From NCBI GenBank assembly GCA_903863935.1, contig CAIPDV010000072.1, positions 1 to 64,000 on the forward strand: 64,000 nucleotides of DNA, read 5' to 3'. Under the pieces are notes generated by a model. It saw only the letters and a program-made list of their open reading frames with translations, was not told the DNA's origin and made no database searches. Both the position numbers and the translations under genes were made by a program. Below are positions 1 through 64,000 of this stretch, one piece after another. The DNA is from an uncultured Bacteroidota bacterium (GTDB lineage: Bacteria > Bacteroidota > Bacteroidia > JABEUT01). Every line of letters starts with the position of its first letter. Position 1 is the first letter of the stretch.

Positions 1-22
1 AGGAGTATCAAATGAATTTAAG

Positions 23-112
23 AACCCTGAAGGGGTGAAATTATATCACCCTTTCAGGGTTTGAAATGCGCCGATATTTGTAGTTTCTATAATAATTACA
101 TCCCTTCGGGAT
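23..112. repeat. Palindromic intergenic repeat element (two hairpins)
   Basis: A 16-base inverted repeat (23-38 against 46-61, one mismatch, 7-base loop) is followed by a smaller hairpin with 5-base arms (ATCCC 100-104, GGGAT 108-112). Paired hairpins of this look are common dispersed intergenic repeats in Bacteroidota. It lies downstream of the minus-strand gene ending at 188 and may help end its transcript. Nothing else is seen in 1-187. Confidence 0.6.
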
Positions 113-187
113 TGAATGCAAAAATAAAACCAAAAAGCGGTTGGTTATTTATCCACGACCTGAAGTGGGAGTGGCAATTGGAATACA

Positions 188-619
188 TTATTTATCGGAA
201 CAATGATAAACTACTGTTTGACCGTTTGCCTTTGACATCAGATCCAATTCAGTATCTGAAAGCCCAATTAAGTAATCATAAGAAATATGTCCTTTATCAT
301 TATATTGAATCAGTACATTTTTTGATTTTCCATTATAGATTTTTTCAAAAACAATTTTGAAGGTGGATGCATCTCTTGATTTAAAATGTAAATTAACATT
401 AAACAAGCTATCCTGTCTAAAATATAAAGTTTGAGCAGAGTCCCATGTTCCAACCCATAATTTATTACATAATCTATGAATGATGCTATCATTCATTTTT
501 AGTGTGTCTTTGGGCTGGTTCTCATTAAATAGTAATGAACTTGCAAATGCATGGTGGCAGTTAATCCCAATATGGAGAATTAAAATACAGAATAATATTT
601 TAATTTGGTTTATAATCAT
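188..619 (-). CDS. Small secreted protein, function unknown
   Basis: A protein of about 143 residues with an N-terminal hydrophobic signal (INQIKILFCILILHIGIN) and a mature part containing LWVGTWDSAQTLYF, then alternating beta-type segments. The WVGTW opening and overall beta character recall lipocalin-like small domains, but I do not recognise a family. I chose the ATG at 619 over one 21 bases upstream because the upstream gene stops at 621-623 and a purine-rich stretch precedes 619; the two genes are separated by one base, so translational coupling is likely. It is the last gene of the minus-strand run that begins at recA. Function cannot be given. Confidence 0.75.
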   Translation of the reverse strand: MIINQIKILFCILILHIGINCHHAFASSLLFNENQPKDTLKMNDSIIHRLCNKLWVGTWDSAQTLYFRQDSLFNVNLHFKSRDASTFKIVFEKIYNGKSKNVLIQYNDKGHISYDYLIGLSDTELDLMSKANGQTVVYHCSDK

Positions 620-620
620 T

Positions 621-1994
621 TCACCTCTCCTTCTCCACAAACCTCACACCCAATCCCTCCAATTCCTCCAACAGAAGCAGGTATATTTCTTTTACGGTTG
701 GTATTTGAACACCTGTCAGTTTTATGTTACCTTCGAGAATAAGTTTAGTAATTATTCCAACTGGTAAGCCTACGGTTTTAGCCATAGCAGTATGAATGGC
801 GTCATCTCCTTTTACAACTAATGAAGATTCTATTTTATGTTTGGTGACGCTTCGGTCACCACCATGACGTTTACCGTCATTGGTTTTATCTTTCTTGGGC
901 ATTTCATATTCAAACTGGTGCTGCATAACAATCATGTCAATATCACCATCCTTGAGTTTCCATTTCTCCTCTAAAAGGGTTTGCAGCATCATAGCAGGAG
1001 TGGCATTTTTAACACCCAGTTTGGCATCACCAAATAAGCCGAGCCATTCTAATTTGTATAGTATCTCGTTATTCATTTCATGGCCCAGATAATCAAGCAG
1101 GCGGGTTTCGGTATCTTCTTTTTCCAATGGTAAGAACAATTCTAAAAACTCCTTATTGGTAAGCTCTTCCGAATTCGGAATGATATACGTATCATCTGTC
1201 ATTCCTAATTGTACAAATACATTCCATGCTTCGCAATAACCTTCCTTGCGCAAGGTGCCTCGCAAAAGTGTTTGCACGTCTTCAATTCCATAAACCGAAC
1301 GATAGCTTATTGAGTCGCGGTTGGCATAGCCTTCAAAATCTCCGTACCCGTCAATGCTAATAGGTTCAGTCCGAGTAAAAAGTTTGTGATAGGGAATGAA
1401 CGCAAATTTTCCATTCTCCAGATATTTTGCCGTGCCTTGTCCTGCTAATATTACATTCTTCGGGGCCCAGGTAAACTTATATCCCCAGGGGTTGTCATCC
1501 GATTCAGGTGCAATTAAGCCACCAGTATAGGATTTAAAAGAAGTTAATTTTCCGCATTGTGCTTTAATGTGGTCAATTATTTTCATTGCAGATGCGTGGT
1601 CAATCCCCGGGTCTAAACCCGATTCATTCATCAAAATGATTCCAGCTTTTTTTGCTTCTTCATCTAACGCTTTCATTTCCGGAGAGACGTAAGAAGCAGT
1701 TACCATATTCTTCTTGAATTTTACACATTGCTTTGCTATTGCTGGATGCAAGAATGCCGGTAACATAGATACGACCAAATCAGCCCGCTGAATTTCTTCA
1801 CGGGTTTTGGTTTCATCGTTTGTATCAAGTGCAATCGCCCTCGATTTTGGATGGTTCTTAGTTTTTTGTTGAGCGAGGTCCAAGGATGTATCGGCAACGG
1901 TAACTTCATAGTCGCTAATCGACGCAACTTTTAAAAGGTACTCGATTAAGGTGGATGCTGAACGCCCTGCGCCAAGTATTAAGATTTTTTTCAT
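621..1994 (-). CDS. Saccharopine dehydrogenase-family NAD(P) oxidoreductase
   Basis: A 457-residue protein opening with a Rossmann motif (ILILGAGRSAS, residues 4-14), followed by the saccharopine dehydrogenase NADP-binding domain and the conserved C-terminal domain (MNESGLDPGIDHASAM near residue 125; VHxT-type active region less clear). Known members are Lys9-type saccharopine reductases joining or splitting 2-aminoadipate semialdehyde and glutamate in lysine metabolism, although some family members act on carboxynorspermidine or opines. It overlaps the FAH-family gene upstream by 4 bases (ATGA), so the two are certainly co-transcribed. Whether lysine is the true substrate cannot be read from the sequence; no other lysine-degradation gene is nearby. 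Confidence 0.85.
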   Translation of the reverse strand: MKKILILGAGRSASTLIEYLLKVASISDYEVTVADTSLDLAQQKTKNHPKSRAIALDTNDETKTREEIQRADLVVSMLPAFLHPAIAKQCVKFKKNMVTASYVSPEMKALDEEAKKAGIILMNESGLDPGIDHASAMKIIDHIKAQCGKLTSFKSYTGGLIAPESDDNPWGYKFTWAPKNVILAGQGTAKYLENGKFAFIPYHKLFTRTEPISIDGYGDFEGYANRDSISYRSVYGIEDVQTLLRGTLRKEGYCEAWNVFVQLGMTDDTYIIPNSEELTNKEFLELFLPLEKEDTETRLLDYLGHEMNNEILYKLEWLGLFGDAKLGVKNATPAMMLQTLLEEKWKLKDGDIDMIVMQHQFEYEMPKKDKTNDGKRHGGDRSVTKHKIESSLVVKGDDAIHTAMAKTVGLPVGIITKLILEGNIKLTGVQIPTVKEIYLLLLEELEGLGVRFVEKER

Positions 1995-2602
1995 TTAACC
2001 TCAAATTCCAGAAGTTTTTCAATACCTATAAAGGCTTCCAGCTTATCACCCACTGAAACCGGTCCGACTCCTACAGGAGTTCCGGTAAATATCAAATCAC
2101 CCTGTTTCAGAGTAATAAATTTCGATACGTACTCTATAATAACATCGAATTGATAAAGCAGATCGCGGGTATTGCCTTCCTGAACAGTTGTTCCATTAAT
2201 ATCCAGGTGGAATGGAACGGTATAAAGATTTACAAAATCACTTTTAGGAATGAATTTCCCGATGGGAGCAGAGCCATCAAACGCTTTAGCCATTTCCCAC
2301 GGGAGGCCTTTCTTCTTGCATTCGGCCTGCAGATCGCGGGCTGTGAAGTCAATGCCTACCGAAATTTCTTCGAAATATTTATGGGCGAATTGCTTTTCAA
2401 TGTTTTTTCCGTTCCGGTTAATTTTCAAAACTATTTCCACTTCGTGATGTACATCTTTCGAAAAATCAGGGTAGAAAAATGGTTTGCCCTCCGTAATTAA
2501 AGCAGTTTCCGGTTTCATAAAGAAAACAGGACTTCCGGTGGCTTCCGCTTTCATTTCCTTAATGTGTTCGGAATAGTTTCTTCCAATGCAAATAATCTTC
2601 AT
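1991..2602 (-). CDS. Fumarylacetoacetate hydrolase (FAH) family protein
   Basis: A 203-residue compact FAH-fold enzyme of the FAHD1/acylpyruvase size class. Visible signatures: IGRNYSEHIKEM at the N-terminus, the metal-binding HHEVEIVLKI segment (about residues 51-60), IDFTARDLQ, KAFDGSAPIG and FTGTPVGVGPV near the C-terminus. Family members cleave acylpyruvates or decarboxylate oxaloacetate with a Mg or Mn ion. It sits 5 bases after the TPR lipoprotein gene and overlaps the dehydrogenase gene after it by 4 bases, so it belongs to the recA-led transcript. The physiological substrate is unknown. Confidence 0.88.
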   Translation of the reverse strand: MKIICIGRNYSEHIKEMKAEATGSPVFFMKPETALITEGKPFFYPDFSKDVHHEVEIVLKINRNGKNIEKQFAHKYFEEISVGIDFTARDLQAECKKKGLPWEMAKAFDGSAPIGKFIPKSDFVNLYTVPFHLDINGTTVQEGNTRDLLYQFDVIIEYVSKFITLKQGDLIFTGTPVGVGPVSVGDKLEAFIGIEKLLEFEVK

Positions 2603-2607
2603 AGGTG

Positions 2608-3711
2608 CTATTTATGATATTGTGTTTTCAGGCGCTTATACGATTTTGCTGCTTCCCTGAAGCTATGATTCAGGTTAAATGAATGTGCGTAATCGTACAT
2701 GGCATTATCAATCTGGTTAAGCTTTTCATAGCAATTTGCCCTTCCGTAATAAGCCATATAATAGCTGGTGTCACTCTTTATAGCCTGATTAAAACAATCC
2801 AATGATTTAGCATAATCATTTTTATTCTCGAAGTAAATATCGCCCATGTTATAAAAGGCATGTTTGCGCAATGTATCCGGTAACTGATATATGGAATCAA
2901 CCTGCATAATTTCACTGTATGCCTTCAGTGCATCATCATAATCTCCGCCAAACTGGTAGAACAGGCCTTTGTCGTAATATGGCTCAGGATTTTGCGGCTG
3001 TATTTGAATAGCGATGTTATAATAGTTCAGGGCAAGCGGGCTGCCTTTGCTTGCAAAAATTACCCCAAGCTGAATGTAGGCAAGAAAATATTTAGGGTCC
3101 TGTTCCACGGCAGTCTTCATACTGGAAATAGCCAAAGCCGTATCATGTTTTTCCATAAAGATCATGCCTTTCAGGAAATATTCCTTAGCTAAATAGGGGT
3201 TGACCTTTATTGCTTTATCAATCAAGTCAATGGCTTCGGGGTATTTCTTCACGTAAAAATAAAGTTCGGCTAGCTTTAGCATGGCCTCCGTATTTTTCGG
3301 ATTTAAGCGGATGGAAGCTTCAAATGCATCTCTTGCTTCGTGCGTATGCCCGGTAGTAAAGTCAACATCGGCAAGACTGAAAAAATATTCAGCTTTGGTG
3401 CTATCAAGTATTACTGCTTTGGTCAGATCCCCAAGCGCAGGCCCCAAGTTTTTGTTAAGTGCTTCTAATTTACCCCGGTTCCAATAAGCATCTGCATCTT
3501 TCGGGTTCGCGGTTAGCTTTCCGGTATAGAAGTTTATCTTAGCTGAAATAGTATCCGCATGTTTCGATGCCGAATCCGCACCTGTAACGGTAGGGTTCGT
3601 TTTAACATTACCAGTATGGCACGACGAAACTAGAAAGCCAAAGCCTAAAAGCCAAAGTTTAAAAACTGAATTCCGGATTTTGAATAAAGAAGGAGTTTTC
3701 AAATAATTCAT
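2608..3711 (-). CDS. TPR-repeat lipoprotein
   Basis: A 367-residue protein whose signal ends in a lipobox (GFLVSSC, Cys about residue 31), so it is a predicted lipoprotein. The mature part is nearly all tetratricopeptide repeats, roughly eight, with typical W/Y, G, A and P positions such as DADAYWNRGKLEALNK and YYMAYYGRANCYEKLNQ. TPR scaffolds hold protein partners; in Bacteroidota such lipoproteins often sit in outer-membrane assembly or stress complexes, but nothing here names a partner. It starts 25 bases after recA stops. Confidence 0.85.
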   Translation of the reverse strand: MNYLKTPSLFKIRNSVFKLWLLGFGFLVSSCHTGNVKTNPTVTGADSASKHADTISAKINFYTGKLTANPKDADAYWNRGKLEALNKNLGPALGDLTKAVILDSTKAEYFFSLADVDFTTGHTHEARDAFEASIRLNPKNTEAMLKLAELYFYVKKYPEAIDLIDKAIKVNPYLAKEYFLKGMIFMEKHDTALAISSMKTAVEQDPKYFLAYIQLGVIFASKGSPLALNYYNIAIQIQPQNPEPYYDKGLFYQFGGDYDDALKAYSEIMQVDSIYQLPDTLRKHAFYNMGDIYFENKNDYAKSLDCFNQAIKSDTSYYMAYYGRANCYEKLNQIDNAMYDYAHSFNLNHSFREAAKSYKRLKTQYHK

Positions 3712-3736
3712 AACCCAAAGGTCAACATTTTTATCG

Positions 3737-4777
3737 TTACGCTTTCACCGCGAGTGCTTCTTTTATTTTGTTTTCAATTTCTTCTGCAAGTTCCGGGTTG
3801 TCAAGGAAGATTTGTTTTACAGCATCGCGGCCTTGTCCAAGGCGGGTTTCACCATAACTGAACCATGAACCACTCTTCTTGATGATATTCTTTTCAACGC
3901 CAATATCTACAATTTCGCCTACTTTGGAAATACCTTCTCCATACATGATGTCAAACTCTGCTACACCGAATGGAGGAGCCATTTTGTTCTTAACTACTTT
4001 TACGCGGGTACGATTTCCAATTACTGCTTCCGCTTCTTTCAATTGCCCTATTCGGCGAATATCGAGTCGGATAGAAGAATAAAATTTCAATGCATTTCCA
4101 CCGGTAGTGGTTTCCGGATTACCAAACATAACACCGATTTTTTCCCTTAATTGGTTGATGAAGATACAGCAGCATTTTGTTTTGCTGATGGTGCCTGTAA
4201 GTTTACGCAATGCCTGAGACATTAACCTGGCCTGTAATCCCATTACTGAATCTCCCATTTCTCCTTCAATTTCACTGCGTGGAGTAAGAGCGGCTACGGA
4301 GTCAATTACAATAATATCAATTGCCCCAGAACGGATAAGATTGTCAACAATTTCAAGTCCTTGTTCGCCGTTATCGGGTTGTGATATTAAAAGGCTTGAA
4401 ATATCCACGCCCAATTTCTGTGCGTAGTTCATATCAAATGCATGTTCCGCATCTACAATAGCAGCTATACCGCCAGCTTTTTGCGCATTAGCTATGGCAT
4501 GAATGGCCAACGTTGTTTTTCCGGAAGATTCAGGGCCATAAATTTCGATTACACGGCCTTTTGGAAGACCACCAATACCAAGTGCAATATCCAGAGTAAG
4601 TGAACCGGTTGGTATTACTTCCTGAATTTCTATAGGGGCGTCGCCCATTTTCATTACGGTTCCTTTTCCGTAAGTCTTCTCTATTTTATCAAGCGTAAGC
4701 TGAAGAGCTTTCAGCTTTTCTGAATTGTTATTGATTTCTTTTTTGTCTTCTTTTTTCTTTTCTACTACCTTTTCCAT
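3737..4777 (-). CDS. recA: Recombinase A
   Basis: A 346-residue RecA, the ATP-dependent strand-exchange protein of homologous recombination and the SOS response. Walker A is GPESSGKTT (residues 81-89); the family signature region [11 protein letters not shown] and the DNA-binding loop [20 protein letters not shown] are intact. The N-terminus carries a Lys/Glu-rich extension of about 20 residues before the core. The following lipoprotein, FAH and dehydrogenase genes are tightly spaced on the same strand. No clear LexA-type operator was recognised in the 138-base gap upstream. Confidence 0.98.
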
Positions 4778-4915
4778 GAGTCAATTTTTTATGTGTTTTA
4801 TTTAAGGAATTGTAAATATATGTAAATATGAAATTGCCGTAGATGAATGTTAACAACTAAATGACATTTAACTACAATACGTAGTTATTTGCGACTAAAT
4901 ACTGTGTGGTTGGAA

Positions 4916-6793
4916 TTATTTTTTATCGAGTTCCGTAAACACGGAATTGTTGCTAATGTACTCAGGCACTACTTGTTTCATCTTGCCTACAATACTCATG
5001 TCGTTTTTTGTAGATGCAAGCCTTGAAAGTTCATCGATATATGTAGAAATAGTGTTGAAGTCATATTCCTTCACTTTTGCTATCATGATAAGCGGATGAT
5101 GCGTAGGCAATGTATTTTCGGAAGTATGCAAAAGTTCTTCGTATAGTTTTTCTCCCGGACGGAGACCTGTGAACACAATTTTTATGTCTTTATCTAACGT
5201 AAGGCCTGAAAGCTGGATCATTTTCTTAGCAAGGTCGAGCACCTTTACGGACTTACCCATATCGAAAATAAATACCTCGCCGCCCTTACCAATCGCCCCG
5301 GCTTCCAGCACCAATTGGCAACTTTCGGGGATAGTCATAAAGAAACGGGTAATTTCAGGATGGGTGATTGTAACCGGTCCTCCCTTTTCTATTTGTTGTT
5401 TGAAACGCGGAATAACTGAACCATTCGAACCAAGTACATTTCCAAATCGTGTGGTTATGAATTTGGTTTTATTCTGATGTGCATTTAACGACTGTACGTA
5501 GATCTCGGCTACACGTTTGGATGCGCCCATTACGCCTGTCGGATTAATTGCCTTATCCGTAGAGATCATTACAAAGGTTTCCACATCGTATTTCACCGAA
5601 AGATCTGCGAGGATACGGGTTCCTGCTATATTCACATTCACCGCCTCCACCGGGTTATCTTCCATCACGGGAACGTGTTTATAAGCCGCAGCATGGAATA
5701 CCGTTTGCGGTCTGGTATCCTTGAATATAGATTCCATGCGGCTTTGGTTGCATATATCTGCCAAGATTACGGAACAAGGAATACCAGAGTTCATTTCATT
5801 TATCTCCAGTTGAAGGTCATAAATAGCAGACTCAGCTTGGTCAACCAGAACAAGTAGCTTAGGATGATATGGAATAATTTGCCTTACAATTTCACTGCCA
5901 ATAGAACCTGCAGCACCTGTAATTAAAACCGTTTTATTTTTAAGCTGAGATTCAATTTTGTCTTTGTCTAATACTATTGGGTCGCGTTCAAGCAGGTCTT
6001 CAATACGTACTTTTTTAATTTGCTTAAAGCTCAGTTCCCCGTTTATCCAATGGTTGATTGGAGGAACATTCAGTACCTTGGTATTGTATTTAAGACAGAT
6101 ATCGGTTATCTCATTTTTGCGCTCATAAGAAATATCGGCGGTAGATAAAACCAGGTGGGCTACATTGTTGCTTTCCAGCAGTTCTTTCAGTTTAGTGGGA
6201 GAATATACGGTGATACCTTCCAACCGTTTGCCCCAGTTGTTTTTATTTTCATCTAAAAATGCAAGCACCTCGTATTTTGTTCCTGCATCACGGTCAACAG
6301 CCCGTTTGGTAACCAGCCCGGCATCATCGGCACCATAAATAATAATGCTGCGTTTATTTTTCGGGGAGGTGGAGGTTGCTTCAGTGTAAATGCTTTTGTA
6401 GATCAGTCTTCCGGCAATCAACAGGAATGCAGAAGAAAAGCACTCAATAATTACGATGGAGTAGGGCACAATAAAATGTTTCCAGGGGGTCATATAAAAC
6501 ACAACATTGGAAACTGCAAAAAATGCACTCACCACAGAAAGTATCACTACTATCTGCACCATATCGCGTGAGCCAGTGTAGCGGATTATGTTTTTATAAA
6601 GCCCTGTAACGTAAAAACTGATACCCCTGCAGACTAATACAAAAGGAAAAACATAAATGAATGTTACCCGTTCCGACTCGGGGATGTAGAAGTTAAAACG
6701 TAGCAGGTAGGCAAGCGTGAGGGAAAAGAAGCAAATGAACACATCTATAAGAAGTATTGACCAACGCGGAAGAAAACTACGTACTACGTTCAT
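4916..6793 (-). CDS. Membrane nucleotide-sugar 4,6-dehydratase (WbpM/CapD type)
   Basis: A 625-residue polysaccharide biosynthesis protein. Four membrane segments occupy about residues 10-140, followed by a Rossmann-like CoA-binding-type domain (SIIIYGADDAG) and a catalytic SDR domain (VLITGAAGSIGSE, near residue 290). The catalytic stretch ISTDKAINPTGVMGASKR has Met where short homologues have Tyr, matching the Ser-Met-Lys triad described for large WbpM-like enzymes. Such enzymes dehydrate UDP-GlcNAc at the inner membrane to make 6-deoxy amino sugars for O-antigen, capsule or glycoprotein glycans. No other glycan-cluster gene is adjacent, so here it stands alone between recA and small TPR and cyclase genes. 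Confidence 0.92.
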   Translation of the reverse strand: MNVVRSFLPRWSILLIDVFICFFSLTLAYLLRFNFYIPESERVTFIYVFPFVLVCRGISFYVTGLYKNIIRYTGSRDMVQIVVILSVVSAFFAVSNVVFYMTPWKHFIVPYSIVIIECFSSAFLLIAGRLIYKSIYTEATSTSPKNKRSIIIYGADDAGLVTKRAVDRDAGTKYEVLAFLDENKNNWGKRLEGITVYSPTKLKELLESNNVAHLVLSTADISYERKNEITDICLKYNTKVLNVPPINHWINGELSFKQIKKVRIEDLLERDPIVLDKDKIESQLKNKTVLITGAAGSIGSEIVRQIIPYHPKLLVLVDQAESAIYDLQLEINEMNSGIPCSVILADICNQSRMESIFKDTRPQTVFHAAAYKHVPVMEDNPVEAVNVNIAGTRILADLSVKYDVETFVMISTDKAINPTGVMGASKRVAEIYVQSLNAHQNKTKFITTRFGNVLGSNGSVIPRFKQQIEKGGPVTITHPEITRFFMTIPESCQLVLEAGAIGKGGEVFIFDMGKSVKVLDLAKKMIQLSGLTLDKDIKIVFTGLRPGEKLYEELLHTSENTLPTHHPLIMIAKVKEYDFNTISTYIDELSRLASTKNDMSIVGKMKQVVPEYISNNSVFTELDKK

Positions 6794-6825
6794 AATGAAT
6801 AATCACAAAGGTAGGGAATTAGGAA

Positions 6826-7320
6826 TTAATGTGTAGGGATAAAATAAAACCACCCATTGACATTTGTATCTTTTATTGGGTAACCTAATTCTTTCGCCTT
6901 ATACAAATCAGGGATACCCCAAGTTGTTGGTATGCCATTTTGTAACATACCTAATCGATATCCTCTATCATAATATGCTTTTGCAAATTTTGGATTTAAT
7001 GCAATTGATTTGTGATAATCACTCCATGCCCAAGAAGTATCATGCGGACGAACAATTGAATCTTCATGAAAAAGGTCCCCGTCTAATAATGTGTTTGCTC
7101 TTTCATCATACGCTTCTGCGTAATCAGGCTTCAGTTTAATTGCTTTGTCAAAGTCAAATAAAGCATTTAAATAATTTCTCTGTTTAGAGTAAATCAACCC
7201 TCTTTGGTAATAAGCTGTTGCATTATTGGTGTCAGCATTAATCACTTTTGTTAAGCTATCTTGGGCAGAGCTCAGTTGCACAAAGAAGCAAAAAAAACAG
7301 GTATATAAAAAGGCTTTCAT
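6826..7320 (-). CDS. Secreted TPR-repeat protein
   Basis: A 164-residue protein with a signal peptide ending near SSAQ (residue 19) and about three TPR units (ATAYYQRGLIYSKQRNY; AEAYDERANTLL; FAKAYYDRGYRLG). Periplasmic or surface location is predicted. It lies 33 bases upstream of the dehydratase gene on the same strand. No partner or role is evident. Confidence 0.75.
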   Translation of the reverse strand: MKAFLYTCFFCFFVQLSSAQDSLTKVINADTNNATAYYQRGLIYSKQRNYLNALFDFDKAIKLKPDYAEAYDERANTLLDGDLFHEDSIVRPHDTSWAWSDYHKSIALNPKFAKAYYDRGYRLGMLQNGIPTTWGIPDLYKAKELGYPIKDTNVNGWFYFIPTH

Positions 7321-7342
7321 ACATTCTCAAAAATAACAAAAT

Positions 7343-7972
7343 CTACCCAACCATCCCCACCGCCCTCACCGGCGAACCATACGCTTGTTCTATTTTCAAC
7401 GGCAAGCATTGAAATATAAATTCCGTGTTCGGCAATGTATCCATATTACACATGTTTTCGATGATGAGGATTTCTTTGGCCAATACAATTTTATGGTTGG
7501 GCAGACTCAAATCCGGGACAGGGTCCAATGAAATGGAATCAAGCCCTATTCCCTTTAAATGGAATGTTGTGAGCCATGTAGCGGCTTCGGTTGTAAGCGT
7601 TGGAAACCCTTCAAAATAGGCCTCTGTTTTCCATTTGGCAGACCAACCCGAATTGAATAAAATGAATTCAACATTCTTGATTTTATCTTCAAATTGTTTC
7701 AGAAAATCGAGCGTAATATTTTTTCCGGCAAGATGTTTGCAATCTATTACTATAGCTTTTCCCATGAATTTATCTACCGGAAAATCATCCAAACATTTAG
7801 CCCCTTTAATAATATGAATTGGAGCATCCATATGGGTAGCTGTATGCGTGTACATAGTAATCTTTACCTCCGGATACCCTTCTATTTCTTTGCGTTCAAA
7901 AATGGGTTTTTCAGTCCCCGGGAAAACAGAAATATCAGGAGAGAGAATGTGAGAGAGGTCGATAATTTTCAT
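7343..7972 (-). CDS. Cyclase/kynurenine formamidase-like metal hydrolase
   Basis: A 209-residue member of the cyclase family (PF04199). The metal-binding signature HTATHMDAPIH, about residues 43-53, is intact, as are SHILSPDISVFPG at the start and GIGLDSISLDP later. Family members include arylformamidase (KynB) and isatin hydrolase, so an amide or lactam hydrolase is likely, but no tryptophan-degradation gene is nearby to fix the substrate. The coding start lies only 2 bases after the toxin gene stop at 7975. A near-copy of its first 19 codons lies 590 bases upstream at 8476-8559, see that entry. Confidence 0.85.
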   Translation of the reverse strand: MKIIDLSHILSPDISVFPGTEKPIFERKEIEGYPEVKITMYTHTATHMDAPIHIIKGAKCLDDFPVDKFMGKAIVIDCKHLAGKNITLDFLKQFEDKIKNVEFILFNSGWSAKWKTEAYFEGFPTLTTEAATWLTTFHLKGIGLDSISLDPVPDLSLPNHKIVLAKEILIIENMCNMDTLPNTEFIFQCLPLKIEQAYGSPVRAVGMVG

Positions 7973-7974
7973 CC

Positions 7975-8262
7975 CTATAATTTCAACAGCCTGTAAGAGT
8001 GATGAACTGTCAAAATATCAATAGTAGTTTTGCTGATGATATGATACACTATTCTATAAGAACCAATAATAAGTTCCCTGATATTTTCATTTCCGGCTTC
8101 CGGAACTATTCTGCCTGAATATGGGAATTCTTCCAGAATTTCCGTTCTTTTAAAAAAGTTGTTTACCTGGATTCGGGCATATTTTTTTGAATCCTTGGAA
8201 ATGTATTCAGCAATGTTATTGATATCATCTATAGCTTGGTTTGTCCACCTTACTAAAGCCAT
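7975..8262 (-). CDS. Type II toxin, RelE/ParE family
   Basis: A 95-residue protein with ParE-like features: an N-terminal WTNQAIDDINNIAEYISKDS helix pair, a FPYSGRIVPE turn and a C-terminal GSYRIVYHIIS-DILTVHHSYR beta hairpin. RelE-fold toxins cut ribosome-bound mRNA while ParE types poison gyrase; HHSYR-ending proteins of this kind are usually called ParE-like, but the target is not certain. Its start overlaps the antitoxin gene by 10 bases. The pair stands between a full cyclase gene and a remnant of that gene's 5-prime end. Confidence 0.85.
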   Translation of the reverse strand: MALVRWTNQAIDDINNIAEYISKDSKKYARIQVNNFFKRTEILEEFPYSGRIVPEAGNENIRELIIGSYRIVYHIISKTTIDILTVHHSYRLLKL

Positions 8263-8432
8263 TTCTTTAATTTTGCTTTTGCCTCTTTGGTAGAATGTAT
8301 TTTGCCTGCTTTTGATTGTTCAAGCCCTATTTCTATCTTTTGCAGAAGAATTATTCTGTCGATTACTTCTTCCACTGAAAATTTTTCAGGAAGGGTCTTT
8401 AATGTTGACAGGAGTTTCTTTTTCGTTAACAT
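8253..8432 (-). CDS. Antitoxin partner of the RelE/ParE toxin
   Basis: A 59-residue reading frame (MLTKKKLLSTLKTLPEKF... ending AKAKLKKWL) directly upstream of, and overlapping by 10 bases, the toxin gene. The sequence has an FSVEEVIDRIILLQKIEIGLEQ helix and a STKEAKAKLKKWL tail, the layout of small antitoxins that pair with RelE/ParE toxins in Bacteroidota. I translated it by hand because it is below usual ORF cut-offs. The gene order antitoxin-toxin with overlap is the standard one, so autoregulation by the complex is likely. Confidence 0.85.
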   Translation of the reverse strand: MLTKKKLLSTLKTLPEKFSVEEVIDRIILLQKIEIGLEQSKAGKIHSTKEAKAKLKKWL

Positions 8433-8475
8433 AATCGTGTATTTACAAATGCTAATATACCGCTTTTTACTTCAT

Positions 8476-8559
8476 CTAAGACTTAAAACCTAATTCTTCC
8501 TTTCCCGGAAAAACAGAAATATCAGGAGAGATAATATGGGAGAGGTCGATGAGCTTCAT
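8476..8559 (-). pseudogene. Truncated duplicate of the cyclase gene 5-prime end
   Basis: Read on the minus strand from ATG 8557-8559, this gives 27 codons then TAG. The first 19 residues match the intact cyclase at 7972 except two conservative changes (MKLIDLSHIISPDISVFPG here; Ile3 and Leu10 there). Identity stops abruptly after the FPG codons. It sits 15 bases after the lipoprotein gene 8575-9126, where the cyclase start would be expected if the toxin-antitoxin pair were absent. It is best read as the old start of the cyclase, left behind when the pair entered together with a second copy of the 5-prime end. Confidence 0.8.
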
Positions 8560-8574
8560 AGAAGAAAAGGTCTC

Positions 8575-9126
8575 CTATTTCTTAACCGTGAACGTGCTTA
8601 AAATATTCTCACCAAGTTGCTGAGACTTTGCCCATTTATCCTTAGGGGTAGTAAGCGTTAGTATATAAATTTTGCCATCATACGGACGGTACAGTTGTTC
8701 ATAGGTCATACCAATAGAGTATTGGTCACCGCTGAAAATAACCTGCTCATAATCTCCATCTTCATCAGTAAGCTTTTTTTGGGATATCATGGTAAAGTTG
8801 GTCAGTACGTTTTTAAGTTGTTCCGCTGCCATTTTCGATAAGGCATCCAGATCAATATTCTGGCCCATCATATCGCGGCTGGTCATATTTATCACCTCAA
8901 TATTCAGTGGATTGGCACTATCAGGCTGCGCAGTTATGGTAAACGGAATAGAACCTTCGCCCGGCTTTAATGTCCATGTAGGAGGATATTGAATGGAGTA
9001 CTTATCTTGTGCAAAGGTTTTCCAGTCAGCAGGCGCAGTAAACGTTTTTGTTTTGGCTGTTTTATTTCCTCCCTGTCCGCAGGAAGCAAGTATAACAATG
9101 GCTAATAGTACAGCTAATTTTCTCAT
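8575..9126 (-). CDS. Lipoprotein with PsbP/DcrB-like domain
   Basis: A 183-residue lipoprotein; the signal ends in ILASC (Cys at residue 16). The mature part (FTAPADWKTFAQDKYSIQYPPTWTL, then repeating beta strands and a C-terminal ENILSTF helix) fits the PsbP/DcrB-like fold seen in many small bacterial lipoproteins of unknown function. It is upstream of the cyclase remnant and the toxin-antitoxin pair on the same strand, and probably once formed an operon with the cyclase. No role can be named. Confidence 0.75.
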   Translation of the reverse strand: MRKLAVLLAIVILASCGQGGNKTAKTKTFTAPADWKTFAQDKYSIQYPPTWTLKPGEGSIPFTITAQPDSANPLNIEVINMTSRDMMGQNIDLDALSKMAAEQLKNVLTNFTMISQKKLTDEDGDYEQVIFSGDQYSIGMTYEQLYRPYDGKIYILTLTTPKDKWAKSQQLGENILSTFTVKK

Positions 9127-9209
9127 AGGCTTGGTTTTGTTGATGGTGTATTAAAGGTCAAAAGTAAAAAAATAATCGGGGTACTACTATTAATTATAGG
9201 GGAGAGGTT

Positions 9210-9623
9210 TCAATTAGTTACATGAATCCAAAAACCATTGGTGGGTAAAACAAGCCCATTCGGAAGTTTATACTTTACGTATTGAATAGCCATAACAGAA
9301 TTTTGGGTAGACTGATTTATAAGTTCAATCATTCTTTTAGTAAAGTATTTATCGTTTGAAGTAGTGAGGACTGTTTGTCCGTTTGTTGTTATTGCCATTT
9401 CAAACTGACAAATTTTAGCAGAATCAGCACAATCTCCCAGCAACTCCAAATGCCCGATTTGAAGCAGAGAATCTTTACTTATAGTTTGATCCCACCATTT
9501 TCCATTTAGAGCAGCCACGCAAACATGTGTTTGTTTTTTCGTGATTTTAATGGTACCACTTTTTTGTGCAAAAGCGGTACCATTTATAAAAAGGCACAGT
9601 ACTATGGAGAGAAGAATTCTCAT
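9210..9623 (-). CDS. Secreted protein, function unknown
   Basis: A 137-residue protein with a clear signal peptide (RILLSIVLCLFINGTAFAQ, cleavage near residue 19) and a mature domain with three Cys (HVCVAALNGKW, LLGDCADSAKICQF) that could form disulfides in the periplasm. I do not recognise the family. It follows purE by 23 bases on the same strand and may share its transcript. Confidence 0.7.
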   Translation of the reverse strand: MRILLSIVLCLFINGTAFAQKSGTIKITKKQTHVCVAALNGKWWDQTISKDSLLQIGHLELLGDCADSAKICQFEMAITTNGQTVLTTSNDKYFTKRMIELINQSTQNSVMAIQYVKYKLPNGLVLPTNGFWIHVTN

Positions 9624-9646
9624 AGCTTAAAGTAAAAAAGTTGCTA

Positions 9647-10159
9647 TTACTTCACCTGAAACTTAAAATCCAGCTTCTGGGTTTCTTCGGCTGATTTATA
9701 AATTTTTTGTTTCAGGTTTTCTTTATAGGCAATTACTTTTTCCTGTAATGCTGCATCGCCGGTGGCAATAATTTGTACGGCTAATATTCCGGCATTCATA
9801 GCGCCATCAATAGCAACGGTTGCAACAGGAACTCCGCCAGGCATTTGGGCAATGGATAACAAGGAATCTATCCCTTTAATGGAGTTACTTGAATTAACAG
9901 GAACACCAATAACAGGCAATGGTGTCATAGCTGCAACCACCCCCGGAAGGTGTGCTGCTCCTCCTGCTCCGGCAATAAATACCTTCAATCCTCTTTCTCT
10001 TCCGGTGCGTGCATATTCCAATGCTTTGTCCGGTGTGCGGTGTGCCGATAGTACATTTATTTCAAATGGTACTTCAAATTGTTCCAGAATTTTGGCTGCT
10101 TCTTTCATAAGTGGAAGGTCTGATGCGCTTCCCATAAGTATTCCAACAAGTGGTTTCAT
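9647..10159 (-). CDS. purE: 5-(carboxyamino)imidazole ribonucleotide mutase
   Basis: A 170-residue class I PurE. The enzyme moves the carboxylate of N5-CAIR to carbon 4, giving CAIR in purine synthesis. Signatures seen: GSASDLP (residues 10-16), VLSAHRTP with the catalytic His, and [14 protein letters not shown] followed by [13 protein letters not shown]. The length is normal. purK is not in the window, so the carboxylating partner lies elsewhere. A good -33/-7 promoter precedes it. Confidence 0.96.
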
Positions 10160-10204
10160 AAATTGTTAATTTAATAAGTTGATGATAGGGTAATTTTTGG
10201 ACCG

Positions 10205-10238
10205 CAAAATTACATAGTTTTCAATATCAAATCACCAA
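10205..10238 (-). promoter_or_regulatory. Bacteroidota-type promoter of purE
   Basis: On the minus strand TTG (10238-10236) is followed by 23 bases and TAATTTTG (10212-10205), matching the phylum consensus TTG-N17-23-TAnnTTTG. It leaves a leader of roughly 40 bases before the purE ATG. Confidence 0.6.
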
Positions 10239-10255
10239 AGTATATAATCAATTGA

Positions 10256-12031
10256 CTATTGAATATTTATATCGTAAGGTATCCTTGCCTGAACTCCTTT
10301 AATGTTCTTAAGTTTTGCAATATCTTCAACAGGTTTGTACGCTTCGCCTAATTTATTCTTTAAAAATGTTTCTCCCGATTCGGTAGAGAGTTGGCTCAGG
10401 TATTTATGAAACGGACTCATCTGTGTTGGTAATTCCACAACCCTGTAGCTATTAACCTTGGCTTTTCTGGCGGCTATTTCTATCGCCACTTTTAGTGAGC
10501 CAAGCGTATCAACCAACCCCAATTTCTTAGCCTGGTCTCCGCTCCAAACGCGCCCTTGTCCAAGGCTGTCAACCTGGGCTACAGTCATGTTTCTTCCATC
10601 AGATACCCGTGTGAGGAATGTATGGTAAAAATCTTCAATGGCTTTTTGCAACACAGTTGCTTCTTTTCCTTCGAGCGGGAAAAACAAGGATGGTGCAGCC
10701 GAATGGGTATTGGTACTAACGGTATCAATTGTAATTCCAAGCTTATCCTCCATTAATTCTTTTGCATTTGGCAGCAATCCGAAAACACCTATGGAGCCTG
10801 TAATGGTAGTGGGTTCTGCTACAATTTCATCGGCAGCACAGGAAATATAATATCCGCCCGAAGCAGCATAATCGCCCATGGATACTACAACAGGTTTTGC
10901 TTTTTTGGCAAGTACTACTTCTCTCCAGATAATATCAGACGCAATCCCATCGCCACCCGGAGAATTAACACGCAATACAATTGCTTTTACATCATTATCC
11001 AGTCTTGCTTCTCGTATGGCTTTTGATATCCGGGTAGAGCCAATAGTTTCATCATCTCCGTCGCCTTGAATAATATCGCCATTAGCATAAATGATCGCAA
11101 TTTTTTGTGTTGCCACTTTATATGTACTGAAACTACTTCTGTATTCATCCAAACTTACAAAACGATTCTCAGCTTCTTTTTTGTCGCCTTTTACACGATT
11201 CATGTTTACTAACTGTGCCTTCACCTGGTCGGGATAAAGCAGGCTATCGACCAATTTATATTTGAGTGCTTCATCAGCTGAACTGATACTAAGACTATCG
11301 CACATGGTATTTATTTCGCCAACGGTCAGGTGCCTTGATTGACCAATATCGGCAAGCATATCACCCCAAACCGAATTGAGCAATCCACGCAGTTGCAATT
11401 TATTATCTGGGCTCATTTTATCCAAAATATAAGGTTCCACAAAACTCTTGAACCGGCCATGGCGGAATACCTGCACCTGGACGCCCAGTTTTTCAAGTGC
11501 TTTTTTATAAAACATTATTTGCGCTGAAAGTCCTTTCAGGAAAACTTCCCCTTCGGGATAGAGATAAACCTTATCAGCTACCGATGCGAGGTAATATGAT
11601 TTCTGAGTGTACCCAATAGAATATGCAACGATGAATTTTCCTGACTTTTTAAAATCCTGCAACTCTTTGCGGATAGTTTGAACAGAAGAAATTCCTCCGG
11701 GAATGTCTCCGAGGTTAAGGTAGATACCTTTAATTTTAGTATCGGTTGCAGCATTGTGAATACATGCAATAATATCATTCAGGCCCGATGATTCACGCGA
11801 TGAAGCATTGTCTCCCAAATCAAAATTGAATGGGTTTTCTGCTGTGCGCTCTGTTATGGTATGATTGAGTTTTATCTCAAGAATAGAATTGATTAATACA
11901 GGGTGTATTTCCTTTGATTTAAATGATTTCACCATTCCGGCAAATATTCCAATTGTAATAAGGAATATAATTACGAGACCTATAATAGCTCCGAGGAATG
12001 AACCGAGCATAGAACCGAAAAATGTTTTCAT
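10256..12031 (-). CDS. sppA: Signal peptide peptidase SppA, 67K type
   Basis: A 591-residue inner-membrane serine protease with an N-terminal membrane anchor (residues 10-34) and two tandem S49 domains, the long type found in E. coli and Bacteroidota. The Lys of the catalytic dyad is in GYTQKSYYLAS in the first domain, and the nucleophile Ser is in YAASGGYYISCAADE in the second, followed by TTITGSIGVFG. It degrades cleaved signal peptides in the membrane. It ends just before the purE promoter and is separated from the LptD-like gene by a strong hairpin. Confidence 0.95.
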   Translation of the reverse strand: MKTFFGSMLGSFLGAIIGLVIIFLITIGIFAGMVKSFKSKEIHPVLINSILEIKLNHTITERTAENPFNFDLGDNASSRESSGLNDIIACIHNAATDTKIKGIYLNLGDIPGGISSVQTIRKELQDFKKSGKFIVAYSIGYTQKSYYLASVADKVYLYPEGEVFLKGLSAQIMFYKKALEKLGVQVQVFRHGRFKSFVEPYILDKMSPDNKLQLRGLLNSVWGDMLADIGQSRHLTVGEINTMCDSLSISSADEALKYKLVDSLLYPDQVKAQLVNMNRVKGDKKEAENRFVSLDEYRSSFSTYKVATQKIAIIYANGDIIQGDGDDETIGSTRISKAIREARLDNDVKAIVLRVNSPGGDGIASDIIWREVVLAKKAKPVVVSMGDYAASGGYYISCAADEIVAEPTTITGSIGVFGLLPNAKELMEDKLGITIDTVSTNTHSAAPSLFFPLEGKEATVLQKAIEDFYHTFLTRVSDGRNMTVAQVDSLGQGRVWSGDQAKKLGLVDTLGSLKVAIEIAARKAKVNSYRVVELPTQMSPFHKYLSQLSTESGETFLKNKLGEAYKPVEDIAKLKNIKGVQARIPYDINIQ

Positions 12032-12050
12032 GGATGTAATATTAGGAGTG

Positions 12051-12058
12051 CAAAACTA
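12051..12058 (-). promoter_or_regulatory. -7 promoter element of sppA
   Basis: Minus-strand TAGTTTTG matches TAnnTTTG and ends 19 bases before the sppA ATG. The nearest TTG (12085-12083) is 24 bases further up, slightly beyond the usual spacing. Confidence 0.45.
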
Positions 12059-12105
12059 GCAAAAAGGCGGGTATTAATTACTCAACCCCAACTCTATAGC
12101 TTTCA

Positions 12106-12167
12106 GCCCCAAACCCCTAAAGGGACTTTGAATAGCACTACTTAAAGCCCCTTTAGGGATTTGGGGC
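12106..12167. terminator. Long imperfect hairpin between the LptD-like gene and sppA
   Basis: Arms 12106-12132 and 12142-12167 form a stem of about 26 pairs with few mismatches, built from CCCCTAAAGGG palindromes. It follows the LptD-like gene stop by 30 bases on the minus strand and probably ends that transcript. Related CCCC...TTTAGGGG sequence occurs at 62047-62116. Confidence 0.6.
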
Positions 12168-12196
12168 AGAAGAATAGCTAGCGGGTGAATAAGGAG

Positions 12197-14803
12197 TTAA
12201 TACGACTGATACTGCTGCGTATCCTGCCAGTCGCGCTTGCGGGTAAGTTTTAAGTCACGCAAAACGGATGATTTAACGTGTATCTCCACCGAAAAATTCT
12301 GGTGATACCCGAACGGAATAGAACTGAAGATCATCTCCCAGCAATGCAAATCACGCGTAGCGGATATAGAAGTGGAAGTGAACTGATGATTTGTAAAATC
12401 ATATCCGGAATAAATGGCTGCATGCCAGTATTTGGTTACCTGCGCACTCATATTTACCATTAATCCCTGAACTGTAATATTTTTACCTAACCCTTGCGAA
12501 AATGCACTTGTTATACTGTAGTTCATAGTAACCGACCAGGCCGCAAGTTCAAGTGGGGCATAATATGCCGGCCGATTTTGAATATACTGGAAGTAGTCAT
12601 CCGGTGAGGTAAGTTGCATACCTCCGCCGGAGCTGTTACCCGAGGATGACTGCTGTGTGGTTTGATGCCCCTGCCCCGCCTTTGATTTGGTAGTACCCGG
12701 AGTTAAGGTAGTAGAAAGTGTTAAGGAGTTCTCTACAAACCTTCCTACTTTTCCGTTGTCCCAAAGTAACTGTTTCATATCAATACCATCGGCATTCATT
12801 CTATAGGGATCGATTATACCGCTATAATTTACTGCCAGTTTCTTGAAGAGCGTTGTACTTCCGGAAATTGATATTGGAGAAAGCCTAAAACTATCTACAG
12901 CCGTGTTATAATTGGCACTTACCGTGAATCGCTCGATCAGTTTTACCTTATTATACACGATTCCCGAATCGGTGTGTTGTCTCAATTTCATCTCGAGGTT
13001 ATTGCCTAACGACATTACAATGTCTTCATGTTTTCCCGAACCCGGGCCTCCATAAATACCGTTGCTGAATATTGAATATTTCTGGGTTATTTTAGTTTCT
13101 GTACCATACTCCACCGAACGGTAGTAATTATATGCAGACGATGCAAAATCGGGTTGGTAGCTGAACCCAATACTCGGATACATTACGTGCCGCACAGTTA
13201 TTGCTCTATGCGCCCCAAGGCTATATAATCCGTAAACACTGGTGTTTAGCGATGCTGTTACATTATACGTGTTGGCAGATTGCAAACCCTGTAAAGTATC
13301 TGTTATAAGGGAATCTCCGGAAGCATGTTTGCGGATCGTCTGGAAATATTCAACGGAAGTGAAACTGATTCCCGGAGTAAATGTAAAATAACGGAACACC
13401 CTGAAATTACCGGAGAGCGGGATGGACGTATTAATTCCGTTTTGCATTTGTTTCAGGGTTTTTGGTTTTAACAAAAGGGAATCGAGGGTGGAAATTTTAT
13501 TTTCTGCTGAAGTGTTAACTGTGAATGAAATATTGTTGTACCACTTGTTCGGGTTAACCGTGGCATTCTGATCAGAGAACCATTTGGCAGGGTACATCCT
13601 GTCGACCGAGAAAGTGAGCACAGGCAGGTCAATATTCATTGCATGGGTAATGGTATTTTGGGAATGGTCGGCACTGGCAGTCAAATGGAAGGGGGTCCCC
13701 TGAAAATTTTGCGAGAAGGAAATATTCGATGAAAGGGTGTTTTGCAAAAATGTGGTTGGCGCATACGAAGTGTTGGTGTAATAATTACTGCTTCCGGCAT
13801 TCACACTTGCCATGAAGGTACTGTTGGGCCTGGCTTTTGGGTCCTGCTGATCATTCCAGGTAATGTTAAAAGATTTTTGTTTTGATGTTTGCGCTGTGCC
13901 TGTAATGGGCAGAATGGTAAGTGCATACCCCACATTAAAAGATCCGTGGTAATGGTAACGGTCACTGTAGTTGATAATATCCCGTAAACCCCAACTGCCA
14001 TAGGAGTAAATATCTCCTCGCAATTGCATATCAAAGTGATCGCTTAAGCCAAGGTAATATCCTCCGTTTTGCAAATAAAACCCCTGCGACTGGGATTCGC
14101 CATAGGCTGGAATTAGTATACCCGAATGCCTTCCCTGCTGCAACGGGAAAAATCCGAAAGGAATTGCTAATGGTGTAGGAACACCTTCAATAACAAGCCA
14201 TGCCGGACCGGTAACCACCTGATCGTGCGGTACAACCTTCAACTTTACTGCTCCAATATAAAAATGGGGGTCTTTCTCTTCTGAGCAGGTAGTGTAGGTT
14301 CCGTCTTTCAGGTAATAAACACCACTCGAATCTTTTTTAACCACCTTGCCCGATATATATCCTTCCCCTTCTTTCGTCCGGATATTATTAATCCTTCCCT
14401 TCTTACTTCTGAAATTATAACGCATCTGGGTGGCATAAAATACATCGGCCCCCTGGTGGAATTCGGGATTGCCCACTAGCTTGCCGCTATCCATAATACC
14501 ATGGGCATTAGCTATATTGCTATCCATTGAAATATCAATATACCCGGCTTTAAGTTCCAGGTCCTCATACTTAACCGAGGCCTCACCATACAAATACAAC
14601 CGTTTGATATTCGCATCAAACCGGATAGAATCCCGTGCATGATAAACTACTTTCGCATCAATTGGTGCTTTATGCTTAACTTTAGGTTTAACAGTAAGTT
14701 TTGCAGAATCTCCCGGCACAAATGCAAAGACTGCCCCCGCGTTAATTGTGTTTATTAACAAAGGCAGGAGAATAAAAAGCTTGAAAAATAACTTATTGCG
14801 CAA
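12197..14803 (-). CDS. LptD-like LPS assembly outer-membrane protein
   Basis: An 868-residue protein with an N-terminal signal, an OstA/LptA-like beta domain (about residues 50-210; DSIRFDANIKRLYLYGEASVKYEDLELKAGYI begins it, and a KVVPHDQVVTGPAWLVI stretch follows) and a long C-terminal beta barrel. LptD inserts LPS into the outer leaflet. Bacteroidota LptD-like proteins keep this two-part plan. The only start that retains the signal peptide is TTG at 14803 (in-frame stop three codons upstream), so the gene seems to use a non-ATG start. It faces away from the amidase gene, 22 bases apart. Confidence 0.85.
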   Translation of the reverse strand: MRNKLFFKLFILLPLLINTINAGAVFAFVPGDSAKLTVKPKVKHKAPIDAKVVYHARDSIRFDANIKRLYLYGEASVKYEDLELKAGYIDISMDSNIANAHGIMDSGKLVGNPEFHQGADVFYATQMRYNFRSKKGRINNIRTKEGEGYISGKVVKKDSSGVYYLKDGTYTTCSEEKDPHFYIGAVKLKVVPHDQVVTGPAWLVIEGVPTPLAIPFGFFPLQQGRHSGILIPAYGESQSQGFYLQNGGYYLGLSDHFDMQLRGDIYSYGSWGLRDIINYSDRYHYHGSFNVGYALTILPITGTAQTSKQKSFNITWNDQQDPKARPNSTFMASVNAGSSNYYTNTSYAPTTFLQNTLSSNISFSQNFQGTPFHLTASADHSQNTITHAMNIDLPVLTFSVDRMYPAKWFSDQNATVNPNKWYNNISFTVNTSAENKISTLDSLLLKPKTLKQMQNGINTSIPLSGNFRVFRYFTFTPGISFTSVEYFQTIRKHASGDSLITDTLQGLQSANTYNVTASLNTSVYGLYSLGAHRAITVRHVMYPSIGFSYQPDFASSAYNYYRSVEYGTETKITQKYSIFSNGIYGGPGSGKHEDIVMSLGNNLEMKLRQHTDSGIVYNKVKLIERFTVSANYNTAVDSFRLSPISISGSTTLFKKLAVNYSGIIDPYRMNADGIDMKQLLWDNGKVGRFVENSLTLSTTLTPGTTKSKAGQGHQTTQQSSSGNSSGGGMQLTSPDDYFQYIQNRPAYYAPLELAAWSVTMNYSITSAFSQGLGKNITVQGLMVNMSAQVTKYWHAAIYSGYDFTNHQFTSTSISATRDLHCWEMIFSSIPFGYHQNFSVEIHVKSSVLRDLKLTRKRDWQDTQQYQSY

Positions 14804-14813
14804 AATGAATTAA

Positions 14814-14821
14814 TATTTTTG
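14814..14821 (+). promoter_or_regulatory. -7 promoter element of the amidase gene
   Basis: TATTTTTG matches TAnnTTTG and ends 4 bases before ATG 14826, so transcription would start at or near that ATG. Either the mRNA is leaderless or translation begins at the next in-frame ATG, 14841. Confidence 0.45.
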
Positions 14822-14825
14822 CAAG

Positions 14826-16154
14826 ATGCTTTACAAAAGTATGCAATACACCGCTAAGTGTGCCCTGATAGCATTTGTTTTTTGTGAAACTTTGTTAATT
14901 ACAGGCTATTCAAAACCCTTTTTCCCAACCGGAAAGAAGAAATGGGTGGTGGTTATTGATGCAGGCCATGGCGGGAAAGACCCCGGTTGTCATGGCAAAA
15001 AGTACAAGGAAAAGGATGTGGCTCTTTCAGTGGCCCTTAAACTGGGTAAATACTTGGAACAGAACGATAAGAACGTAAAAGTGATCTATACCCGGACTAC
15101 TGATGTGTTCATTCCGCTTAATGAACGTGCCGAGATAGCCAATCGCAACCATGCCGATTTTTTCATTTGTGTGCATTGCAATGCCTCGAGGGATAAAACG
15201 GCGTATGGTTCGGCTACGTATGTTATGGGTTTATATAAATCGGAGGGTAATCTGGAGGTATCCAAACGGGAGAACTCCTCCGTATTATTGGAAAAGGACT
15301 ACAAAAAAACCTACGATGGGTTCGACCCGAATTCGGATGAAGGAAATATTCTCTTTGCCATGTATCAGAATATGTACCTCTCACAAAGCCTTGACCTTTC
15401 GGCAAAAATTCAGAAGGAATATGTTGGTAAAGCATCCAGAACTGACAACGGCGTAAAACAGGCCGGATTTTTGGTGCTATGGAAAACTGCCATGCCCAGT
15501 TTGCTAACGGAAATTGGATTTCTCACTAATCCTGCAGAGGAAACGTATATCGGTTCCCAGAAAGGACAGAATAAAATTGCCCAATGCCTCTTTTTTGCCA
15601 TGCAGCAATACATTGACGAAAAAGAAGGGGTAATTTTTAATGCCGGCGATTTCAGCTTTAATTCAGATAAACCGGATACGGTTGCTTCGCAAGATACAAC
15701 AAGCATTTCACAGCCTGATACAGCGGTGAGCGTGAAAGAGAGTAATACCGTTATTCAGCCAAAACCGGATGCCCCAAAGCCGCTAGAGACCAAGCAACAG
15801 GTTGGTACCTCAGTTGGCACAGCAGATAAAATAAAAGAATCGATGAAAGGTTTGCACGCCGATTCTAGCGCAAATTATAATAAAACATATATTGGCGATT
15901 CGGCTAAAATAGTTTATAAAATACAAGTCGCTGCAGCAGCACAGCCCATCTCTATGGATGACCCCCGATTTAAAAATTTACCTGATGTAGAATTGTATAT
16001 GGATAAATCCATTTATAAATATACAGCAGGGCATGTATATACTTTTGATGCGGCAAGCAAGTTGCAAACTCAAATTCGTGAGCAAGGCCTGAAAGACGCT
16101 TTTATTGTTGCCTTTAAAGGCAACAACAAGGTGGCGGTTCCGACTGGGAAATAG
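14826..16154 (+). CDS. N-acetylmuramoyl-L-alanine amidase with SPOR-like tail
   Basis: A 442-residue amidase_3 enzyme that cuts the lactyl amide of peptidoglycan, normally at cell division. The zinc ligands are visible: His in VVIDAGHGGKDPG (about residue 45), His in FFICVHCNAS, with the catalytic Glu in PSLLTEIGFLTN. A signal segment lies at residues 8-30. A low-complexity Ser/Thr/Pro/Lys linker (about 275-355) joins a C-terminal domain (KIQVAAAAQPISMDDPRF...) that resembles SPOR modules, which bind denuded glycan at septa. ATG 14841 is an alternative start because the promoter element ends only 4 bases before 14826. Confidence 0.93.
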   Translation: MLYKSMQYTAKCALIAFVFCETLLITGYSKPFFPTGKKKWVVVIDAGHGGKDPGCHGKKYKEKDVALSVALKLGKYLEQNDKNVKVIYTRTTDVFIPLNERAEIANRNHADFFICVHCNASRDKTAYGSATYVMGLYKSEGNLEVSKRENSSVLLEKDYKKTYDGFDPNSDEGNILFAMYQNMYLSQSLDLSAKIQKEYVGKASRTDNGVKQAGFLVLWKTAMPSLLTEIGFLTNPAEETYIGSQKGQNKIAQCLFFAMQQYIDEKEGVIFNAGDFSFNSDKPDTVASQDTTSISQPDTAVSVKESNTVIQPKPDAPKPLETKQQVGTSVGTADKIKESMKGLHADSSANYNKTYIGDSAKIVYKIQVAAAAQPISMDDPRFKNLPDVELYMDKSIYKYTAGHVYTFDAASKLQTQIREQGLKDAFIVAFKGNNKVAVPTGK

Positions 16155-16174
16155 AGAAATCAGTTTCCAATAAA

Positions 16175-16855
16175 ATGATGGTTAAAATAAATATATATTT
16201 AATTTGCCTATTTATTTTATTTCCATTATTTGGAATAACCCAACAGTGCAATTGTAATCATGGTGTGCCGGTAATCAATTTCCGTGACAGGGTTGTGGTG
16301 TGCGGGAATGATGCAGATACAATAAGCCACTTAGAGTGGATGGTAAGTGATTTTGTTTTGATGGATTGTAAGGCAGACAGCATTTTAGATGATAACTCGA
16401 ATGAAAATGTCACCAAGTTTTTCTTTAAAGATTGTGTGGACAGCCTTGTGGAGATTCTGACAACCTATCTGCCCGATTCATCTATGAAGATATATACGCT
16501 TGCACCGCTTTATTATCATTCTATTACTTTTGACAGGCACGGCAAACTTATTTATGGTGGTGCAAAATATTGCTTCAATACCTTTGGATTAAATAAACAC
16601 CAGGAAAAAGTAATCGATGATTTATGCGATTCACTGGAATTTAAGATAAGTAAAAAGGACAGTAATTTTAGCCCGTATGACGAACACTCATTGTACATCC
16701 TTTTTATGGGAGCCATCAATGAAAAGCCCCGCGCCAAATCGTTATTCGAGAATATCCGGAAGTATTTTAAAATGAATTATGGTGCTTTATCAGAAACGCT
16801 CAATCATGAACTTCCGTACCGGGATATCATGTTCCATAAAAACCCAGATTGGTAA
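16175..16855 (+). CDS. Secreted protein, function unknown
   Basis: A 226-residue protein with a signal peptide (INIYLICLFILFPLFGITQQ) and a mature domain with early cysteines (CNCNHG) and several more later. No family recognised. It is 20 bases downstream of the amidase on the same strand, so the two may be co-transcribed. Its end meets the convergent lipoprotein gene at 16870. Confidence 0.7.
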   Translation: MMVKINIYLICLFILFPLFGITQQCNCNHGVPVINFRDRVVVCGNDADTISHLEWMVSDFVLMDCKADSILDDNSNENVTKFFFKDCVDSLVEILTTYLPDSSMKIYTLAPLYYHSITFDRHGKLIYGGAKYCFNTFGLNKHQEKVIDDLCDSLEFKISKKDSNFSPYDEHSLYILFMGAINEKPRAKSLFENIRKYFKMNYGALSETLNHELPYRDIMFHKNPDW

Positions 16856-16869
16856 AAGGATTGAGAATA

Positions 16870-17742
16870 TTATCTTTTAGTCTTTGTGTAATAGTTACTA
16901 TCTGTGTTCATTATATAAGTAAGAGAATAAGTAGAATCAATCATTTTATGACTTATAGAATCAAAATGGGATTTCTTTCCGAGCAACTTCAACTTGTCCC
17001 AATCACCTGTTTTATCGGGGACTGGTTTTAAATTCTCGTCAGTGGATGAATAGCTTCCGTCAGTAGAATCATAAGCCCCTGAATTATCATCCAATGATTG
17101 AAATGTAAAAACTATTTCCCCGTTGTGAATATTAAAATAGTTTTCGAAAATCTGTGTATATCCCTGACCTGTAAACCCAGACGAGATATGCAATACGTAC
17201 TCTTTACCGAAATTTTCCAATGTTACAGTACCACCGTTTCCCCAGCAACCGCACATATCAAAACTTCGTGCGCTATTTTTGATGGTATATGAATCCCCGT
17301 CCTTACTCAGCAAGGCCATGTCATAGGTGGCTTCAGCCGCATGGTAATCTTCCCTTTTGCCCTTGTCATCATATTCGTATGAAGTGAAAACAACCAAGTG
17401 GGCATCATTTTTATCTCCCGGAATTTTAAAAATCTCGTCAATATTAGAATGACACAACCCATCCGAAGAAATTTGTTCATCCGTATTGTCGCTATCCGGC
17501 GGATCCCAATAAGCAATACCATCAACAATTTTTTGCGGAGAGAAAAAATCAGTTAGAATAGCAATAGTGTCATGAATGGAGTGAATCACCATTGTGTTTT
17601 TAAGTTTCTTTTCTTCATCCTTTACGGTATCATTTTTTTTCGCAGTATCCTTGCTGTTCCTTTCCTGAGCCTTATCCCCTGAATGAGTATGACAGGCAAC
17701 AATAAAAAAAGACAATAAGAATATATAGAATCGCGGTTTCAT
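16870..17742 (-). CDS. Lipoprotein, function unknown
   Basis: A 290-residue lipoprotein with lipobox FFIVAC (Cys at residue 17), a charged Lys/Asp-rich linker (about 20-50) and a soluble domain containing a Cys-Gly-Cys pair in FDMCGCWGNGGT. I do not recognise the family. It has its own short intergenic region shared with the divergent BNR-repeat gene. Confidence 0.7.
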   Translation of the reverse strand: MKPRFYIFLLSFFIVACHTHSGDKAQERNSKDTAKKNDTVKDEEKKLKNTMVIHSIHDTIAILTDFFSPQKIVDGIAYWDPPDSDNTDEQISSDGLCHSNIDEIFKIPGDKNDAHLVVFTSYEYDDKGKREDYHAAEATYDMALLSKDGDSYTIKNSARSFDMCGCWGNGGTVTLENFGKEYVLHISSGFTGQGYTQIFENYFNIHNGEIVFTFQSLDDNSGAYDSTDGSYSSTDENLKPVPDKTGDWDKLKLLGKKSHFDSISHKMIDSTYSLTYIMNTDSNYYTKTKR

Positions 17743-17837
17743 AAAACAAAATTAAAGTACTTTTTAACACTAAAAGAAGGAGTTGAAAAATAAAGTTCGG
17801 AGTGAATATTGGGGTAGAATGTATTTGAATAAAATTC

Positions 17838-17845
17838 TACCTTTG
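17838..17845 (+). promoter_or_regulatory. -7 promoter element of the BNR-repeat gene
   Basis: TACCTTTG matches TAnnTTTG and lies 23 bases before ATG 17869. The nearest acceptable TTG (17809-17811) is 26 bases upstream, a little far. Confidence 0.45.
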
Positions 17846-17868
17846 AATTCAAAATATACCTCGCACCC

Positions 17869-20800
17869 ATGCACCCATCCTTGAAAAAATTTGTATTACT
17901 ATTTTTCATTTTTCACTTTTCACTTTTCACTCTGCAAGCGCAGCCGTATAATCCTTCGCTTTTCAATTGTATGAAATGGCGTTGTATTGGTCCTTTCCGC
18001 GGTGGGCGCACCATTGGTGCAACAGGAGTGATTGGCCATCCGAATATGTTTTATATGGGTGTGAATGATGGTGGGGTTTGGAAAACGGATGACTACGGCA
18101 GAACCTGGACTCCCATATTCGACAGTATGCCCACTGGTTCTATCGGCGATGTGGCCGTTTCACAATCGAACCCGAATGTAATTTATGTCGGGAGTGGGGA
18201 AGGTGTTCAACGTCCTGATCTATCAGTCGGTGATGGTATGTACAAATCTATTGACGGAGGTAAAACATGGAAACATCTTGGACTTGCAGACGGATACCAA
18301 ATTGGTGGTCTTGCCATTGATCCGAAAAATGAAAACAGGGTTTTTGTGGCGGTACTCGGACATCCTTACGGACCAAATGAAGAACGCGGCGTTTACCGCA
18401 CCACGGATGGCGGTACAACCTGGACTAAAGTTTTTTATATAGATGAAAATACCGGAGCGATACAAGTAACAATTGACCCAACAAATTCAGATATTGTATA
18501 TGCAGATATGTTTGCTGCAAGGCAGGGACCATGGGAGAATGGAGAGTTCACAGGTCCGCAAAGTGGATTGTTTAAATCGGTTGATGGTGGCTCTACCTGG
18601 AAGAAATTGGAAAAAGGATTGCCCGGAAAAAATGAAGGATTAGGTAGAATAGGTTTTTGCATTGCTCCTTCAAATCCAAATCGGTTATTTGCTGTTGTAA
18701 GTTCACAAAAACAAGGCGGAATTTACCGCAGCGATGATGGCGGAGAATCATGGACTATGCTGAACAATGATATACGATTCTGGGATCGTGGCGATGATTT
18801 TGCAGAGATGAAAGTGGACCCGAAAAATCAGGATGTTGTTTATGATATAAATGTTGTAAGCTGGAAATCTACTGACGGCGGCAAAACATGGACAGGCTGG
18901 AAAGGTGCACCGGGCGGGGATGATTACCACCGGTTGTGGATAAACCCCGAAAATACGGATGTAATTTTATTGGCGAGTGACCAAGGTGCTGCGGTAACCG
19001 TGAATGGTGGCAGAACATGGAGCTCCTGGTATAATCAGCCAACGGCGCAGCTTTATCACGTTAGTGCTGATAATGCCTTTCCATATAATGTATATAGCGG
19101 TCAACAGGAAAGTGGTTCGGTTGGTATTGCGTCACGCGGGAATGATGGACAAGTTACAGAACGTGACTGGCACCCTGTAAGTGCTGAAGAATATGGTTAT
19201 GTTGTTGCAGACCCTCTCGATCCGAATATTGTTTATGGTGGAAAGATATCGAAATATGATAAGCGAACGGGACAGGTTCAGGACATTTCTCCAAATTGCC
19301 ACGATGGGAAATATAGATTCCTAAGAACCGCCCCAATCCTGTTTTCTCCGATAGATAATAAGACACTCTATTTTGCAGGAAACGTAATTTTTAAAACAGA
19401 GGATAAAGGAAATTCATGGCAGGTTATTTCTCCTGACCTTACCCGGACAAGTTATGAGATTCCTTCATCAGTCGGGGTTTACACAACTGATATAATGAAA
19501 GCGATGAAGCCACGTGGTGTGGTTTACACTATTGCTTTATCTCCGCTTGATGATAATTTAATTTGGGCCGGTTCTGATGATGGGCTTATTCACGTAACCC
19601 ATGATGGTGGCAATAATTGGGAAGATATTACACCTCCTTCAATAACCGATTGGAATAAAATATCGATGCTTGAAGCAAGCCATTCCGATAAGATGGAAGC
19701 ATACGCTGCCGTAAATTGTATTCGTGTGAACGATGAGCATCCGCATATATACAGAACTAAGGACGGAGGTAAAACCTGGAAGGAAATTGTAAATGGCTTG
19801 CCCGAAGTGCCTATCAATTCTGTGAAAGAAGACCCTTTTCGAAAAGGCTTATTGTTTGCAGGCTCTGAGAGGGCTGTTTATGTTTCATTTGATGACGGTG
19901 ACCATTGGCAATCGCTGCGGTTGAATATGCCTGCAACCTCTATCCGCGATTTGGTTATTAAAGACAACGACCTTGTGGTTGCAACACATGGGCGTTCATT
20001 TTGGATTTTAGATGATATAACATCTTTAAGGCAAATTGATAAAAAAATATCTCAGGATAAAGTTATACTTTACCAACCAGAACCGACATACAGGGTGCGC
20101 TGGGATATGTGGCCCGATACTCCACTACCAGCCGATGAACCCGCTGGGAAAAATCCACCCGATGGTGCAATTATTGACTATTATCTGAATGGAAAAAGTA
20201 ATGGTGAAGTAACCCTGGTAATAATGGATTCAAACGGTGGTATGATCAGAAAATACAGTAGTAAAGACAGCCTTACAAAAATCCCGGATGCAAATATTCC
20301 ATTGTATTGGGTGAGGCCACAGCAAACCCTTTCCTCAGACTCAGGTTCGCACCGTTTTTTGTGGGATATGCATTACACACCATTGAGTGGGCCTCCAGCT
20401 TATCCTATTTCTGCAATTATGGGAGAAACCGCGCCTGCATCAAGTTCCCCTTGGGTTTCTCCGGGTAACTATACTGTAAGATTAACTGCGAACGGAAAAG
20501 TTTATATGCAAACGCTTACTGTGAAAATGGACCCCAGGGTTAAGACTTCTTCATCAGGATTAGAAAGGCAACATGACTATTCAATGCTATGCTATCACGA
20601 TGAGCAAAAAATTCTGGAAATAGTAAAAAATAGTACCAGATGGCAAGATCAATTGAAGGAATTACCGGGAAAAATCACGCAAAACAATCAGGATAGTTTG
20701 CGCAATGAAATTGACACATGCTATTATAAATTAGGTATGGCAAAACACTATTTAACCGATGGAATTCCTGAAGGACGGGCTTCGTTGAATGATCAGTTAC

Positions 20801-21003
20801 AACAATGCTTTGGAATGCTTGAAGGAACGGAAATGGAGCCAACTACCCTATGTATTGCACAAATAAATTCTGCTAATGACCGATTTGAAAAAATATCGAA
20901 ATTTTGGCAAGACCTAGTAACAGAATTAAAGGCATTGAACAAAAGGTTGAAGACTCTAAACCTTCCGCAACTGGATATAAAAGAACCTGTCTTTGAATTT
21001 TAA
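17869..21003 (+). CDS. Secreted BNR/Asp-box beta-propeller protein
   Basis: A 1044-residue exported protein (signal ends near LQAQ, residue 25). At least ten Asp-box motifs of the S/T-x-D-x-G-x-T/S-W kind run from residue 65 to about 690 (KTDDYGRTW, SIDGGKTW, TTDGGTTW, SVDGGSTW, SDDGGESW, STDGGKTW, THDGGNNW, TKDGGKTW, SFDDGDHW), giving one or two VPS10/sortilin-like propellers. The C-terminal third is a different, partly helical region with no propeller motif. Such proteins are common in Bacteroidota and are annotated as glycosyl hydrolase or sortilin-like; catalytic residues of sialidases cannot be pointed to, so an enzyme role is unproven. Confidence 0.85.
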   Translation: MHPSLKKFVLLFFIFHFSLFTLQAQPYNPSLFNCMKWRCIGPFRGGRTIGATGVIGHPNMFYMGVNDGGVWKTDDYGRTWTPIFDSMPTGSIGDVAVSQSNPNVIYVGSGEGVQRPDLSVGDGMYKSIDGGKTWKHLGLADGYQIGGLAIDPKNENRVFVAVLGHPYGPNEERGVYRTTDGGTTWTKVFYIDENTGAIQVTIDPTNSDIVYADMFAARQGPWENGEFTGPQSGLFKSVDGGSTWKKLEKGLPGKNEGLGRIGFCIAPSNPNRLFAVVSSQKQGGIYRSDDGGESWTMLNNDIRFWDRGDDFAEMKVDPKNQDVVYDINVVSWKSTDGGKTWTGWKGAPGGDDYHRLWINPENTDVILLASDQGAAVTVNGGRTWSSWYNQPTAQLYHVSADNAFPYNVYSGQQESGSVGIASRGNDGQVTERDWHPVSAEEYGYVVADPLDPNIVYGGKISKYDKRTGQVQDISPNCHDGKYRFLRTAPILFSPIDNKTLYFAGNVIFKTEDKGNSWQVISPDLTRTSYEIPSSVGVYTTDIMKAMKPRGVVYTIALSPLDDNLIWAGSDDGLIHVTHDGGNNWEDITPPSITDWNKISMLEASHSDKMEAYAAVNCIRVNDEHPHIYRTKDGGKTWKEIVNGLPEVPINSVKEDPFRKGLLFAGSERAVYVSFDDGDHWQSLRLNMPATSIRDLVIKDNDLVVATHGRSFWILDDITSLRQIDKKISQDKVILYQPEPTYRVRWDMWPDTPLPADEPAGKNPPDGAIIDYYLNGKSNGEVTLVIMDSNGGMIRKYSSKDSLTKIPDANIPLYWVRPQQTLSSDSGSHRFLWDMHYTPLSGPPAYPISAIMGETAPASSSPWVSPGNYTVRLTANGKVYMQTLTVKMDPRVKTSSSGLERQHDYSMLCYHDEQKILEIVKNSTRWQDQLKELPGKITQNNQDSLRNEIDTCYYKLGMAKHYLTDGIPEGRASLNDQLQQCFGMLEGTEMEPTTLCIAQINSANDRFEKISKFWQDLVTELKALNKRLKTLNLPQLDIKEPVFEF

Positions 21004-21078
21004 TTCAGTAAAAACATCCAAAGGAAAATATCATAAGTGTGAATGCGAAATATCACATCCGTTGTTTCACCATTAATC

Positions 21079-21086
21079 TATATTTG
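21079..21086 (+). promoter_or_regulatory. -7 promoter element of the M28 peptidase gene
   Basis: TATATTTG matches TAnnTTTG. It lies downstream of the first in-frame ATG (21043) and 22 bases before ATG 21109, which argues that 21109 is the true start. Confidence 0.5.
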
Positions 21087-21108
21087 CGGCCTAAATAATT
21101 CCCCGAAA

Positions 21109-22350
21109 ATGAGACAAAAATATTTTTCCTTCGCACTATTTCTTTTTGCAATAGTATTTGTAAAAGCACAGGTAATAAGCACAGCCAACATAAAATCAAC
21201 CATCTATTATCTGGCCGATGAAAAACTGCAAGGCAGAGGCACATCCTCACCCGGTGAGAAGATGGCGGCAGAATATATTGCAAAAAAATTCAAAGAATAT
21301 AAGCTAGCACCTAAAGGCGATAGTGCAGGGTCGTTCTACTTTCATTTCCATAATAAATACAATCCGGATAAAACGGACACTATTCCCGATCATGGCACTG
21401 ACCGCACCGGTATGGATGTTGTAGGCTATCTTGATAACGGAGCAGAGAACACCATTGTAATTGGCGCCCACCTCGACCATCTCGGTTTAGGTCATGATAA
21501 AAATTCACTCGATGCAAATCCGGAAGGAAAGATACACCCTGGTGCTGATGATAATGCGTCAGGCGTAGCAGGCGTTTTGGAGCTTGCCCGTTATTATACT
21601 TCCACTAAAAAGAAGATGCATTACAATTATTTGTTCATCTGTTTTTCGGGGGAAGAATTAGGATTATTCGGTTCAAAAAAATATTGTGATAACCCAACTA
21701 TTGATTTGTCGAAAGTGGATATTATGCTCAATATGGATATGATTGGCAGATTGAACGACTCTACCAAAAGGCTTATTGTATATGGTGTTGGCACAGCTCC
21801 TGATCTCGTTCCGATGATAGATTCTATCCCTACAAAATTCTCCATTAAAAAAGATTCTGCAGGAATAGGCCCATCTGACCAGACTTCATTCTATCTGAAA
21901 AATGTTCCGGTTATTTTCTTCTTCACTGGCCAGCATGCCGATTACCACAAACCAACGGATGTGGCCAGTAAAATAAATTACGACGGAGAAAAAATGGTGC
22001 TGGAGTATATCTTAAAAGTACTGACGGTTATTGACAGCAAACCAAAACTGAAATTCCTCACCACTAAAAACCCTGAAATGGGCCGCCATGGCGGAAGAAA
22101 GATAACCATGGGTGTTATGCCCGATTATACCTTTGAAGGCAAAGGCATGCGTGTTGACGGTGTAACCGAAGGCAAGCCTGCATTTAAAGCCGGAGTGCAA
22201 AAAGGCGATGTGGTTATACAACTGGGCGACTATAAAATTGGCACTATGATGGACTACATGAATGCTTTATCTAAATTTAAAAAGGATGAAACCACCACGG
22301 TTATTGTGGTAAGAGATGGGAAAGAGGTTTCGCTTTCAGTTACATTTTAG
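21109..22350 (+). CDS. Secreted M28 aminopeptidase with C-terminal PDZ domain
   Basis: About 413 residues from ATG 21109. A signal peptide (QKYFSFALFLFAIVFVKAQ) is followed by an M28 zinc peptidase domain: VIGAHLDHLG, PGADDNASGVAGVLELAR with the metal-bridging Asp, FSGEELGLFGSKKY with the catalytic Glu pair, NMDMIGRL and HADYHKPTD supply the expected ligands. A PDZ domain (about residues 335-413, DGVTEGKPAFKAGVQKGDVV) closes the protein. It probably trims peptides in the periplasm or outside. The 66 bases of in-frame sequence before 21109 contain its promoter element, so the longer start is rejected. Confidence 0.92.
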   Translation: MRQKYFSFALFLFAIVFVKAQVISTANIKSTIYYLADEKLQGRGTSSPGEKMAAEYIAKKFKEYKLAPKGDSAGSFYFHFHNKYNPDKTDTIPDHGTDRTGMDVVGYLDNGAENTIVIGAHLDHLGLGHDKNSLDANPEGKIHPGADDNASGVAGVLELARYYTSTKKKMHYNYLFICFSGEELGLFGSKKYCDNPTIDLSKVDIMLNMDMIGRLNDSTKRLIVYGVGTAPDLVPMIDSIPTKFSIKKDSAGIGPSDQTSFYLKNVPVIFFFTGQHADYHKPTDVASKINYDGEKMVLEYILKVLTVIDSKPKLKFLTTKNPEMGRHGGRKITMGVMPDYTFEGKGMRVDGVTEGKPAFKAGVQKGDVVIQLGDYKIGTMMDYMNALSKFKKDETTTVIVVRDGKEVSLSVTF

Positions 22351-22367
22351 TGCTTGAAGCCATAGAT

Positions 22368-22414
22368 CCACAGATTTTTTTGATTACGAATAATCTTTAT
22401 CTCTGAATCTGTGG
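22368..22414. repeat. Inverted repeat after the M28 peptidase gene
   Basis: CCACAGATT (22368-22376) and AATCTGTGG (22406-22414) are perfect 9-base arms around a 29-base AT-rich centre. CCACAGATT-type sequence is a dispersed intergenic repeat seen in Bacteroidota. It may end the upstream transcript. Confidence 0.5.
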
Positions 22415-22429
22415 CGAGTATTTTATTCC

Positions 22430-22437
22430 TAATTTTG
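22430..22437 (+). promoter_or_regulatory. -7 promoter element of the DUF4271 gene
   Basis: TAATTTTG fits TAnnTTTG and ends 17 bases before ATG 22455. No good -33 TTG is seen. It likely drives the DUF4271-hemD-rnpA-yidD-ctp run. Confidence 0.45.
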
Positions 22438-22454
22438 CATTTCAAATCTCATTC

Positions 22455-23111
22455 ATGTCCATTGTTCCAACCTTGCGGGTATCAAGTCATGAAGTTTGGG
22501 TTACACTAACCCTATTATTCTGTTTATTATTATTTGTCTGGGTCCGGGTCTCGAATCCTAAAAGGATCCCATCGCTCGTTTCAGGTTTCTTTCAGACGGG
22601 TACAAGCGGCGAAAGAACCATCACTCCAGATTCTATTGCCCTGTTTTTCATATTCATCTGCTCCGCAGCATTGCTTGTATTAAGGGCCTTGAAATATCAT
22701 GGAGTAGTATCAAGATTTAATCCGGTAGAAGAGTTTTTGCTATTAGGAGTAGGCCTGGCAGCCTATTATTTCTTAAAAACTTTCATCTTATTGATTTGCG
22801 GAACCGTTTTCCAGGTTCAAACCAATGCGCGCGATTACATTAATGAGATATATGCCTCAACCCACCTGGCATCATTGGCTTTATTTCCTGCATTATTGGT
22901 TATTACCTATGCCAATAACATTAATGAAGACCTGTATTATAAGGGAATAATAGTGTTTATTGGTATATTTTTGGTTTACCGGACGATAAAAATGTTTATT
23001 CTCATGATGAACAGGGGTTTAAGCATGATGTATTTATTTTTGTATCTTTGTGCCCTCGAAATTATTCCCCTTGTGCTATTGTACGAATGCAGAAAAGGGA
23101 TTAATTTCTAA
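22455..23111 (+). CDS. DUF4271 membrane protein
   Basis: A 218-residue integral membrane protein with about six hydrophobic segments (for example VWVTLTLLFCLLLFVWV, FFIFICSAALLVLRAL, LASLALFPALLVITYA and a C-terminal MMYLFLYLCALEIIPLVLL). It matches DUF4271, a Bacteroidota-specific family that is regularly found just upstream of uroporphyrinogen-III synthase, as here (40 bases). Its role is unknown; context suggests a link to envelope or tetrapyrrole work only by position. Confidence 0.82.
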   Translation: MSIVPTLRVSSHEVWVTLTLLFCLLLFVWVRVSNPKRIPSLVSGFFQTGTSGERTITPDSIALFFIFICSAALLVLRALKYHGVVSRFNPVEEFLLLGVGLAAYYFLKTFILLICGTVFQVQTNARDYINEIYASTHLASLALFPALLVITYANNINEDLYYKGIIVFIGIFLVYRTIKMFILMMNRGLSMMYLFLYLCALEIIPLVLLYECRKGINF

Positions 23112-23151
23112 TCTTTGAAAATAAACCACAGGTAAGGAAGTTCACACGTTA

Positions 23152-24321
23152 ATGAAGATTAAAAAAATACTGATTTCACAGCCAAAACCGGAACTAGAAC
23201 GTTCCCCTTATTTCGAAATTGCCAAAAATTTCGGAGTAGAAATTCATTTCCGCCCGTTTGTTCAGGTGGAAGGTATTCCGGCCAAAGAATTCCGCAAGCA
23301 CCGTGTGGATATTTTGTCGTACACGGCGGTTATAATGACCAGCAAAAATGCGGTCGACCATTTCTTCAGGGTGTGTAATGAAATGCGCATCATCGTTCCG
23401 GAAACCATGAAATACTTCTGTATTTCGGAAACAACAGCTTACTATCTTCAAAAATATATTCAGTTCAGAAAGCGTAAGATATTTTTCAGTAATCATTCCT
23501 ACGCCGACCTGGTTGACATTATCCGTAAGAAACATAAAGACGATAAATATATCCTTCCAATGTCCGATGCTCCAAATGAGGAGTATACCAGCCTTCTCGA
23601 CAGGGATGGAATTAAGTATGTAAAAGCTCCGCTATACCGCGCCGTTTATTCCGATATTAAGGACATCAACTTTGGCGAGTATGATATGTTGGTATTGTTT
23701 AGCTCAGCAGGTATTTTATCATTATACAATAGTTTTCCGGAGTATAAACAAAACGAAACAGTTATTGCAGCATTTGGCGAACAGACCGCTAAGGCTGTTA
23801 CCGGCGCGGGTTTAAAACTGCACGTGGTAGCACCTCAACCAAATTCACCTTCTATGGCTTCGGCTATGGACCTGTATTTGAGAGGGGAATATGTACTATC
23901 GGATAACCCATTTGCAGAAATTGTTAAGGCAAAAACCAAGAAGCCTGCAAAACCTGCAGCTCCTAAGGCTACAGCTCCTAAAATTGAAGAAAAACCTATA
24001 GTTGCTGCATCAAAATCTGCTCCAGCGGTTGCTCCTGCACCTAAAAAAGCAGAACCAAAACCAGTTGCTAAAAAAGTTGTTCCTGTGGCTGCACCTAAAA
24101 AAGCAATGCCTGTAGCTAAAAAGCCCGAAATAAAGAAGCCTGCCCCTAAAAAGGTTGCACCTGCACCTAAAAAGAAACCTGAAGCAAAGAAACCTGCTGT
24201 AAAGAAAAAGGCACATGCTGCAACCAAACAGAAACCCGTGGTGAAGAAAAGCAAACCGGCTCCTGCTAAAAAGAAACCTGCGCCTAACAAGGCTAAAAAG
24301 GCAGGGAAGGGTAAAAAGTAA
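23152..24321 (+). CDS. hemD: Uroporphyrinogen-III synthase with a Lys/Pro/Ala-rich tail
   Basis: A 389-residue protein. Residues 1 to about 255 form a HEM4 domain (ILISQPKPELERSPYFEIAKNFG, TSKNAVDHFF, LFSSAGILSLYNSFPE, IAAFGEQTAKAVTGAG), which closes hydroxymethylbilane with ring D inversion in haem synthesis. The last 128 residues or so are made almost wholly of Lys, Pro, Ala and Val in KKPAPKK-type repeats, like histone H1 or AlgP tails. Ordinary HemD proteins end near 250 residues, so the tail is an extra module. The tail codons are not out of frame: rnpA follows 21 bases later. Confidence 0.9.
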   Translation: MKIKKILISQPKPELERSPYFEIAKNFGVEIHFRPFVQVEGIPAKEFRKHRVDILSYTAVIMTSKNAVDHFFRVCNEMRIIVPETMKYFCISETTAYYLQKYIQFRKRKIFFSNHSYADLVDIIRKKHKDDKYILPMSDAPNEEYTSLLDRDGIKYVKAPLYRAVYSDIKDINFGEYDMLVLFSSAGILSLYNSFPEYKQNETVIAAFGEQTAKAVTGAGLKLHVVAPQPNSPSMASAMDLYLRGEYVLSDNPFAEIVKAKTKKPAKPAAPKATAPKIEEKPIVAASKSAPAVAPAPKKAEPKPVAKKVVPVAAPKKAMPVAKKPEIKKPAPKKVAPAPKKKPEAKKPAVKKKAHAATKQKPVVKKSKPAPAKKKPAPNKAKKAGKGKK

Positions 24322-24341
24322 GTTTACATCTCTTATTGGTC

Positions 24342-24731
24342 ATGACTGAAACACCCCGCAAACAAACCTTGCGAAAACATGAACGTTTGTATGAGAAGGC
24401 GGCCATGGAGGAGGTATTTCAGAAAGGGAACTCCATAAAGAACTCGCCAATCAAGCTTTTATGGTTGAACGACAGTAAGAAAGGCGACCTGGCTGTTAAG
24501 GTGGCTTTTAGTGTTCCCAAGCGTATTTTTAAAAAAGCTGTAACCCGAAATCTTTTAAAACGTAGAATGCGGGAAGCTTACCGGAAACATAAGATTTATG
24601 AGACCGGATTAGACGGAACCTGTTCACTTATTTTCATTTATACGAGTAATAAAATAAACCCTTACGCCGAAATCGAATCTAAAATTGTGCTAACTTTACA
24701 ACACTTTAAAACTGCGACCGCTGTTAAGTAA
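24342..24731 (+). CDS. rnpA: Ribonuclease P protein component
   Basis: About 129 residues starting at ATG 24342 (an in-frame TTG two codons earlier is less likely). The RNase P protein signature is clear: [29 protein letters not shown], about residues 58-88, with the RNR-type basic helix. It binds the RNase P RNA and helps mature tRNA 5-prime ends. Its last codons overlap yidD. The usual neighbours rpmH and oxaA/yidC are not here; Bacteroidota often place rnpA beside hemD instead. Confidence 0.95.
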
Positions 24732-24936
24732 ATTTTTTCTTGCACTCATAGGGATCTATCAAAAGATGATCTCCCCGTGGTTACCTCCGTCGTGCCGCTT
24801 TACGCCAACGTGTTCGGAATACAGCAAGGAGGCAATAAAAAAATACGGTGCTTTTAAAGGTGGTTATTTGTCAATGAAAAGAATTCTGTCCTGCAACCCA
24901 TTTAACCATCGTCATGGGTATGATCCTGTACCATAA
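24712..24936 (+). CDS. yidD: Membrane protein insertion efficiency factor YidD, non-ATG start
   Basis: Translating between rnpA and the protease gives an unmistakable Yid[19 protein letters not shown] then [20 protein letters not shown], then [19 protein letters not shown] and HGYDPVP before TAA 24934-24936. All conserved Cys and the YDPVP end are present. Upstream in this frame, back to a stop at 24691-24693, there is no ATG, GTG or TTG; the only plausible initiators are CTG at 24712 or 24721, inside the end of rnpA. The sole Met (QKMISPW) would lose the amphipathic helix that binds the membrane. YidD aids insertion of proteins through YidC. The start is therefore uncertain, the gene is not. 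Confidence 0.85.
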
Positions 24937-24945
24937 TAATAAACT

Positions 24946-26682
24946 ATGATTCAACGAATTTTTCAAATAGTAAAGAAGCTCCGTTTGCTATTGGCAATTA
25001 TTGCCATTGGCAGCTATGCTTTCCTGTCTTATAGTTTTACCGACAATTATTTTGAGATCTCCAAAAGCCTCGACATAATGACTACCATGCTCCGTGAATT
25101 GGATCTGCATTATGTAGATACTATTAAGCCCGGAGAACTTGTAAAAACGGGTATTGATGCCATGCTCGAATCACTTGACCCCTATACGGATTACATCCCG
25201 GAATCGGAAATAGAGGATTTCCGTTTTATGACAACGGGTGAGTATGGTGGCATTGGTGCACTCATTCAAAAAGACAGTAACATAATAGAAGTGGCCGAAC
25301 CTTATGAAGGCTCACCTGCCCTGAAAGCAGGATTGAAAGCAGGAGACAGGCTTATGAGTGTTGATGGAATTTCCTTAACCGGAAAAAATACGGATGATGT
25401 TGGCAAGCTTTTAAAAGGCCAGCCGGGTACCACAGTTAAGCTAATGATTCTTTCTCCGGGTGCTACCGCTCCGGTTGAAAAGACATTGATACGGGAAGCT
25501 ATCAAGGTGAGCAATGTACCTTATTATGGCATGGTTTCCGATGATATCGGATACATCCGTCTTTCTGAGTTTACCGAAGAAGCCGGAAGAAATGTACGCA
25601 ATGCATTGATAGAACTTAAAAAGAATCCGAATCTGAAAGGGGTGATACTGGATTTGCGCAGTAACCCGGGTGGCTTGCTGAATGAGGCTATTGACGTGGT
25701 GAATGTGTTTGAACCAAAAAACCAATTGGTGGTGAACACACGCGGAAGGATGAAAGAATGGAATCACATGGACTTAACAACTGTTGATCCGGTGGATACC
25801 ACCATACACGTGGCTGTGCTTGTGAACAGCGGTTCTGCATCTGCTTCCGAAATTGTGACTGGAACCATACAAGACCTTGACCGTGGAATTGTTGTTGGAA
25901 CCCGCACCTATGGCAAAGGATTGGTGCAACAGACAAGGCCATTGAGCTATGATGCGCAACTTAAATTCACCATTGCAAAATATTATATCCCCAGCGGAAG
26001 ATGCATTCAGGTGCTTGATTACACACACCGCAATCCGGATGGAAGCGTTAGCAAAGTTGCCGATTCACTTAAAACGGCTTTCAGAACCAAGCATGGCAGA
26101 GTGGTGTATGATGGTGGCGGTATTGAACCCGATGTTAAAATGGATGCCCATAAAGCAAGTGCAATTTCCATTAACCTGCAAACACAATTCCTGATTTTTG
26201 ATTATGCCACTATTTATGTGCAAAAGCATGCTGCTATTAGCGACCCTACAACTTTTGTGCTGACCGACGATGAATACAACGATTTTGTAACCTTTGTAAA
26301 AGGGCATAATTTTAAATACACCACCAAGTCGGATGTGTTGTTAAAACAACTAAAAGAAAGCACCCAGAACGAAAATTATTACGATGACCTGAAAGATGCC
26401 TACGCAAAAATTACCGATGATATCAGCGAGGCTAAAAAGAACGACCTTATGAAAAATAAAGAAGAGATAAAAGAAGTGCTGGAAGAAGAAATAGCATCGC
26501 GTTATTTTTACGACAAAGGCAGAATACAGATAGGGCTTAAGAACGATAAGGAAACCCAAAAAGGAATAGCCTTACTGAATGATCAAATGAAATACGACTC
26601 TATCATAAAAACGATAGTGCCATCTACCCGTCCATTCAATAACCGGGCAATGAAATCCTGGCCTATTGGGCAAGGGAAATAA
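24946..26682 (+). CDS. C-terminal processing peptidase (S41 family)
   Basis: A 578-residue CtpA-type serine protease. An N-terminal membrane anchor (residues 12-32) is followed by a PDZ domain (about 95-175; EYGGIGALIQ, PALKAGLKAGDRLMSVDG) and the S41 catalytic domain with Ser in VNSGSASASEIVTGTIQD and Lys in VVGTRTYGKGLVQQT. It trims C-termini of exported proteins. The C-terminal region after residue 390 is a helical extension common in Bacteroidota homologues. It starts 10 bases after yidD and ends at a strong hairpin. Confidence 0.94.
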   Translation: MIQRIFQIVKKLRLLLAIIAIGSYAFLSYSFTDNYFEISKSLDIMTTMLRELDLHYVDTIKPGELVKTGIDAMLESLDPYTDYIPESEIEDFRFMTTGEYGGIGALIQKDSNIIEVAEPYEGSPALKAGLKAGDRLMSVDGISLTGKNTDDVGKLLKGQPGTTVKLMILSPGATAPVEKTLIREAIKVSNVPYYGMVSDDIGYIRLSEFTEEAGRNVRNALIELKKNPNLKGVILDLRSNPGGLLNEAIDVVNVFEPKNQLVVNTRGRMKEWNHMDLTTVDPVDTTIHVAVLVNSGSASASEIVTGTIQDLDRGIVVGTRTYGKGLVQQTRPLSYDAQLKFTIAKYYIPSGRCIQVLDYTHRNPDGSVSKVADSLKTAFRTKHGRVVYDGGGIEPDVKMDAHKASAISINLQTQFLIFDYATIYVQKHAAISDPTTFVLTDDEYNDFVTFVKGHNFKYTTKSDVLLKQLKESTQNENYYDDLKDAYAKITDDISEAKKNDLMKNKEEIKEVLEEEIASRYFYDKGRIQIGLKNDKETQKGIALLNDQMKYDSIIKTIVPSTRPFNNRAMKSWPIGQGK

Positions 26683-26686
26683 AGTG

Positions 26687-26719
26687 ACTTTTCCCTCTCC
26701 TCGAAGGAGAGGGAAAAGT
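26687..26719. terminator. Perfect bidirectional hairpin
   Basis: Fifteen-base perfect arms (26687-26701 and 26705-26719) around a 3-base loop CGA, placed between the convergent protease gene (ends 26682) and T9SS gene (ends 26733). Flanking A and T bases could serve either strand. Confidence 0.8.
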
Positions 26720-26732
26720 TATAAATTGGCTA

Positions 26733-29627
26733 TTATTTTTGAAGTATCATTCTCTTCGTGTCTACCACTTTGCCATTAACTACCAAACTATATGAATAGA
26801 TACCGTTAGTAAGGTTTTCAGGGCTGATATTTAATGTGCCGTTTCCGGTTTGGCTCAGGTTAACTTCCTTCATTTGGTTTCCATAACTATCATAAAACAC
26901 TATGGTTGCTCCTTGCACACCTTCCGGCAAATAGTAGTTTATCTTAGTACTTGTGCTGAAAGGATTTGGAATATTTTGATAGAGCAATGGTGTATTTGTT
27001 GCCGATAATGAAACGTCTTGAACATTGGTTAAACTGCCGTTTGTACCGCCTGAGTTATTATTTCCTCCATTGCCATTGCTACCGCCATGTTGTGGAGCAT
27101 TGCCGCCATTGCAAAGCTGATTTAAGCAATTTTGAATGTTTTTAAATGCGGTACGGAGGCTGTCTACAGTGTTATGTAGACTATCGATAGTTTGTTGTTG
27201 CTCTTGCATTGCCTCGGTAAGTATAGGGGTTACTTGTGTATAATCAAGAGCATTTATTGTGGAGGAAGGTACGGTAACATGCAAACCCGTATCAAATTGC
27301 AATGGAGTTACAATATTACGGACAAGACATGGTGCTGTGCGTTTTACTTGCTGCGCAATAAACCCATAATGCATAAATGTATCAAACTTCATTTTATAAT
27401 TATTTGTGGAATCATAATAATAAGTTTTGGGTTTTAATTTTTTTATTATTGAAATTGCATTTGAAAAACTATTTACTTTTGTTTTGATAGTGCTATCAGA
27501 ATAAAGAAAAGTTCCGACACCATTTATATCCCCTTGAAACCAAGTATTTCCATCAAAATATCCAGCCCAATCTGTTGTGTACGTATTTGCTACCGAGTAA
27601 ACACCATAATTACTAGTTGAACTCGAAGCCCCGGTAGCAGAAGCATACACACCAATATTAATTGAACCAGTAGGGCCAGAAGACATTCCTTGAACCCCAT
27701 TATTAAATGTATTGGAATTTGAGGCAATACCTATTGCCCCAACATTATTACTAGAAGTAGTAATACTAGAATTTGCAATAAGTGAGGTTCCGGCACTGGT
27801 ATTGGTAACAGTTGTTTGCCCCTGATTGTAAATTTGCCCATCAACCTCCAAAGTTGCAATTGGGGCTGTAGTACCAATACCAACAAGCCCACCGCCAGAT
27901 GGAACAATAATTGCATGATTTGTTACTGAAGCGCTACCTCCAGGTGCTTCAAACCACCCTGCAACCGAGACTACATTATTATCTGACGCAGGAACAAGGC
28001 TTTTAATACCAATTACTGGATAGGCAGGTGTAGTAGAACCGTTTGCAAGGTCATCATTTTCTACATAAATACCTATGCTTGATTGAGATGTTGGCGTGGC
28101 ACCGGAATTTTGCAGGACATCAAGTTTTGCAACTGGTACATGGCTGCAATCATTACCGATAACTACATTATTTTGACCTAAATTGCGTGAAGTATTTCCA
28201 GCAAAATAAAAGTTATGCGTGTGCAAATCATATCCACCGTCACCAGTAATAGACGTTAACGAATTGCAATACCCAATTCCTGTACCACCTCCTCCTGTCG
28301 GTGCTTGCATTAACACTACATTCCCCAAATCATCTACGGTTAGGAAATTATTGGAATAATTTGGATAAGGAATGGAAGCAAAAGTAAGATCGCGAAATTG
28401 TAGTCCGCTTGCCCCCGTTGGAGTTACACTACTGCAAGGGCTTGCTGCAAAAGTTGAACTAACTGTAGGTGCATTGCATGGCTTGGGCCCTGATGCATCA
28501 CTATAGTTGCTTATCTCTAGCCGATTTGTAGGCCCACCAAAAATTTGAGACATGCCAATCCCCACATTTTGGGCATTATTTCCAAGTATAAAAGCATTGT
28601 CATTATTAACAATTGCATCTGCTCCAATAGCTACTGCATTAAAAATAGGGCCTACGTGCGGTGGCGGGCTAGTAATAGAATATGCATCGGCACCGTAACC
28701 AAGGGTAATATTATAATTGCCGTAAACATTGTTTATAGCTGCATTTCCTCCAATAAATACATTCATGTTACTTGATTGACCTACATTACTAGCGGTGTTA
28801 ATACCTGCACTTGAACCAAGAAATACGTTATTGTTTCCTCCAATATTTTTAAAAGCACAATAATTACCCATGAAAACATTACTGTCGGTATTTATATTCG
28901 ATTGCCCTGCGTTAGCACCAATCATGCAGTTAAAGGAACCATTATTTAAAAGTGCAGCATATATGCCTGAATACACATTATTATTTCCTGTAATCCCATG
29001 ACTATTGCAGTAATTTCCCATAAATACATTGCTATCAGTATTCTGGTTATCATTACCTGAGTGACCTCCATACATGCAATTGTCGTTCCCATTATTACCA
29101 TATCCTGCAGCTTTTCCATAATAATTATTCGCATGGCCTGAAGTATTAAAAAGCCCACATTCATAACCAGTCATTGTATTATAGCTCCCATCATAGAAAT
29201 GAGTACCACCCATCGTAGAAAACCCTGCTAAAGCACCTGTGAAAGTGTTCCGCCCTCCACTTGTTAGAATATATCCTGCACCATTACCAGTCATTGTATT
29301 ATAATTTCCAGTGATACTTCCATTACCAGCTTGTACTCCAGTATATAGCGATGTTGCATCACCATTATTCCATAACATATAACTCCCTCCTATCTGGTAA
29401 CCTTTAGTGCCTCCAATTATATTTAAATCTCCTCCTGTGGTTAATTCCATTTGGTAGGCACCAATACCGGGATATGCCGTTGCAAAATCTAAAGGACCCG
29501 GTGTAGCCAATGCATATCCCAGATAATTGGCAGGTGCCCAAATACTCGTAGCTGTTGTGGATTGAGCATTCCCCTTTTGAATAATCAAACTGAACAGTAG
29601 AACTGCTAATAAAGTGTATTTTTTCAT
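26733..29627 (-). CDS. T9SS cargo with head-like glycine/asparagine repeats and S74 chaperone domain
   Basis: About 964 residues from ATG 29627; a signal peptide (KKYTLLAVLLFSLIIQKGNAQ) supports this start over one 39 bases upstream. Residues 80-360 repeat GNNNVFxG/GxNAG-type motifs, like left-handed beta-roll heads of YadA adhesins. Near residue 730 a peptidase S74 intramolecular chaperone begins (SDSTIKTKVNSFSNAISIIKKLKP, then HYGFIAQQV). A Gln/Leu coiled coil and Gly/Asn-rich linker follow. The C-terminus is a T9SS type A sorting domain (YQNIPNPFSTSTKINYYLPE to MILQK), so it is predicted to be surface-attached or released. S74 domains normally help trimeric fibres fold and then cut themselves off. 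Confidence 0.88.
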   Translation of the reverse strand: MKKYTLLAVLLFSLIIQKGNAQSTTATSIWAPANYLGYALATPGPLDFATAYPGIGAYQMELTTGGDLNIIGGTKGYQIGGSYMLWNNGDATSLYTGVQAGNGSITGNYNTMTGNGAGYILTSGGRNTFTGALAGFSTMGGTHFYDGSYNTMTGYECGLFNTSGHANNYYGKAAGYGNNGNDNCMYGGHSGNDNQNTDSNVFMGNYCNSHGITGNNNVYSGIYAALLNNGSFNCMIGANAGQSNINTDSNVFMGNYCAFKNIGGNNNVFLGSSAGINTASNVGQSSNMNVFIGGNAAINNVYGNYNITLGYGADAYSITSPPPHVGPIFNAVAIGADAIVNNDNAFILGNNAQNVGIGMSQIFGGPTNRLEISNYSDASGPKPCNAPTVSSTFAASPCSSVTPTGASGLQFRDLTFASIPYPNYSNNFLTVDDLGNVVLMQAPTGGGGTGIGYCNSLTSITGDGGYDLHTHNFYFAGNTSRNLGQNNVVIGNDCSHVPVAKLDVLQNSGATPTSQSSIGIYVENDDLANGSTTPAYPVIGIKSLVPASDNNVVSVAGWFEAPGGSASVTNHAIIVPSGGGLVGIGTTAPIATLEVDGQIYNQGQTTVTNTSAGTSLIANSSITTSSNNVGAIGIASNSNTFNNGVQGMSSGPTGSINIGVYASATGASSSTSNYGVYSVANTYTTDWAGYFDGNTWFQGDINGVGTFLYSDSTIKTKVNSFSNAISIIKKLKPKTYYYDSTNNYKMKFDTFMHYGFIAQQVKRTAPCLVRNIVTPLQFDTGLHVTVPSSTINALDYTQVTPILTEAMQEQQQTIDSLHNTVDSLRTAFKNIQNCLNQLCNGGNAPQHGGSNGNGGNNNSGGTNGSLTNVQDVSLSATNTPLLYQNIPNPFSTSTKINYYLPEGVQGATIVFYDSYGNQMKEVNLSQTGNGTLNISPENLTNGIYSYSLVVNGKVVDTKRMILQK

Positions 29628-29677
29628 GATTTTTAAAATTAAAGTCATGAAGGGTATTAAATACACTTCATAACAGG

Positions 29678-31045
29678 TTAGTCTTTTATGAATTTTTGAG
29701 TAAAGTAGTTGTCTTTTATTTTGATATTTACAAAGTACATTCCGGCAGAAAGGGAGGAAACATCCATTGAAAGTTGGGAATTAAGAATTGAGAATTGACA
29801 ATTAACAATTTCCCTACCAGTAATATCTAAAACAGAAAGGGTAGCAAGCCCGTTAAGTTGCTTATTGAATTGTAAATTAAGTTTCTGATTGGTTGGATTA
29901 GGATATATAACAATATCATTATTATCTGCAATGTTTTCAATTCCTGTAGGGTGATAAACTATTTCTCTTACATCATTATTATACACTTCAGAAAAGCAAA
30001 CATTGCCGTATTGGTTGACTGCAATTCCAATGGGTCCGTGTAATTCGGCAGCCGTAGCAGGCCCTCCGTCTCCCGAACGGCCACCACCTCCGTTTCCTGC
30101 AATTGTTGAAATTATTCCTGAAGTATTTATTTCGCGTACGCGGTTGTTGCCTGCGTCACAGAATAAAAGATTACCGGAAGTATCAAAACATAGTCCGAAA
30201 GGGGCGTATAATTCGGCAGAAGTAGCCGGCCCACCATCTCCGTAATATCCGGCAAACCCATTCCCGGCAATAGTGGAAATAATTCCCGAACTGTTCACTT
30301 TGCGAATTACGCAAACTGCTCCCGACCCCATTGCTATATAGATATTCCCTGCTGAATTTTCGCAAATGCCGGTTGGTGTAAGTATTTCAGCAGTGGTGGC
30401 AGGGCCTCCATCTCCGCTATATCCGCCAATTCCATTCCCGGCAAAGGTTGAAATAATTCCGGATGCGTCTACTTTTCTTACTACGAAATTACCCAAATCG
30501 GATATATAGATATTTCCCTTAGTATCAACAAAAACATAAACAGGTAAATCCAGTTCAGCATTTGTAGCCGGACCTCCATCTCCGCTATATCCAATAAAGC
30601 CTGACCCAACTACCGTTGATATAATCCCTGAAGTATTTACCATGCGTATAACTGCGTTGTCGTAATCTGCTATATAGATATTACCAGCAGTGTCTGCACA
30701 AACATCTTCCGGTAAATTTAATTCTGCATTAGTTGCAGGGCCTCCATCTCCATAATATCCGCCATAACCGTTTATTTTAATTCCTGCAAAAGTCGATATA
30801 ATGCCATTTGTGTTTACTTTTCTTATTACATTGTTCAAGCAATCATCGATATATATATTCCCATATTTATCAACACATATACCTGCAGGTTGGTACAATT
30901 CACAAAAACCTGAGTTTGCCAGGTAGCCATCGCCACTATATCCCATATTGCCATTTCCGGCAAAATTTATTATATTTTGGGCTTTGTTAATCAGGGGCAA
31001 TAAAAGTAAAAGCAAGGCTGTAATTAAATGTTTAAGGTTGTTCAT
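29678..31045 (-). CDS. T9SS cargo with NHL-repeat propeller
   Basis: A 455-residue exported protein: signal peptide (about 1-22), then six NHL-type repeats of about 55 residues, each with a P-x-G-I/V-x-x-D-x-x-G-N-I-Y core and ending GIISTxAGNG..GYSGDGGPAT. NHL repeats fold into a beta propeller for binding proteins or glycans. The C-terminal 85 residues are a T9SS type A domain (IVIYPNPTNQKLNLQFNKQL ... KFIKD). A heptamer DNA repeat codes for the loop CQFSILNSQL inside it. It stands 50 bases upstream of the fibre-like T9SS gene on the same strand. Confidence 0.88.
   Translation of the reverse strand: MNNLKHLITALLLLLLPLINKAQNIINFAGNGNMGYSGDGYLANSGFCELYQPAGICVDKYGNIYIDDCLNNVIRKVNTNGIISTFAGIKINGYGGYYGDGGPATNAELNLPEDVCADTAGNIYIADYDNAVIRMVNTSGIISTVVGSGFIGYSGDGGPATNAELDLPVYVFVDTKGNIYISDLGNFVVRKVDASGIISTFAGNGIGGYSGDGGPATTAEILTPTGICENSAGNIYIAMGSGAVCVIRKVNSSGIISTIAGNGFAGYYGDGGPATSAELYAPFGLCFDTSGNLLFCDAGNNRVREINTSGIISTIAGNGGGGRSGDGGPATAAELHGPIGIAVNQYGNVCFSEVYNNDVREIVYHPTGIENIADNNDIVIYPNPTNQKLNLQFNKQLNGLATLSVLDITGREIVNCQFSILNSQLSMDVSSLSAGMYFVNIKIKDNYFTQKFIKD
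29779..29810 (-). repeat. Heptamer repeat inside the NHL-protein gene
   Basis: Four consecutive 7-base units (AATTAAG, AATTGAG, AATTGAC, AATTAAC) plus AATT. Seven is not a multiple of three, so adjacent units are read in different frames, giving the loop CQFSILNSQL in a variable part of the sorting domain. The same kind of heptamer is a frequent dispersed repeat in Bacteroidota genomes. Confidence 0.65.
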
Positions 31046-31367
31046 AGCTGGTAGTTTATTATTCTACCACAATATTAAAAAAAATTAGGAATAAATGGCT
31101 TTTACGGAGTTGTTACTTTAAATAAAAATAAAATTAAATGATAAAAATGTCCAATTATCGGAAATTCGTAATAACCACATTTGTTTAGTAAAAACACGAA
31201 TGAATACTATGAAGGTTTGGAGTTCCGCTCTAATTCGGTCCCACTCATAAGTGGAATTTGTTTCCTTGTATCTCTGTTATTATAATTTGTGGCATAATTT
31301 TTCTTTGCGACTTAGCGTCTTTGCGAGAAACTGTTCTTGAACATGAAATAGCAGTGTTCATAAATTA

Positions 31368-31387
31368 TTGCCGGTCGGGCTCCAACC
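31368..31387 (+). repeat. Dispersed repeat, copy 1
   Basis: TTGCCGGTCGGGCTCCAACC, one of three copies of the family TTGCC[AG]GTCGGGCTCC[AG]ACC; the others are at 31822-31841 and 62078-62097. All three lie next to gene ends. Confidence 0.6.
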
Positions 31388-31486
31388 TTTTTTAGAAAAA
31401 CACATTTCATGAAGTAACTTTGTGTTATGAAAAATATAACAGCTATTTCAGGCGTAATTTCGGGGAAGCAACTAAAACTTAAATTT

Positions 31487-31626
31487 CCTGTTAATAACAG
31501 GAAAATATGCCATAACACACACATAATCAAAGGGCCAAAAAAAAGCCTTTCCTGTTATTCTTCCTGTTACTTCTCTGTTATGCCCCTGTTATTGCTCCTG
31601 ATAAATTCCTGTTATTTTCCCTGTTA
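31487..31626. repeat. Array of CCTGTTA heptamers spaced 11-12 bases
   Basis: A palindrome CCTGTTA-A-TAACAGG (31487-31501) is followed by seven direct copies of CCTGTTA (two with one change) starting at 31551, 31563, 31574, 31585, 31597, 31608 and 31620. The steps are 12, 11, 11, 12, 11, 12. Read on the minus strand, parts give ITGK-type tetrapeptide repeats (TGKITGKITGIYQEQ) before a stop, so it may be a decayed 12-base coding repeat rather than a binding-site array. Confidence 0.6.
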
Positions 31627-31821
31627 TTTTGCCCGTTTTTCAGCTCTAAAAGGTGGTTAATTCTCAGTGAAACTACATGGTGTTTTCCAAGTAAGTTTAG
31701 TGGTTTAACCAATGCAAGGAACGTAGTAATCTATTGCCGAAAGCAACTAGGTAATTAAAGAGACTGCTTCGCAAAGCCTAGCAGTGACGTAAAGGCAAGG
31801 CAAGCTCCTATCTCAGGCTAA

Positions 31822-31841
31822 TTGCCAGTCGGGCTCCGACC
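31822..31841 (+). repeat. Dispersed repeat, copy 2
   Basis: TTGCCAGTCGGGCTCCGACC, differing from copy 1 at two positions and identical to copy 3 (62078-62097). It ends 7 bases before the receptor gene stop. Confidence 0.6.
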
Positions 31842-31847
31842 TCCGAC

Positions 31848-34541
31848 CTAGTTGCCACCTTCACCACCACCCATATCAGGTCCGGTGTCGATGTTATTGT
31901 TTTTATGTTTGAAGATAGAAACATCCATCTGTCCGAAACGGTAACTCAGGTTGATGGAGAAGAACCGTGCATCGCGGGTGCGGCTTGTAGTTTGGTAGTA
32001 GAGTGGTACTCCCTCCGGCGATATAGCAGTAACTTCCGAACCATTTTTTGCCGTTGCAAAAATATCCCTGCAATTAAGTGTTATGGAGCCTTTATTGTTT
32101 TTGAAAAATTCTTTTTTAATGGCTATATCCATCGAATAGTTAGCGTCAATGTATCCGCTGGTAGATGGGGTAATGCCGCCACCGTAGCCACCGCCTCCCC
32201 ATCTGCCGCCTCCGCCGCCTGCATCAGGGGATATCTTGGAACGTGAAAGATATGTACCATTCAATTGTATGCTGAAATTCTTCGGCAATTTGAAAGTGAG
32301 ATTGAGCTTGGCAAAATAGCTGAGGAATTTTTTAGAAGTATCCGGTATTTTAAGATTGGTAGCATTCACCCCCGATTCAAACAGATTGAAGTTGGTGGTT
32401 ATGTCCAACCAATTACCAATGGAGTTTTGCAGGGTGGCTTCTGCGCCTTGCTGGTAGCCATAGTTGGCGTTGGAATAGGTATTGGTATCTACTACCTCTT
32501 TCAAAACTGAATCGTAATGGTTAGAGGTTAACTGTGTTGTAATAAGGTTATAGGTTACTTTGTAATAGGCTGATAGTAAAAGTGAATTTCGTTTATTAAA
32601 TGTGTGCATATAATTTAACTCAAACGAATTTTGGTAAGCAGGTTTCAGGTTAATATTCGCAATTTGTATACTCGCCGGATTAGAGTAATTATTTACCACC
32701 AATTGATTGAAGGATGGACGGGTGATATGGGTTGTATAGCTCAATTGAAGATCGCTCTTTTCCGTTAAGTGATAGGTTACAAATAAGCCGGGGAAAGGCT
32801 TCAGTAATGATTGGGTATTCAGGGTTGTAGTGGAATTTCCGGTTGTTTCTGTTCCATTGTATAAAGATTGTTCAACACGTAATGCCAGTTGGTAGCTCAG
32901 GCGGCTCGACAGGTCCTGGCTGAAGGTAACGTATCCTGCTAAAATGTTCTGGTCGAACAAATAGGTACTGCTTTCTGCCTGGAAAAGATCACCATTCAGA
33001 AACATATTGTTATGTGAATTTACCTGGTTGTAGGAATACTGGACACCCGCTTCCAGCTTGGTTTTTTTGCTCAAAGGGTCGGTATAATCCAGCTTGCCTA
33101 CATAATATTTGTTGGTTCCGCCGCTTTCCTGCATCTGGCTAAGCGAGTAAAGTGGGGTATAATTATAATTGTAATTCTGAATATCATATGTGCCTGTTCC
33201 GCTTGATGAGCCTTGGTTTGCCGTTACGCTCGCAGTGATGTTTTCATCCTCTTTCGGGAAGAGATGCTTGTATAATAATGAAATACCTGGGCTTGTAAAT
33301 ATCCGGTTCGAGTTGGAAGTTTCATTAATGAAATTGGCAATGGAGGGGTTGTCGGAATAAAGGTTATTTGTATGCAAAAGGTCAAGTGAATTAAAGTCAC
33401 CTCTCACAAACATACCCGAAACGGTAAGCGTATTGCGGTTATTGATAAAATAGTCGAAACCTGCACGTGCAAAGGCAAAGTAGCCGTCCATTGTGTTGGT
33501 ATCGCGTTGCATGTCTATAATTTTTGGGGATGGCTGACCGGCAATAGTATCCTTATTTTCCAAACCATACATTTTATGTTTCACCTGGTGGTAGTGAAGG
33601 TTCAGGAACACATTTATTTTTCCATCTCTGGCATTAAAATCAAAACCTCCATTCATCTTTCCATACTCATCAAGGCCTGCACGCAGCGAGCCATTGTAGC
33701 CTAATGTTTTATCATGCTTTAGCAGAATGTTAATGATACCGCCACTACCTGCTGAAGCATCAAACTTTGCAGATGGGTTCGTTATAACTTCAATCTTATC
33801 TATTTGGCTGGAAGGTATCTGGTCAATGGTCAATGTGGTTGGAAGCCCGTCCACATAAATGGTTGGGGAAGAATTACGAAGCTTAACATTACCGTCGATA
33901 TCCACATTCACCGAAGGAATGGTCTTTAAAACATCTTCCGCCGTTCCGCCTGTGGTGGTTATGCTTTTGCTCACATCAAACACCCGTTTGTCGAGTTTCA
34001 GTTCCATGGGTGGAGCTTCACCGTTTACGGTTACTGCTTTAATTTGTGTGGCATCCGGCGTAATTTTAATGTTCCCCAAATCCTTGTCTATAGCATTAAC
34101 AAGGCTTTCTATGCTCGACATATTCGGCATATCGCCGTTGCTTTGGCTTTGCATTTTCTGACCGGCTTTCATCAATTTACTCATATCAAACGAAGCCGTT
34201 ATAGAGTAAGGCTTATACCCCATCGCATTTATCTGGATCGTGAACTGGCCTATAACAGGAAGTTTATCAAAACTAAATTCTCCGTTGTCTCCGGTAAGCA
34301 TTCCCTGAAGCGGAACTGTTATCATAGTTTTTTTAACCGAATCCCACTGCGGTCCTGAAATTTGAATAGGTGCAAATGGAACAGATTTACCTGTAAGGCT
34401 ATCTACTACTTTACCGTAGAAATGCCCAACCTTGGCTTTTCCGGCTCCCTTCATGCCACCCATGCCGCCTCCGGGCATTTGAGCAAAAGAAAAGTTCACG
34501 AAAATTAGAATGGATAGAAAGGGGAGAAATCGTTTAAGCAT
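31848..34541 (-). CDS. TonB-dependent receptor-type outer-membrane protein
   Basis: An 897-residue outer-membrane protein. A signal peptide (1-20) and a Met/Gly-rich stretch (MPGGGMGGMKG) precede a carboxypeptidase-regulatory-like domain (about 38-130), a plug domain (about 185-280; TTGGTAEDVLKTIPSVNVD, PTIYVDGLPTTL) and a large barrel of the OMP_b-brl_3 type. It ends in a Gly-rich tail rather than the usual aromatic residue. The substrate is unknown. It is the last gene of the sigma-led operon, 18 bases after the Spy-like gene, so it is likely the main product controlled by that sigma factor. Confidence 0.88.
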   Translation of the reverse strand: MLKRFLPFLSILIFVNFSFAQMPGGGMGGMKGAGKAKVGHFYGKVVDSLTGKSVPFAPIQISGPQWDSVKKTMITVPLQGMLTGDNGEFSFDKLPVIGQFTIQINAMGYKPYSITASFDMSKLMKAGQKMQSQSNGDMPNMSSIESLVNAIDKDLGNIKITPDATQIKAVTVNGEAPPMELKLDKRVFDVSKSITTTGGTAEDVLKTIPSVNVDIDGNVKLRNSSPTIYVDGLPTTLTIDQIPSSQIDKIEVITNPSAKFDASAGSGGIINILLKHDKTLGYNGSLRAGLDEYGKMNGGFDFNARDGKINVFLNLHYHQVKHKMYGLENKDTIAGQPSPKIIDMQRDTNTMDGYFAFARAGFDYFINNRNTLTVSGMFVRGDFNSLDLLHTNNLYSDNPSIANFINETSNSNRIFTSPGISLLYKHLFPKEDENITASVTANQGSSSGTGTYDIQNYNYNYTPLYSLSQMQESGGTNKYYVGKLDYTDPLSKKTKLEAGVQYSYNQVNSHNNMFLNGDLFQAESSTYLFDQNILAGYVTFSQDLSSRLSYQLALRVEQSLYNGTETTGNSTTTLNTQSLLKPFPGLFVTYHLTEKSDLQLSYTTHITRPSFNQLVVNNYSNPASIQIANINLKPAYQNSFELNYMHTFNKRNSLLLSAYYKVTYNLITTQLTSNHYDSVLKEVVDTNTYSNANYGYQQGAEATLQNSIGNWLDITTNFNLFESGVNATNLKIPDTSKKFLSYFAKLNLTFKLPKNFSIQLNGTYLSRSKISPDAGGGGGRWGGGGYGGGITPSTSGYIDANYSMDIAIKKEFFKNNKGSITLNCRDIFATAKNGSEVTAISPEGVPLYYQTTSRTRDARFFSINLSYRFGQMDVSIFKHKNNNIDTGPDMGGGEGGN

Positions 34542-34559
34542 AATTGAAAAAGTGCAAAT

Positions 34560-35078
34560 TTATAAAGAATCCTGGGTTGCCCGTGTTGTACTAAGGTTAT
34601 GGTGTTTAAGAAATTCAGCCGACATATTATCTATTAACTCGTCAAATTGTTTTTGCTGGGCAGACGAACAGATTTCTTTAATGTTTGAAAAATGGCTGAA
34701 AAATTCTTTCGTCATGGCAACCTTCAAAATGCCCAATGAGTCGGCACAACGAGAGGCGAACGTAGTATCTCTGCCATCTTTCAATGCATTGAAGAGATTC
34801 TTCTGGTTACGGTTATAGGCAATTAAAAACTTATCGTGAATGGTGAAATGCGTCTCCATTATTTTATCCAGTTTTTTTTGTTGAACGGAATCCAGTCCTA
34901 GTGTTTTTACAAGGTAAATTTCTCCTTTAGAACGGTCATTCATAAGGGTAATGGTTTCCGTTACAATTGGTTTTTGCGGATGATGGTATTTGCGATGACT
35001 CATCCACCATTTGCCAATAAAAGCAACGTTAAAAACCAGTAAAATAATAAGCAGTATGTTCGTTAACTTGGTATTCAT
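34560..35078 (-). CDS. Spy/CpxP-like periplasmic sensor protein
   Basis: A 172-residue protein with an N-terminal membrane anchor (LTNILLIILLVFNVAFIGKWW, 5-25) and a helical periplasmic part containing GLDSVQQKKLDKIMETHF and SSAQQKQFDELIDNM, the paired LTxxQ-like helices of the Spy/CpxP/heavy-metal-sensor superfamily. In Bacteroidota such proteins often sit between an ECF sigma factor and an outer-membrane receptor, as here. They are thought to bind metals or misfolded proteins. A TAATTTTG element (35128-35135) lies 49 bases upstream and may add an internal promoter. Confidence 0.8.
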   Translation of the reverse strand: MNTKLTNILLIILLVFNVAFIGKWWMSHRKYHHPQKPIVTETITLMNDRSKGEIYLVKTLGLDSVQQKKLDKIMETHFTIHDKFLIAYNRNQKNLFNALKDGRDTTFASRCADSLGILKVAMTKEFFSHFSNIKEICSSAQQKQFDELIDNMSAEFLKHHNLSTTRATQDSL

Positions 35079-35127
35079 CTGTATCTGTGGAAATAAATTA
35101 TCCGGGTGGTTTCTGGTAAATTATCTG

Positions 35128-35135
35128 CAAAATTA
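35128..35135 (-). promoter_or_regulatory. Possible internal -7 element
   Basis: Minus-strand TAATTTTG fits TAnnTTTG, 49 bases before the Spy-like gene start at 35078. No TTG at the right distance was found, so it is weak. Confidence 0.3.
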
Positions 35136-35157
35136 TTATTGTAATTCAAATGGAATG

Positions 35158-35421
35158 TTAGTTGACATTGGTACATTGATTCATTCCAATGTTGCAAGAA
35201 TTCCGAAAGCCACCGTAGTACCCTCTATATTTACTACGGCAGGCTCCGAAACATTGATGGAATGAACTTCTGCCATGAAATCTTCCACGAAATTGGTTAC
35301 GCATTGCCAGCTCATGCCGGTTGTGGTTATGCATGTCGGAACTTAAAAGCCCGGTAAGAAATACACCGTTTATGGCTATCAATGCTATTAAAAGGAGGTT
35401 GGTGAGCTTAGTGCTGTTCAT
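35158..35421 (-). CDS. Small membrane-anchored protein, possibly a shortened Spy-like paralogue
   Basis: An 87-residue protein whose first 25 residues (TKLTNLLLIALIAINGVFLTG) closely resemble the anchor of the Spy-like gene downstream. After about residue 40 it becomes an Arg/Gly/Phe/Cys-rich stretch without Spy-type helices. A shift of reading frame near codon 43 gives a different 40-residue tail that also stops early, so no full-length Spy domain is hidden here. It overlaps the gene upstream by 14 bases. It may be a decayed duplicate or a short peptide with its own role. Confidence 0.55.
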   Translation of the reverse strand: MNSTKLTNLLLIALIAINGVFLTGLLSSDMHNHNRHELAMRNQFRGRFHGRSSFHQCFGACRSKYRGYYGGFRNSCNIGMNQCTNVN

Positions 35422-35755
35422 GGGCAGGAGTAGAATAGGTAGTGGTTACTATTTCTTCGTTCGCATCATTAATCTGATATTCGTTTACAAAATCTTTAAT
35501 GGTAACATAAGGTGTACCCTGCACTGGCTGAGGGCTAAGTGCAAGCCGCAATGTAAACACATTTATAATAATGATAATGAATACTGCGGCAATCTTCAAT
35601 AGCGGGGAAATAGTATACATACTCCTTACCGGGCGGACGGATACCCTATTCATAACCCTGTCAGAAAAACCATCGGGTAGTTCTGAAGGGGGTATGTTTT
35701 TAGCAGCCGCAAGGGTTGCATTTATCTGGTCTTCTATGTCCGGTTTCCTTTCCAT
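35408..35755 (-). CDS. Single-pass membrane protein, probable anti-sigma factor
   Basis: A 115-residue protein: a hydrophilic N-terminal cytosolic part (1-48; ELPDGFSDRVMNRV), one membrane helix (about 50-70) and a short periplasmic tail. The layout and position, 26 bases after the sigma gene stop, point to an anti-sigma factor. It has no zinc HCC motif. Function is inferred from context. Confidence 0.65.
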   Translation of the reverse strand: MERKPDIEDQINATLAAAKNIPPSELPDGFSDRVMNRVSVRPVRSMYTISPLLKIAAVFIIIIINVFTLRLALSPQPVQGTPYVTIKDFVNEYQINDANEEIVTTTYSTPAHEQH

Positions 35756-35781
35756 ATATGGTTAATTAGACGATTGAACAA

Positions 35782-36354
35782 TTAAGAACTTGCGTTATTA
35801 GTATAATAGTCGTGCAGCTTTTTACGTAATCCAGCCCTAGCCCTTGACAGTAAAGATTCAACAGCAGGTATACTTACGGACATGGTTTCAGCTATTTGCT
35901 TATAATCCAAACCCTGCATTTCATAGAGTGTAAAAGCGGTATGCTGGTTTTCGGGCAGGGTAGCCAAGGCACCATAAAGGGCCTTGGCATGCTCCTTATT
36001 TTCAAGGGTTATACCCGGGTGGGCAAAATTCGAGGGTATCTCAATGGGGTTATCTTCCTTATCAAACAACGATTGTACAATTCCGCTGCGCTTTTTCCTT
36101 TTGGAATACTTAATATGATCGTAACACTTGTTTAACGCAATGCGGAACAGCCAGGTTTTAATGTGTGCACTTTCCCTGAACTCCCGGATGTGTTTGTAGG
36201 CCTCCACAAATACATCCTGAGTAATATCCTCCGCATCTTCACGGTTGGGGATCATACCCAGACAAAGGTTGAAGATTCCCTTCCCATGCAAATCCATAAG
36301 TTGGCGAAAGGCCCGCTCATCTCCGGCTTTTAATTCCTGGATATCTACTTCCAA
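35782..36354 (-). CDS. ECF-type RNA polymerase sigma factor
   Basis: A 190-residue sigma-70 factor with region 2 (GIFNLCLGMIPNREDAEDITQDVFVEAYKHI, WLFRIALNKCYDHIKYSKR) and region 4 (LPENQHTAFTLYEMQGLDYKQIAETM, AVESLLSRARAGLRKKL). It should direct RNA polymerase to the operon it heads: anti-sigma, two small membrane proteins and a TonB-type receptor. The start is TTG at 36354, with a stop four codons further up; no ATG would keep region 2 intact. The other sigma gene in this window (45337) belongs to a different group with a different anti-sigma partner. Confidence 0.92.
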   Translation of the reverse strand: MEVDIQELKAGDERAFRQLMDLHGKGIFNLCLGMIPNREDAEDITQDVFVEAYKHIREFRESAHIKTWLFRIALNKCYDHIKYSKRKKRSGIVQSLFDKEDNPIEIPSNFAHPGITLENKEHAKALYGALATLPENQHTAFTLYEMQGLDYKQIAETMSVSIPAVESLLSRARAGLRKKLHDYYTNNASS

Positions 36355-36534
36355 CTGGTTGATTCTTTATGAGAATTGACGATTTTGGGGAGGAAAACCG
36401 TTGCCAAGATAGACATAAAATCAATGTTGAATTTTGAATCAGTTGTGTTAAATTATGCTAATTCATAAGATATATTCACCCTCTTAGCTGGCTCTATCAA
36501 TAGCATAGGATGCAGGGGTGAGTAGTATTATTCC

Positions 36535-36542
36535 TAAATTTG
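36535..36542 (+). promoter_or_regulatory. -7 promoter element of kdsA
   Basis: TAAATTTG fits TAnnTTTG and ends 19 bases before ATG 36562. Confidence 0.45.
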
Positions 36543-36561
36543 CAACCATATAAAATAAACT

Positions 36562-37401
36562 ATGAGTTCAAAAAAGATAAAAGTCGGAAATATTGAATGC
36601 GGAGCAGACCAGTTATTCCTGATATCGGGTCCTTGTGTTATTGAAGATGAATCCATCATGTTCAAGACCGCTGAGAAATTAAAACAAGTAGGCGAAGAAT
36701 TAAAAATACCCATCATTTATAAATCGTCCTTTTTAAAAGATAACCGTAGCGACTTGAAATACTACGATGGACCGGGATTGAAAAAAGGCTTGGAAATGTT
36801 GGCTAAAATAAAAGCGGAATTCGGATTCCCTATTCTTACCGATATCCATTACCCCGATCAGGCAGCACCTGCGGCCGAAGTGTGTGATGTGTTGCAGATA
36901 CCTGCTTACCTATGCATGCAAAGCAGTTTGATGGTGGCAGCGGCAAAAACAGGACGTGTTATAAACATTAAACACGGACAGTTTCTTGCACCGGAAAATA
37001 TGAAGCACCCGGTTAAAAAGTGCACCGACAGCGGCAATGATCAGATTATCCTTACTGAAAGAGGATACACTTTCGGCTATAATGATTTAGTTGTAGACCC
37101 TCGCAGCCTTTACCACTTAAACCAATTGGGCTACCCTGTTGTGTTTGATATTACACATTCCATTCGCAAATACGGCATACCAAGTGCCGATGCAAAAGGC
37201 GGAGCGCGGGAATTTCTTCCTGTGATAAGCCGCGCCGGTGTGGCCTCCGGAGTAGATGGGGTTTTTATTGAAACCCATCCTGAACCTTCCAAAGCCTTGT
37301 GCGATGCTGCAAGCCAGCTTAGTGTTTATGATCTCAAAGCCTTTTTGGAACCGCTGATTGAGATTCATAATACAGAGGTTAAGTATAGGGGGAAATCTTA
37401 A
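36562..37401 (+). CDS. kdsA: 2-dehydro-3-deoxyphosphooctonate aldolase (Kdo-8-P synthase)
   Basis: A 279-residue KdsA. It joins phosphoenolpyruvate and D-arabinose-5-phosphate to make Kdo-8-phosphate, the first committed step to the Kdo of lipid A core. Clear signatures: ISGPCVIEDE (residues 21-30), KSSFLKDNRS, LTDIHYPDQAAPAAEVCDVLQIPA, INIKHGQFLAPENM, FGYNDLVVDPRSL and FIETHPEPSKALCD. The full length is typical. kdsB and kdsD are not in the window; a KdsC-like phosphatase is found at 42041 beside a transaldolase-CBS fusion. Confidence 0.97.
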   Translation: MSSKKIKVGNIECGADQLFLISGPCVIEDESIMFKTAEKLKQVGEELKIPIIYKSSFLKDNRSDLKYYDGPGLKKGLEMLAKIKAEFGFPILTDIHYPDQAAPAAEVCDVLQIPAYLCMQSSLMVAAAKTGRVINIKHGQFLAPENMKHPVKKCTDSGNDQIILTERGYTFGYNDLVVDPRSLYHLNQLGYPVVFDITHSIRKYGIPSADAKGGAREFLPVISRAGVASGVDGVFIETHPEPSKALCDAASQLSVYDLKAFLEPLIEIHNTEVKYRGKS

Positions 37402-37410
37402 CTTCAAAAA

Positions 37411-37752
37411 ATGAAAAGATTTTTTTTAATCCTTCTTTTAGTTGTTTTTTGTAATGGAATAGTTTTATGTCAAAGCAATAGGGACACTAGCAAGATTAAG
37501 AACGATACTGGGGTACTTAGAGAATATTCAGCAATTGATAATCCAGGAGCAGGAGAATATGCTCCTTATATCAAATGTGATAGTGGAATTTGGAGATCAT
37601 ATTATAGTAATGGGAAGGTAATGGCAGAAGGAAGAATGCTTATGAAAAGAAAGGAAATGGTTGAGGATGGAATTTGGAAATTGTATTATAAAGATGGTTC
37701 ATTAATGCAGACAGAGGAGTATAGAAAAGGGAAACTTATTAAGATTTGGTAA
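37411..37752 (+). CDS. Secreted MORN-like (YwqK family) protein
   Basis: A 113-residue protein with a signal peptide (KRFFLILLLVVFCNGIVLCQ) and two MORN-variant repeats (SGIWRSYYSNGKVMAEGRM; DGIWKLYYKDGSLMQTEEY). Databases often label such proteins as YwqK-family antitoxins, but secretion makes that role doubtful. It lies 9 bases after kdsA on the same strand and likely shares its transcript. Confidence 0.75.
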   Translation: MKRFFLILLLVVFCNGIVLCQSNRDTSKIKNDTGVLREYSAIDNPGAGEYAPYIKCDSGIWRSYYSNGKVMAEGRMLMKRKEMVEDGIWKLYYKDGSLMQTEEYRKGKLIKIW

Positions 37753-37861
37753 CCCGAAGGTAATATTGAAGTTGCACTTCATTGTTAAGTAACCTTTTAC
37801 GTTTTGCTTTAAGAAATTACAAATAATTCATATCTTTACATTCTGATAAACATATCATCCA

Positions 37862-38104
37862 ATGATAACCGCATCTGAAAGAAAAAAAATAGCGAAAATT
37901 GTGTTAACCACAAAAGATGAGGTTTTTATCCGTAAAATTGAATCGATGATATCCTCTAAGCCTAAAACAGCACAACATAAAAAGAGAAGCGGGGAAATGC
38001 AAGTAACCGAATTTCAAAAATATCTTCTTGAGTGGCCTATCATGTCAAAAGATGAAATGAAGGGAATTAAGGAAAGAGCGAAACGTTTGAATGAATGGAG
38101 ATAA
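37862..38104 (+). CDS. Antitoxin partner of a PIN-domain toxin
   Basis: An 80-residue, mostly hydrophilic protein (SERKKIAKIVLTTKDEVFIRKIESM... ending KGIKERAKRLNEWR) just upstream of a PIN-domain gene, overlapping it by 10 bases. It lacks an obvious AbrB or ribbon-helix-helix domain at the N-terminus, so it is not a textbook VapB; the C-terminal WPIMSKDEMKGI helix could be the toxin-binding part. The call rests on position and size. Confidence 0.65.
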   Translation: MITASERKKIAKIVLTTKDEVFIRKIESMISSKPKTAQHKKRSGEMQVTEFQKYLLEWPIMSKDEMKGIKERAKRLNEWR

Positions 38105-38484
38105 TTTGCCTGGATACAAGTGTGCTAATTAGCCATAAAAGAGCACTCAAAAAAGCAAAATCGGGAACTTTTCTTTTTCATTTGGCACAACAATATCAAT
38201 TTGCTATTACCGTAATTAGTGTATTTGAATTGCTGCGTGGTGATAATAATGATGAGGATAAATTCTGGATGGATTTCTTTTCAAGGGTAGTCATTTTGCC
38301 TTTTGATTTTGAAAGTAGCTCAATAGCCGCCACTATCGACAGGGAACTGATAAAACGGGGCAACAAAATCAAAGTTACTGACCTTATCATTTCTTCCATT
38401 GCCATGCGAAATAAGTTAACCATTGCAACGGAAGATAAAAGAGACTTCACACGTATAAAAAATTTGAAACTTATTCTGCCTTGA
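38095..38484 (+). CDS. PIN-domain toxin (VapC-like ribonuclease)
   Basis: A 129-residue PIN domain with the acidic residues expected: Asp7 in ICLDTSVLI, Glu in VFELLRG (about 43), Asp in KVTDLIISSIA and Asp/Glu near TEDKRDF. VapC enzymes cut tRNA or rRNA when freed from antitoxin. The start ATG at 38095 overlaps the antitoxin gene. The pair separates kdsA from the downstream lipoprotein and is a likely mobile cassette. Confidence 0.85.
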   Translation: MEIICLDTSVLISHKRALKKAKSGTFLFHLAQQYQFAITVISVFELLRGDNNDEDKFWMDFFSRVVILPFDFESSSIAATIDRELIKRGNKIKVTDLIISSIAMRNKLTIATEDKRDFTRIKNLKLILP

Positions 38485-38504
38485 TTTTCCCGAGCCTATC
38501 CTCT

Positions 38505-38921
38505 ATGAAAGCATTCAGGCTTTTTATTTTTCTACTCTGCTGCGGAATATTTTTTTCATGTAGTAAAACCAATGTGGGTTCTCCAACAATGAGTGCAAGT
38601 ATTAGCGGAGGTGGTACAATTAATTTTTCGGCAAGTTATTTCAACCAAATTGGGATTCAAGGAAGTGGCAATGGCTATACAATTAACTTTTATGTGAGAT
38701 TGAACGGAGCAGGAACCTATGTTCTGGCTGACCCATCAACAGGTAACTTTGCAACAGTTGTAAGTAATGGAATAACTTACACCACCAGTTCAACCAGTAC
38801 CGGGCAAATAACTTTTTCGCCCATTAATAAAACGTCTTACTATAATGGAACATTCTATTTCGCTGCAATATATAACGGTCAAAGCATTATTATAAGCAAT
38901 GGGCAGTTTGCAAATATGTAG
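38505..38921 (+). CDS. Small lipoprotein, function unknown
   Basis: About 138 residues from ATG 38505. The signal and lipobox (FIFLLCCGIFFSC) are preceded in a longer frame by 8 residues that overlap the PIN gene; I prefer the internal Met that starts a normal signal. The mature domain is a small Gly/Ser/Thr/Asn-rich beta sandwich type. No family recognised. Confidence 0.7.
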   Translation: MKAFRLFIFLLCCGIFFSCSKTNVGSPTMSASISGGGTINFSASYFNQIGIQGSGNGYTINFYVRLNGAGTYVLADPSTGNFATVVSNGITYTTSSTSTGQITFSPINKTSYYNGTFYFAAIYNGQSIIISNGQFANM

Positions 38922-38938
38922 GAAGAAAGCAGAATTAA

Positions 38939-39094
38939 TTATACGATATTCTGGCCTCTTATTAAACGGAAGATGATTGCTATTACTGCAAAAATAAGGA
39001 GCAGGTGAATAAAAGCACCTAAGCTGAAAAAGAAGAATCCTACAGCCCAACCAATAATTAAAATTACTGCGATTAAATAAAGTAAGTCTCCCAT
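38939..39094 (-). CDS. Small membrane protein, DUF5670/lmo0937 family
   Basis: Minus-strand ATG 39092-39094 opens a 51-residue frame with two membrane helices (LLYLIAVILIIGWAVGFF; FIHLLLIFAVIAIIFRLI) ending in RGQNIV. This is the lmo0937 family pattern, small proteins often induced by stress and found beside CsbD or hydrophilin-like genes. It is too short for common ORF cut-offs and was found by translation. Confidence 0.8.
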   Translation of the reverse strand: MGDLLYLIAVILIIGWAVGFFFFSLGAFIHLLLIFAVIAIIFRLIRGQNIV

Positions 39095-39179
39095 GATATT
39101 TAGTATTAAAGGTTTATGAATTAGATAAAGTGAGGGAATAACCCCTCACTTTGTAATAGAATGAAATTAACATACCATA

Positions 39180-39497
39180 TTAGATAGTTGATCTTTCACT
39201 CTTGGTATTTCCCTGTTTTGAAGATTGGTTTTTTTCTGAGGTCGATTTTGTTTTATCACTTTCCATTCCGGGTTTACCGTTCGAACTTGCAACTGGAGTT
39301 TTGTAATCATGTTCGTGATTCTTATCTTTCAGTTCTTTTCCTGAAGCGGCATTTTTATCCTCATTCATGGAAGAGGACTTTTGGGTGGTTGAAGCGGAAC
39401 CTGTCTTTTTAGAAGAATCCTGGTTGCTTTGACCGTTTTGGTTTTTAGAAGTACTAGGGTTATTTGAAACCTGTTCGTTTTTTTGATTTTCTTTCAT
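39180..39497 (-). CDS. Highly hydrophilic disordered protein (hydrophilin-like)
   Basis: A 105-residue protein made nearly entirely of Lys, Ser, Asn, Gln, Glu, Asp and Thr, with no hydrophobic core or Cys. Such composition marks an intrinsically disordered protein; hydrophilins protect during desiccation or osmotic stress, which suits the DUF5670 neighbour. That role is inference from composition. The same-strand DUF5670 gene begins 86 bases downstream. Confidence 0.65.
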   Translation of the reverse strand: MKENQKNEQVSNNPSTSKNQNGQSNQDSSKKTGSASTTQKSSSMNEDKNAASGKELKDKNHEHDYKTPVASSNGKPGMESDKTKSTSEKNQSSKQGNTKSERSTI

Positions 39498-39816
39498 TTC
39501 GTTTAATTTTTAATGCTGTGAATCTGATTTCCCAACACCTTTTGTTTTTAATTAATGTGAATTCATTTGGACACCGCAAAAGTCTGCCTATTAATGCCAA
39601 AAGGCATTACAAAACCATTGGAAAAATTTACAGAATTCACAGATAGGGAAATGAGATGTGTGATTATCCACCTATAGGTAATTGTTCTTTAAATCTGAAA
39701 TTGGATGTTTCACCGAATAATTTCGGCATGGATTTAACTTTTAAGTAATTTAGGAGTCGAATAACAAATGCTTTCCCTGTTTTTGTCGTCAAATCACATA
39801 TAGAAAATATTGAATT
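39498..39816. other. Divergent intergenic region
   Basis: About 320 bases between the disordered protein (minus) and the YXWGXW protein (plus). It contains a hairpin with 7-base arms (TAATGCC 39592-39598, GGCATTA 39603-39609) but no open frame or clear consensus promoter. It is probably regulatory for both genes. Confidence 0.4.
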
Positions 39817-40845
39817 ATGAAACGCCTGGCTATTTTAATCATTACAATTGCTTCCTTTTGGAGCCCTGCTGAAACCTATGCTCAAAGCGGTGCAGGAATA
39901 AGTCTTGAAATAACGGTTACTCCACCCGAGTTGCCTGTTTATGTTCAACCAGAATGCCCTGTTGAAGGTTATTTATGGACACCAGGCTATTGGGCCTGGG
40001 GACCTGATGGATATTATTGGGTGCCTGGTGTATGGGTTCGTCCGGCACGTGTAGGTTGGTTATGGACCCCCGGTTACTGGGGTTTTGAACGTGGATATTA
40101 TTTCTGGCATGGTGGTTATTGGGGTTCACATATTGGCTTTTATGGCGGGGTATGTTATGGCTTCGGCTATTACGGAAGCGGTTTTTGTGGTGGGCGATGG
40201 GAAGGCAATGCTTTCCGGTATAATACAGCCGTTTGCCGTGTAAATAATGGTGTTATCCGTAATACATATGTTGATAAAACAGTAATCAATAATTCCGGTA
40301 ACCATGTAAGCTATAATGGCGGAAGTGGCATAAATGCAAAACCAAATGCCTCGGAGCAATCGGCTATGAAAGAAGTGCATGGGCAGCCATCTGCAGAACA
40401 ACTGAACCACCAGCATACTGCAAGCACAAATAAAGCTCAACTTGCCAAAGCCAACGGAGGGCATCCTTCAACCATGTCGATGGCATCTATTGGCGGGAAA
40501 AAGTTTAATGCAGTTGGTAAAGGTGGGGGAATGAACAAAGGAGCGAATAAAGGAACACGTGCTAATTCCGGGCAAGGACAGCGACAGCATGCAGCCGGAC
40601 AAGCAGCACACAATACCGGGGGTGGAGCCCAACGACAACATAATAATGCCGGAGCCCAACACCAGCAGAATGCAGGAGGAGCCCAACGTCAGCAACAAAA
40701 GGGTGGAGGTGGCCATCGCCAGCAAAATGGGGGTGGAGTGCAACGCCGACAAAATAGTGCACACCAGGGTGGAGGCCAGCGGCAAGCCCCGCCGGGTGGC
40801 AGGCAAGCGCACCAGGAAGGCGGCGGTGGCAGAGGAAAACGCTAA
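39817..40845 (+). CDS. YXWGXW-repeat secreted protein with Gln/Gly-rich tail
   Basis: A 342-residue protein: signal peptide (ending near TYAQ, residue 23), then aromatic YXWGXW-type repeats between about residues 50 and 115 (GYLWTPGYWAWGPDGYYWVP; GWLWTPGYWGFERGYYFWHG). From about residue 225 it becomes a low-complexity Gln/Gly/His/Asn/Arg tail (QQNAGGAQRQQQKGG-type). YXWGXW proteins are common in Bacteroidota and Proteobacteria and occur with stress genes; their function is unknown. The tail suggests a sticky or condensate-prone segment. Confidence 0.8.
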   Translation: MKRLAILIITIASFWSPAETYAQSGAGISLEITVTPPELPVYVQPECPVEGYLWTPGYWAWGPDGYYWVPGVWVRPARVGWLWTPGYWGFERGYYFWHGGYWGSHIGFYGGVCYGFGYYGSGFCGGRWEGNAFRYNTAVCRVNNGVIRNTYVDKTVINNSGNHVSYNGGSGINAKPNASEQSAMKEVHGQPSAEQLNHQHTASTNKAQLAKANGGHPSTMSMASIGGKKFNAVGKGGGMNKGANKGTRANSGQGQRQHAAGQAAHNTGGGAQRQHNNAGAQHQQNAGGAQRQQQKGGGGHRQQNGGGVQRRQNSAHQGGGQRQAPPGGRQAHQEGGGGRGKR

Positions 40846-40902
40846 ATTTAATTATGCAACTTCTTCTCATGAATTTTCCTGATTGATTCAGAGAGGATAG
40901 AG

Positions 40903-40936
40903 TTGTATTTACATTTCGTAGGGTTTCTTACCTTTA
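40903..40936 (+). promoter_or_regulatory. Possible promoter of the transaldolase-CBS gene
   Basis: TTG (40903-40905), 23 bases, then TACCTTTA (40929-40936), one mismatch to TAnnTTTG. The leader would be about 90 bases and contain the inverted repeat 40954-41019. Confidence 0.4.
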
Positions 40937-40953
40937 CACCCCAATAAGTTAAA

Positions 40954-41019
40954 AGTTTACAAAGTTCATAATGTAGAAAGTATGAATGAACTTTATAAAC
41001 TTTATGAACTTTATAAACT
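40954..41019 (+). repeat. Leader inverted repeat and AACTTTATAA tandem repeat
   Basis: An 18-base arm (40954-40971) pairs with 41002-41019 with one mismatch; the right side is also a tandem repeat of GAACTTTATAAACTTTAT-like units. It ends 8 bases before ATG 41028. It may be a regulatory hairpin or just a common dispersed microsatellite. Confidence 0.5.
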
Positions 41020-41027
41020 TTACAACT

Positions 41028-42041
41028 ATGGAGCTATATCTTGATTCTGCAAACATGAAGGAAATTGAAGAAGGATTCAAACTTGGTTTCCTCGATGGTT
41101 TAACAACAACCCCAACCTTTATGCAAAAGGAAGGTATTACTGATATTGATGGAACGATAGTTAAGCTGAGTAAAATGGTGCCTGTATTACAAATAGAAGC
41201 ATTAGGTGCGAATGCTGATGAGATAAAGAGGGAAGCATACCGCCAGCTTGAACTGGGATTGGATCCTAAGAAAACCGTTTTCAAAATTCCTGTATCGCTG
41301 GAAGGGGTACGTGCCTGCAAAATATTGCGTAACGATGGCTTGCTTGTAAATGTTCATTTGGTGTATACGCTTCAACAAGCTTACATGGCAATGCATGCAG
41401 GTGCAACCTATGTTTGTCCTTTGGTTGGCCGTTTGCAAGATCAGGGGCACGATGCGCTTACATTGGTAGAACAATGTGTTGATGCAGTGAATTACTATAA
41501 CTACGATACCAAGATCATGTTTAGTTCTGTTCGCCATAATGAACATGTACGGAATGCAATAAATATTGGAGTGCATACAATTACTGTTCCATTGAAAGTA
41601 TTGAAATCACTCACAGAAAATAACTTTACCCAAATTGGAACCGAGCAATTTTTCCGCGATACCCGGATGATGATGGTGAAGGTGAAAGAAGCCATTCGCC
41701 CCGTTAATCCTGTTGTAAATAGCGAAACAAGTATAAAGGATGCCATTGTAAAAATGACTGAATTCGGTTACGGAACGGTTATTGTTACAAATAAAGATAA
41801 CAGTGTTATGGGTGTTTTCACCGATGGTGATTTACGCAGACTTTTACAAAAAGACGGAGAGCATATTCTGAATAAAAAATTAAAAGAATTGGAATATAAA
41901 GCACCTATCAGTATTGATGCAAATGCCATACTGAATGAAGCAGCAGCACTTTTCAAAAAATCGAATGTGGATACCATTATGGTTACGGATGGCGGCAAAC
42001 CGGTGGGAATGCTGGATATTCAGGACTTGAAGAACGACTAA
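41028..42041 (+). CDS. Transaldolase-fold protein fused to a KdsD-type CBS pair
   Basis: A 337-residue protein from ATG 41028; the longer frame starting at 40986 only adds repeat-coded MNFINF residues. Residues 1-225 match the small transaldolase/fructose-6-phosphate aldolase class: LYLDSAN with Asp6, FKIPVSLEG with the Schiff-base Lys86, and MFSSVR with Ser167. By eye against E. coli FsaA, Asn28 is Thr, Thr109 is His110 and Tyr131 is Leu132, so the substrate is probably different. Residues 230-337 are two CBS domains with GVFTDGDLRRLLQK, the hallmark of arabinose-5-phosphate isomerase KdsD. The next gene overlaps by one base and is KdsC-like. The pathway is unknown. Confidence 0.85.
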   Translation: MELYLDSANMKEIEEGFKLGFLDGLTTTPTFMQKEGITDIDGTIVKLSKMVPVLQIEALGANADEIKREAYRQLELGLDPKKTVFKIPVSLEGVRACKILRNDGLLVNVHLVYTLQQAYMAMHAGATYVCPLVGRLQDQGHDALTLVEQCVDAVNYYNYDTKIMFSSVRHNEHVRNAINIGVHTITVPLKVLKSLTENNFTQIGTEQFFRDTRMMMVKVKEAIRPVNPVVNSETSIKDAIVKMTEFGYGTVIVTNKDNSVMGVFTDGDLRRLLQKDGEHILNKKLKELEYKAPISIDANAILNEAAALFKKSNVDTIMVTDGGKPVGMLDIQDLKND

Positions 42042-42733
42042 TGGAAATCGAAGAGGTATTCAACGGCAGATTCCTAACTCCTCCGGCAAATATTCTGGCT
42101 AAGCTGGAGAAAATAAAAGCATATGTTTTCGATTGGGATGGCGTTTTTAACAATGGCCAGAAAGACGAAAATAACACCAGTCTTTTCAATGAAATTGACG
42201 CAATGGGCGTGAATATGCTGCGCTTCAATCATTATAAAAGAAAAGGCGTCATGCCACTCTTTGGAATTATTACCGGTGAACGCAACTCCGCTTCACATTC
42301 TTTCTCCAACAGGGAACACATGGATTTTTGCTACTATAAAATAAAGCACAAAAGCACAGCACTTGAGCATTTATGCAACGAACATAATCTTTCTCCTGAT
42401 GAAATTCTTTTTATGTTCGATGATATTTTAGATTTGGATGTTGCAGCAAAAGTTGGAGTGCGTATGATGGTCTCAAGACCTTCTAATCCATTGCTGATTA
42501 AATATGCGGAAGAAAGGCAATTAATGGATTATCTGACTGAGAATGATGGTAACAAACATGCTGTCAGAGAAGTGGTCGAAATGCTGATTGGCCTTACAGG
42601 ACGATACGATGAAACCATTGCTGACCGCATTGCATATAATAATACTTACCGGGAATTCATTACCAAACGTAACAGTCTTCCAACTGAATATTATACAATA
42701 GACGGGGATAATATCATTCCTAAAAAGCCATAA
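42041..42733 (+). CDS. KdsC-like HAD-superfamily phosphatase
   Basis: A 230-residue HAD enzyme. Motif I is YVFDWDGVF (nucleophile Asp31, acid-base Asp33), followed by GIITGERNSAS (motif II region), HKSTALEHL (motif III Lys) and FMFDDILDLDVAA (motif IV). The order and DxDGV start fit KdsC, which removes phosphate from Kdo-8-phosphate, but this protein is about 50 residues longer at the C-terminus and has an N-terminal extension of 24 residues. It overlaps the transaldolase-CBS gene by one base (stop and start share it), so the two work together. Acting on a Kdo-related or other ulosonic-acid phosphate is inference. Confidence 0.82.
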   Translation: MEIEEVFNGRFLTPPANILAKLEKIKAYVFDWDGVFNNGQKDENNTSLFNEIDAMGVNMLRFNHYKRKGVMPLFGIITGERNSASHSFSNREHMDFCYYKIKHKSTALEHLCNEHNLSPDEILFMFDDILDLDVAAKVGVRMMVSRPSNPLLIKYAEERQLMDYLTENDGNKHAVREVVEMLIGLTGRYDETIADRIAYNNTYREFITKRNSLPTEYYTIDGDNIIPKKP

Positions 42734-42771
42734 GTAAAAGAGAGATAATGCTCTTTACCTTAAAATAAAAA

Positions 42772-42799
42772 GCCATCCCGACTTTACGTCAGGAATGGC
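42772..42799 (-). terminator. Hairpin terminator of the head-GIN gene
   Basis: GCCATCCCGAC and GTCAGGAATGGC (42772-42799) form a stem with a small bulge around TTTAC. On the minus strand it is followed by TTTTTATTTTA, the layout of an intrinsic terminator. It sits between the convergent KdsC-like and head-GIN genes. Confidence 0.65.
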
Positions 42800-42839
42800 C
42801 GATTCATAGTAACAAGAACACTATCCTCCAACGAGTATT

Positions 42840-44162
42840 TTAAAACCCTCCGATATTTAAGCCAAATACATAGGCTGGTAATTGCGGGTATGGGTTACCA
42901 GAAGCATCGGTATTCTTAAGTAACTTTGATAAACGGTAATTGAAATAAAATGATAGCCCTTGTGTACTGCCAAACCGAACAGTAATTCCATAATTTGTAT
43001 GGTTTACGAAACTCAGGTTTCTAACTGTAGTTTTTACAGAAGCTGCATTCGGGATATTATCATCCCAGGAAACAAGTTTGTTGTGAAAGGTCAAGTCTCC
43101 GTACAAACCTCCATCTAAAAAAATATGTTTGCCAAAATAAAAACGATCATACACAAGACCTCCGAAATTCTGGAAACTTATTTTTTGCGACTGGTGGTGG
43201 CTGCCATCAATAATTGATTTGCCCGAATCTTCAGAGAGGTAATATCCGGTTGATTTGTAATATACGTCCAATCCCACTGAATTCCATTTACACAAAGTAT
43301 GTCCTCCTCCAAAACCAATCATAAATTCTCTTGAATTGCCATATTTTACAGATGCACCATTGCTACCGCCTGTTACAAATCCGCCTCCAATAAAGGCATC
43401 ACCAACTATAGTTATTTTCTTTTTGCTATCCGAATCATTTCCCATTTCCATAAATGAATCGTTCATAGTTGAATTTTCGCGGGTTGTTTCTTCCCCTGTA
43501 TCCTCCATTCTAACGGATCCTCCATCCGAAGCGGAAGTGGTTCGTTGTGCAGGGCTGCCTTTAATGTGCACATTACTTCCATCAGTAGCTTTAGCGGCAA
43601 TACTCTGAACTGCCCAAACATCCGCATTCGATCCATCAGAAGATTCAACCCTAACCCCTTTTGCACGCAAAGAAAACCCACCTACATGAGAGGCGTCTGT
43701 AACCCGTACATCTAAAGAATCTGAAGACCCCGCAAGCGTTACATTAGCTGCATCATTCGCTTTTACCCTGATATAACGGGCATTCACCAAAACATCGATC
43801 CTGCTTGCGTCAGATGCGTGAACAACAAGTTTATCTGACTTCAGTGTGTCCTTGCAACTTATTCTAACCGCATCGCTGGCTTTAATCGACTGTATATGTT
43901 TTACGTGTAGTTCCATCGTTCCCCTGAAAGGAGAACCGGTAATTTTAAGCACTCCATCATGTACTTCTATCTTAGGCGATTTCAAATTCGGGTCTTTTGA
44001 TTCAAGCACTATATAGTTGCTATCGGATTGGATAAGATTTACCCGGGCAGCCGAATTTACTTCTATCGAATTGAAATCTTCAAGACTTTTCTTTATTGTT
44101 TGTTGCGCTTCCATATTCATCAGGAATATCATGGATGAAGCAAGGCAAATTATTTTTTTCAT
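42840..44162 (-). CDS. Head-GIN adhesin-like protein with outer-membrane C-terminus
   Basis: A 440-residue secreted protein. After a signal peptide (1-20), residues 24-215 form a DUF2807 (head GIN domain) right-handed beta roll with repeating KASDAxxxxxD-type turns (SIKASDAVRISC, VVHASDASRIDV, VKANDAANVTL, VTDASHVGGF, ESSDGSNADV, ATDGSNVHI). A charged linker (about 220-250) joins a C-terminal outer-membrane beta-barrel-like domain (IGFGGGHTLCKWNSVGLDVYYKSTGYYL to VFGLNIGGF). The fusion suggests an adhesive or sensor domain shown at the surface. It is the last gene of the second sigma operon. Confidence 0.8.
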   Translation of the reverse strand: MKKIICLASSMIFLMNMEAQQTIKKSLEDFNSIEVNSAARVNLIQSDSNYIVLESKDPNLKSPKIEVHDGVLKITGSPFRGTMELHVKHIQSIKASDAVRISCKDTLKSDKLVVHASDASRIDVLVNARYIRVKANDAANVTLAGSSDSLDVRVTDASHVGGFSLRAKGVRVESSDGSNADVWAVQSIAAKATDGSNVHIKGSPAQRTTSASDGGSVRMEDTGEETTRENSTMNDSFMEMGNDSDSKKKITIVGDAFIGGGFVTGGSNGASVKYGNSREFMIGFGGGHTLCKWNSVGLDVYYKSTGYYLSEDSGKSIIDGSHHQSQKISFQNFGGLVYDRFYFGKHIFLDGGLYGDLTFHNKLVSWDDNIPNAASVKTTVRNLSFVNHTNYGITVRFGSTQGLSFYFNYRLSKLLKNTDASGNPYPQLPAYVFGLNIGGF

Positions 44163-44228
44163 AATATGTTTATTTTAATTCTGTTTGATGTATGACGCAC
44201 TGCCCTTTCAGTAAGTTACAGCGCATAG

Positions 44229-45329
44229 TTAATCTTTCACCGGAAAATTTATTTTTTTATTTCCAAGGTCAAGCTGGTAGGCTATAATGTTGGTAGTGTC
44301 AGAGTCGTACCGTTTCTCGAAATTAATATGCTGACCCGTAATTTTGTGCAGCCCTTTACAAGTAAATTTTGCAATTACATAAAAGAATTTATTCCTTTTT
44401 TTCTCCGTGATGATTTCTTTATCGGGTTCCTGGGATGCAAATTCTTTCTCAGCATTGCTAAAGCTTTCGTATTTGGTCATCCAATCGGCTACAGGTTTTG
44501 TTTCATTGTTCAGGGTATCGCCTGAAGCTATATCTTCAGCCGGAAGGGTCCACTGGGACTGGGAAGGCAAAATGTGCATTTTACTTGCTTGTCTTACTAC
44601 AAAAATCTGTGAACTGTTGTTTGAATTTCTAACAGCAGGATTGTTGTTTCGTGGATTTTTTGCAGTATTTGGTAAGGCGGCTACCTGATTATTTGTCGCT
44701 ACTGTGTTTACAGAATTAGTTGTTACAACTGAATGCGCAATATTACCAGTATCTCCTGATTTTACAGGCTGTTTGGCTACTATGCCACTATCGGTCGAAT
44801 GATTGTTTTTTGTAATGGTTGTTCCATCGGGAGTTGCATTTTTATGCAATAAAAAGTAAGAAGCAACAATAATAGCCACCGAGGCTGCCGCCGACCAGTA
44901 ATAGAATGCAGCAGGTCTTTTGTAATTTCTTTTTAAAACATGTTTATGCTCAAAAACAATAGTAGTATCTGGTACTAATTTGGTTTTTGAAAATAATTCC
45001 AGATCTTTTTTATAGCCGGGATCCTGCGCAATAAATGTCATCAATTCCTTTTCCAATAGTGGAGATAAACTGCCTTCAACATGGGCTACAGCATATTCTT
45101 CAAAGTTCGCTGCATTAATTCCTAGAGCGGATTTTTTCAACGATTCTTTATCGCTGAATTTTATTCCTTCAGTATCATTTAATGTAACTTCTTGAAAACT
45201 TTCAAACTCATCTTTCAGTTCAGGATTTTGGGCAATGAATTCCATCAACTCCTTTACCAAAGCAGGAGAGAGGCTACCTTCATGGTAGTCTAAAAAATAA
45301 GCTTCGTAGTTATTTAAGTTGATGATCAT
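44229..45329 (-). CDS. Membrane anti-sigma-like protein with duplicated N-terminal motif
   Basis: A 366-residue protein with two copies of a 39-residue helix pair, residues 7-45 (EGSLSPALVKELMEFIAQNPEL) and 75-113 (EGSLSPLLEKELMTFIAQDPGY), one membrane helix (about 143-162), and a periplasmic part of about 200 residues rich in Asn/Ser/Thr. Single copies of this helix pair occur at the N-terminus of putative anti-sigma factors in Bacteroidota; here it is doubled. It starts 7 bases after the sigma factor stop, so it is the probable anti-sigma factor, acting by holding the sigma at the membrane. Confidence 0.78.
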   Translation of the reverse strand: MIINLNNYEAYFLDYHEGSLSPALVKELMEFIAQNPELKDEFESFQEVTLNDTEGIKFSDKESLKKSALGINAANFEEYAVAHVEGSLSPLLEKELMTFIAQDPGYKKDLELFSKTKLVPDTTIVFEHKHVLKRNYKRPAAFYYWSAAASVAIIVASYFLLHKNATPDGTTITKNNHSTDSGIVAKQPVKSGDTGNIAHSVVTTNSVNTVATNNQVAALPNTAKNPRNNNPAVRNSNNSSQIFVVRQASKMHILPSQSQWTLPAEDIASGDTLNNETKPVADWMTKYESFSNAEKEFASQEPDKEIITEKKRNKFFYVIAKFTCKGLHKITGQHINFEKRYDSDTTNIIAYQLDLGNKKINFPVKD

Positions 45330-45336
45330 ATTTCAA

Positions 45337-45822
45337 TTATATCACGGCCTCCATAGAGCCAATGTAGTTTTTCAAAAATTTTCTTGCCCGGAATATGTAC
45401 ACTTTCACCTGCGATTCATTTAATCCGGTTATTTCTCCGATCTCCTCATAATTATATCCCTCATAATCGCGTAGCATAATTACCGAGCGTTGTATTTCCG
45501 GTAGTTTACTTACTGCATCATTTAATATTTCTTTTAAATCACTGTAAGACTTAGTATGGCTATGCAGATACATATGAGAATCTTCCAGCCGTTCCTGTTT
45601 TTTTTCACTCCTGAAACGGTCAATCATGGTTCGGTAAGCAGTAGTGAACATATAACTCTTGGCATTCGTGCTATGAACATCACTTACTTTCAACCATAAC
45701 TTTTCATAGGTATCCTGAACTATATCCTTCGCTTTATCTGTATCCTTCGTGTTCTTCAGGATAAAGCGATAGAGGTTATCTGCATACATATCTACACAGG
45801 TATTAAATTCATCTACTGTCAT
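45337..45822 (-). CDS. ECF-type RNA polymerase sigma factor
   Basis: A 161-residue sigma-70 factor with region 2 (LYRFILKNTKDTDKAKDIVQDTYEKLW, SYMFTTAYRTMIDRFRSEKK) and region 4 (LPEIQRSVIMLRDYEGYNYEEIGEIT, NESQVKVYIFRARKFLKNYI). It heads a three-gene operon with a membrane anti-sigma-like protein and a head-GIN surface protein. It likely responds to an envelope signal passed through the anti-sigma. Confidence 0.92.
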   Translation of the reverse strand: MTVDEFNTCVDMYADNLYRFILKNTKDTDKAKDIVQDTYEKLWLKVSDVHSTNAKSYMFTTAYRTMIDRFRSEKKQERLEDSHMYLHSHTKSYSDLKEILNDAVSKLPEIQRSVIMLRDYEGYNYEEIGEITGLNESQVKVYIFRARKFLKNYIGSMEAVI

Positions 45823-45894
45823 GCCGTTTCTTGTCGCTGTGAATCAAAAACCAATTTACGTCTTTTGCATAAGACGCATAGGTAAAATCAAAAG

Positions 45895-46437
45895 TTACAG
45901 GGGTGCTTGTTTTTTCTTCTTTTCTTTCTTTTTCTCCTGAATTACAACAGTTTCCGCAATACGGTCGTGCAGGCACATTCGGTTCGGGTTCCAGAATATT
46001 TGCAGGAATCCAAGCCCGGCTTCGAGGGTAGATGCTGCATAGCCAAGTGATCTTTCAATACAATGCCAGAAACTGATATGATGATGATAAAGTGAAACAA
46101 CCCGAATCCGCGTAATATATTTACCTATTGTTTTCCCATTGGTGAAATAGATGAACAAGGCAAAATAAAGTAATGGTATTAATGTGAAACCAAATTCAAT
46201 TAAATCCAGAAGACCCTCATTCAAGCCATCAGCTTTTACTATCACATGAAAACCACTCATGGATACTTCGTTTAAATGAATCCCGAAACGAGAAACTATT
46301 TTTACAACCTCATCCAAAATAAAACCAACAATAGTAAGGTCAATCATCATTGCTCCCGCCCTTGGCCAGAAACGGGCCAGTACTATATCTTCGTTGGTTA
46401 AAACTGAATGTTGGGGAATATATTTCCTTATTTTCAT
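45895..46437 (-). CDS. RDD-family membrane protein
   Basis: About 180 residues from ATG 46437 (Met 9 of the longer frame; the first 8 residues lack support). Three hydrophobic segments with RFWPRAGAMMIDLTIVGFI (the RDD-type Arg and Asp), a FTNGKTIGKYITRIRVVSL loop and the NRMCLHDRIAETVV end are family hallmarks. RDD proteins have no fixed role; some are ion antiporters. It ends in a Lys-rich tail. Confidence 0.85.
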   Translation of the reverse strand: MKIRKYIPQHSVLTNEDIVLARFWPRAGAMMIDLTIVGFILDEVVKIVSRFGIHLNEVSMSGFHVIVKADGLNEGLLDLIEFGFTLIPLLYFALFIYFTNGKTIGKYITRIRVVSLYHHHISFWHCIERSLGYAASTLEAGLGFLQIFWNPNRMCLHDRIAETVVIQEKKKEKKKKQAPL

Positions 46438-46497
46438 CGGGATTTTTTTACGAATATACAAGTTAAATTTATTTTACTTCAATTCAATAAATGGTAG

Positions 46498-46527
46498 TTC
46501 ATCATTATAGAATAAGGCATACCTTTG
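46498..46527 (+). promoter_or_regulatory. Promoter of the 69-residue membrane protein
   Basis: TTC (46498-46500, one mismatch to TTG), exactly 19 bases, then TACCTTTG (46520-46527). It lies 18 bases before ATG 46546 and overlaps a TTG at 46525, which rules that codon out as start. Confidence 0.55.
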
Positions 46528-46545
46528 AAGTTTAATTTAGTTGGC

Positions 46546-46755
46546 ATGACACTTATTGATGAAGGCGAATTAATTACAAAGGGACAGGCCCTGTTTTTCC
46601 TGATTATTATGGCCATATTTGCGGTGGTAATGATATTCCTGTATAAACAGGACTTCAAACGTGACGCTTCTTATTTCAAAGGGACCTGGAAAATATTTGT
46701 GGGGATAATTGTAGTATTTGCTGTGCTCTTTTCCATTGTAATGAGCAGGAAATAA
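46546..46755 (+). CDS. Small two-helix membrane protein, unknown
   Basis: A 69-residue protein with two membrane helices (QALFFLIIMAIFAVVMIFLY; IFVGIIVVFAVLFSIVM) joined by a short charged loop. No family recognised. The start is ATG 46546 because the promoter -7 element covers the earlier TTG. Its stop abuts the convergent OstA-like gene stop with no spare base. Confidence 0.65.
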   Translation: MTLIDEGELITKGQALFFLIIMAIFAVVMIFLYKQDFKRDASYFKGTWKIFVGIIVVFAVLFSIVMSRK

Positions 46756-48558
46756 TTATTGACTGCCTTTAAAAATATCGGCAATGGTATGGGGTCGCAT
46801 ATATCCATACCAATGAAATCCACCTAATAGAAAATCTGTCTGCTTCACATCTTTCATCGGAAATAAAGTTGCATCCGGCTTTTGCAAAAAGGTAATGCTG
46901 TTTATTTTATTTTCTACAATATAAATTATCATGTTGCTACAATCGGCTCGGTTGGCTCCAAGTAAGGTTGTATTGTTGTCGGAATAAACATAATAAATGG
47001 TTTGCGCATTACCCATTACATTCACTTTGTAAATCTTATTATCCCTGAAATACCCCTTCATATTCCGGCCTTTTATCTGGTTATATTGCAATGTGTCGCT
47101 TCCATGAACTATTTTGTGCACAGGTAAAGAATCCTTACGGATATGTTTTATACTGTCGTTATCTAATATATTGGCAGTTAATGAGGTATCATGCCGGGTT
47201 GAACCCATGTGAAAATTAGATGTGCTCTTCACTAATGAATCCCGGGGACTTCTAAGTACACTGTCTTTTGAAATATTTTTTGCTCCAACTGTATCCTTAG
47301 GATTATTCGCTGAATCGGCTTCCATTAATTTGGAAGCTAATGTATCCTTCGATGCAATAAAGGAATGGCCCCGCATATCCAGCACATCCATTTTTTTATT
47401 CCGCATGTGCAAACGCATGGTATCTGCCGTTAGCTGGTTTACATCCGACCATAAAATAGGGTTGTAAAACATCCGCATAATGGAATCTTTTTCATCGTAA
47501 GTAAGAGAGTCGCATTTGCCCTGCAAATCTTTTTTGTAAAACTTAACATGGTGATACGCCAGCATCAGCTTGGGTTTTCCGTTCTTATTGGAATCACTCA
47601 TCGAAATGTTTTTCCCATACAATGTATCGCCATGTAAATGAAGTGTGTCTTTATTGTAAACCTGTAACAGCAAGGCTTTGCAGGTGGCAAGCATTGTTTC
47701 GCTATCACCTTTGTACTCCATGTAATCACCTTTCAAAATAATGTTATCGGTAGTATCTACAAGACTTACATTGTCCAGTATCTGTCCATAATCTTTTGCA
47801 CGGTTATAATAGATCTGATCTCCGCTAAGACTATCACCTTTTTTATTTTTGATATAAGGCTTTTGCCAGAACTGGCAATAATTTTTCGAGGTATTGTAGT
47901 ATCCGCGTTCGCAGTACATGAAATTATTTTTGCTCGTTATCCTTGTCGGGCCTATGAAGTAGGCAGTAAGGCTTTCGGGAGAATAGAGCATCGTGTCGCA
48001 ACGAATCACATATTTTGGATTTGTCAATACTACCTGCTGCTTAAAGTAACACAGTTTTAATTTGGTGTTGTAAATCCCTATCTTGCTGGTAAGAACATTA
48101 TTCGTATCAACAATAGTCCCGCCATCCCAATAGTTCACAGTATGGTCTTTCAGTGAATACAGCATGTGTTTGGTAGTTAAGGTCATTCCCTTGCGCAGGC
48201 AGCGGATATCGCCATATATTTCGGCCATGCGGGTAGCTCCGTCATAGTGCAATGAATCACCGTAAAGGTCCATAGTATCTTTGCGTGCAATGTGCACATG
48301 CCCGAATGCACGAAAAGAATTATCGGAATAAAAATAAGCACTGTCCGAATACATATCGGTACTGTCATTGGCTAGTTTAACATTACCAATCAGGCGCTGG
48401 GCACCATCTCCAAGCTTTTTATCATACTCGCCACTGTTGGCATGTACAAGCTGAATGGTCTGCTTTTGTTGTGCATTTACAACAAAACAAAAACATACTA
48501 GAAAAGATAATAAAAAAATCTTTATGGTAAAAACGTTAGATTTATTTTCAGCCTTCAT
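46756..48558 (-). CDS. OstA/LptA-like protein
   Basis: About 600 residues from ATG 48558, chosen because a longer frame starting at 48630 would run 60 bases into purA and put the signal at residue 35. After the signal (IKIFLLSFLVCFCFVVNAQ), several OstA-type beta repeats follow (QLVHANSGEYDKKLGDGAQR, SYFYSDNSFRAFGHVHI, YNTSKNYCQFWQKP, GDYMEYKGDSETMLATC). Such proteins form the periplasmic LPS bridge; the family in Bacteroidota is longer than E. coli LptA. An extra Ser/Asp/Lys-rich stretch (about 440-510) has no counterpart. Together with the LptD-like protein at 12197 it suggests an LPS transport role. Confidence 0.8.
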   Translation of the reverse strand: MKAENKSNVFTIKIFLLSFLVCFCFVVNAQQKQTIQLVHANSGEYDKKLGDGAQRLIGNVKLANDSTDMYSDSAYFYSDNSFRAFGHVHIARKDTMDLYGDSLHYDGATRMAEIYGDIRCLRKGMTLTTKHMLYSLKDHTVNYWDGGTIVDTNNVLTSKIGIYNTKLKLCYFKQQVVLTNPKYVIRCDTMLYSPESLTAYFIGPTRITSKNNFMYCERGYYNTSKNYCQFWQKPYIKNKKGDSLSGDQIYYNRAKDYGQILDNVSLVDTTDNIILKGDYMEYKGDSETMLATCKALLLQVYNKDTLHLHGDTLYGKNISMSDSNKNGKPKLMLAYHHVKFYKKDLQGKCDSLTYDEKDSIMRMFYNPILWSDVNQLTADTMRLHMRNKKMDVLDMRGHSFIASKDTLASKLMEADSANNPKDTVGAKNISKDSVLRSPRDSLVKSTSNFHMGSTRHDTSLTANILDNDSIKHIRKDSLPVHKIVHGSDTLQYNQIKGRNMKGYFRDNKIYKVNVMGNAQTIYYVYSDNNTTLLGANRADCSNMIIYIVENKINSITFLQKPDATLFPMKDVKQTDFLLGGFHWYGYMRPHTIADIFKGSQ

Positions 48559-48568
48559 GTGGTGCAGA

Positions 48569-49843
48569 TCACCGGGTGAGCGTCTGGTTCCGCTCAGGAC
48601 CCATGGAAATAAGATTAATGGGTACTCCAACGGATTCTTCTATAAACTTAATATAAATTTTTAGTTCTTCCGGTAGTTTATCATAAGAACTAATATCGGT
48701 AATTGTGCCCCAACCTTTAAATGTGCGGTATATCGGTTTTAGGTTTGATGCACCCAGATCATATGGAACCTGATCGGTTTGCTTATCACCAAGCATATAA
48801 TGTGTGCAGACTTGTATCTCATCAAAATCATTGAGAACGTCTGTTTTCATCATGTTGAGGCAAGTAACGCCATTCAGTATGATAGCCCTCTTTAAGGCCG
48901 GAATATCAAGCCATCCGCAGCGTCTTCTTCTGCCCGTTGTAGAGCCAAATTCACGGCCAATTGTACACATCTTGTCGCCAAACTCATTCAACTGTTCAGT
49001 TGGGAATGGCCCTGAACCAACCCGTGTGCAATATGCTTTGAAAACTCCAACTACGCTGCCAATAGTTGATGGTGCTATGCCAAGCCCTATGCAGGCTCCG
49101 GCGCATGTTGTGGAGGAGGATGTGACAAACGGATAGGAACCAAAATCAATATCAAGCAGTGAACCTTGTGCACCTTCAGCAAGTATTTTTTTACCTGCTC
49201 TTAACGCATCATTCAATAAATATTCAGTGTCGGTACATTTCAGTGTGCGAATGAAATCAATGCAGTTCATCCATTTCTTCTCATCTTCTGCAAGCTTATC
49301 GTGGTCGTATGTAAAACCAGTTGCTGTAGCAAGTATCTGTTTGTGCTTTTCTACTAAAAATCCATAACGTTTAGCAAAATCAGGTTCCAATATATCGCCA
49401 ATACGCAAACCATTTCGCCCAGTTTTATCCATATAAGCAGGTCCAATACCTTTTAAAGTAGAACCTATTTTCTCTTTGCCTTTCGAAGCTTCCGATGAAG
49501 CATCGAGAAGTCTGTGAGTTGGCAATATCAAATGAGCCCGGGTTGAAATAACCAGCCTTTTGCAGATCTCTATTCCCAAGGCTTCAATACCTCTAACTTC
49601 TTCCAGGAAACTAATTGGATCGATAACAACTCCATTGCCAATTACATTAAGGATATTTTCATTAAAAACACCCGAGGGTATAGTATGAAGTACATATTTA
49701 ACGGTTCCAATTTCAAGCGTGTGCCCAGCATTAGGCCCACCCTGAAAACGGGCTACAATGTCATATTTGGGTGCAAGCACGTCCACAACTTTGCCTTTGC
49801 CTTCATCGCCCCATTGCAAACCCAATAAAATGTCAACTTTCAT
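48569..49843 (-). CDS. purA: Adenylosuccinate synthetase
   Basis: A 424-residue PurA that joins IMP and aspartate with GTP in AMP synthesis. The N-terminal LGLQWGDEGKGKVVDVL and FQGGPNAGHTL motifs with catalytic Asp13 and His41 are present, as are GIGPAYMDKTGRNGLRIGD, AEGAQGSLLDIDFGSYPFVTSS, PTEQLNEFGDKMCTIGREFGSTTGRRRRCGWLDI and the GTP-binding end. Length is normal. The OstA-like gene starts 10 bases later and is probably co-transcribed. Confidence 0.97.
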   Translation of the reverse strand: MKVDILLGLQWGDEGKGKVVDVLAPKYDIVARFQGGPNAGHTLEIGTVKYVLHTIPSGVFNENILNVIGNGVVIDPISFLEEVRGIEALGIEICKRLVISTRAHLILPTHRLLDASSEASKGKEKIGSTLKGIGPAYMDKTGRNGLRIGDILEPDFAKRYGFLVEKHKQILATATGFTYDHDKLAEDEKKWMNCIDFIRTLKCTDTEYLLNDALRAGKKILAEGAQGSLLDIDFGSYPFVTSSSTTCAGACIGLGIAPSTIGSVVGVFKAYCTRVGSGPFPTEQLNEFGDKMCTIGREFGSTTGRRRRCGWLDIPALKRAIILNGVTCLNMMKTDVLNDFDEIQVCTHYMLGDKQTDQVPYDLGASNLKPIYRTFKGWGTITDISSYDKLPEELKIYIKFIEESVGVPINLISMGPERNQTLTR

Positions 49844-49886
49844 GATTGAAAAAAATATTGCTCAAATTAAATAGAAATCGGATTTA

Positions 49887-50234
49887 TTACGCTTTAAGCT
49901 TTTTAACAGCTTCTTCTACCGAAGGTAAAATTTTAAAAATAGTGTCGAGCTTGGTAACCACCAGTAATTCTTCCACCTTTTTAGAAAGGTTGCAGACCGT
50001 TACATCGCCGCCGGCATTGCGGGCTTTGGTAAGTATGTTCACCAGCACATTTAGCCCGCTGCTATTCATATACCTTAATGCTGAAAGTTCAAGTACAATA
50101 TGGTTCTTGCCCTTCGCAATCAAATTAGTGATCTGTTCCATGAGGGAAGTAGCCTGGTTCTTGTCAATAATCTCACCTGCCAGGGTAAAAATGGTAATAC
50201 CTTCTTGCTGTGTTGTCGTGTAACTGAATGTCAT
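49887..50234 (-). CDS. STAS-domain anti-anti-sigma-like protein
   Basis: A 115-residue single STAS domain (LAGEIIDKNQATSLMEQI, HIVLELSALRYMNSSGLNVLVNILTKAR). The Ser pair in YMNSSGLN is at the position phosphorylated in SpoIIAA-type antagonists. These proteins release sigma factors from anti-sigma kinases, or link to PP2C phosphatases. No such kinase or phosphatase is in the window, so the partner is elsewhere. The gene precedes purA by 43 bases on the same strand. Confidence 0.85.
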   Translation of the reverse strand: MTFSYTTTQQEGITIFTLAGEIIDKNQATSLMEQITNLIAKGKNHIVLELSALRYMNSSGLNVLVNILTKARNAGGDVTVCNLSKKVEELLVVTKLDTIFKILPSVEEAVKKLKA

Positions 50235-50301
50235 TTGAGCCTGTAATTAGCGTGCTAATATAATACACTTTTTTAAAGTGGGCAAATATCCGAATAATTT
50301 G

Positions 50302-51078
50302 TCACAAAAATACCAATTGCTTTAGATCGGAAACATGAATAATATCATACGAATCCTTATTTGTCTTCTTTTCCAGCACCAGATGACCTAAAGGGTTAAC
50401 ACCAGTGATGGTTCCACGGATGGCTTCGCCATTTAGTCTGAAGTTGCCCTCGGTGCCTCTCCTGTAAAGTAAATTGAGGTATGCCTCGTCTATTTGCTCA
50501 TAGTTACTTGAACGTAAAACCAAATAATATTTCTCTATGAAAGAACAAAGCAGATATAAACAGTCATCAAGGTTAAAATCCTTATTAGTTAAGGTTTTTA
50601 ACGATATCGGGTTAGGTAAGGATGGATCGAAAACCGTTTGGTTGACATTGATACCGATACCAATAACCGAAAATTTAAGAGTGGAGCGTTCAAGAACATT
50701 TTCGATGAGAACACCCCCTATTTTGTAATTTTTAACATAAATGTCGTTAGGCCATTTAATGCTGACATTTTTATGATCATCCAGATAATGCGAAATAAAA
50801 CCAGCAATACCCAAAGCAACCGCTTTAGTAAGTTGAAACTGGTTGGGAACAGGCAGAAAATGCGGACGCAAAATGATGGAAAAGGTAAGATTGGCACCGG
50901 GTTCGCTGGCCCAACTGGTACCACGCTGTCCGCGGCCGGCCACTTGTTCAATAGCACGGATAACATACCCTTCGGCCGGAGAGGATTCACGGATGACATC
51001 AAAAGCGGTACTGTTGGTAGAATCTACCCGGTCTAAAATTTTAATTGGATGCCCTATGAATAATGTTTCCAGCCTCAT
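50302..51078 (-). CDS. birA: Biotin-[acetyl-CoA carboxylase] ligase
   Basis: A 258-residue BirA-type ligase lacking the N-terminal helix-turn-helix, so it is the enzyme alone and not a repressor. It attaches biotin to carboxyl carrier proteins. Motifs: VDSTNSTAFDVI, GRGQRGTSWASEPGANLTFSIILRP (adenylate-binding loop), KWPNDIYVKNYKIGGVLIE and GIGINVNQTVF. It faces away from rsfS, sharing a 92-base region. Confidence 0.94.
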   Translation of the reverse strand: MRLETLFIGHPIKILDRVDSTNSTAFDVIRESSPAEGYVIRAIEQVAGRGQRGTSWASEPGANLTFSIILRPHFLPVPNQFQLTKAVALGIAGFISHYLDDHKNVSIKWPNDIYVKNYKIGGVLIENVLERSTLKFSVIGIGINVNQTVFDPSLPNPISLKTLTNKDFNLDDCLYLLCSFIEKYYLVLRSSNYEQIDEAYLNLLYRRGTEGNFRLNGEAIRGTITGVNPLGHLVLEKKTNKDSYDIIHVSDLKQLVFL

Positions 51079-51096
51079 TTCGAAGGATAAAATTAA

Positions 51097-51104
51097 TAAC
51101 TTTG
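51097..51104 (+). promoter_or_regulatory. -7 promoter element of rsfS-ftsH operon
   Basis: TAACTTTG fits TAnnTTTG, 66 bases before ATG 51171. Its position supports that start over a longer frame beginning inside birA. Confidence 0.45.
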
Positions 51105-51170
51105 CAGTTCATTCATACTATTCACAAAAACGAACAAAACAAAAATTACAAAAGGAACTCAATAAAACGA

Positions 51171-51563
51171 ATGCAGAAAACAGGTAAGAAAATAACCCCT
51201 GTTCAGTTGAAAGATGCTGTTGTACGCAGCATGGCAGACACCAAGGCTAAAAATATTGTCTGCATGAACATGGAAAAAATATCGAACAATATTTGTGATT
51301 TTTTTGTTATTTGTGAAGGAACTTCATCAGTTCAGGTAAGAGCAATAGCGGAAGCGGTGGAAGAAGCGGTTTATAAGTTGACAGGAGAATATGCATATCA
51401 CAGCGAAGGACATACAAATGCGGAATGGATTCTACAGGATTATGTGGATGTTGTGGTACATATATTTCAACCTGATATAAGGAGTTTTTATAACCTGGAT
51501 GGCCTTTGGGGTGACGCGGAACTGGAAGAAGTAATGATTGAACCGGAATACAAACGAATTTAA
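51171..51563 (+). CDS. rsfS: Ribosome silencing factor RsfS
   Basis: About 130 residues from ATG 51171. The RsfS fold signature is plain: KDAVVRSMADTKAKNIVCMNM, CDFFVICEGTSSVQVRAIAEAVEE, and EWILQDYVDVVVHIFQPDIRSFYNLDGLWGDAELEE. It binds ribosomal protein uL14 and stops subunits joining when nutrients are short. A longer frame from 51063 begins within birA and lacks homology. ftsH starts 3 bases after the stop. Confidence 0.94.
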   Translation: MQKTGKKITPVQLKDAVVRSMADTKAKNIVCMNMEKISNNICDFFVICEGTSSVQVRAIAEAVEEAVYKLTGEYAYHSEGHTNAEWILQDYVDVVVHIFQPDIRSFYNLDGLWGDAELEEVMIEPEYKRI

Positions 51564-51566
51564 ACA

Positions 51567-53816
51567 ATGAGCGAAAACGAACAAGAACCTCAGCAACCAG
51601 CTGACAATAGTAACAACCCCTTGAAGAAGCTTAAAAAGCCTCTTCCGAATAAACCTTTTAAACCCAAATTCAATTTTTATTGGATATGGGGTATTATTTT
51701 GCTTGGCCTTATTATGATGGAAGTGATAAGCAATGTGAATGTATCGGTTAAGCAAATCTCAATTAACTACTTTGAAGATAATATCTTAAAAACCCACTGT
51801 GTTGCCAAAGCAGTTATAGTAAACGACGATTTTGCTGAAATATATCTGAAAGATACCGCTTTTAACCTGCCTCAGTTCAAGGGATTCCCCAAAGTAGGTC
51901 CTCAGTTTGCAATTCCAAATCAAAAGTATGATGCTTTCCGCACCAATATTGATCAGGCATTTCCGCATAACGGAATAAACGTTGAAACTACCAATCGCGG
52001 CGATTGGACAACCTGGGCTAATTGGCTGCTGCCAGTTGGGTTAATGGTATTGCTTCTCATGTTCTTTATGCGCCGGGTAGGCGGCGGCGGCGGCAATCAG
52101 ATATTCAGTATCGGTAAATCAAAAGCTACCTTGTTTGATAAAGATACAAACGTAAATATAACCTTCAACGATGTAGCAGGGCTGGAAGAAGCCAAAGTTG
52201 AAATAAAAGAAATTGTAGATTTTTTAAAGACGCCGCAAAAGTATGTGGCCCTCGGGGCAAAAATTCCGAAAGGTGCATTGCTTGTTGGCCCTCCGGGAAC
52301 CGGTAAAACCTTGCTGGCAAAGGCTGTTGCAGGTGAAGCAAAAGTTCCTTTCTTCTCCCTTTCAGGTTCCGATTTTGTGGAAATGTTTGTGGGTGTAGGT
52401 GCTTCGCGGGTAAGGGATCTGTTCCGCCAGGCGAAAGAAAAAGCCCCATGTATCATATTCATTGATGAAATTGATGCAATTGGAAGAGCGCGCGGAAGAA
52501 ATGTGGCTCAAGGTTCGAATGATGAGCGTGAAAACACACTCAACCAATTGCTCACCGAAATGGATGGTTTCACCAATACCAGCGGTATTATTATTCTGGC
52601 AGCTACTAACCGTGCCGATATACTTGACCGCGCCTTATTAAGACCGGGCCGTTTCGACAGGCAGATCTATGTTGATATGCCTGACCTTATCGAACGTAAA
52701 GAAATATTCAAGGTTCACTTGAAACCATTGAAAACAGACGGTTCACTGGATATTGATTTCCTTGCCAAGCAGACTCCCGGATTTTCAGGAGCCGATATTG
52801 CAAACGTATGTAATGAAGCGGCTCTGATTGCTGCCCGTCGCGATAAAAAATTAATTGACAAGCAAGATTTCTTAGATGCTGTTGACCGTGTGGTTGGCGG
52901 ACTGGAAAAGAAAAACAGGCTTATTTCTCCTTCCGAGAAAAAGGTGATTGCATTTCACGAAGCAGGCCATGCTGTAGTAAGCTGGTTGCTGGAATATGCT
53001 CATCCGTTAGTGAAGGTAACAATCATTCCTCGTGGAAAATCATTGGGTGCAGCCTGGTATTTGCCTGAAGAAAGGCAGATAACTACTACCGAACAAATGA
53101 TGGATGAAATGTGTGCAGCCCTTGGCGGACGTGCGGCAGAAGAAATTATGTTCGGAAAAATATCGACTGGTGCTCTGAGCGATCTGGAAAAGATCACCAA
53201 ACAGGCATATGCTATGATTATGTACTACGGACTGAACAGCAAAGTTGGAAATATCAGCTTTTATGACTCATCAGGCAACAGTGAATACTCGTTCCAAAAA
53301 CCATATTCTGAAAAAACGGCTGAGTTGATAGATACTGAGGTTTCTATTATGGTGGAGGCTGCCTATATTAAAACCAAAGCATTATTAAAAGCAAATAAGA
53401 CCCAATTGATAGAGGTGGCTCAAAAACTGCTCGATAATGAAGTGATCTTTAAAGAAGATCTGGAAAAGATAATCGGTAAACGCCCTTTTGAAAAGGAAGA
53501 AGCAGAACCTGTTTCCAAACATTCAAGAATTACGGCCAACGGTTCTCCTTCGATACCTGAGGGACCAAGAACAAATGGAGCCTTTAACGGAATTGAAACT
53601 CCAAAAACGCCTCCTGTTATAGTGGAAGAACCCAAAACACCTGCACCTCCTCCTATTGCTGAAGAAAAGAAAGTGGAAGAGAAAAAAGTGGAAAAGAAAG
53701 AAGAGCCTGTAACGGTATCAGAGGAAGCACCGAAGGAAAAAGAAAAGGAGAAAAAGAGTTCTGATAAGGAAAAACCGAGCAAACCAACCCCACCCGAAAG
53801 CCCAACCTTATTCTGA
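51567..53816 (+). CDS. ftsH: ATP-dependent zinc metalloprotease FtsH with charged C-terminal tail
   Basis: A 749-residue FtsH. Two membrane helices (about 39-57 and 155-172) flank a periplasmic domain, then AAA+ with Walker A GPPGTGKT, Walker [11 protein letters not shown] and the second region of homology [18 protein letters not shown], and a peptidase domain with zinc motif HEAGH. It degrades membrane and regulatory proteins. A tail of about 110 residues after residue 640 is rich in Pro, Glu and Lys ([13 protein letters not shown]) and is not part of the E. coli protein. The LUD gene overlaps its stop by one base. Confidence 0.97.
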
Positions 53817-54478
53817 TGAAAGATAGCACATCTAGGGAACAAGTATTGAAAGCAGTGCGCAAGGCACTTATCCATAAATCGGAAGTGGATTATTCAGCTT
53901 CTGAATCCGATACTGAGATTTATACTGCTCCTGAAGAGGAATCGCTGGAATTATTATTCGCTAAAACATTCAGTTCACTAAAAGGCAATTTTATTTTTTG
54001 CGAAACCAAAGAAGACTTCCCGAAAATACTGGCCAATGTAATGCAGGAAAACAAATGGGAAACCGTTTTTTGTGTTGAACCTGAAATTACCGGAATGCTT
54101 GAAGATGGCGGAGTGCCCTTTAATTCGCAGGAGAAGGATTTTCTTTCCTGCAATGTGGGAATAACGCTTTGCGAATTTTTAGTGGCAAGAACGGGCAGCA
54201 TAATTGTAAGTTCACGCCAAAAAGCCGGCAGAAGGTTGCCCGTTTATTCCAATATTCATATTGCGGTAGCCTATACTTCACAGCTAGTCTATAACCTGAA
54301 GGATGCTTTTCGACTTTTGAAGAAAAAATATGAACCCGGATTTCCATCGCAGGTTACAACCATAACCGGGCCTAGCCAAACCGCTGATATAGAAAAAACC
54401 TTGGTAAACGGTGCCCATGGCCCGAAAGAAATATTTTTGTTCCTTATTGACGACACCTCTTTAGGATTATCGGCGTGA
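53816..54478 (+). CDS. LUD-domain protein (LutC-like)
   Basis: A 220-residue LUD-domain protein (CEFLVARTGSIIVSSRQKAGRRLPVYSNIHIAVAYTSQLVYNLKDAF, GPSQTADIEKTLVNGAHGPKEIFLFLIDD), the fold of LutC in lactate oxidation. LutA and LutB, its usual partners, are absent; instead it is locked between ftsH (one-base overlap) and cdsA (four-base overlap). In many Bacteroidota this place is conserved, so a role other than lactate use is likely, but it is unknown. Confidence 0.85.
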   Translation: MKDSTSREQVLKAVRKALIHKSEVDYSASESDTEIYTAPEEESLELLFAKTFSSLKGNFIFCETKEDFPKILANVMQENKWETVFCVEPEITGMLEDGGVPFNSQEKDFLSCNVGITLCEFLVARTGSIIVSSRQKAGRRLPVYSNIHIAVAYTSQLVYNLKDAFRLLKKKYEPGFPSQVTTITGPSQTADIEKTLVNGAHGPKEIFLFLIDDTSLGLSA

Positions 54479-55329
54479 GTAATTTCCTGAAAAGAGCCTT
54501 AACGGGAGCCATTTTCCTCATTGTAATGATTGGGGGAATATACTGGAACCACTATTCACTTCTTATACTCTTCTTTATTATTTCCATGCTTGGGCTGCAT
54601 GAATTTTATACCCTTCTCATAAAATCGCGGAATGAGCCAAACCGCTTACTGAGCATGATTGTCGGCGGTACTATTTTTGCATTGGTTAATTTCTCAACCT
54701 CCATTGATTACCGTTTACATTTTTCGATAAGCTTAGTATTGCTAAGTACCATTTTCTTTGCCGAGTTATACAGGAATAAGGAAAAACCATTCCAAAATAT
54801 TGCCTATTCTTTAATGGGTATTATTTATGTTGTTCTGCCGTTTGCCATGTGGGCAAACTTTTTAAACGGGCCCACTGTGCTGGCCACAGGCTATGAGCAG
54901 GAAGGGTACAATCCGCATTTATTGCTTGGTCTCTTTTTCCTTTTATGGACGAATGACACAGGTGCTTACTTGGTTGGTTCAGCTATAGGTAAACATAAAT
55001 TGTGGGAACGTATTTCACCGGGAAAGACCTGGGAAGGTTTTTTTGGCGGAGTTGTACTAAGCATGGCAATAGGATATGTGATTTCACTATTTTATACAGA
55101 ACTGCACTATATTATTTGGATGGTTATAGCCTTAATTGCAAGTGTAATTGGTACCCTGGGAGATTTGGTAAAATCGGTATTTAAGAGAAGTATTCATGTT
55201 AAAGATTCCGGCACCATATTGCCTGGGCATGGCGGCATTTTGGATCGCTTTGACAGTTTTCTGCTTGCCACTCCATTTGTACTTGCACTGTTGGAAGTTG
55301 TGAAGATGGTTTATGAGATGACAGAGTAA
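54475..55329 (+). CDS. cdsA: Phosphatidate cytidylyltransferase
   Basis: A 284-residue inner-membrane enzyme with about eight hydrophobic segments that makes CDP-diacylglycerol for phospholipid synthesis. The CdsA signature S-x-x-K-R-x4-K-D is present as SVFKRSIHVKDSGTILPGHGG, about residues 237-257, and NDTGAYLVGSAIGKHK lies earlier. The start is GTG at 54475, overlapping the LUD stop (GTGA). It closes the rsfS-ftsH-LUD-cdsA run. Confidence 0.96.
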   Translation: MSNFLKRALTGAIFLIVMIGGIYWNHYSLLILFFIISMLGLHEFYTLLIKSRNEPNRLLSMIVGGTIFALVNFSTSIDYRLHFSISLVLLSTIFFAELYRNKEKPFQNIAYSLMGIIYVVLPFAMWANFLNGPTVLATGYEQEGYNPHLLLGLFFLLWTNDTGAYLVGSAIGKHKLWERISPGKTWEGFFGGVVLSMAIGYVISLFYTELHYIIWMVIALIASVIGTLGDLVKSVFKRSIHVKDSGTILPGHGGILDRFDSFLLATPFVLALLEVVKMVYEMTE

Positions 55330-55348
55330 ATTGGGTTAAAGTCTTTTT

Positions 55349-55684
55349 ATGAATAAAGTAAAATCGAAAGAATTAGCTTTAGAGGTTCTAAAAGAAATGG
55401 ATGATTATGAAAGGAAGTATAATCATAAAGTTACACCTGATCTCAATGAAATGAGAAAAGCAATTAACTTATTAATTAGCGAACTAAATAAAAAGGATGA
55501 GCAAATATCAATAAGGGTATTAAGTTCTATGTGGGATGTCGTTGGACTTGGTATAAAGATTTTTGAAGATAGTCCTTTGCTTCAAAGCATTGAAAATTTA
55601 TTTGGCGAATTATGGAATAGCATACCCTCCTTTAAGAACTTAACATCATTAGGGAAGGATTGGGGAAAAGGAGATCCAATTTAA
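55349..55684 (+). CDS. Hypothetical protein
   Basis: A 111-residue, mostly helical soluble protein (ELALEVLKEMDDYERKYN; LNEMRKAINLLISELNKKDEQ) with no signal peptide and no recognised domain. It follows cdsA by 19 bases and may be read with it. Base composition is a little more AT-rich than its neighbours. It could be a recent arrival. Confidence 0.6.
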   Translation: MNKVKSKELALEVLKEMDDYERKYNHKVTPDLNEMRKAINLLISELNKKDEQISIRVLSSMWDVVGLGIKIFEDSPLLQSIENLFGELWNSIPSFKNLTSLGKDWGKGDPI

Positions 55685-55726
55685 GTTTTGGGGAATTAGA
55701 GTATGTACTTAATATTATAAAAGTTG

Positions 55727-55890
55727 CCACGACCTTTAGGTCGTGGATAAGAGAGCCCGATGTTTTGGCTTTAGCCTAAATGAATGCTGTTGGGCTAAAG
55801 CCCAAATTCATCTACCAATACTATTCCCCGACTTGAAAGTCGGGGCTACTGAAAATTTGATTTTTCTCTTTTCAACGACCTAAAGGTCGT
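55727..55890. repeat. Composite palindromic repeat element
   Basis: Four palindromes in 164 bases: CCACGACC-TTTA-GGTCGTGG (55727-55746), TTTGGCTTTAGCCTAAA (near 55764-55780), TTGGGCTAAAGCCCAA (near 55790-55805) and CCCCGACTT-GA-AAGTCGGGG (near 55826-55845), then ACGACC-TAAA-GGTCGT (55875-55890), which repeats the first in the other orientation. The outer pair makes the whole block a larger inverted structure. It lies between the convergent hypothetical gene and glmS. Confidence 0.75.
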
Positions 55891-55900
55891 GACAAAATAA

Positions 55901-57742
55901 TTATTCCACCGTAACCGACTTCGCCAAATTCCTTGGCTGGTCAACATTACAGCCACGCATTACAGCAATGTGATAAGAGAGGAGTTGCAATGGAACTACC
56001 GATAGGATAGGAGCGAGGTGCTCATCAGTTTCCGGTACTTCAATAACATAGTTCGCAAGGTCCCTTACTTGAGTATCTCCTTCTGTTACTACTGCAATAA
56101 TATTTCCTTTTCTTGCTTTTACTTCCTGAATATTACTCACCACCTTTTCATAAGATGGGCCTTGGGTGGCAATTACAACAACAGGCATATTTTCGTCAAT
56201 AAGTGCAATAGGGCCGTGTTTCATTTCAGCAGCAGGATATCCTTCTGCATGTATGTAGGATATTTCTTTCAGTTTCAACGCACCTTCCAATGCAACCGGG
56301 AATGTATATCCGCGGCCTAGGTAGAGGAAGTTGCGGGAATCTTTAAATATTTCAGCAAGTGCCTCAATCTCTTTATTTTTCTGGAGTACCCGTTCTATTT
56401 TTTCAGGTATGGCATCCAACTCCTGCAGCAATTCCTGGAATTTTGATTTGGTTATTGTTCCTTTGGCTTGTCCAATTTGCAAGGCCATCAGTGTTAGCAT
56501 GGTTATCTGTGCCGTGAAAGCTTTTGTGGAAGCCACACCAATTTCAGGTCCGGCATGGGTATAAGCTCCGGCATGAGTTGCACGGGGTATAGATGAACCA
56601 ACCACATTGCAAACACCAATAATGGTTGCACCCTTCGATTTTGCCAAGTCAATTGCAGCAAGTGTATCGGCAGTTTCACCGGATTGGGAAATTGCAATTA
56701 CCACATCATTTTCATTGATAACCGGGTTGCGGTATCTGAATTCCGACGCATATTCTACTTCCACCGGGATACGGGCAAGGTCTTCAAGTAAATATTCTCC
56801 CACTAGTCCTGCATGCCACGAAGTGCCACAGGCAATAATAATTATCCGTTGAGCATTTAAAAATTTCTTTTCGTATTCCGCTATTCCACCCAGCCTTACC
56901 ATAGGTTTGTTAACACTCATCCGGCCACGCATACTATCGCGAAGGGAACGGGGTTGTTCATATATCTCTTTCAGCATGAAATGCGGAAATCCACCCTTTT
57001 CGAGGGCTTCCAGGTTCATTTCAAGTTCTTCAATATAGGGAGTGGTAACCTGGTCCTTGATTGTCTTAATGGTAAATGTGCCGTCTCTTCTCAGCACTGC
57101 AAACTCTTCATCCTGCAGGTATACTACATTTTTGGTGTATCCTACAATTGGGGTAGCATCCGAAGCAACAAAAAATTCTTTTTCACCAATCCCTATTACA
57201 AGTGGGCTACCTTTTCTTGCTGCAATTAGTTCATCCGGGTCGTCTTTGGAAATAACCACTAAGCCGTAAGCACCGATAACCTGGTTAAGGGCAATGCGCA
57301 CCGCTTCAGCCAGCGAAACACTTTCATTGTTTTTAATATCCTCAATAAGGTGGGCCAATACTTCCGTATCGGTATCACTTTTAAAGGTATAGTTCCGGTT
57401 TAAAAGTTCTTTCTTTATAGAGAGATAATTCTCAATAATTCCATTGTGGATAATAGCAATATTGCCCGATCTTGAAAAATGCGGATGGGCATTCACGTCG
57501 TTTGGTTCGCCGTGTGTAGCCCAACGGGTATGCGCAATTCCCACATTTCCCGAAATATCTTTCCCATGCACATGCTCTTCCAGTTTAGATACTTTGCCCT
57601 TGCACTTATATACGTTAAGATGGTTATCTGTTAGCAATGCAACGCCGGCGCTGTCATATCCTCTGTATTCGAGCCTGTGTAACCCTTTAATAAGAATAGG
57701 GTAGGCGTCTTTTTCTCCAATATAACCGACTATTCCACACAT
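55901..57742 (-). CDS. glmS: Glucosamine-fructose-6-phosphate aminotransferase
   Basis: A 613-residue GlmS that makes glucosamine-6-phosphate from fructose-6-phosphate and glutamine, the entry to peptidoglycan and LPS sugars. The N-terminus MCGIVGY gives the catalytic Cys after Met removal; GIAHTRWATHGEPNDVNAHPH follows. Two SIS domains (IIACGTSWHAGLVGEYLLE; FLYLGRGYTFPVALEGALKLKEISYIHAEG) bind the sugar, and the C-terminal PRNLAKSVTVE is typical. It is last in the glgA-DUF4270-glmS operon. No ribozyme (glmS riboswitch) was seen ahead of it, as expected in this phylum. Confidence 0.97.
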   Translation of the reverse strand: MCGIVGYIGEKDAYPILIKGLHRLEYRGYDSAGVALLTDNHLNVYKCKGKVSKLEEHVHGKDISGNVGIAHTRWATHGEPNDVNAHPHFSRSGNIAIIHNGIIENYLSIKKELLNRNYTFKSDTDTEVLAHLIEDIKNNESVSLAEAVRIALNQVIGAYGLVVISKDDPDELIAARKGSPLVIGIGEKEFFVASDATPIVGYTKNVVYLQDEEFAVLRRDGTFTIKTIKDQVTTPYIEELEMNLEALEKGGFPHFMLKEIYEQPRSLRDSMRGRMSVNKPMVRLGGIAEYEKKFLNAQRIIIIACGTSWHAGLVGEYLLEDLARIPVEVEYASEFRYRNPVINENDVVIAISQSGETADTLAAIDLAKSKGATIIGVCNVVGSSIPRATHAGAYTHAGPEIGVASTKAFTAQITMLTLMALQIGQAKGTITKSKFQELLQELDAIPEKIERVLQKNKEIEALAEIFKDSRNFLYLGRGYTFPVALEGALKLKEISYIHAEGYPAAEMKHGPIALIDENMPVVVIATQGPSYEKVVSNIQEVKARKGNIIAVVTEGDTQVRDLANYVIEVPETDEHLAPILSVVPLQLLSYHIAVMRGCNVDQPRNLAKSVTVE

Positions 57743-57766
57743 ATATTACCTATTTTTATAATATCT

Positions 57767-59107
57767 CTACTTTAAAGGGGTATAAAATATTTTCAATTTT
57801 ATTCTTGGGCTGCTTGCAGGCAACACTCCGTTTTCTGCACCATATAGAACTACCCGGTTAGCTGTTATTTCATCATAGCCCGGAATAATATATAAACCAC
57901 GGTCGATCGTTTTACCATCAATAACATGCTGAATGTAATTTGTAATTACAAATTTATATTCATGATTATAGGAGTCGTAGGTACCATCGTAATAGGCAGT
58001 TCCTAAATCTGGTAGATTATATGGAACACCATTAGCATCAGTGCCATATATATACATTTGTGTGGGTATCGAAAATACACTGGTAATATCGTTTGTATTT
58101 ACAGGGATATCTATTTCAGCTTGGTTAATAATAACCGGATTCAGTTTAGACCAATTATGTATATATGGGAAAGTAATTCTACCAACTGCTCCACCCAATG
58201 TCTGAACGTACATCATGTTGTTGGCACTGATAGAGTCGTGCTTTCCGGATTGTGTTCCGGTATAAAAAGGGGCGGTAGCGTAATTGTGATCTACATGCGT
58301 GAAGTAAGTTGCATTGCTGCCTCCAACAGGGAAAATTTGGCGGTATTCGCCAGTATTTGGTGTGGGTCCATGGTAATATAAATATATGCCAGCTGTAGTA
58401 CTATTCAGATTAATATATAACAATCCACCTTGCCCGGGAAGTTGAAGAGGGTTGTTAGTTGTTATATAAATACCCCTCACTAAACTATCGAAGCTTGTAT
58501 AATAATTATGGTTTGCCTTTAGCTTATTGAAAATAGACTGGTACCAATTTTTATTCATCCTGATGCGAACAGTATCCTGATACAATGGATCTGGGGGAGT
58601 TACCTGTTGAGATCCAATTGGATGAAGGGCATCATACTTTAAGGTAGAGTCGGAAGGATAAGTAACGGAATGGATTATAGTTTCCACCGTATCAACCTCA
58701 AATGTTTGCGGGTCGAGAGAACCATAATAAGAAGAATATTGTCCTAAATATGGTAAAATCAACACTGCAGAATCAACCGTACATGAATCTGCCCATCCAG
58801 CCGAGGAAAGGGTGGTTGGTGAGAATACAGGCGCATACACTGACGCTTTTGTAACACCAAAAATCGGATCAGTATAACTTCCTAATACAACATTACTAAT
58901 ATAAGCAACATTTAGTATATTACTGGTTGATACAGGATATTTCAGATACATAGACGTAATTAGCGTAGAGGTATCTGCATTAAAAGCACCAATCTGATCG
59001 CTCTTGGGGAGCACATCTTTCCCTATTCCGCCTGTATTTTCCTTGCAGGAATTAAATATAGCTATCAGCCCACAGCCGATGGCTATTAGTTTTATGTATC
59101 TATTCAT
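57767..59107 (-). CDS. DUF4270 lipoprotein
   Basis: A 446-residue lipoprotein (lipobox IFNSC, Cys 21) of the DUF4270 family, recognised by TGGIGKDVLPKSDQIGAFNADTST, the Tyr/Ser/Asp-rich beta segments and the C-terminal DRGLYIIPGYDEITANRVVLYGA. The family is confined to Bacteroidota and its function is unknown. The gene overlaps glgA by 8 bases and is 24 bases from glmS, a linkage that recurs across the phylum and hints at a role in the export or storage of a glucose- or glucosamine-based polymer. Confidence 0.88.
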   Translation of the reverse strand: MNRYIKLIAIGCGLIAIFNSCKENTGGIGKDVLPKSDQIGAFNADTSTLITSMYLKYPVSTSNILNVAYISNVVLGSYTDPIFGVTKASVYAPVFSPTTLSSAGWADSCTVDSAVLILPYLGQYSSYYGSLDPQTFEVDTVETIIHSVTYPSDSTLKYDALHPIGSQQVTPPDPLYQDTVRIRMNKNWYQSIFNKLKANHNYYTSFDSLVRGIYITTNNPLQLPGQGGLLYINLNSTTAGIYLYYHGPTPNTGEYRQIFPVGGSNATYFTHVDHNYATAPFYTGTQSGKHDSISANNMMYVQTLGGAVGRITFPYIHNWSKLNPVIINQAEIDIPVNTNDITSVFSIPTQMYIYGTDANGVPYNLPDLGTAYYDGTYDSYNHEYKFVITNYIQHVIDGKTIDRGLYIIPGYDEITANRVVLYGAENGVLPASSPRIKLKIFYTPLK

Positions 59108-59927
59108 CTACTAATGCTTCTTCGAGTTCCATTATTTCGTTATAAAACTCAGAATAAGCATCGGCATAATCTTCGCCGGCATGCTCAAGCAATGGTTTGC
59201 CTGATTTTACAGCATGCTTAACGATATCAGCATCCAAGCCTGGTTCTGCTTTCACTATTGCATCGGCCCAGTTAATAGCTAATTTGCTAAGTGTGTTGTA
59301 GTTAGCGTTCTTAATAACGGATAGGTCATCAGCATCAGCGTTTTCCCATTCTGCTTTCTTGGCCATATTCTTATCGAAGTTGCCTTCAATCTTATCATTA
59401 TAAAGGGAGTAAACCACTTTTGTGTTTTCAAAAAGCGGGTCTTCAATCATTGCTTTCTTAATATATAATGGCAAAAGACTGGTGAACCAACCATGGCAAT
59501 GGATGATATCAGGGCTCCAGCTCAGTTTACGAACGGTTTCAATAACGCCACGGCAAAAGAAGATGGCTCTTTCATCATTATCGGCAAAAGGTTTTCCGGC
59601 TTCGTCGATAAAAGTTGCCTTACGTTGAAAATAGTCTTCATTATCAATAAAATACACCTGCATGCGGGCACGTTGTATAGAAGCTACCTTAATAATGAGC
59701 GGGTGATCGTTGTCGTCTATAATTTGGTTAATACCTGATAAGCGGATAACTTCGTGTAATCCATGGCGGATTTCGTTAATACAACCATAGCGGGGCATAA
59801 AGGTTCTGATTTCCCTTCCTCTTTCTTGTATTCCTTGGGGGAGGTTACGTGCGATGTTGGAAATCGGCTTCTCATCCATATAAGGATAGATTTCCTGGGA
59901 AACGTACAAAACTCTAGCTTTTTTCAT
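59100..59927 (-). CDS. Glycogen synthase-like protein, GT5 catalytic N-terminal half only
   Basis: A 275-residue protein matching only the first Rossmann domain of GT5 glycogen/starch synthases: MKKARVLYVSQEIYPYMDE with NIARNLPQGIQERG, RYGCINEIRHGLHEV, SPDIIHCHGWFTSLLPLYIK. The C-terminal ADP-glucose-binding half of full-length GlgA is absent, and the protein ends in an acidic helix. Short GT5 proteins like this are standard in Bacteroidota, next to DUF4270. Whether it is catalytically active alone is unknown. Confidence 0.85.
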   Translation of the reverse strand: MKKARVLYVSQEIYPYMDEKPISNIARNLPQGIQERGREIRTFMPRYGCINEIRHGLHEVIRLSGINQIIDDNDHPLIIKVASIQRARMQVYFIDNEDYFQRKATFIDEAGKPFADNDERAIFFCRGVIETVRKLSWSPDIIHCHGWFTSLLPLYIKKAMIEDPLFENTKVVYSLYNDKIEGNFDKNMAKKAEWENADADDLSVIKNANYNTLSKLAINWADAIVKAEPGLDADIVKHAVKSGKPLLEHAGEDYADAYSEFYNEIMELEEALVDE

Positions 59928-60261
59928 AGAATAGTGGAGGTTTATTAAATTATTAAGAGTTATATAACTGAATGTCTGCTATTAGCAATATCATTGTTCG
60001 ATGTTGGCAAGTTCTGCCTTTTCTTTAGGTTTCTCTAAACTTTTGCAAAGATATTAATAAAATTCCGGATAAATAGCAAGGATTGCTCAGTTTTTCCGCT
60101 AATAAAGGTTAAATAAAGTTATAAAAAACGTTGGAATATTGGAAAAATTGATTATGTAAAAGGGTTGCCGACAATCGATTTAAAAAGGGGAAGCGGTTTT
60201 GGCAGGTAATTCAATCAAAGGAAGATGTTCTTTGGGATTTTATTTCTGATAAAAATAAATA
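59928..60261. other. Intergenic region with long glgA leader
   Basis: About 330 bases. It holds the glgA promoter (60046-60079) and a leader of about 118 bases; nothing else coding is seen. The remaining part from 60080 to the M28 gene stop is AT-rich without a clear hairpin. Confidence 0.5.
60046..60079 (-). promoter_or_regulatory. Promoter of glgA-DUF4270-glmS
   Basis: Minus-strand TTG (60079-60077), 23 bases, then TATCTTTG (60053-60046). It leaves a long 5-prime leader of about 118 bases before ATG 59927, unusual for this window. Confidence 0.55.
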
Positions 60262-62001
60262 TTAATTTGCAAAAATCATTTCCTTGCTCTCTTTGGTTGT
60301 TCCATCAATAACAAGGCTGTAGATATAAACGCCCCTGGCGGAATAACCATGCTCAAACAAAACTTCATTTATGCCTGTATTAAGTTTAACAGGAAGCTTC
60401 TTTACCACCTTGCCCGATCCGTCCTTCACCGAAATATAAGCGTCATGGTAACTAGTAGGTTTGGTCACTCTCACACCTATGTAGGTGGCAAAATCAAATG
60501 GATTGGGCTTGTTCTGAAGCAGCTCTATATTTTGAGATAAACCTTTTATATCATCGGTGGCCGTTACGTTGGTTGAGTATTCTGTGGATGGCAGACTTTC
60601 AACTCCATTTGTGTCGTCCGACATTACGCTTACTTCGTATGTACCGGCCTGGAGTCCCTTAATAGTGTCTACCAATGTTGCCGTCATAGTATAAACGGAA
60701 TCCCAATCATTGGTAGAACTTCTGACTCCTATACGGTATTGCTTGTATTGGGTTTGTTTTGTTATTTGAATCCGGAGGGTATTATCACCTGCCGTTGTCA
60801 GGTTAAAGTCCGGTTGCTTAGGCCCAATACCTAACATGCCGGCTGCATTACCATTAATCACTGTATTACGTGCCAGGTAAGGAAAGTTGACAAAGAAACT
60901 ATCAAGCACCGAAGTATTCTTTTTAAAAGTGCCCAGAGTATCGCGGGTTGTATGTTGCCTGTCATGATAAGCTGTATCGGTCACATTGGCATTGCCATCT
61001 TCGTTTTCTGCCGTAAAGCGCATAGCGGTGAAGCCCCCTGAACGGAAAGGAATATGATCTCCACCGCGGCCTGTGCGGTCTTCGGGACTCATAATATTTA
61101 TACCCATAGGTACTGAAACAAAAGGGAGTAGGTTCTCTTTATATTCTAATTTTATAAAACGGGATAAGCCTTTGTGAGCCGAATTGAATGAACCAAATGA
61201 GAAAAGTCGCACATGGGTACTGTCAAGGTCCCCATAACCCGGGCAACTGGGAGCGGATGAAGTCTGGCCACAAATGATTCCCCCTATTACATCATTATTC
61301 AGTACCCCTTTTATTTTTATGCCTTTAGCTTTGGCATAGTTTACAAATGCCTGACCGCCATATAAACCTTGCTCTTCTCCGGTTGTCACCATAAAAACTA
61401 TAGTATTGTTATAAGAGTATTTACTCATCACCCTTGCAAGTTCCATAACCAGAGCTGCTCCACTGGCGTTGTCTTCCACACCTTCAGCTTTGCAGGTAGT
61501 GTCACAAACGTTTTCGCAACGACTGTCTATATGGCCTTCAATAATGATGATGGATTTGTCGGTTGTGTCAATCCCGGGCAGTACGGCAATAATATTGCGA
61601 TGTTGAGTTACTCCGCAAACATTTAATGTAAATTGTAAATATGCCGGTAACAATCTGTTCTGGTTTTCAAAACTATATTCCTGAAACTTGGAATAGACCC
61701 AACGCCTGGCGGCACCAATTCCAAAGGTGGATGAGATGGTATCAGATGCCGTATTACGATTTCCAAAGGAGGCCATGGTGAAAATGTAGCTCTTCAAACT
61801 GTCAGGGCTTATGCGATTATTAATACCCTGAAATATTGTATCGGGCCTGTTTAAAACAGGGAAAGCCATATATGTGTTGGGATTATATTTCCCCAACATT
61901 ACATTTTGTGCGCTGGTATCCGTACAAATAATATTACTCTGCGAAGATGCAATGAAGAATGAAGAAGTAAGAATGAAGAATATCAAAACTAACTTTTTCA
62001 T
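60262..62001 (-). CDS. T9SS cargo M28 peptidase
   Basis: A 579-residue exported peptidase: signal peptide (KLVLIFFILTSSFFIASSQS), then an M28 domain with metal ligands in IIIEGHIDSRCE, AEGVEDNASGAALVMELAR and MVTTGEEQGLYGGQAF, and a later RGGDHIPFRSGGFTAMRFTAE segment. A fibronectin-like or linker region (about 400-485) precedes the T9SS type A sorting domain (LLQNKPNPFDFATYIGVRVT to MIFAN). It is thus sent outside by the type IX system. The CTCKAEG and other Cys pairs may form disulfides. Confidence 0.9.
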   Translation of the reverse strand: MKKLVLIFFILTSSFFIASSQSNIICTDTSAQNVMLGKYNPNTYMAFPVLNRPDTIFQGINNRISPDSLKSYIFTMASFGNRNTASDTISSTFGIGAARRWVYSKFQEYSFENQNRLLPAYLQFTLNVCGVTQHRNIIAVLPGIDTTDKSIIIIEGHIDSRCENVCDTTCKAEGVEDNASGAALVMELARVMSKYSYNNTIVFMVTTGEEQGLYGGQAFVNYAKAKGIKIKGVLNNDVIGGIICGQTSSAPSCPGYGDLDSTHVRLFSFGSFNSAHKGLSRFIKLEYKENLLPFVSVPMGINIMSPEDRTGRGGDHIPFRSGGFTAMRFTAENEDGNANVTDTAYHDRQHTTRDTLGTFKKNTSVLDSFFVNFPYLARNTVINGNAAGMLGIGPKQPDFNLTTAGDNTLRIQITKQTQYKQYRIGVRSSTNDWDSVYTMTATLVDTIKGLQAGTYEVSVMSDDTNGVESLPSTEYSTNVTATDDIKGLSQNIELLQNKPNPFDFATYIGVRVTKPTSYHDAYISVKDGSGKVVKKLPVKLNTGINEVLFEHGYSARGVYIYSLVIDGTTKESKEMIFAN

Positions 62002-62018
62002 GGAGTAAAATTTTCAAA

Positions 62019-62046
62019 CAAAGTTAGAATAATTTTGCAAAGTCAA
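62019..62046 (-). promoter_or_regulatory. Promoter of the T9SS M28 peptidase gene
   Basis: Minus-strand TTG (62046-62044), 17 bases, then TAACTTTG (62026-62019), a full consensus match, 17 bases before ATG 62001. Confidence 0.6.
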
Positions 62047-62116
62047 CCCCAAATCCGCCTTAGGCGGACTTACATAATTGCCAGTCGGGCTCCGACCCCA
62101 TTTAGGGGTTTGGGGC
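62047..62116. repeat. Palindromic element at the gldA stop
   Basis: Contains TCCGCCT-T-AGGCGGA (62054-62068), the third dispersed TTGCC..GTCGGGCTCC copy (62078-62097), and outer arms CCCCAAA (62047-62053) with TTTGGGG. CCCCATTTAGGGG forms another hairpin. The last five GldA residues before the stop are coded by its end. It probably terminates gldA transcription. Confidence 0.6.
62078..62097 (+). repeat. Dispersed repeat, copy 3
   Basis: TTGCCAGTCGGGCTCCGACC, identical to copy 2 at 31822-31841 although 30 kb away. Confidence 0.6.
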
Positions 62117-63034
62117 ATGTATTGGAGGAGCTTGCGTCAAAGTCTTAAACACTTCTTCCAGCTTATTTTCTTCTTTCTGAATAGTAAGTACAGCCAAACC
62201 ATGCTTCACTGCAAAGTTGAAAACATCGGGCCGGATATCTACATTGGTAGATACATGTAGCTTGAAGGTTTTAGGGTTGAGCAGTTCGGTACTGTCAACT
62301 CCCGGTATCTTATTAAGCTCTTCTCTATTGGGTTCTTTGTCAAACTCCACTGTAATAACCGTTATGTTCGTCTCCATTGATTTCATATCCTTCGTGGACT
62401 TATCCGCTACAATCTTTCCTTTATTGATAATAATTACTCGTCCGCAAATGGCTTCCACCTCCTGCATAATATGTGTTGAGAGGATTACTGTCTTTTCTTT
62501 GCCTATATTTACAATCAGGTTACGAATTTCCTGCAACTGGTTAGGGTCGAGGCCGCTAGTAGGTTCATCCAATATCAATACTTTCGGATCGTGCATCAAA
62601 GCTTGGGCAAGTCCCACACGCTGGCGATAACCTTTTGATAATGCCCCAATCTTTTTCTTTTGCTCCACTTGCAGACCAGTAACATCAATCATTTCTTGAA
62701 TTCGCTTGGCTGGGTTACTTATATGGTGCAGTCCTGCAATAAATGAAAGATATTCCTTAACATACATATCCAAATAAAGAGGGTTGTGTTCTGCCAGGTA
62801 ACCCACATTCTTACGCACTTCCAACGATTGTTCCTCCACATTAAACCCACAGACCGTGACGGTCCCGGAAGTTTGAGGCAAAAAGCAGGTGATAATTTTC
62901 ATCATGGTGCTCTTCCCAGCCCCGTTCGGGCCCAGGAAACCAACTACCTCTCCACTCGGTATATCAAACGATACATCATCCAGTGCTTTTTGAGTGCCGT
63001 ATATTTTTGTGATATTTTGAACTGAGACTGACAT
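62102..63034 (-). CDS. gldA: ABC transporter ATP-binding protein GldA type
   Basis: A 310-residue ABC ATPase: Walker A GPNGAGKST (about residues 35-43), signature LSKGYRQRVGLAQAL, Walker B VLILDEPTSGLDP, switch His in ILSTHIMQE. Length and C-terminal region (VTVEFDKEPNREELNKIPGV, ENKLEEVFKTLT) match GldA of the gliding-associated GldAFG transporter. gldF and gldG are not in the window. It may serve T9SS-linked motility, or, in non-gliding species, another exporter. A TAACTTTG element ends 4 bases before its ATG. Confidence 0.82.
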   Translation of the reverse strand: MSVSVQNITKIYGTQKALDDVSFDIPSGEVVGFLGPNGAGKSTMMKIITCFLPQTSGTVTVCGFNVEEQSLEVRKNVGYLAEHNPLYLDMYVKEYLSFIAGLHHISNPAKRIQEMIDVTGLQVEQKKKIGALSKGYRQRVGLAQALMHDPKVLILDEPTSGLDPNQLQEIRNLIVNIGKEKTVILSTHIMQEVEAICGRVIIINKGKIVADKSTKDMKSMETNITVITVEFDKEPNREELNKIPGVDSTELLNPKTFKLHVSTNVDIRPDVFNFAVKHGLAVLTIQKEENKLEEVFKTLTQAPPIHAPNP

Positions 63035-63038
63035 GGGG

Positions 63039-63046
63039 CAAAGTTA
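63039..63046 (-). promoter_or_regulatory. -7 promoter element of gldA
   Basis: Minus-strand TAACTTTG ends 4 bases before ATG 63034, implying a leaderless or near-leaderless mRNA. No -33 TTG at the proper distance was seen. Confidence 0.45.
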
Positions 63047-63073
63047 CTTTATTTAGTGCTACTTATTCAGATT

Positions 63074-64000
63074 TTATACTCCCTCAACATGCCTAATAAC
63101 TTCATCTATTATTGTTTCACAGCTCTTCTCAATAATTCCCTTTAATTCAATAGTCGTAGGTAGTTGGTGATACATTTTATATTCCATTAAGTCAGGGAAG
63201 TTTCGGTTAGTTCCGATAAAATAAGAATCTGGATATAGAGTAATAGAAATGTTTTTATAAAAAGTTGGAGCCTGAATGGTTGCGAGTTTTTTCAATTTCT
63301 TAAGCTCTATTTCTACTCTGAACTCATTGCATTCTCCAAGCTTTTCGATATAGTTTTCGGCTTCTTTGTCATTCATAAGTCCCTTATTACCTATCCCAAT
63401 GGAAACATTGACTTCTTTAAAATGTTCTTTAATTTCTGATATGCCTTTTTCAATCCCCTTTTTTAATGGCAAAAAAACCTTTTCAAATATTTTTTTACAG
63501 TTTTCAGGGTTTCTTTCTTCCTGTAGTTCCTCTGTTTTAATATTGCTAAGTAACGTCCTTAAGTGGGTAGTTTTTTTTTCTATGGGACTTTGTAGTACCT
63601 GAATTTCTCTCTCAAGTTCTTGTTTAAGTTCTTTTTCTGTAGGTAAAATAAGTTGGTATTTTGATGCAAATAATTTCTTGTTTTCTTTCATTACGCTATA
63701 TTTTACAATAGCTTCATCCTTCTCCGCACAAAGTATTATGCCAATAGTAGGGTTATGTCCTTGGTCTTTTACCGTTTCTTCAAAAACACGCAAATACATA
63801 TCCATTTGTCCAATGTCCTGATGTGTTAGTTCACCAAGTTTCAAGTCAACTAACACAAAGCACTTTAATATGTAATTGTAAAATACAAGGTCAATATAGA
63901 AATGCTTTGTTTCGGTACTTATGCGAACTTGCCTTCCGGCAAATGTGAATCCTTTCCCGAATTCTTGCAAAAAATTCTGCAGGTTGGTAATAATAGCTTG
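63074..64000 (-). CDS. PD-(D/E)XK nuclease-domain protein (DUF1016/YhcG family), partial
   Basis: The reading frame runs from 63074 to the window edge without a start, so the N-terminus lies beyond 64000. The visible part opens with ITNLQNFLQEFGKGFTFAGRQVRI and has the nuclease core HFYIDLVFYNYILKCFVLVDLKLG with Asp...Asp-x-Lys, QDIGQMDMYLRVFEE and GIILCAEKDEAIVKY. About 160 C-terminal residues after the core, beyond the normal YhcG end, are helical and of unknown function. Full YhcG proteins also carry an N-terminal DUF1016 domain. They are suspected DNA or RNA nucleases linked to defence or mobile DNA. Confidence 0.82.
   Translation of the reverse strand, partial: QAIITNLQNFLQEFGKGFTFAGRQVRISTETKHFYIDLVFYNYILKCFVLVDLKLGELTHQDIGQMDMYLRVFEETVKDQGHNPTIGIILCAEKDEAIVKYSVMKENKKLFASKYQLILPTEKELKQELEREIQVLQSPIEKKTTHLRTLLSNIKTEELQEERNPENCKKIFEKVFLPLKKGIEKGISEIKEHFKEVNVSIGIGNKGLMNDKEAENYIEKLGECNEFRVEIELKKLKKLATIQAPTFYKNISITLYPDSYFIGTNRNFPDLMEYKMYHQLPTTIELKGIIEKSCETIIDEVIRHVEGV

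Follow-up and report, generated by a model that had tools for sequence, protein, structure and literature searches.

Many Bacteroidota that lack the arabinose-5-phosphate isomerase KdsD carry an aldolase fused to the sensor domain of KdsD, which suggests an undescribed route in an essential pathway. Kdo is a core lipopolysaccharide sugar of the outer membrane, and the first committed step of its synthesis is taught as the reaction of a SIS-type isomerase, KdsD. The fusion described here very probably acts as a replacement for KdsD. Its product is likely to be arabinose 5-phosphate (A5P) exactly; given A5P, there are strong grounds for expecting aldol rather than isomerase chemistry. The reading as a whole, in which a Schiff-base aldolase acting through Lys86 stands in for KdsD, supplies A5P to the neighbouring KdsA, and receives feedback through its CBS domains, is favoured with moderate confidence. 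The absence of KdsD, its complementarity with the fusion, the operon, and the kept and lost active sites all come from sequence comparison; from these we infer the product, the substrates, the ligand of the CBS pair, and the substrate of the accompanying HAD phosphatase.

In at least 14 families of Bacteroidia, the KdsD step appears from these data to belong to an enzyme of another class. Should this be confirmed, KdsD is not universal at that step, and a gap in the metabolic reconstruction of these bacteria is closed. The fusion would then be a natural aldolase for A5P, and a clean case of a catalytic domain swapped while the regulatory domain is retained.

An aldolase joined to the KdsD sensor domain

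The window, a stretch of 64,000 nucleotides from an uncultured Bacteroidota bacterium, encodes the fusion on the forward strand at 41028-42041 (337 residues; ATG at 41028, TAA at 42039-42041). Although the open reading frame permits a start at 40986, the start is placed at 41028 because relatives begin at MELYLDSAN. A first-pass annotation of the sequence had recognized a small transaldolase-class aldolase fused to CBS domains of the KdsD type, and family profiles agree. The aldolase domain (TalC/FSA type; 41028..41663, forward strand) matches Pfam TAL_FSA over residues 3-202 with 116 bits, and holds the Schiff-base residue Lys86 along with Thr28, His110, Leu132, Arg135, Ser167, and Arg169. 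The remainder, 41664..42041 on the same strand and including the stop codon, is a KdsD/KpsF-type CBS pair with the motif GVFTDGDLRR (TIGR00393, 68 bits; Pfam, 58 bits). The TIGR00393 match is confined to positions 151-267, the CBS part; the SIS domain is absent. The nearest solved relative of this CBS pair is that of an arabinose 5-phosphate isomerase (4o9k).

The protein can be compared with two known families. With TalC/FSA (TIGR00875, PF00923) it shares the barrel fold, Lys86, Asp6, Ser167, Arg135, and Arg169, but differs in Thr28, His110, and Leu132, in the added CBS pair, and in its TIGR00875 score, 168 bits against a family cut-off of 246. With KdsD/KpsF/GutQ (TIGR00393) it shares the CBS pair, a place adjacent to kdsA, and presumably the product, in a mutually exclusive distribution; it differs in having an aldolase barrel and wholly lacking the SIS isomerase domain. 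An assembly artefact is ruled out as the origin of the fusion, since the genomes of 80 other species also carry the gene. NCBIfam, the PDB, and a literature search yielded no described family that combines such an aldolase with a CBS pair, and the literature search returned neither a transaldolase-CBS fusion nor a KdsD gap in Bacteroidetes. This bears on the question, raised at first pass, of whether the domain pair was already known; the accompanying question about its neighbourhood leads to kdsA, kdsB, kdnA, and kdnB.

The fusion and KdsD exclude each other

The distribution is known within the class Bacteroidia, from a single draw of 198 genomes searched for the fusion, KdsD, and KdsA. KdsA is present in 144 of them: the fusion alone accompanies it in 33, SIS-type KdsD alone in 109, both in none, and neither in two (Fisher p = 1.6e-30 for the exclusion, with shared ancestry ignored). 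In one of these last two (G013) a contig end cuts off the kdsA gene, which belongs to the fusion-type clade; the other (G174) is 80% complete. Five families (f5, f11, f15, f36, and f39) each hold both alternatives, so the exclusion recurs and is not the effect of one lineage. Two complete fusion genomes drawn later (G271 and G364) have KdsD profile matches of the CBS type only, as predicted beforehand. The fusion also occurs without KdsA, in four f3-family genomes and in G153, which is 67% complete and has the fusion at the start of its contig.

The genome from which the window comes, a 3.76-Mb draft with 98% completeness, encodes a separate, ordinary TalC as well as KdsB. A search of it found no SIS-type arabinose-5-phosphate isomerase: only CBS pairs matched the KpsF/KdsD profile strongly. 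A hidden KdsD is ruled out there, the other SIS matches reaching only 20-21 bits. These two weak matches are a 614-residue frame, possibly GlmS, and a 174-residue GmhA-like protein. The latter, a small SIS protein, counts against the main reading.

Separately, about 50 of the 198 genomes have KdsB and no KdsA match at 1e-50 (for example G002, G007, G009, G015, G037, and G044). Neither KdsD nor the fusion occurs in 46 KdsA-less genomes.

A Kdo operon

The 80 relatives place the fusion among Kdo genes: kdsA lies 5' of it in 42, the HAD gene 3' of it in 60, and kdsB likewise 3' in 52. In 22 relatives the gap between kdsA and the fusion is 16-105 bases. The order kdnA-kdnB-kdsA-fusion-HAD-kdsB, a Kdo/8-amino-Kdo operon, is found in 28 of the 80. 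In genomes with KdsD, kdsD often adjoins kdsA, the very slot that the fusion occupies.

KdnA and KdnB have as their best matches the solved 8-amino-Kdo transaminase (5k8b, 425 bits) and the solved Kdo 8-oxidase (5k8c, 418 bits), enzymes of 8-amino-Kdo synthesis in Shewanella (for KdnB, PMC5125639). The likeness to the Shewanella pathway extends to many relatives, in which kdnA and kdnB head the operon, but not to the window's genome, where KdnB was not found. Of the 24 genomes with KdnB among the 198, 21 have the fusion and three have canonical KdsA with KdsD. An obligatory link to 8-amino-Kdo is ruled out, since neither the window's genome nor many of the other fusion genomes have KdnB.

The context of kdsA, kdsB, kdnA, and kdnB, together with the strict complementarity with KdsD, makes Kdo, or Kdo on its way to 8-amino-Kdo, the most likely acid. 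The first-pass annotation had proposed a new route to, or salvage of, a phosphorylated ulosonic acid. Its biosynthetic half is supported; salvage is not, and is rejected because what the module makes good is the lack of a step in biosynthesis.

Altered partners: KdsA and the phosphatase

The first-pass annotation did not mention kdsA. The gene, for Kdo-8-phosphate synthase, lies at 36562-37401, 3.6 kb upstream of the fusion and, like it, on the forward strand; its product passes the TIGR01362 cut-off (330.5 bits against 314). That distance, characteristic of the window's genus, and the location of kdsB elsewhere count against the main reading.

KdsA itself differs in genomes with the fusion. 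In a tree with canonical KdsA from Bacteroidia and from PDB chains that we take to be those of Aquifex, Brucella, and Helicobacter (the labels are our own), the KdsA proteins of fusion genomes fall into a single clade, whose stem is long (0.75 substitutions per site). Comparison of 66 fusion-clade sequences, a few of them fetched twice, with 19 canonical ones revealed seven strict or nearly strict changes: Ala60Asp, Ser67Tyr, Phe116Tyr, Arg119Met, Lys138His, Gln202Arg, and Ser247Cys. Seven other residues are unchanged: Asn61, Arg62, Lys54, Lys59, Lys137, Arg167, and His199. In Neisseria KdsA, Pro110, Phe112, and Leu113 lie in the A5P pocket (PMC6650799); they align to the segment that bears two of the clade changes. 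Five changes (F116Y, R119M, Q202R, K138H, and A60D) are in segments around the A5P pocket, which would be surprising for an enzyme whose substrate is A5P exactly. The pair Arg119Met and Gln202Arg could represent an arginine that has moved, or could be the sign of a new substrate; at position 119, one group of PDB entries for the same enzyme (u15977) has Gly.

The gene after the fusion, at 42041-42733 on the forward strand, encodes a KdsC-like HAD phosphatase of 230 residues, a probable stand-in for KdsC. Its ATG at 42041 overlaps the fusion by one base (TAATG); both the identification and this overlap had been read correctly at first pass, coordinates and frames included. It resembles KdsC (TIGR01670) in its catalytic residues and in sharing an operon with kdsA and kdsB: none of Asp31, Asp33, Lys104, Asp127, and Asp128 varies among 87 relatives, apart from gaps at Asp31 and Asp33 in a single aligned sequence. 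It differs in being longer, in extra conserved carboxyl-terminal positions, in a Trp between the two motif-I Asp residues, and in scoring far under the KdsC family cut-offs (TIGR01670, 38 bits against 107; NF007019, 54 against 208). Canonical KdsC is missing from 17 of 33 fusion genomes and from eight of 109 KdsD genomes, as counted by hand from the genome table (Fisher p = 1.1e-7, shared ancestry ignored), so the HAD protein probably replaces it. It is the likely phosphatase of the pathway, at least in fusion genomes that lack KdsC; the window's genome has a canonical KdsC beside it.

With KdsD, KdsA, and KdsC all different and KdsB not, another phosphorylated intermediate could be conceived. 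The fusion would make some other aldose phosphate, the altered KdsA would add PEP to it, and the HAD protein would dephosphorylate the result, so that a co-inherited set replaces all three steps and Kdo, or a Kdo-like acid, arises by way of neither A5P nor Kdo 8-phosphate; this would be a second, non-homologous entry to the pathway. We consider this unlikely, while giving it more weight than any other alternative. The long stem of the KdsA clade, the strictness of F116Y, R119M, and Q202R, the frequent loss of canonical KdsC, and a KdsB that still scores above its family cut-off are all in its favour. Yet Asn61 and Arg62 of KdsA are invariant, and their Neisseria equivalents contact modelled bisphosphate inhibitors (PMC6650799); the window's KdsA, moreover, still qualifies as a KDO8P synthase by its profile score. 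KdnB, the Kdo 8-oxidase in Shewanella, accompanies both the module and, in three genomes, the canonical enzymes, which suggests the same end product. Finally, two fusion genomes (G084 and G156) retain an additional, canonical KdsA (L133 4606-5415; L134 4812-5636), and SIS-type KdsD was not found in either; A5P therefore appears to be available there.

Active site and proposed chemistry

The aldolase domain was aligned with E. coli FsaA and with the transaldolases of T. maritima and B. subtilis. It retains Asp6, Lys86 (Lys85 of FSA), and Ser167 (Ser166 of FSA), and carries Thr28 for Asn28, His110 for Thr109, and Leu132 for Tyr/Phe131. All six positions, as listed at first pass, are identical in 80 of 80 relatives (76-93% identity), and so cannot be put down to errors of sequencing or alignment. 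Likewise fixed in all 80 are Arg135 and Arg169, whose counterparts in both of these bacterial transaldolases (B. subtilis, T. maritima) are Arg as well. More distant members, down to 53% identity, leave the aldolase residues unchanged in genomes with KdsA. The AlphaFold model of the window's protein, a check proposed at first pass, has a mean pLDDT of 92, and its barrel superposes on solved TalC structures at about 1.5-2 A (target-normalised TM-score about 0.92). The predicted aldolase domain is thus an intact TalC barrel and not a collapsed one.

Asn28 and neighbouring residues hold the additional CH2OH group of dihydroxyacetone, and an enzyme that has lost them would be expected to prefer a donor of two carbons. 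Free glycolaldehyde is not known to be an abundant metabolite, and this counts against the main reading. E. coli FsaA has been used as an A5P aldolase that joins glycolaldehyde to glyceraldehyde 3-phosphate, and TalB F178Y also gives ribose 5-phosphate by the same addition (PMC9947464). On this precedent we propose Schiff-base chemistry with these two substrates. Most likely, a two-carbon glycolaldehyde unit, held as an enamine on Lys86, would be joined to glyceraldehyde 3-phosphate gripped by Arg135 and Arg169. Free glycolaldehyde could be the source of the unit; ribose 5-phosphate is a more plausible one, and its retro-aldol cleavage and re-addition would amount to a net C2 epimerisation. 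KdsA would then add PEP; the HAD protein would strip the phosphate in KdsC's place; and Kdo would pass to KdsB, in some species being first converted to 8-amino-Kdo by KdnB and KdnA. The KdsD-type CBS pair would have a regulatory role, its ligand probably being a late product such as CMP-Kdo. Titles of PDB entries suggest that KdsD CBS pairs bind CMP-Kdo.

A natural loss of the catalytic lysine bears on this scheme. The four f3 genomes with the fusion and no KdsA have Arg or Ser in place of Lys86 and, in most cases, Glu in place of Asp6, yet retain the CBS motif TDGDLRR. These homologues (L113, L114, L115, and L116) look like pseudo-aldolases retained for their CBS part. With kdsA the active site is fixed and without kdsA Lys86 is lost, which argues that the aldolase activity serves KdsA. 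Inactivity of the aldolase domain, which the first-pass annotation had named as one outcome that would undo its reading, applies only to this KdsA-less side branch, where Lys86 is lost.

The barrel might instead be an aldose-ketose isomerase that converts ribulose 5-phosphate to A5P by acid-base catalysis, with His110 as the base; the KdsD reaction would then run on a new scaffold. Such an enzyme would use KdsD's own substrate and make glycolaldehyde unnecessary, and the invariant His110 replaces a Thr that is conserved in the reference transaldolases and FSA. Nevertheless, we regard it as improbable: the aldolase residues Lys86, Asp6, Glu57, and Ser167 are all invariant; the decay of Lys86 once kdsA is lost points to Schiff-base chemistry; and no isomerase of the transaldolase fold was found. 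An ordinary transaldolase or fructose-6-phosphate aldolase with a CBS regulator, near kdsA by coincidence, would share the TalC fold and Lys86 but is rejected as very improbable, given that a normal TalC coexists in the window's genome, that no relative with KdsA keeps Asn28, Thr109, or Phe/Tyr131, and that the fusion co-occurs with KdsA and excludes KdsD.

Sequences between kdsA and the fusion

Many relatives carry PIN-like genes between kdsA and the fusion, often with a small antitoxin-like open reading frame; both were named by eye. Such loci include L013 (7309-7976), L036, L033, and L040. The window has a PIN-like gene, again identified by eye, in the same interval at 38095-38484. Short direct repeats of the type AACTTTATAAACTTTATG occupy positions 40985-41024 of the window, directly 5' of the fusion start.
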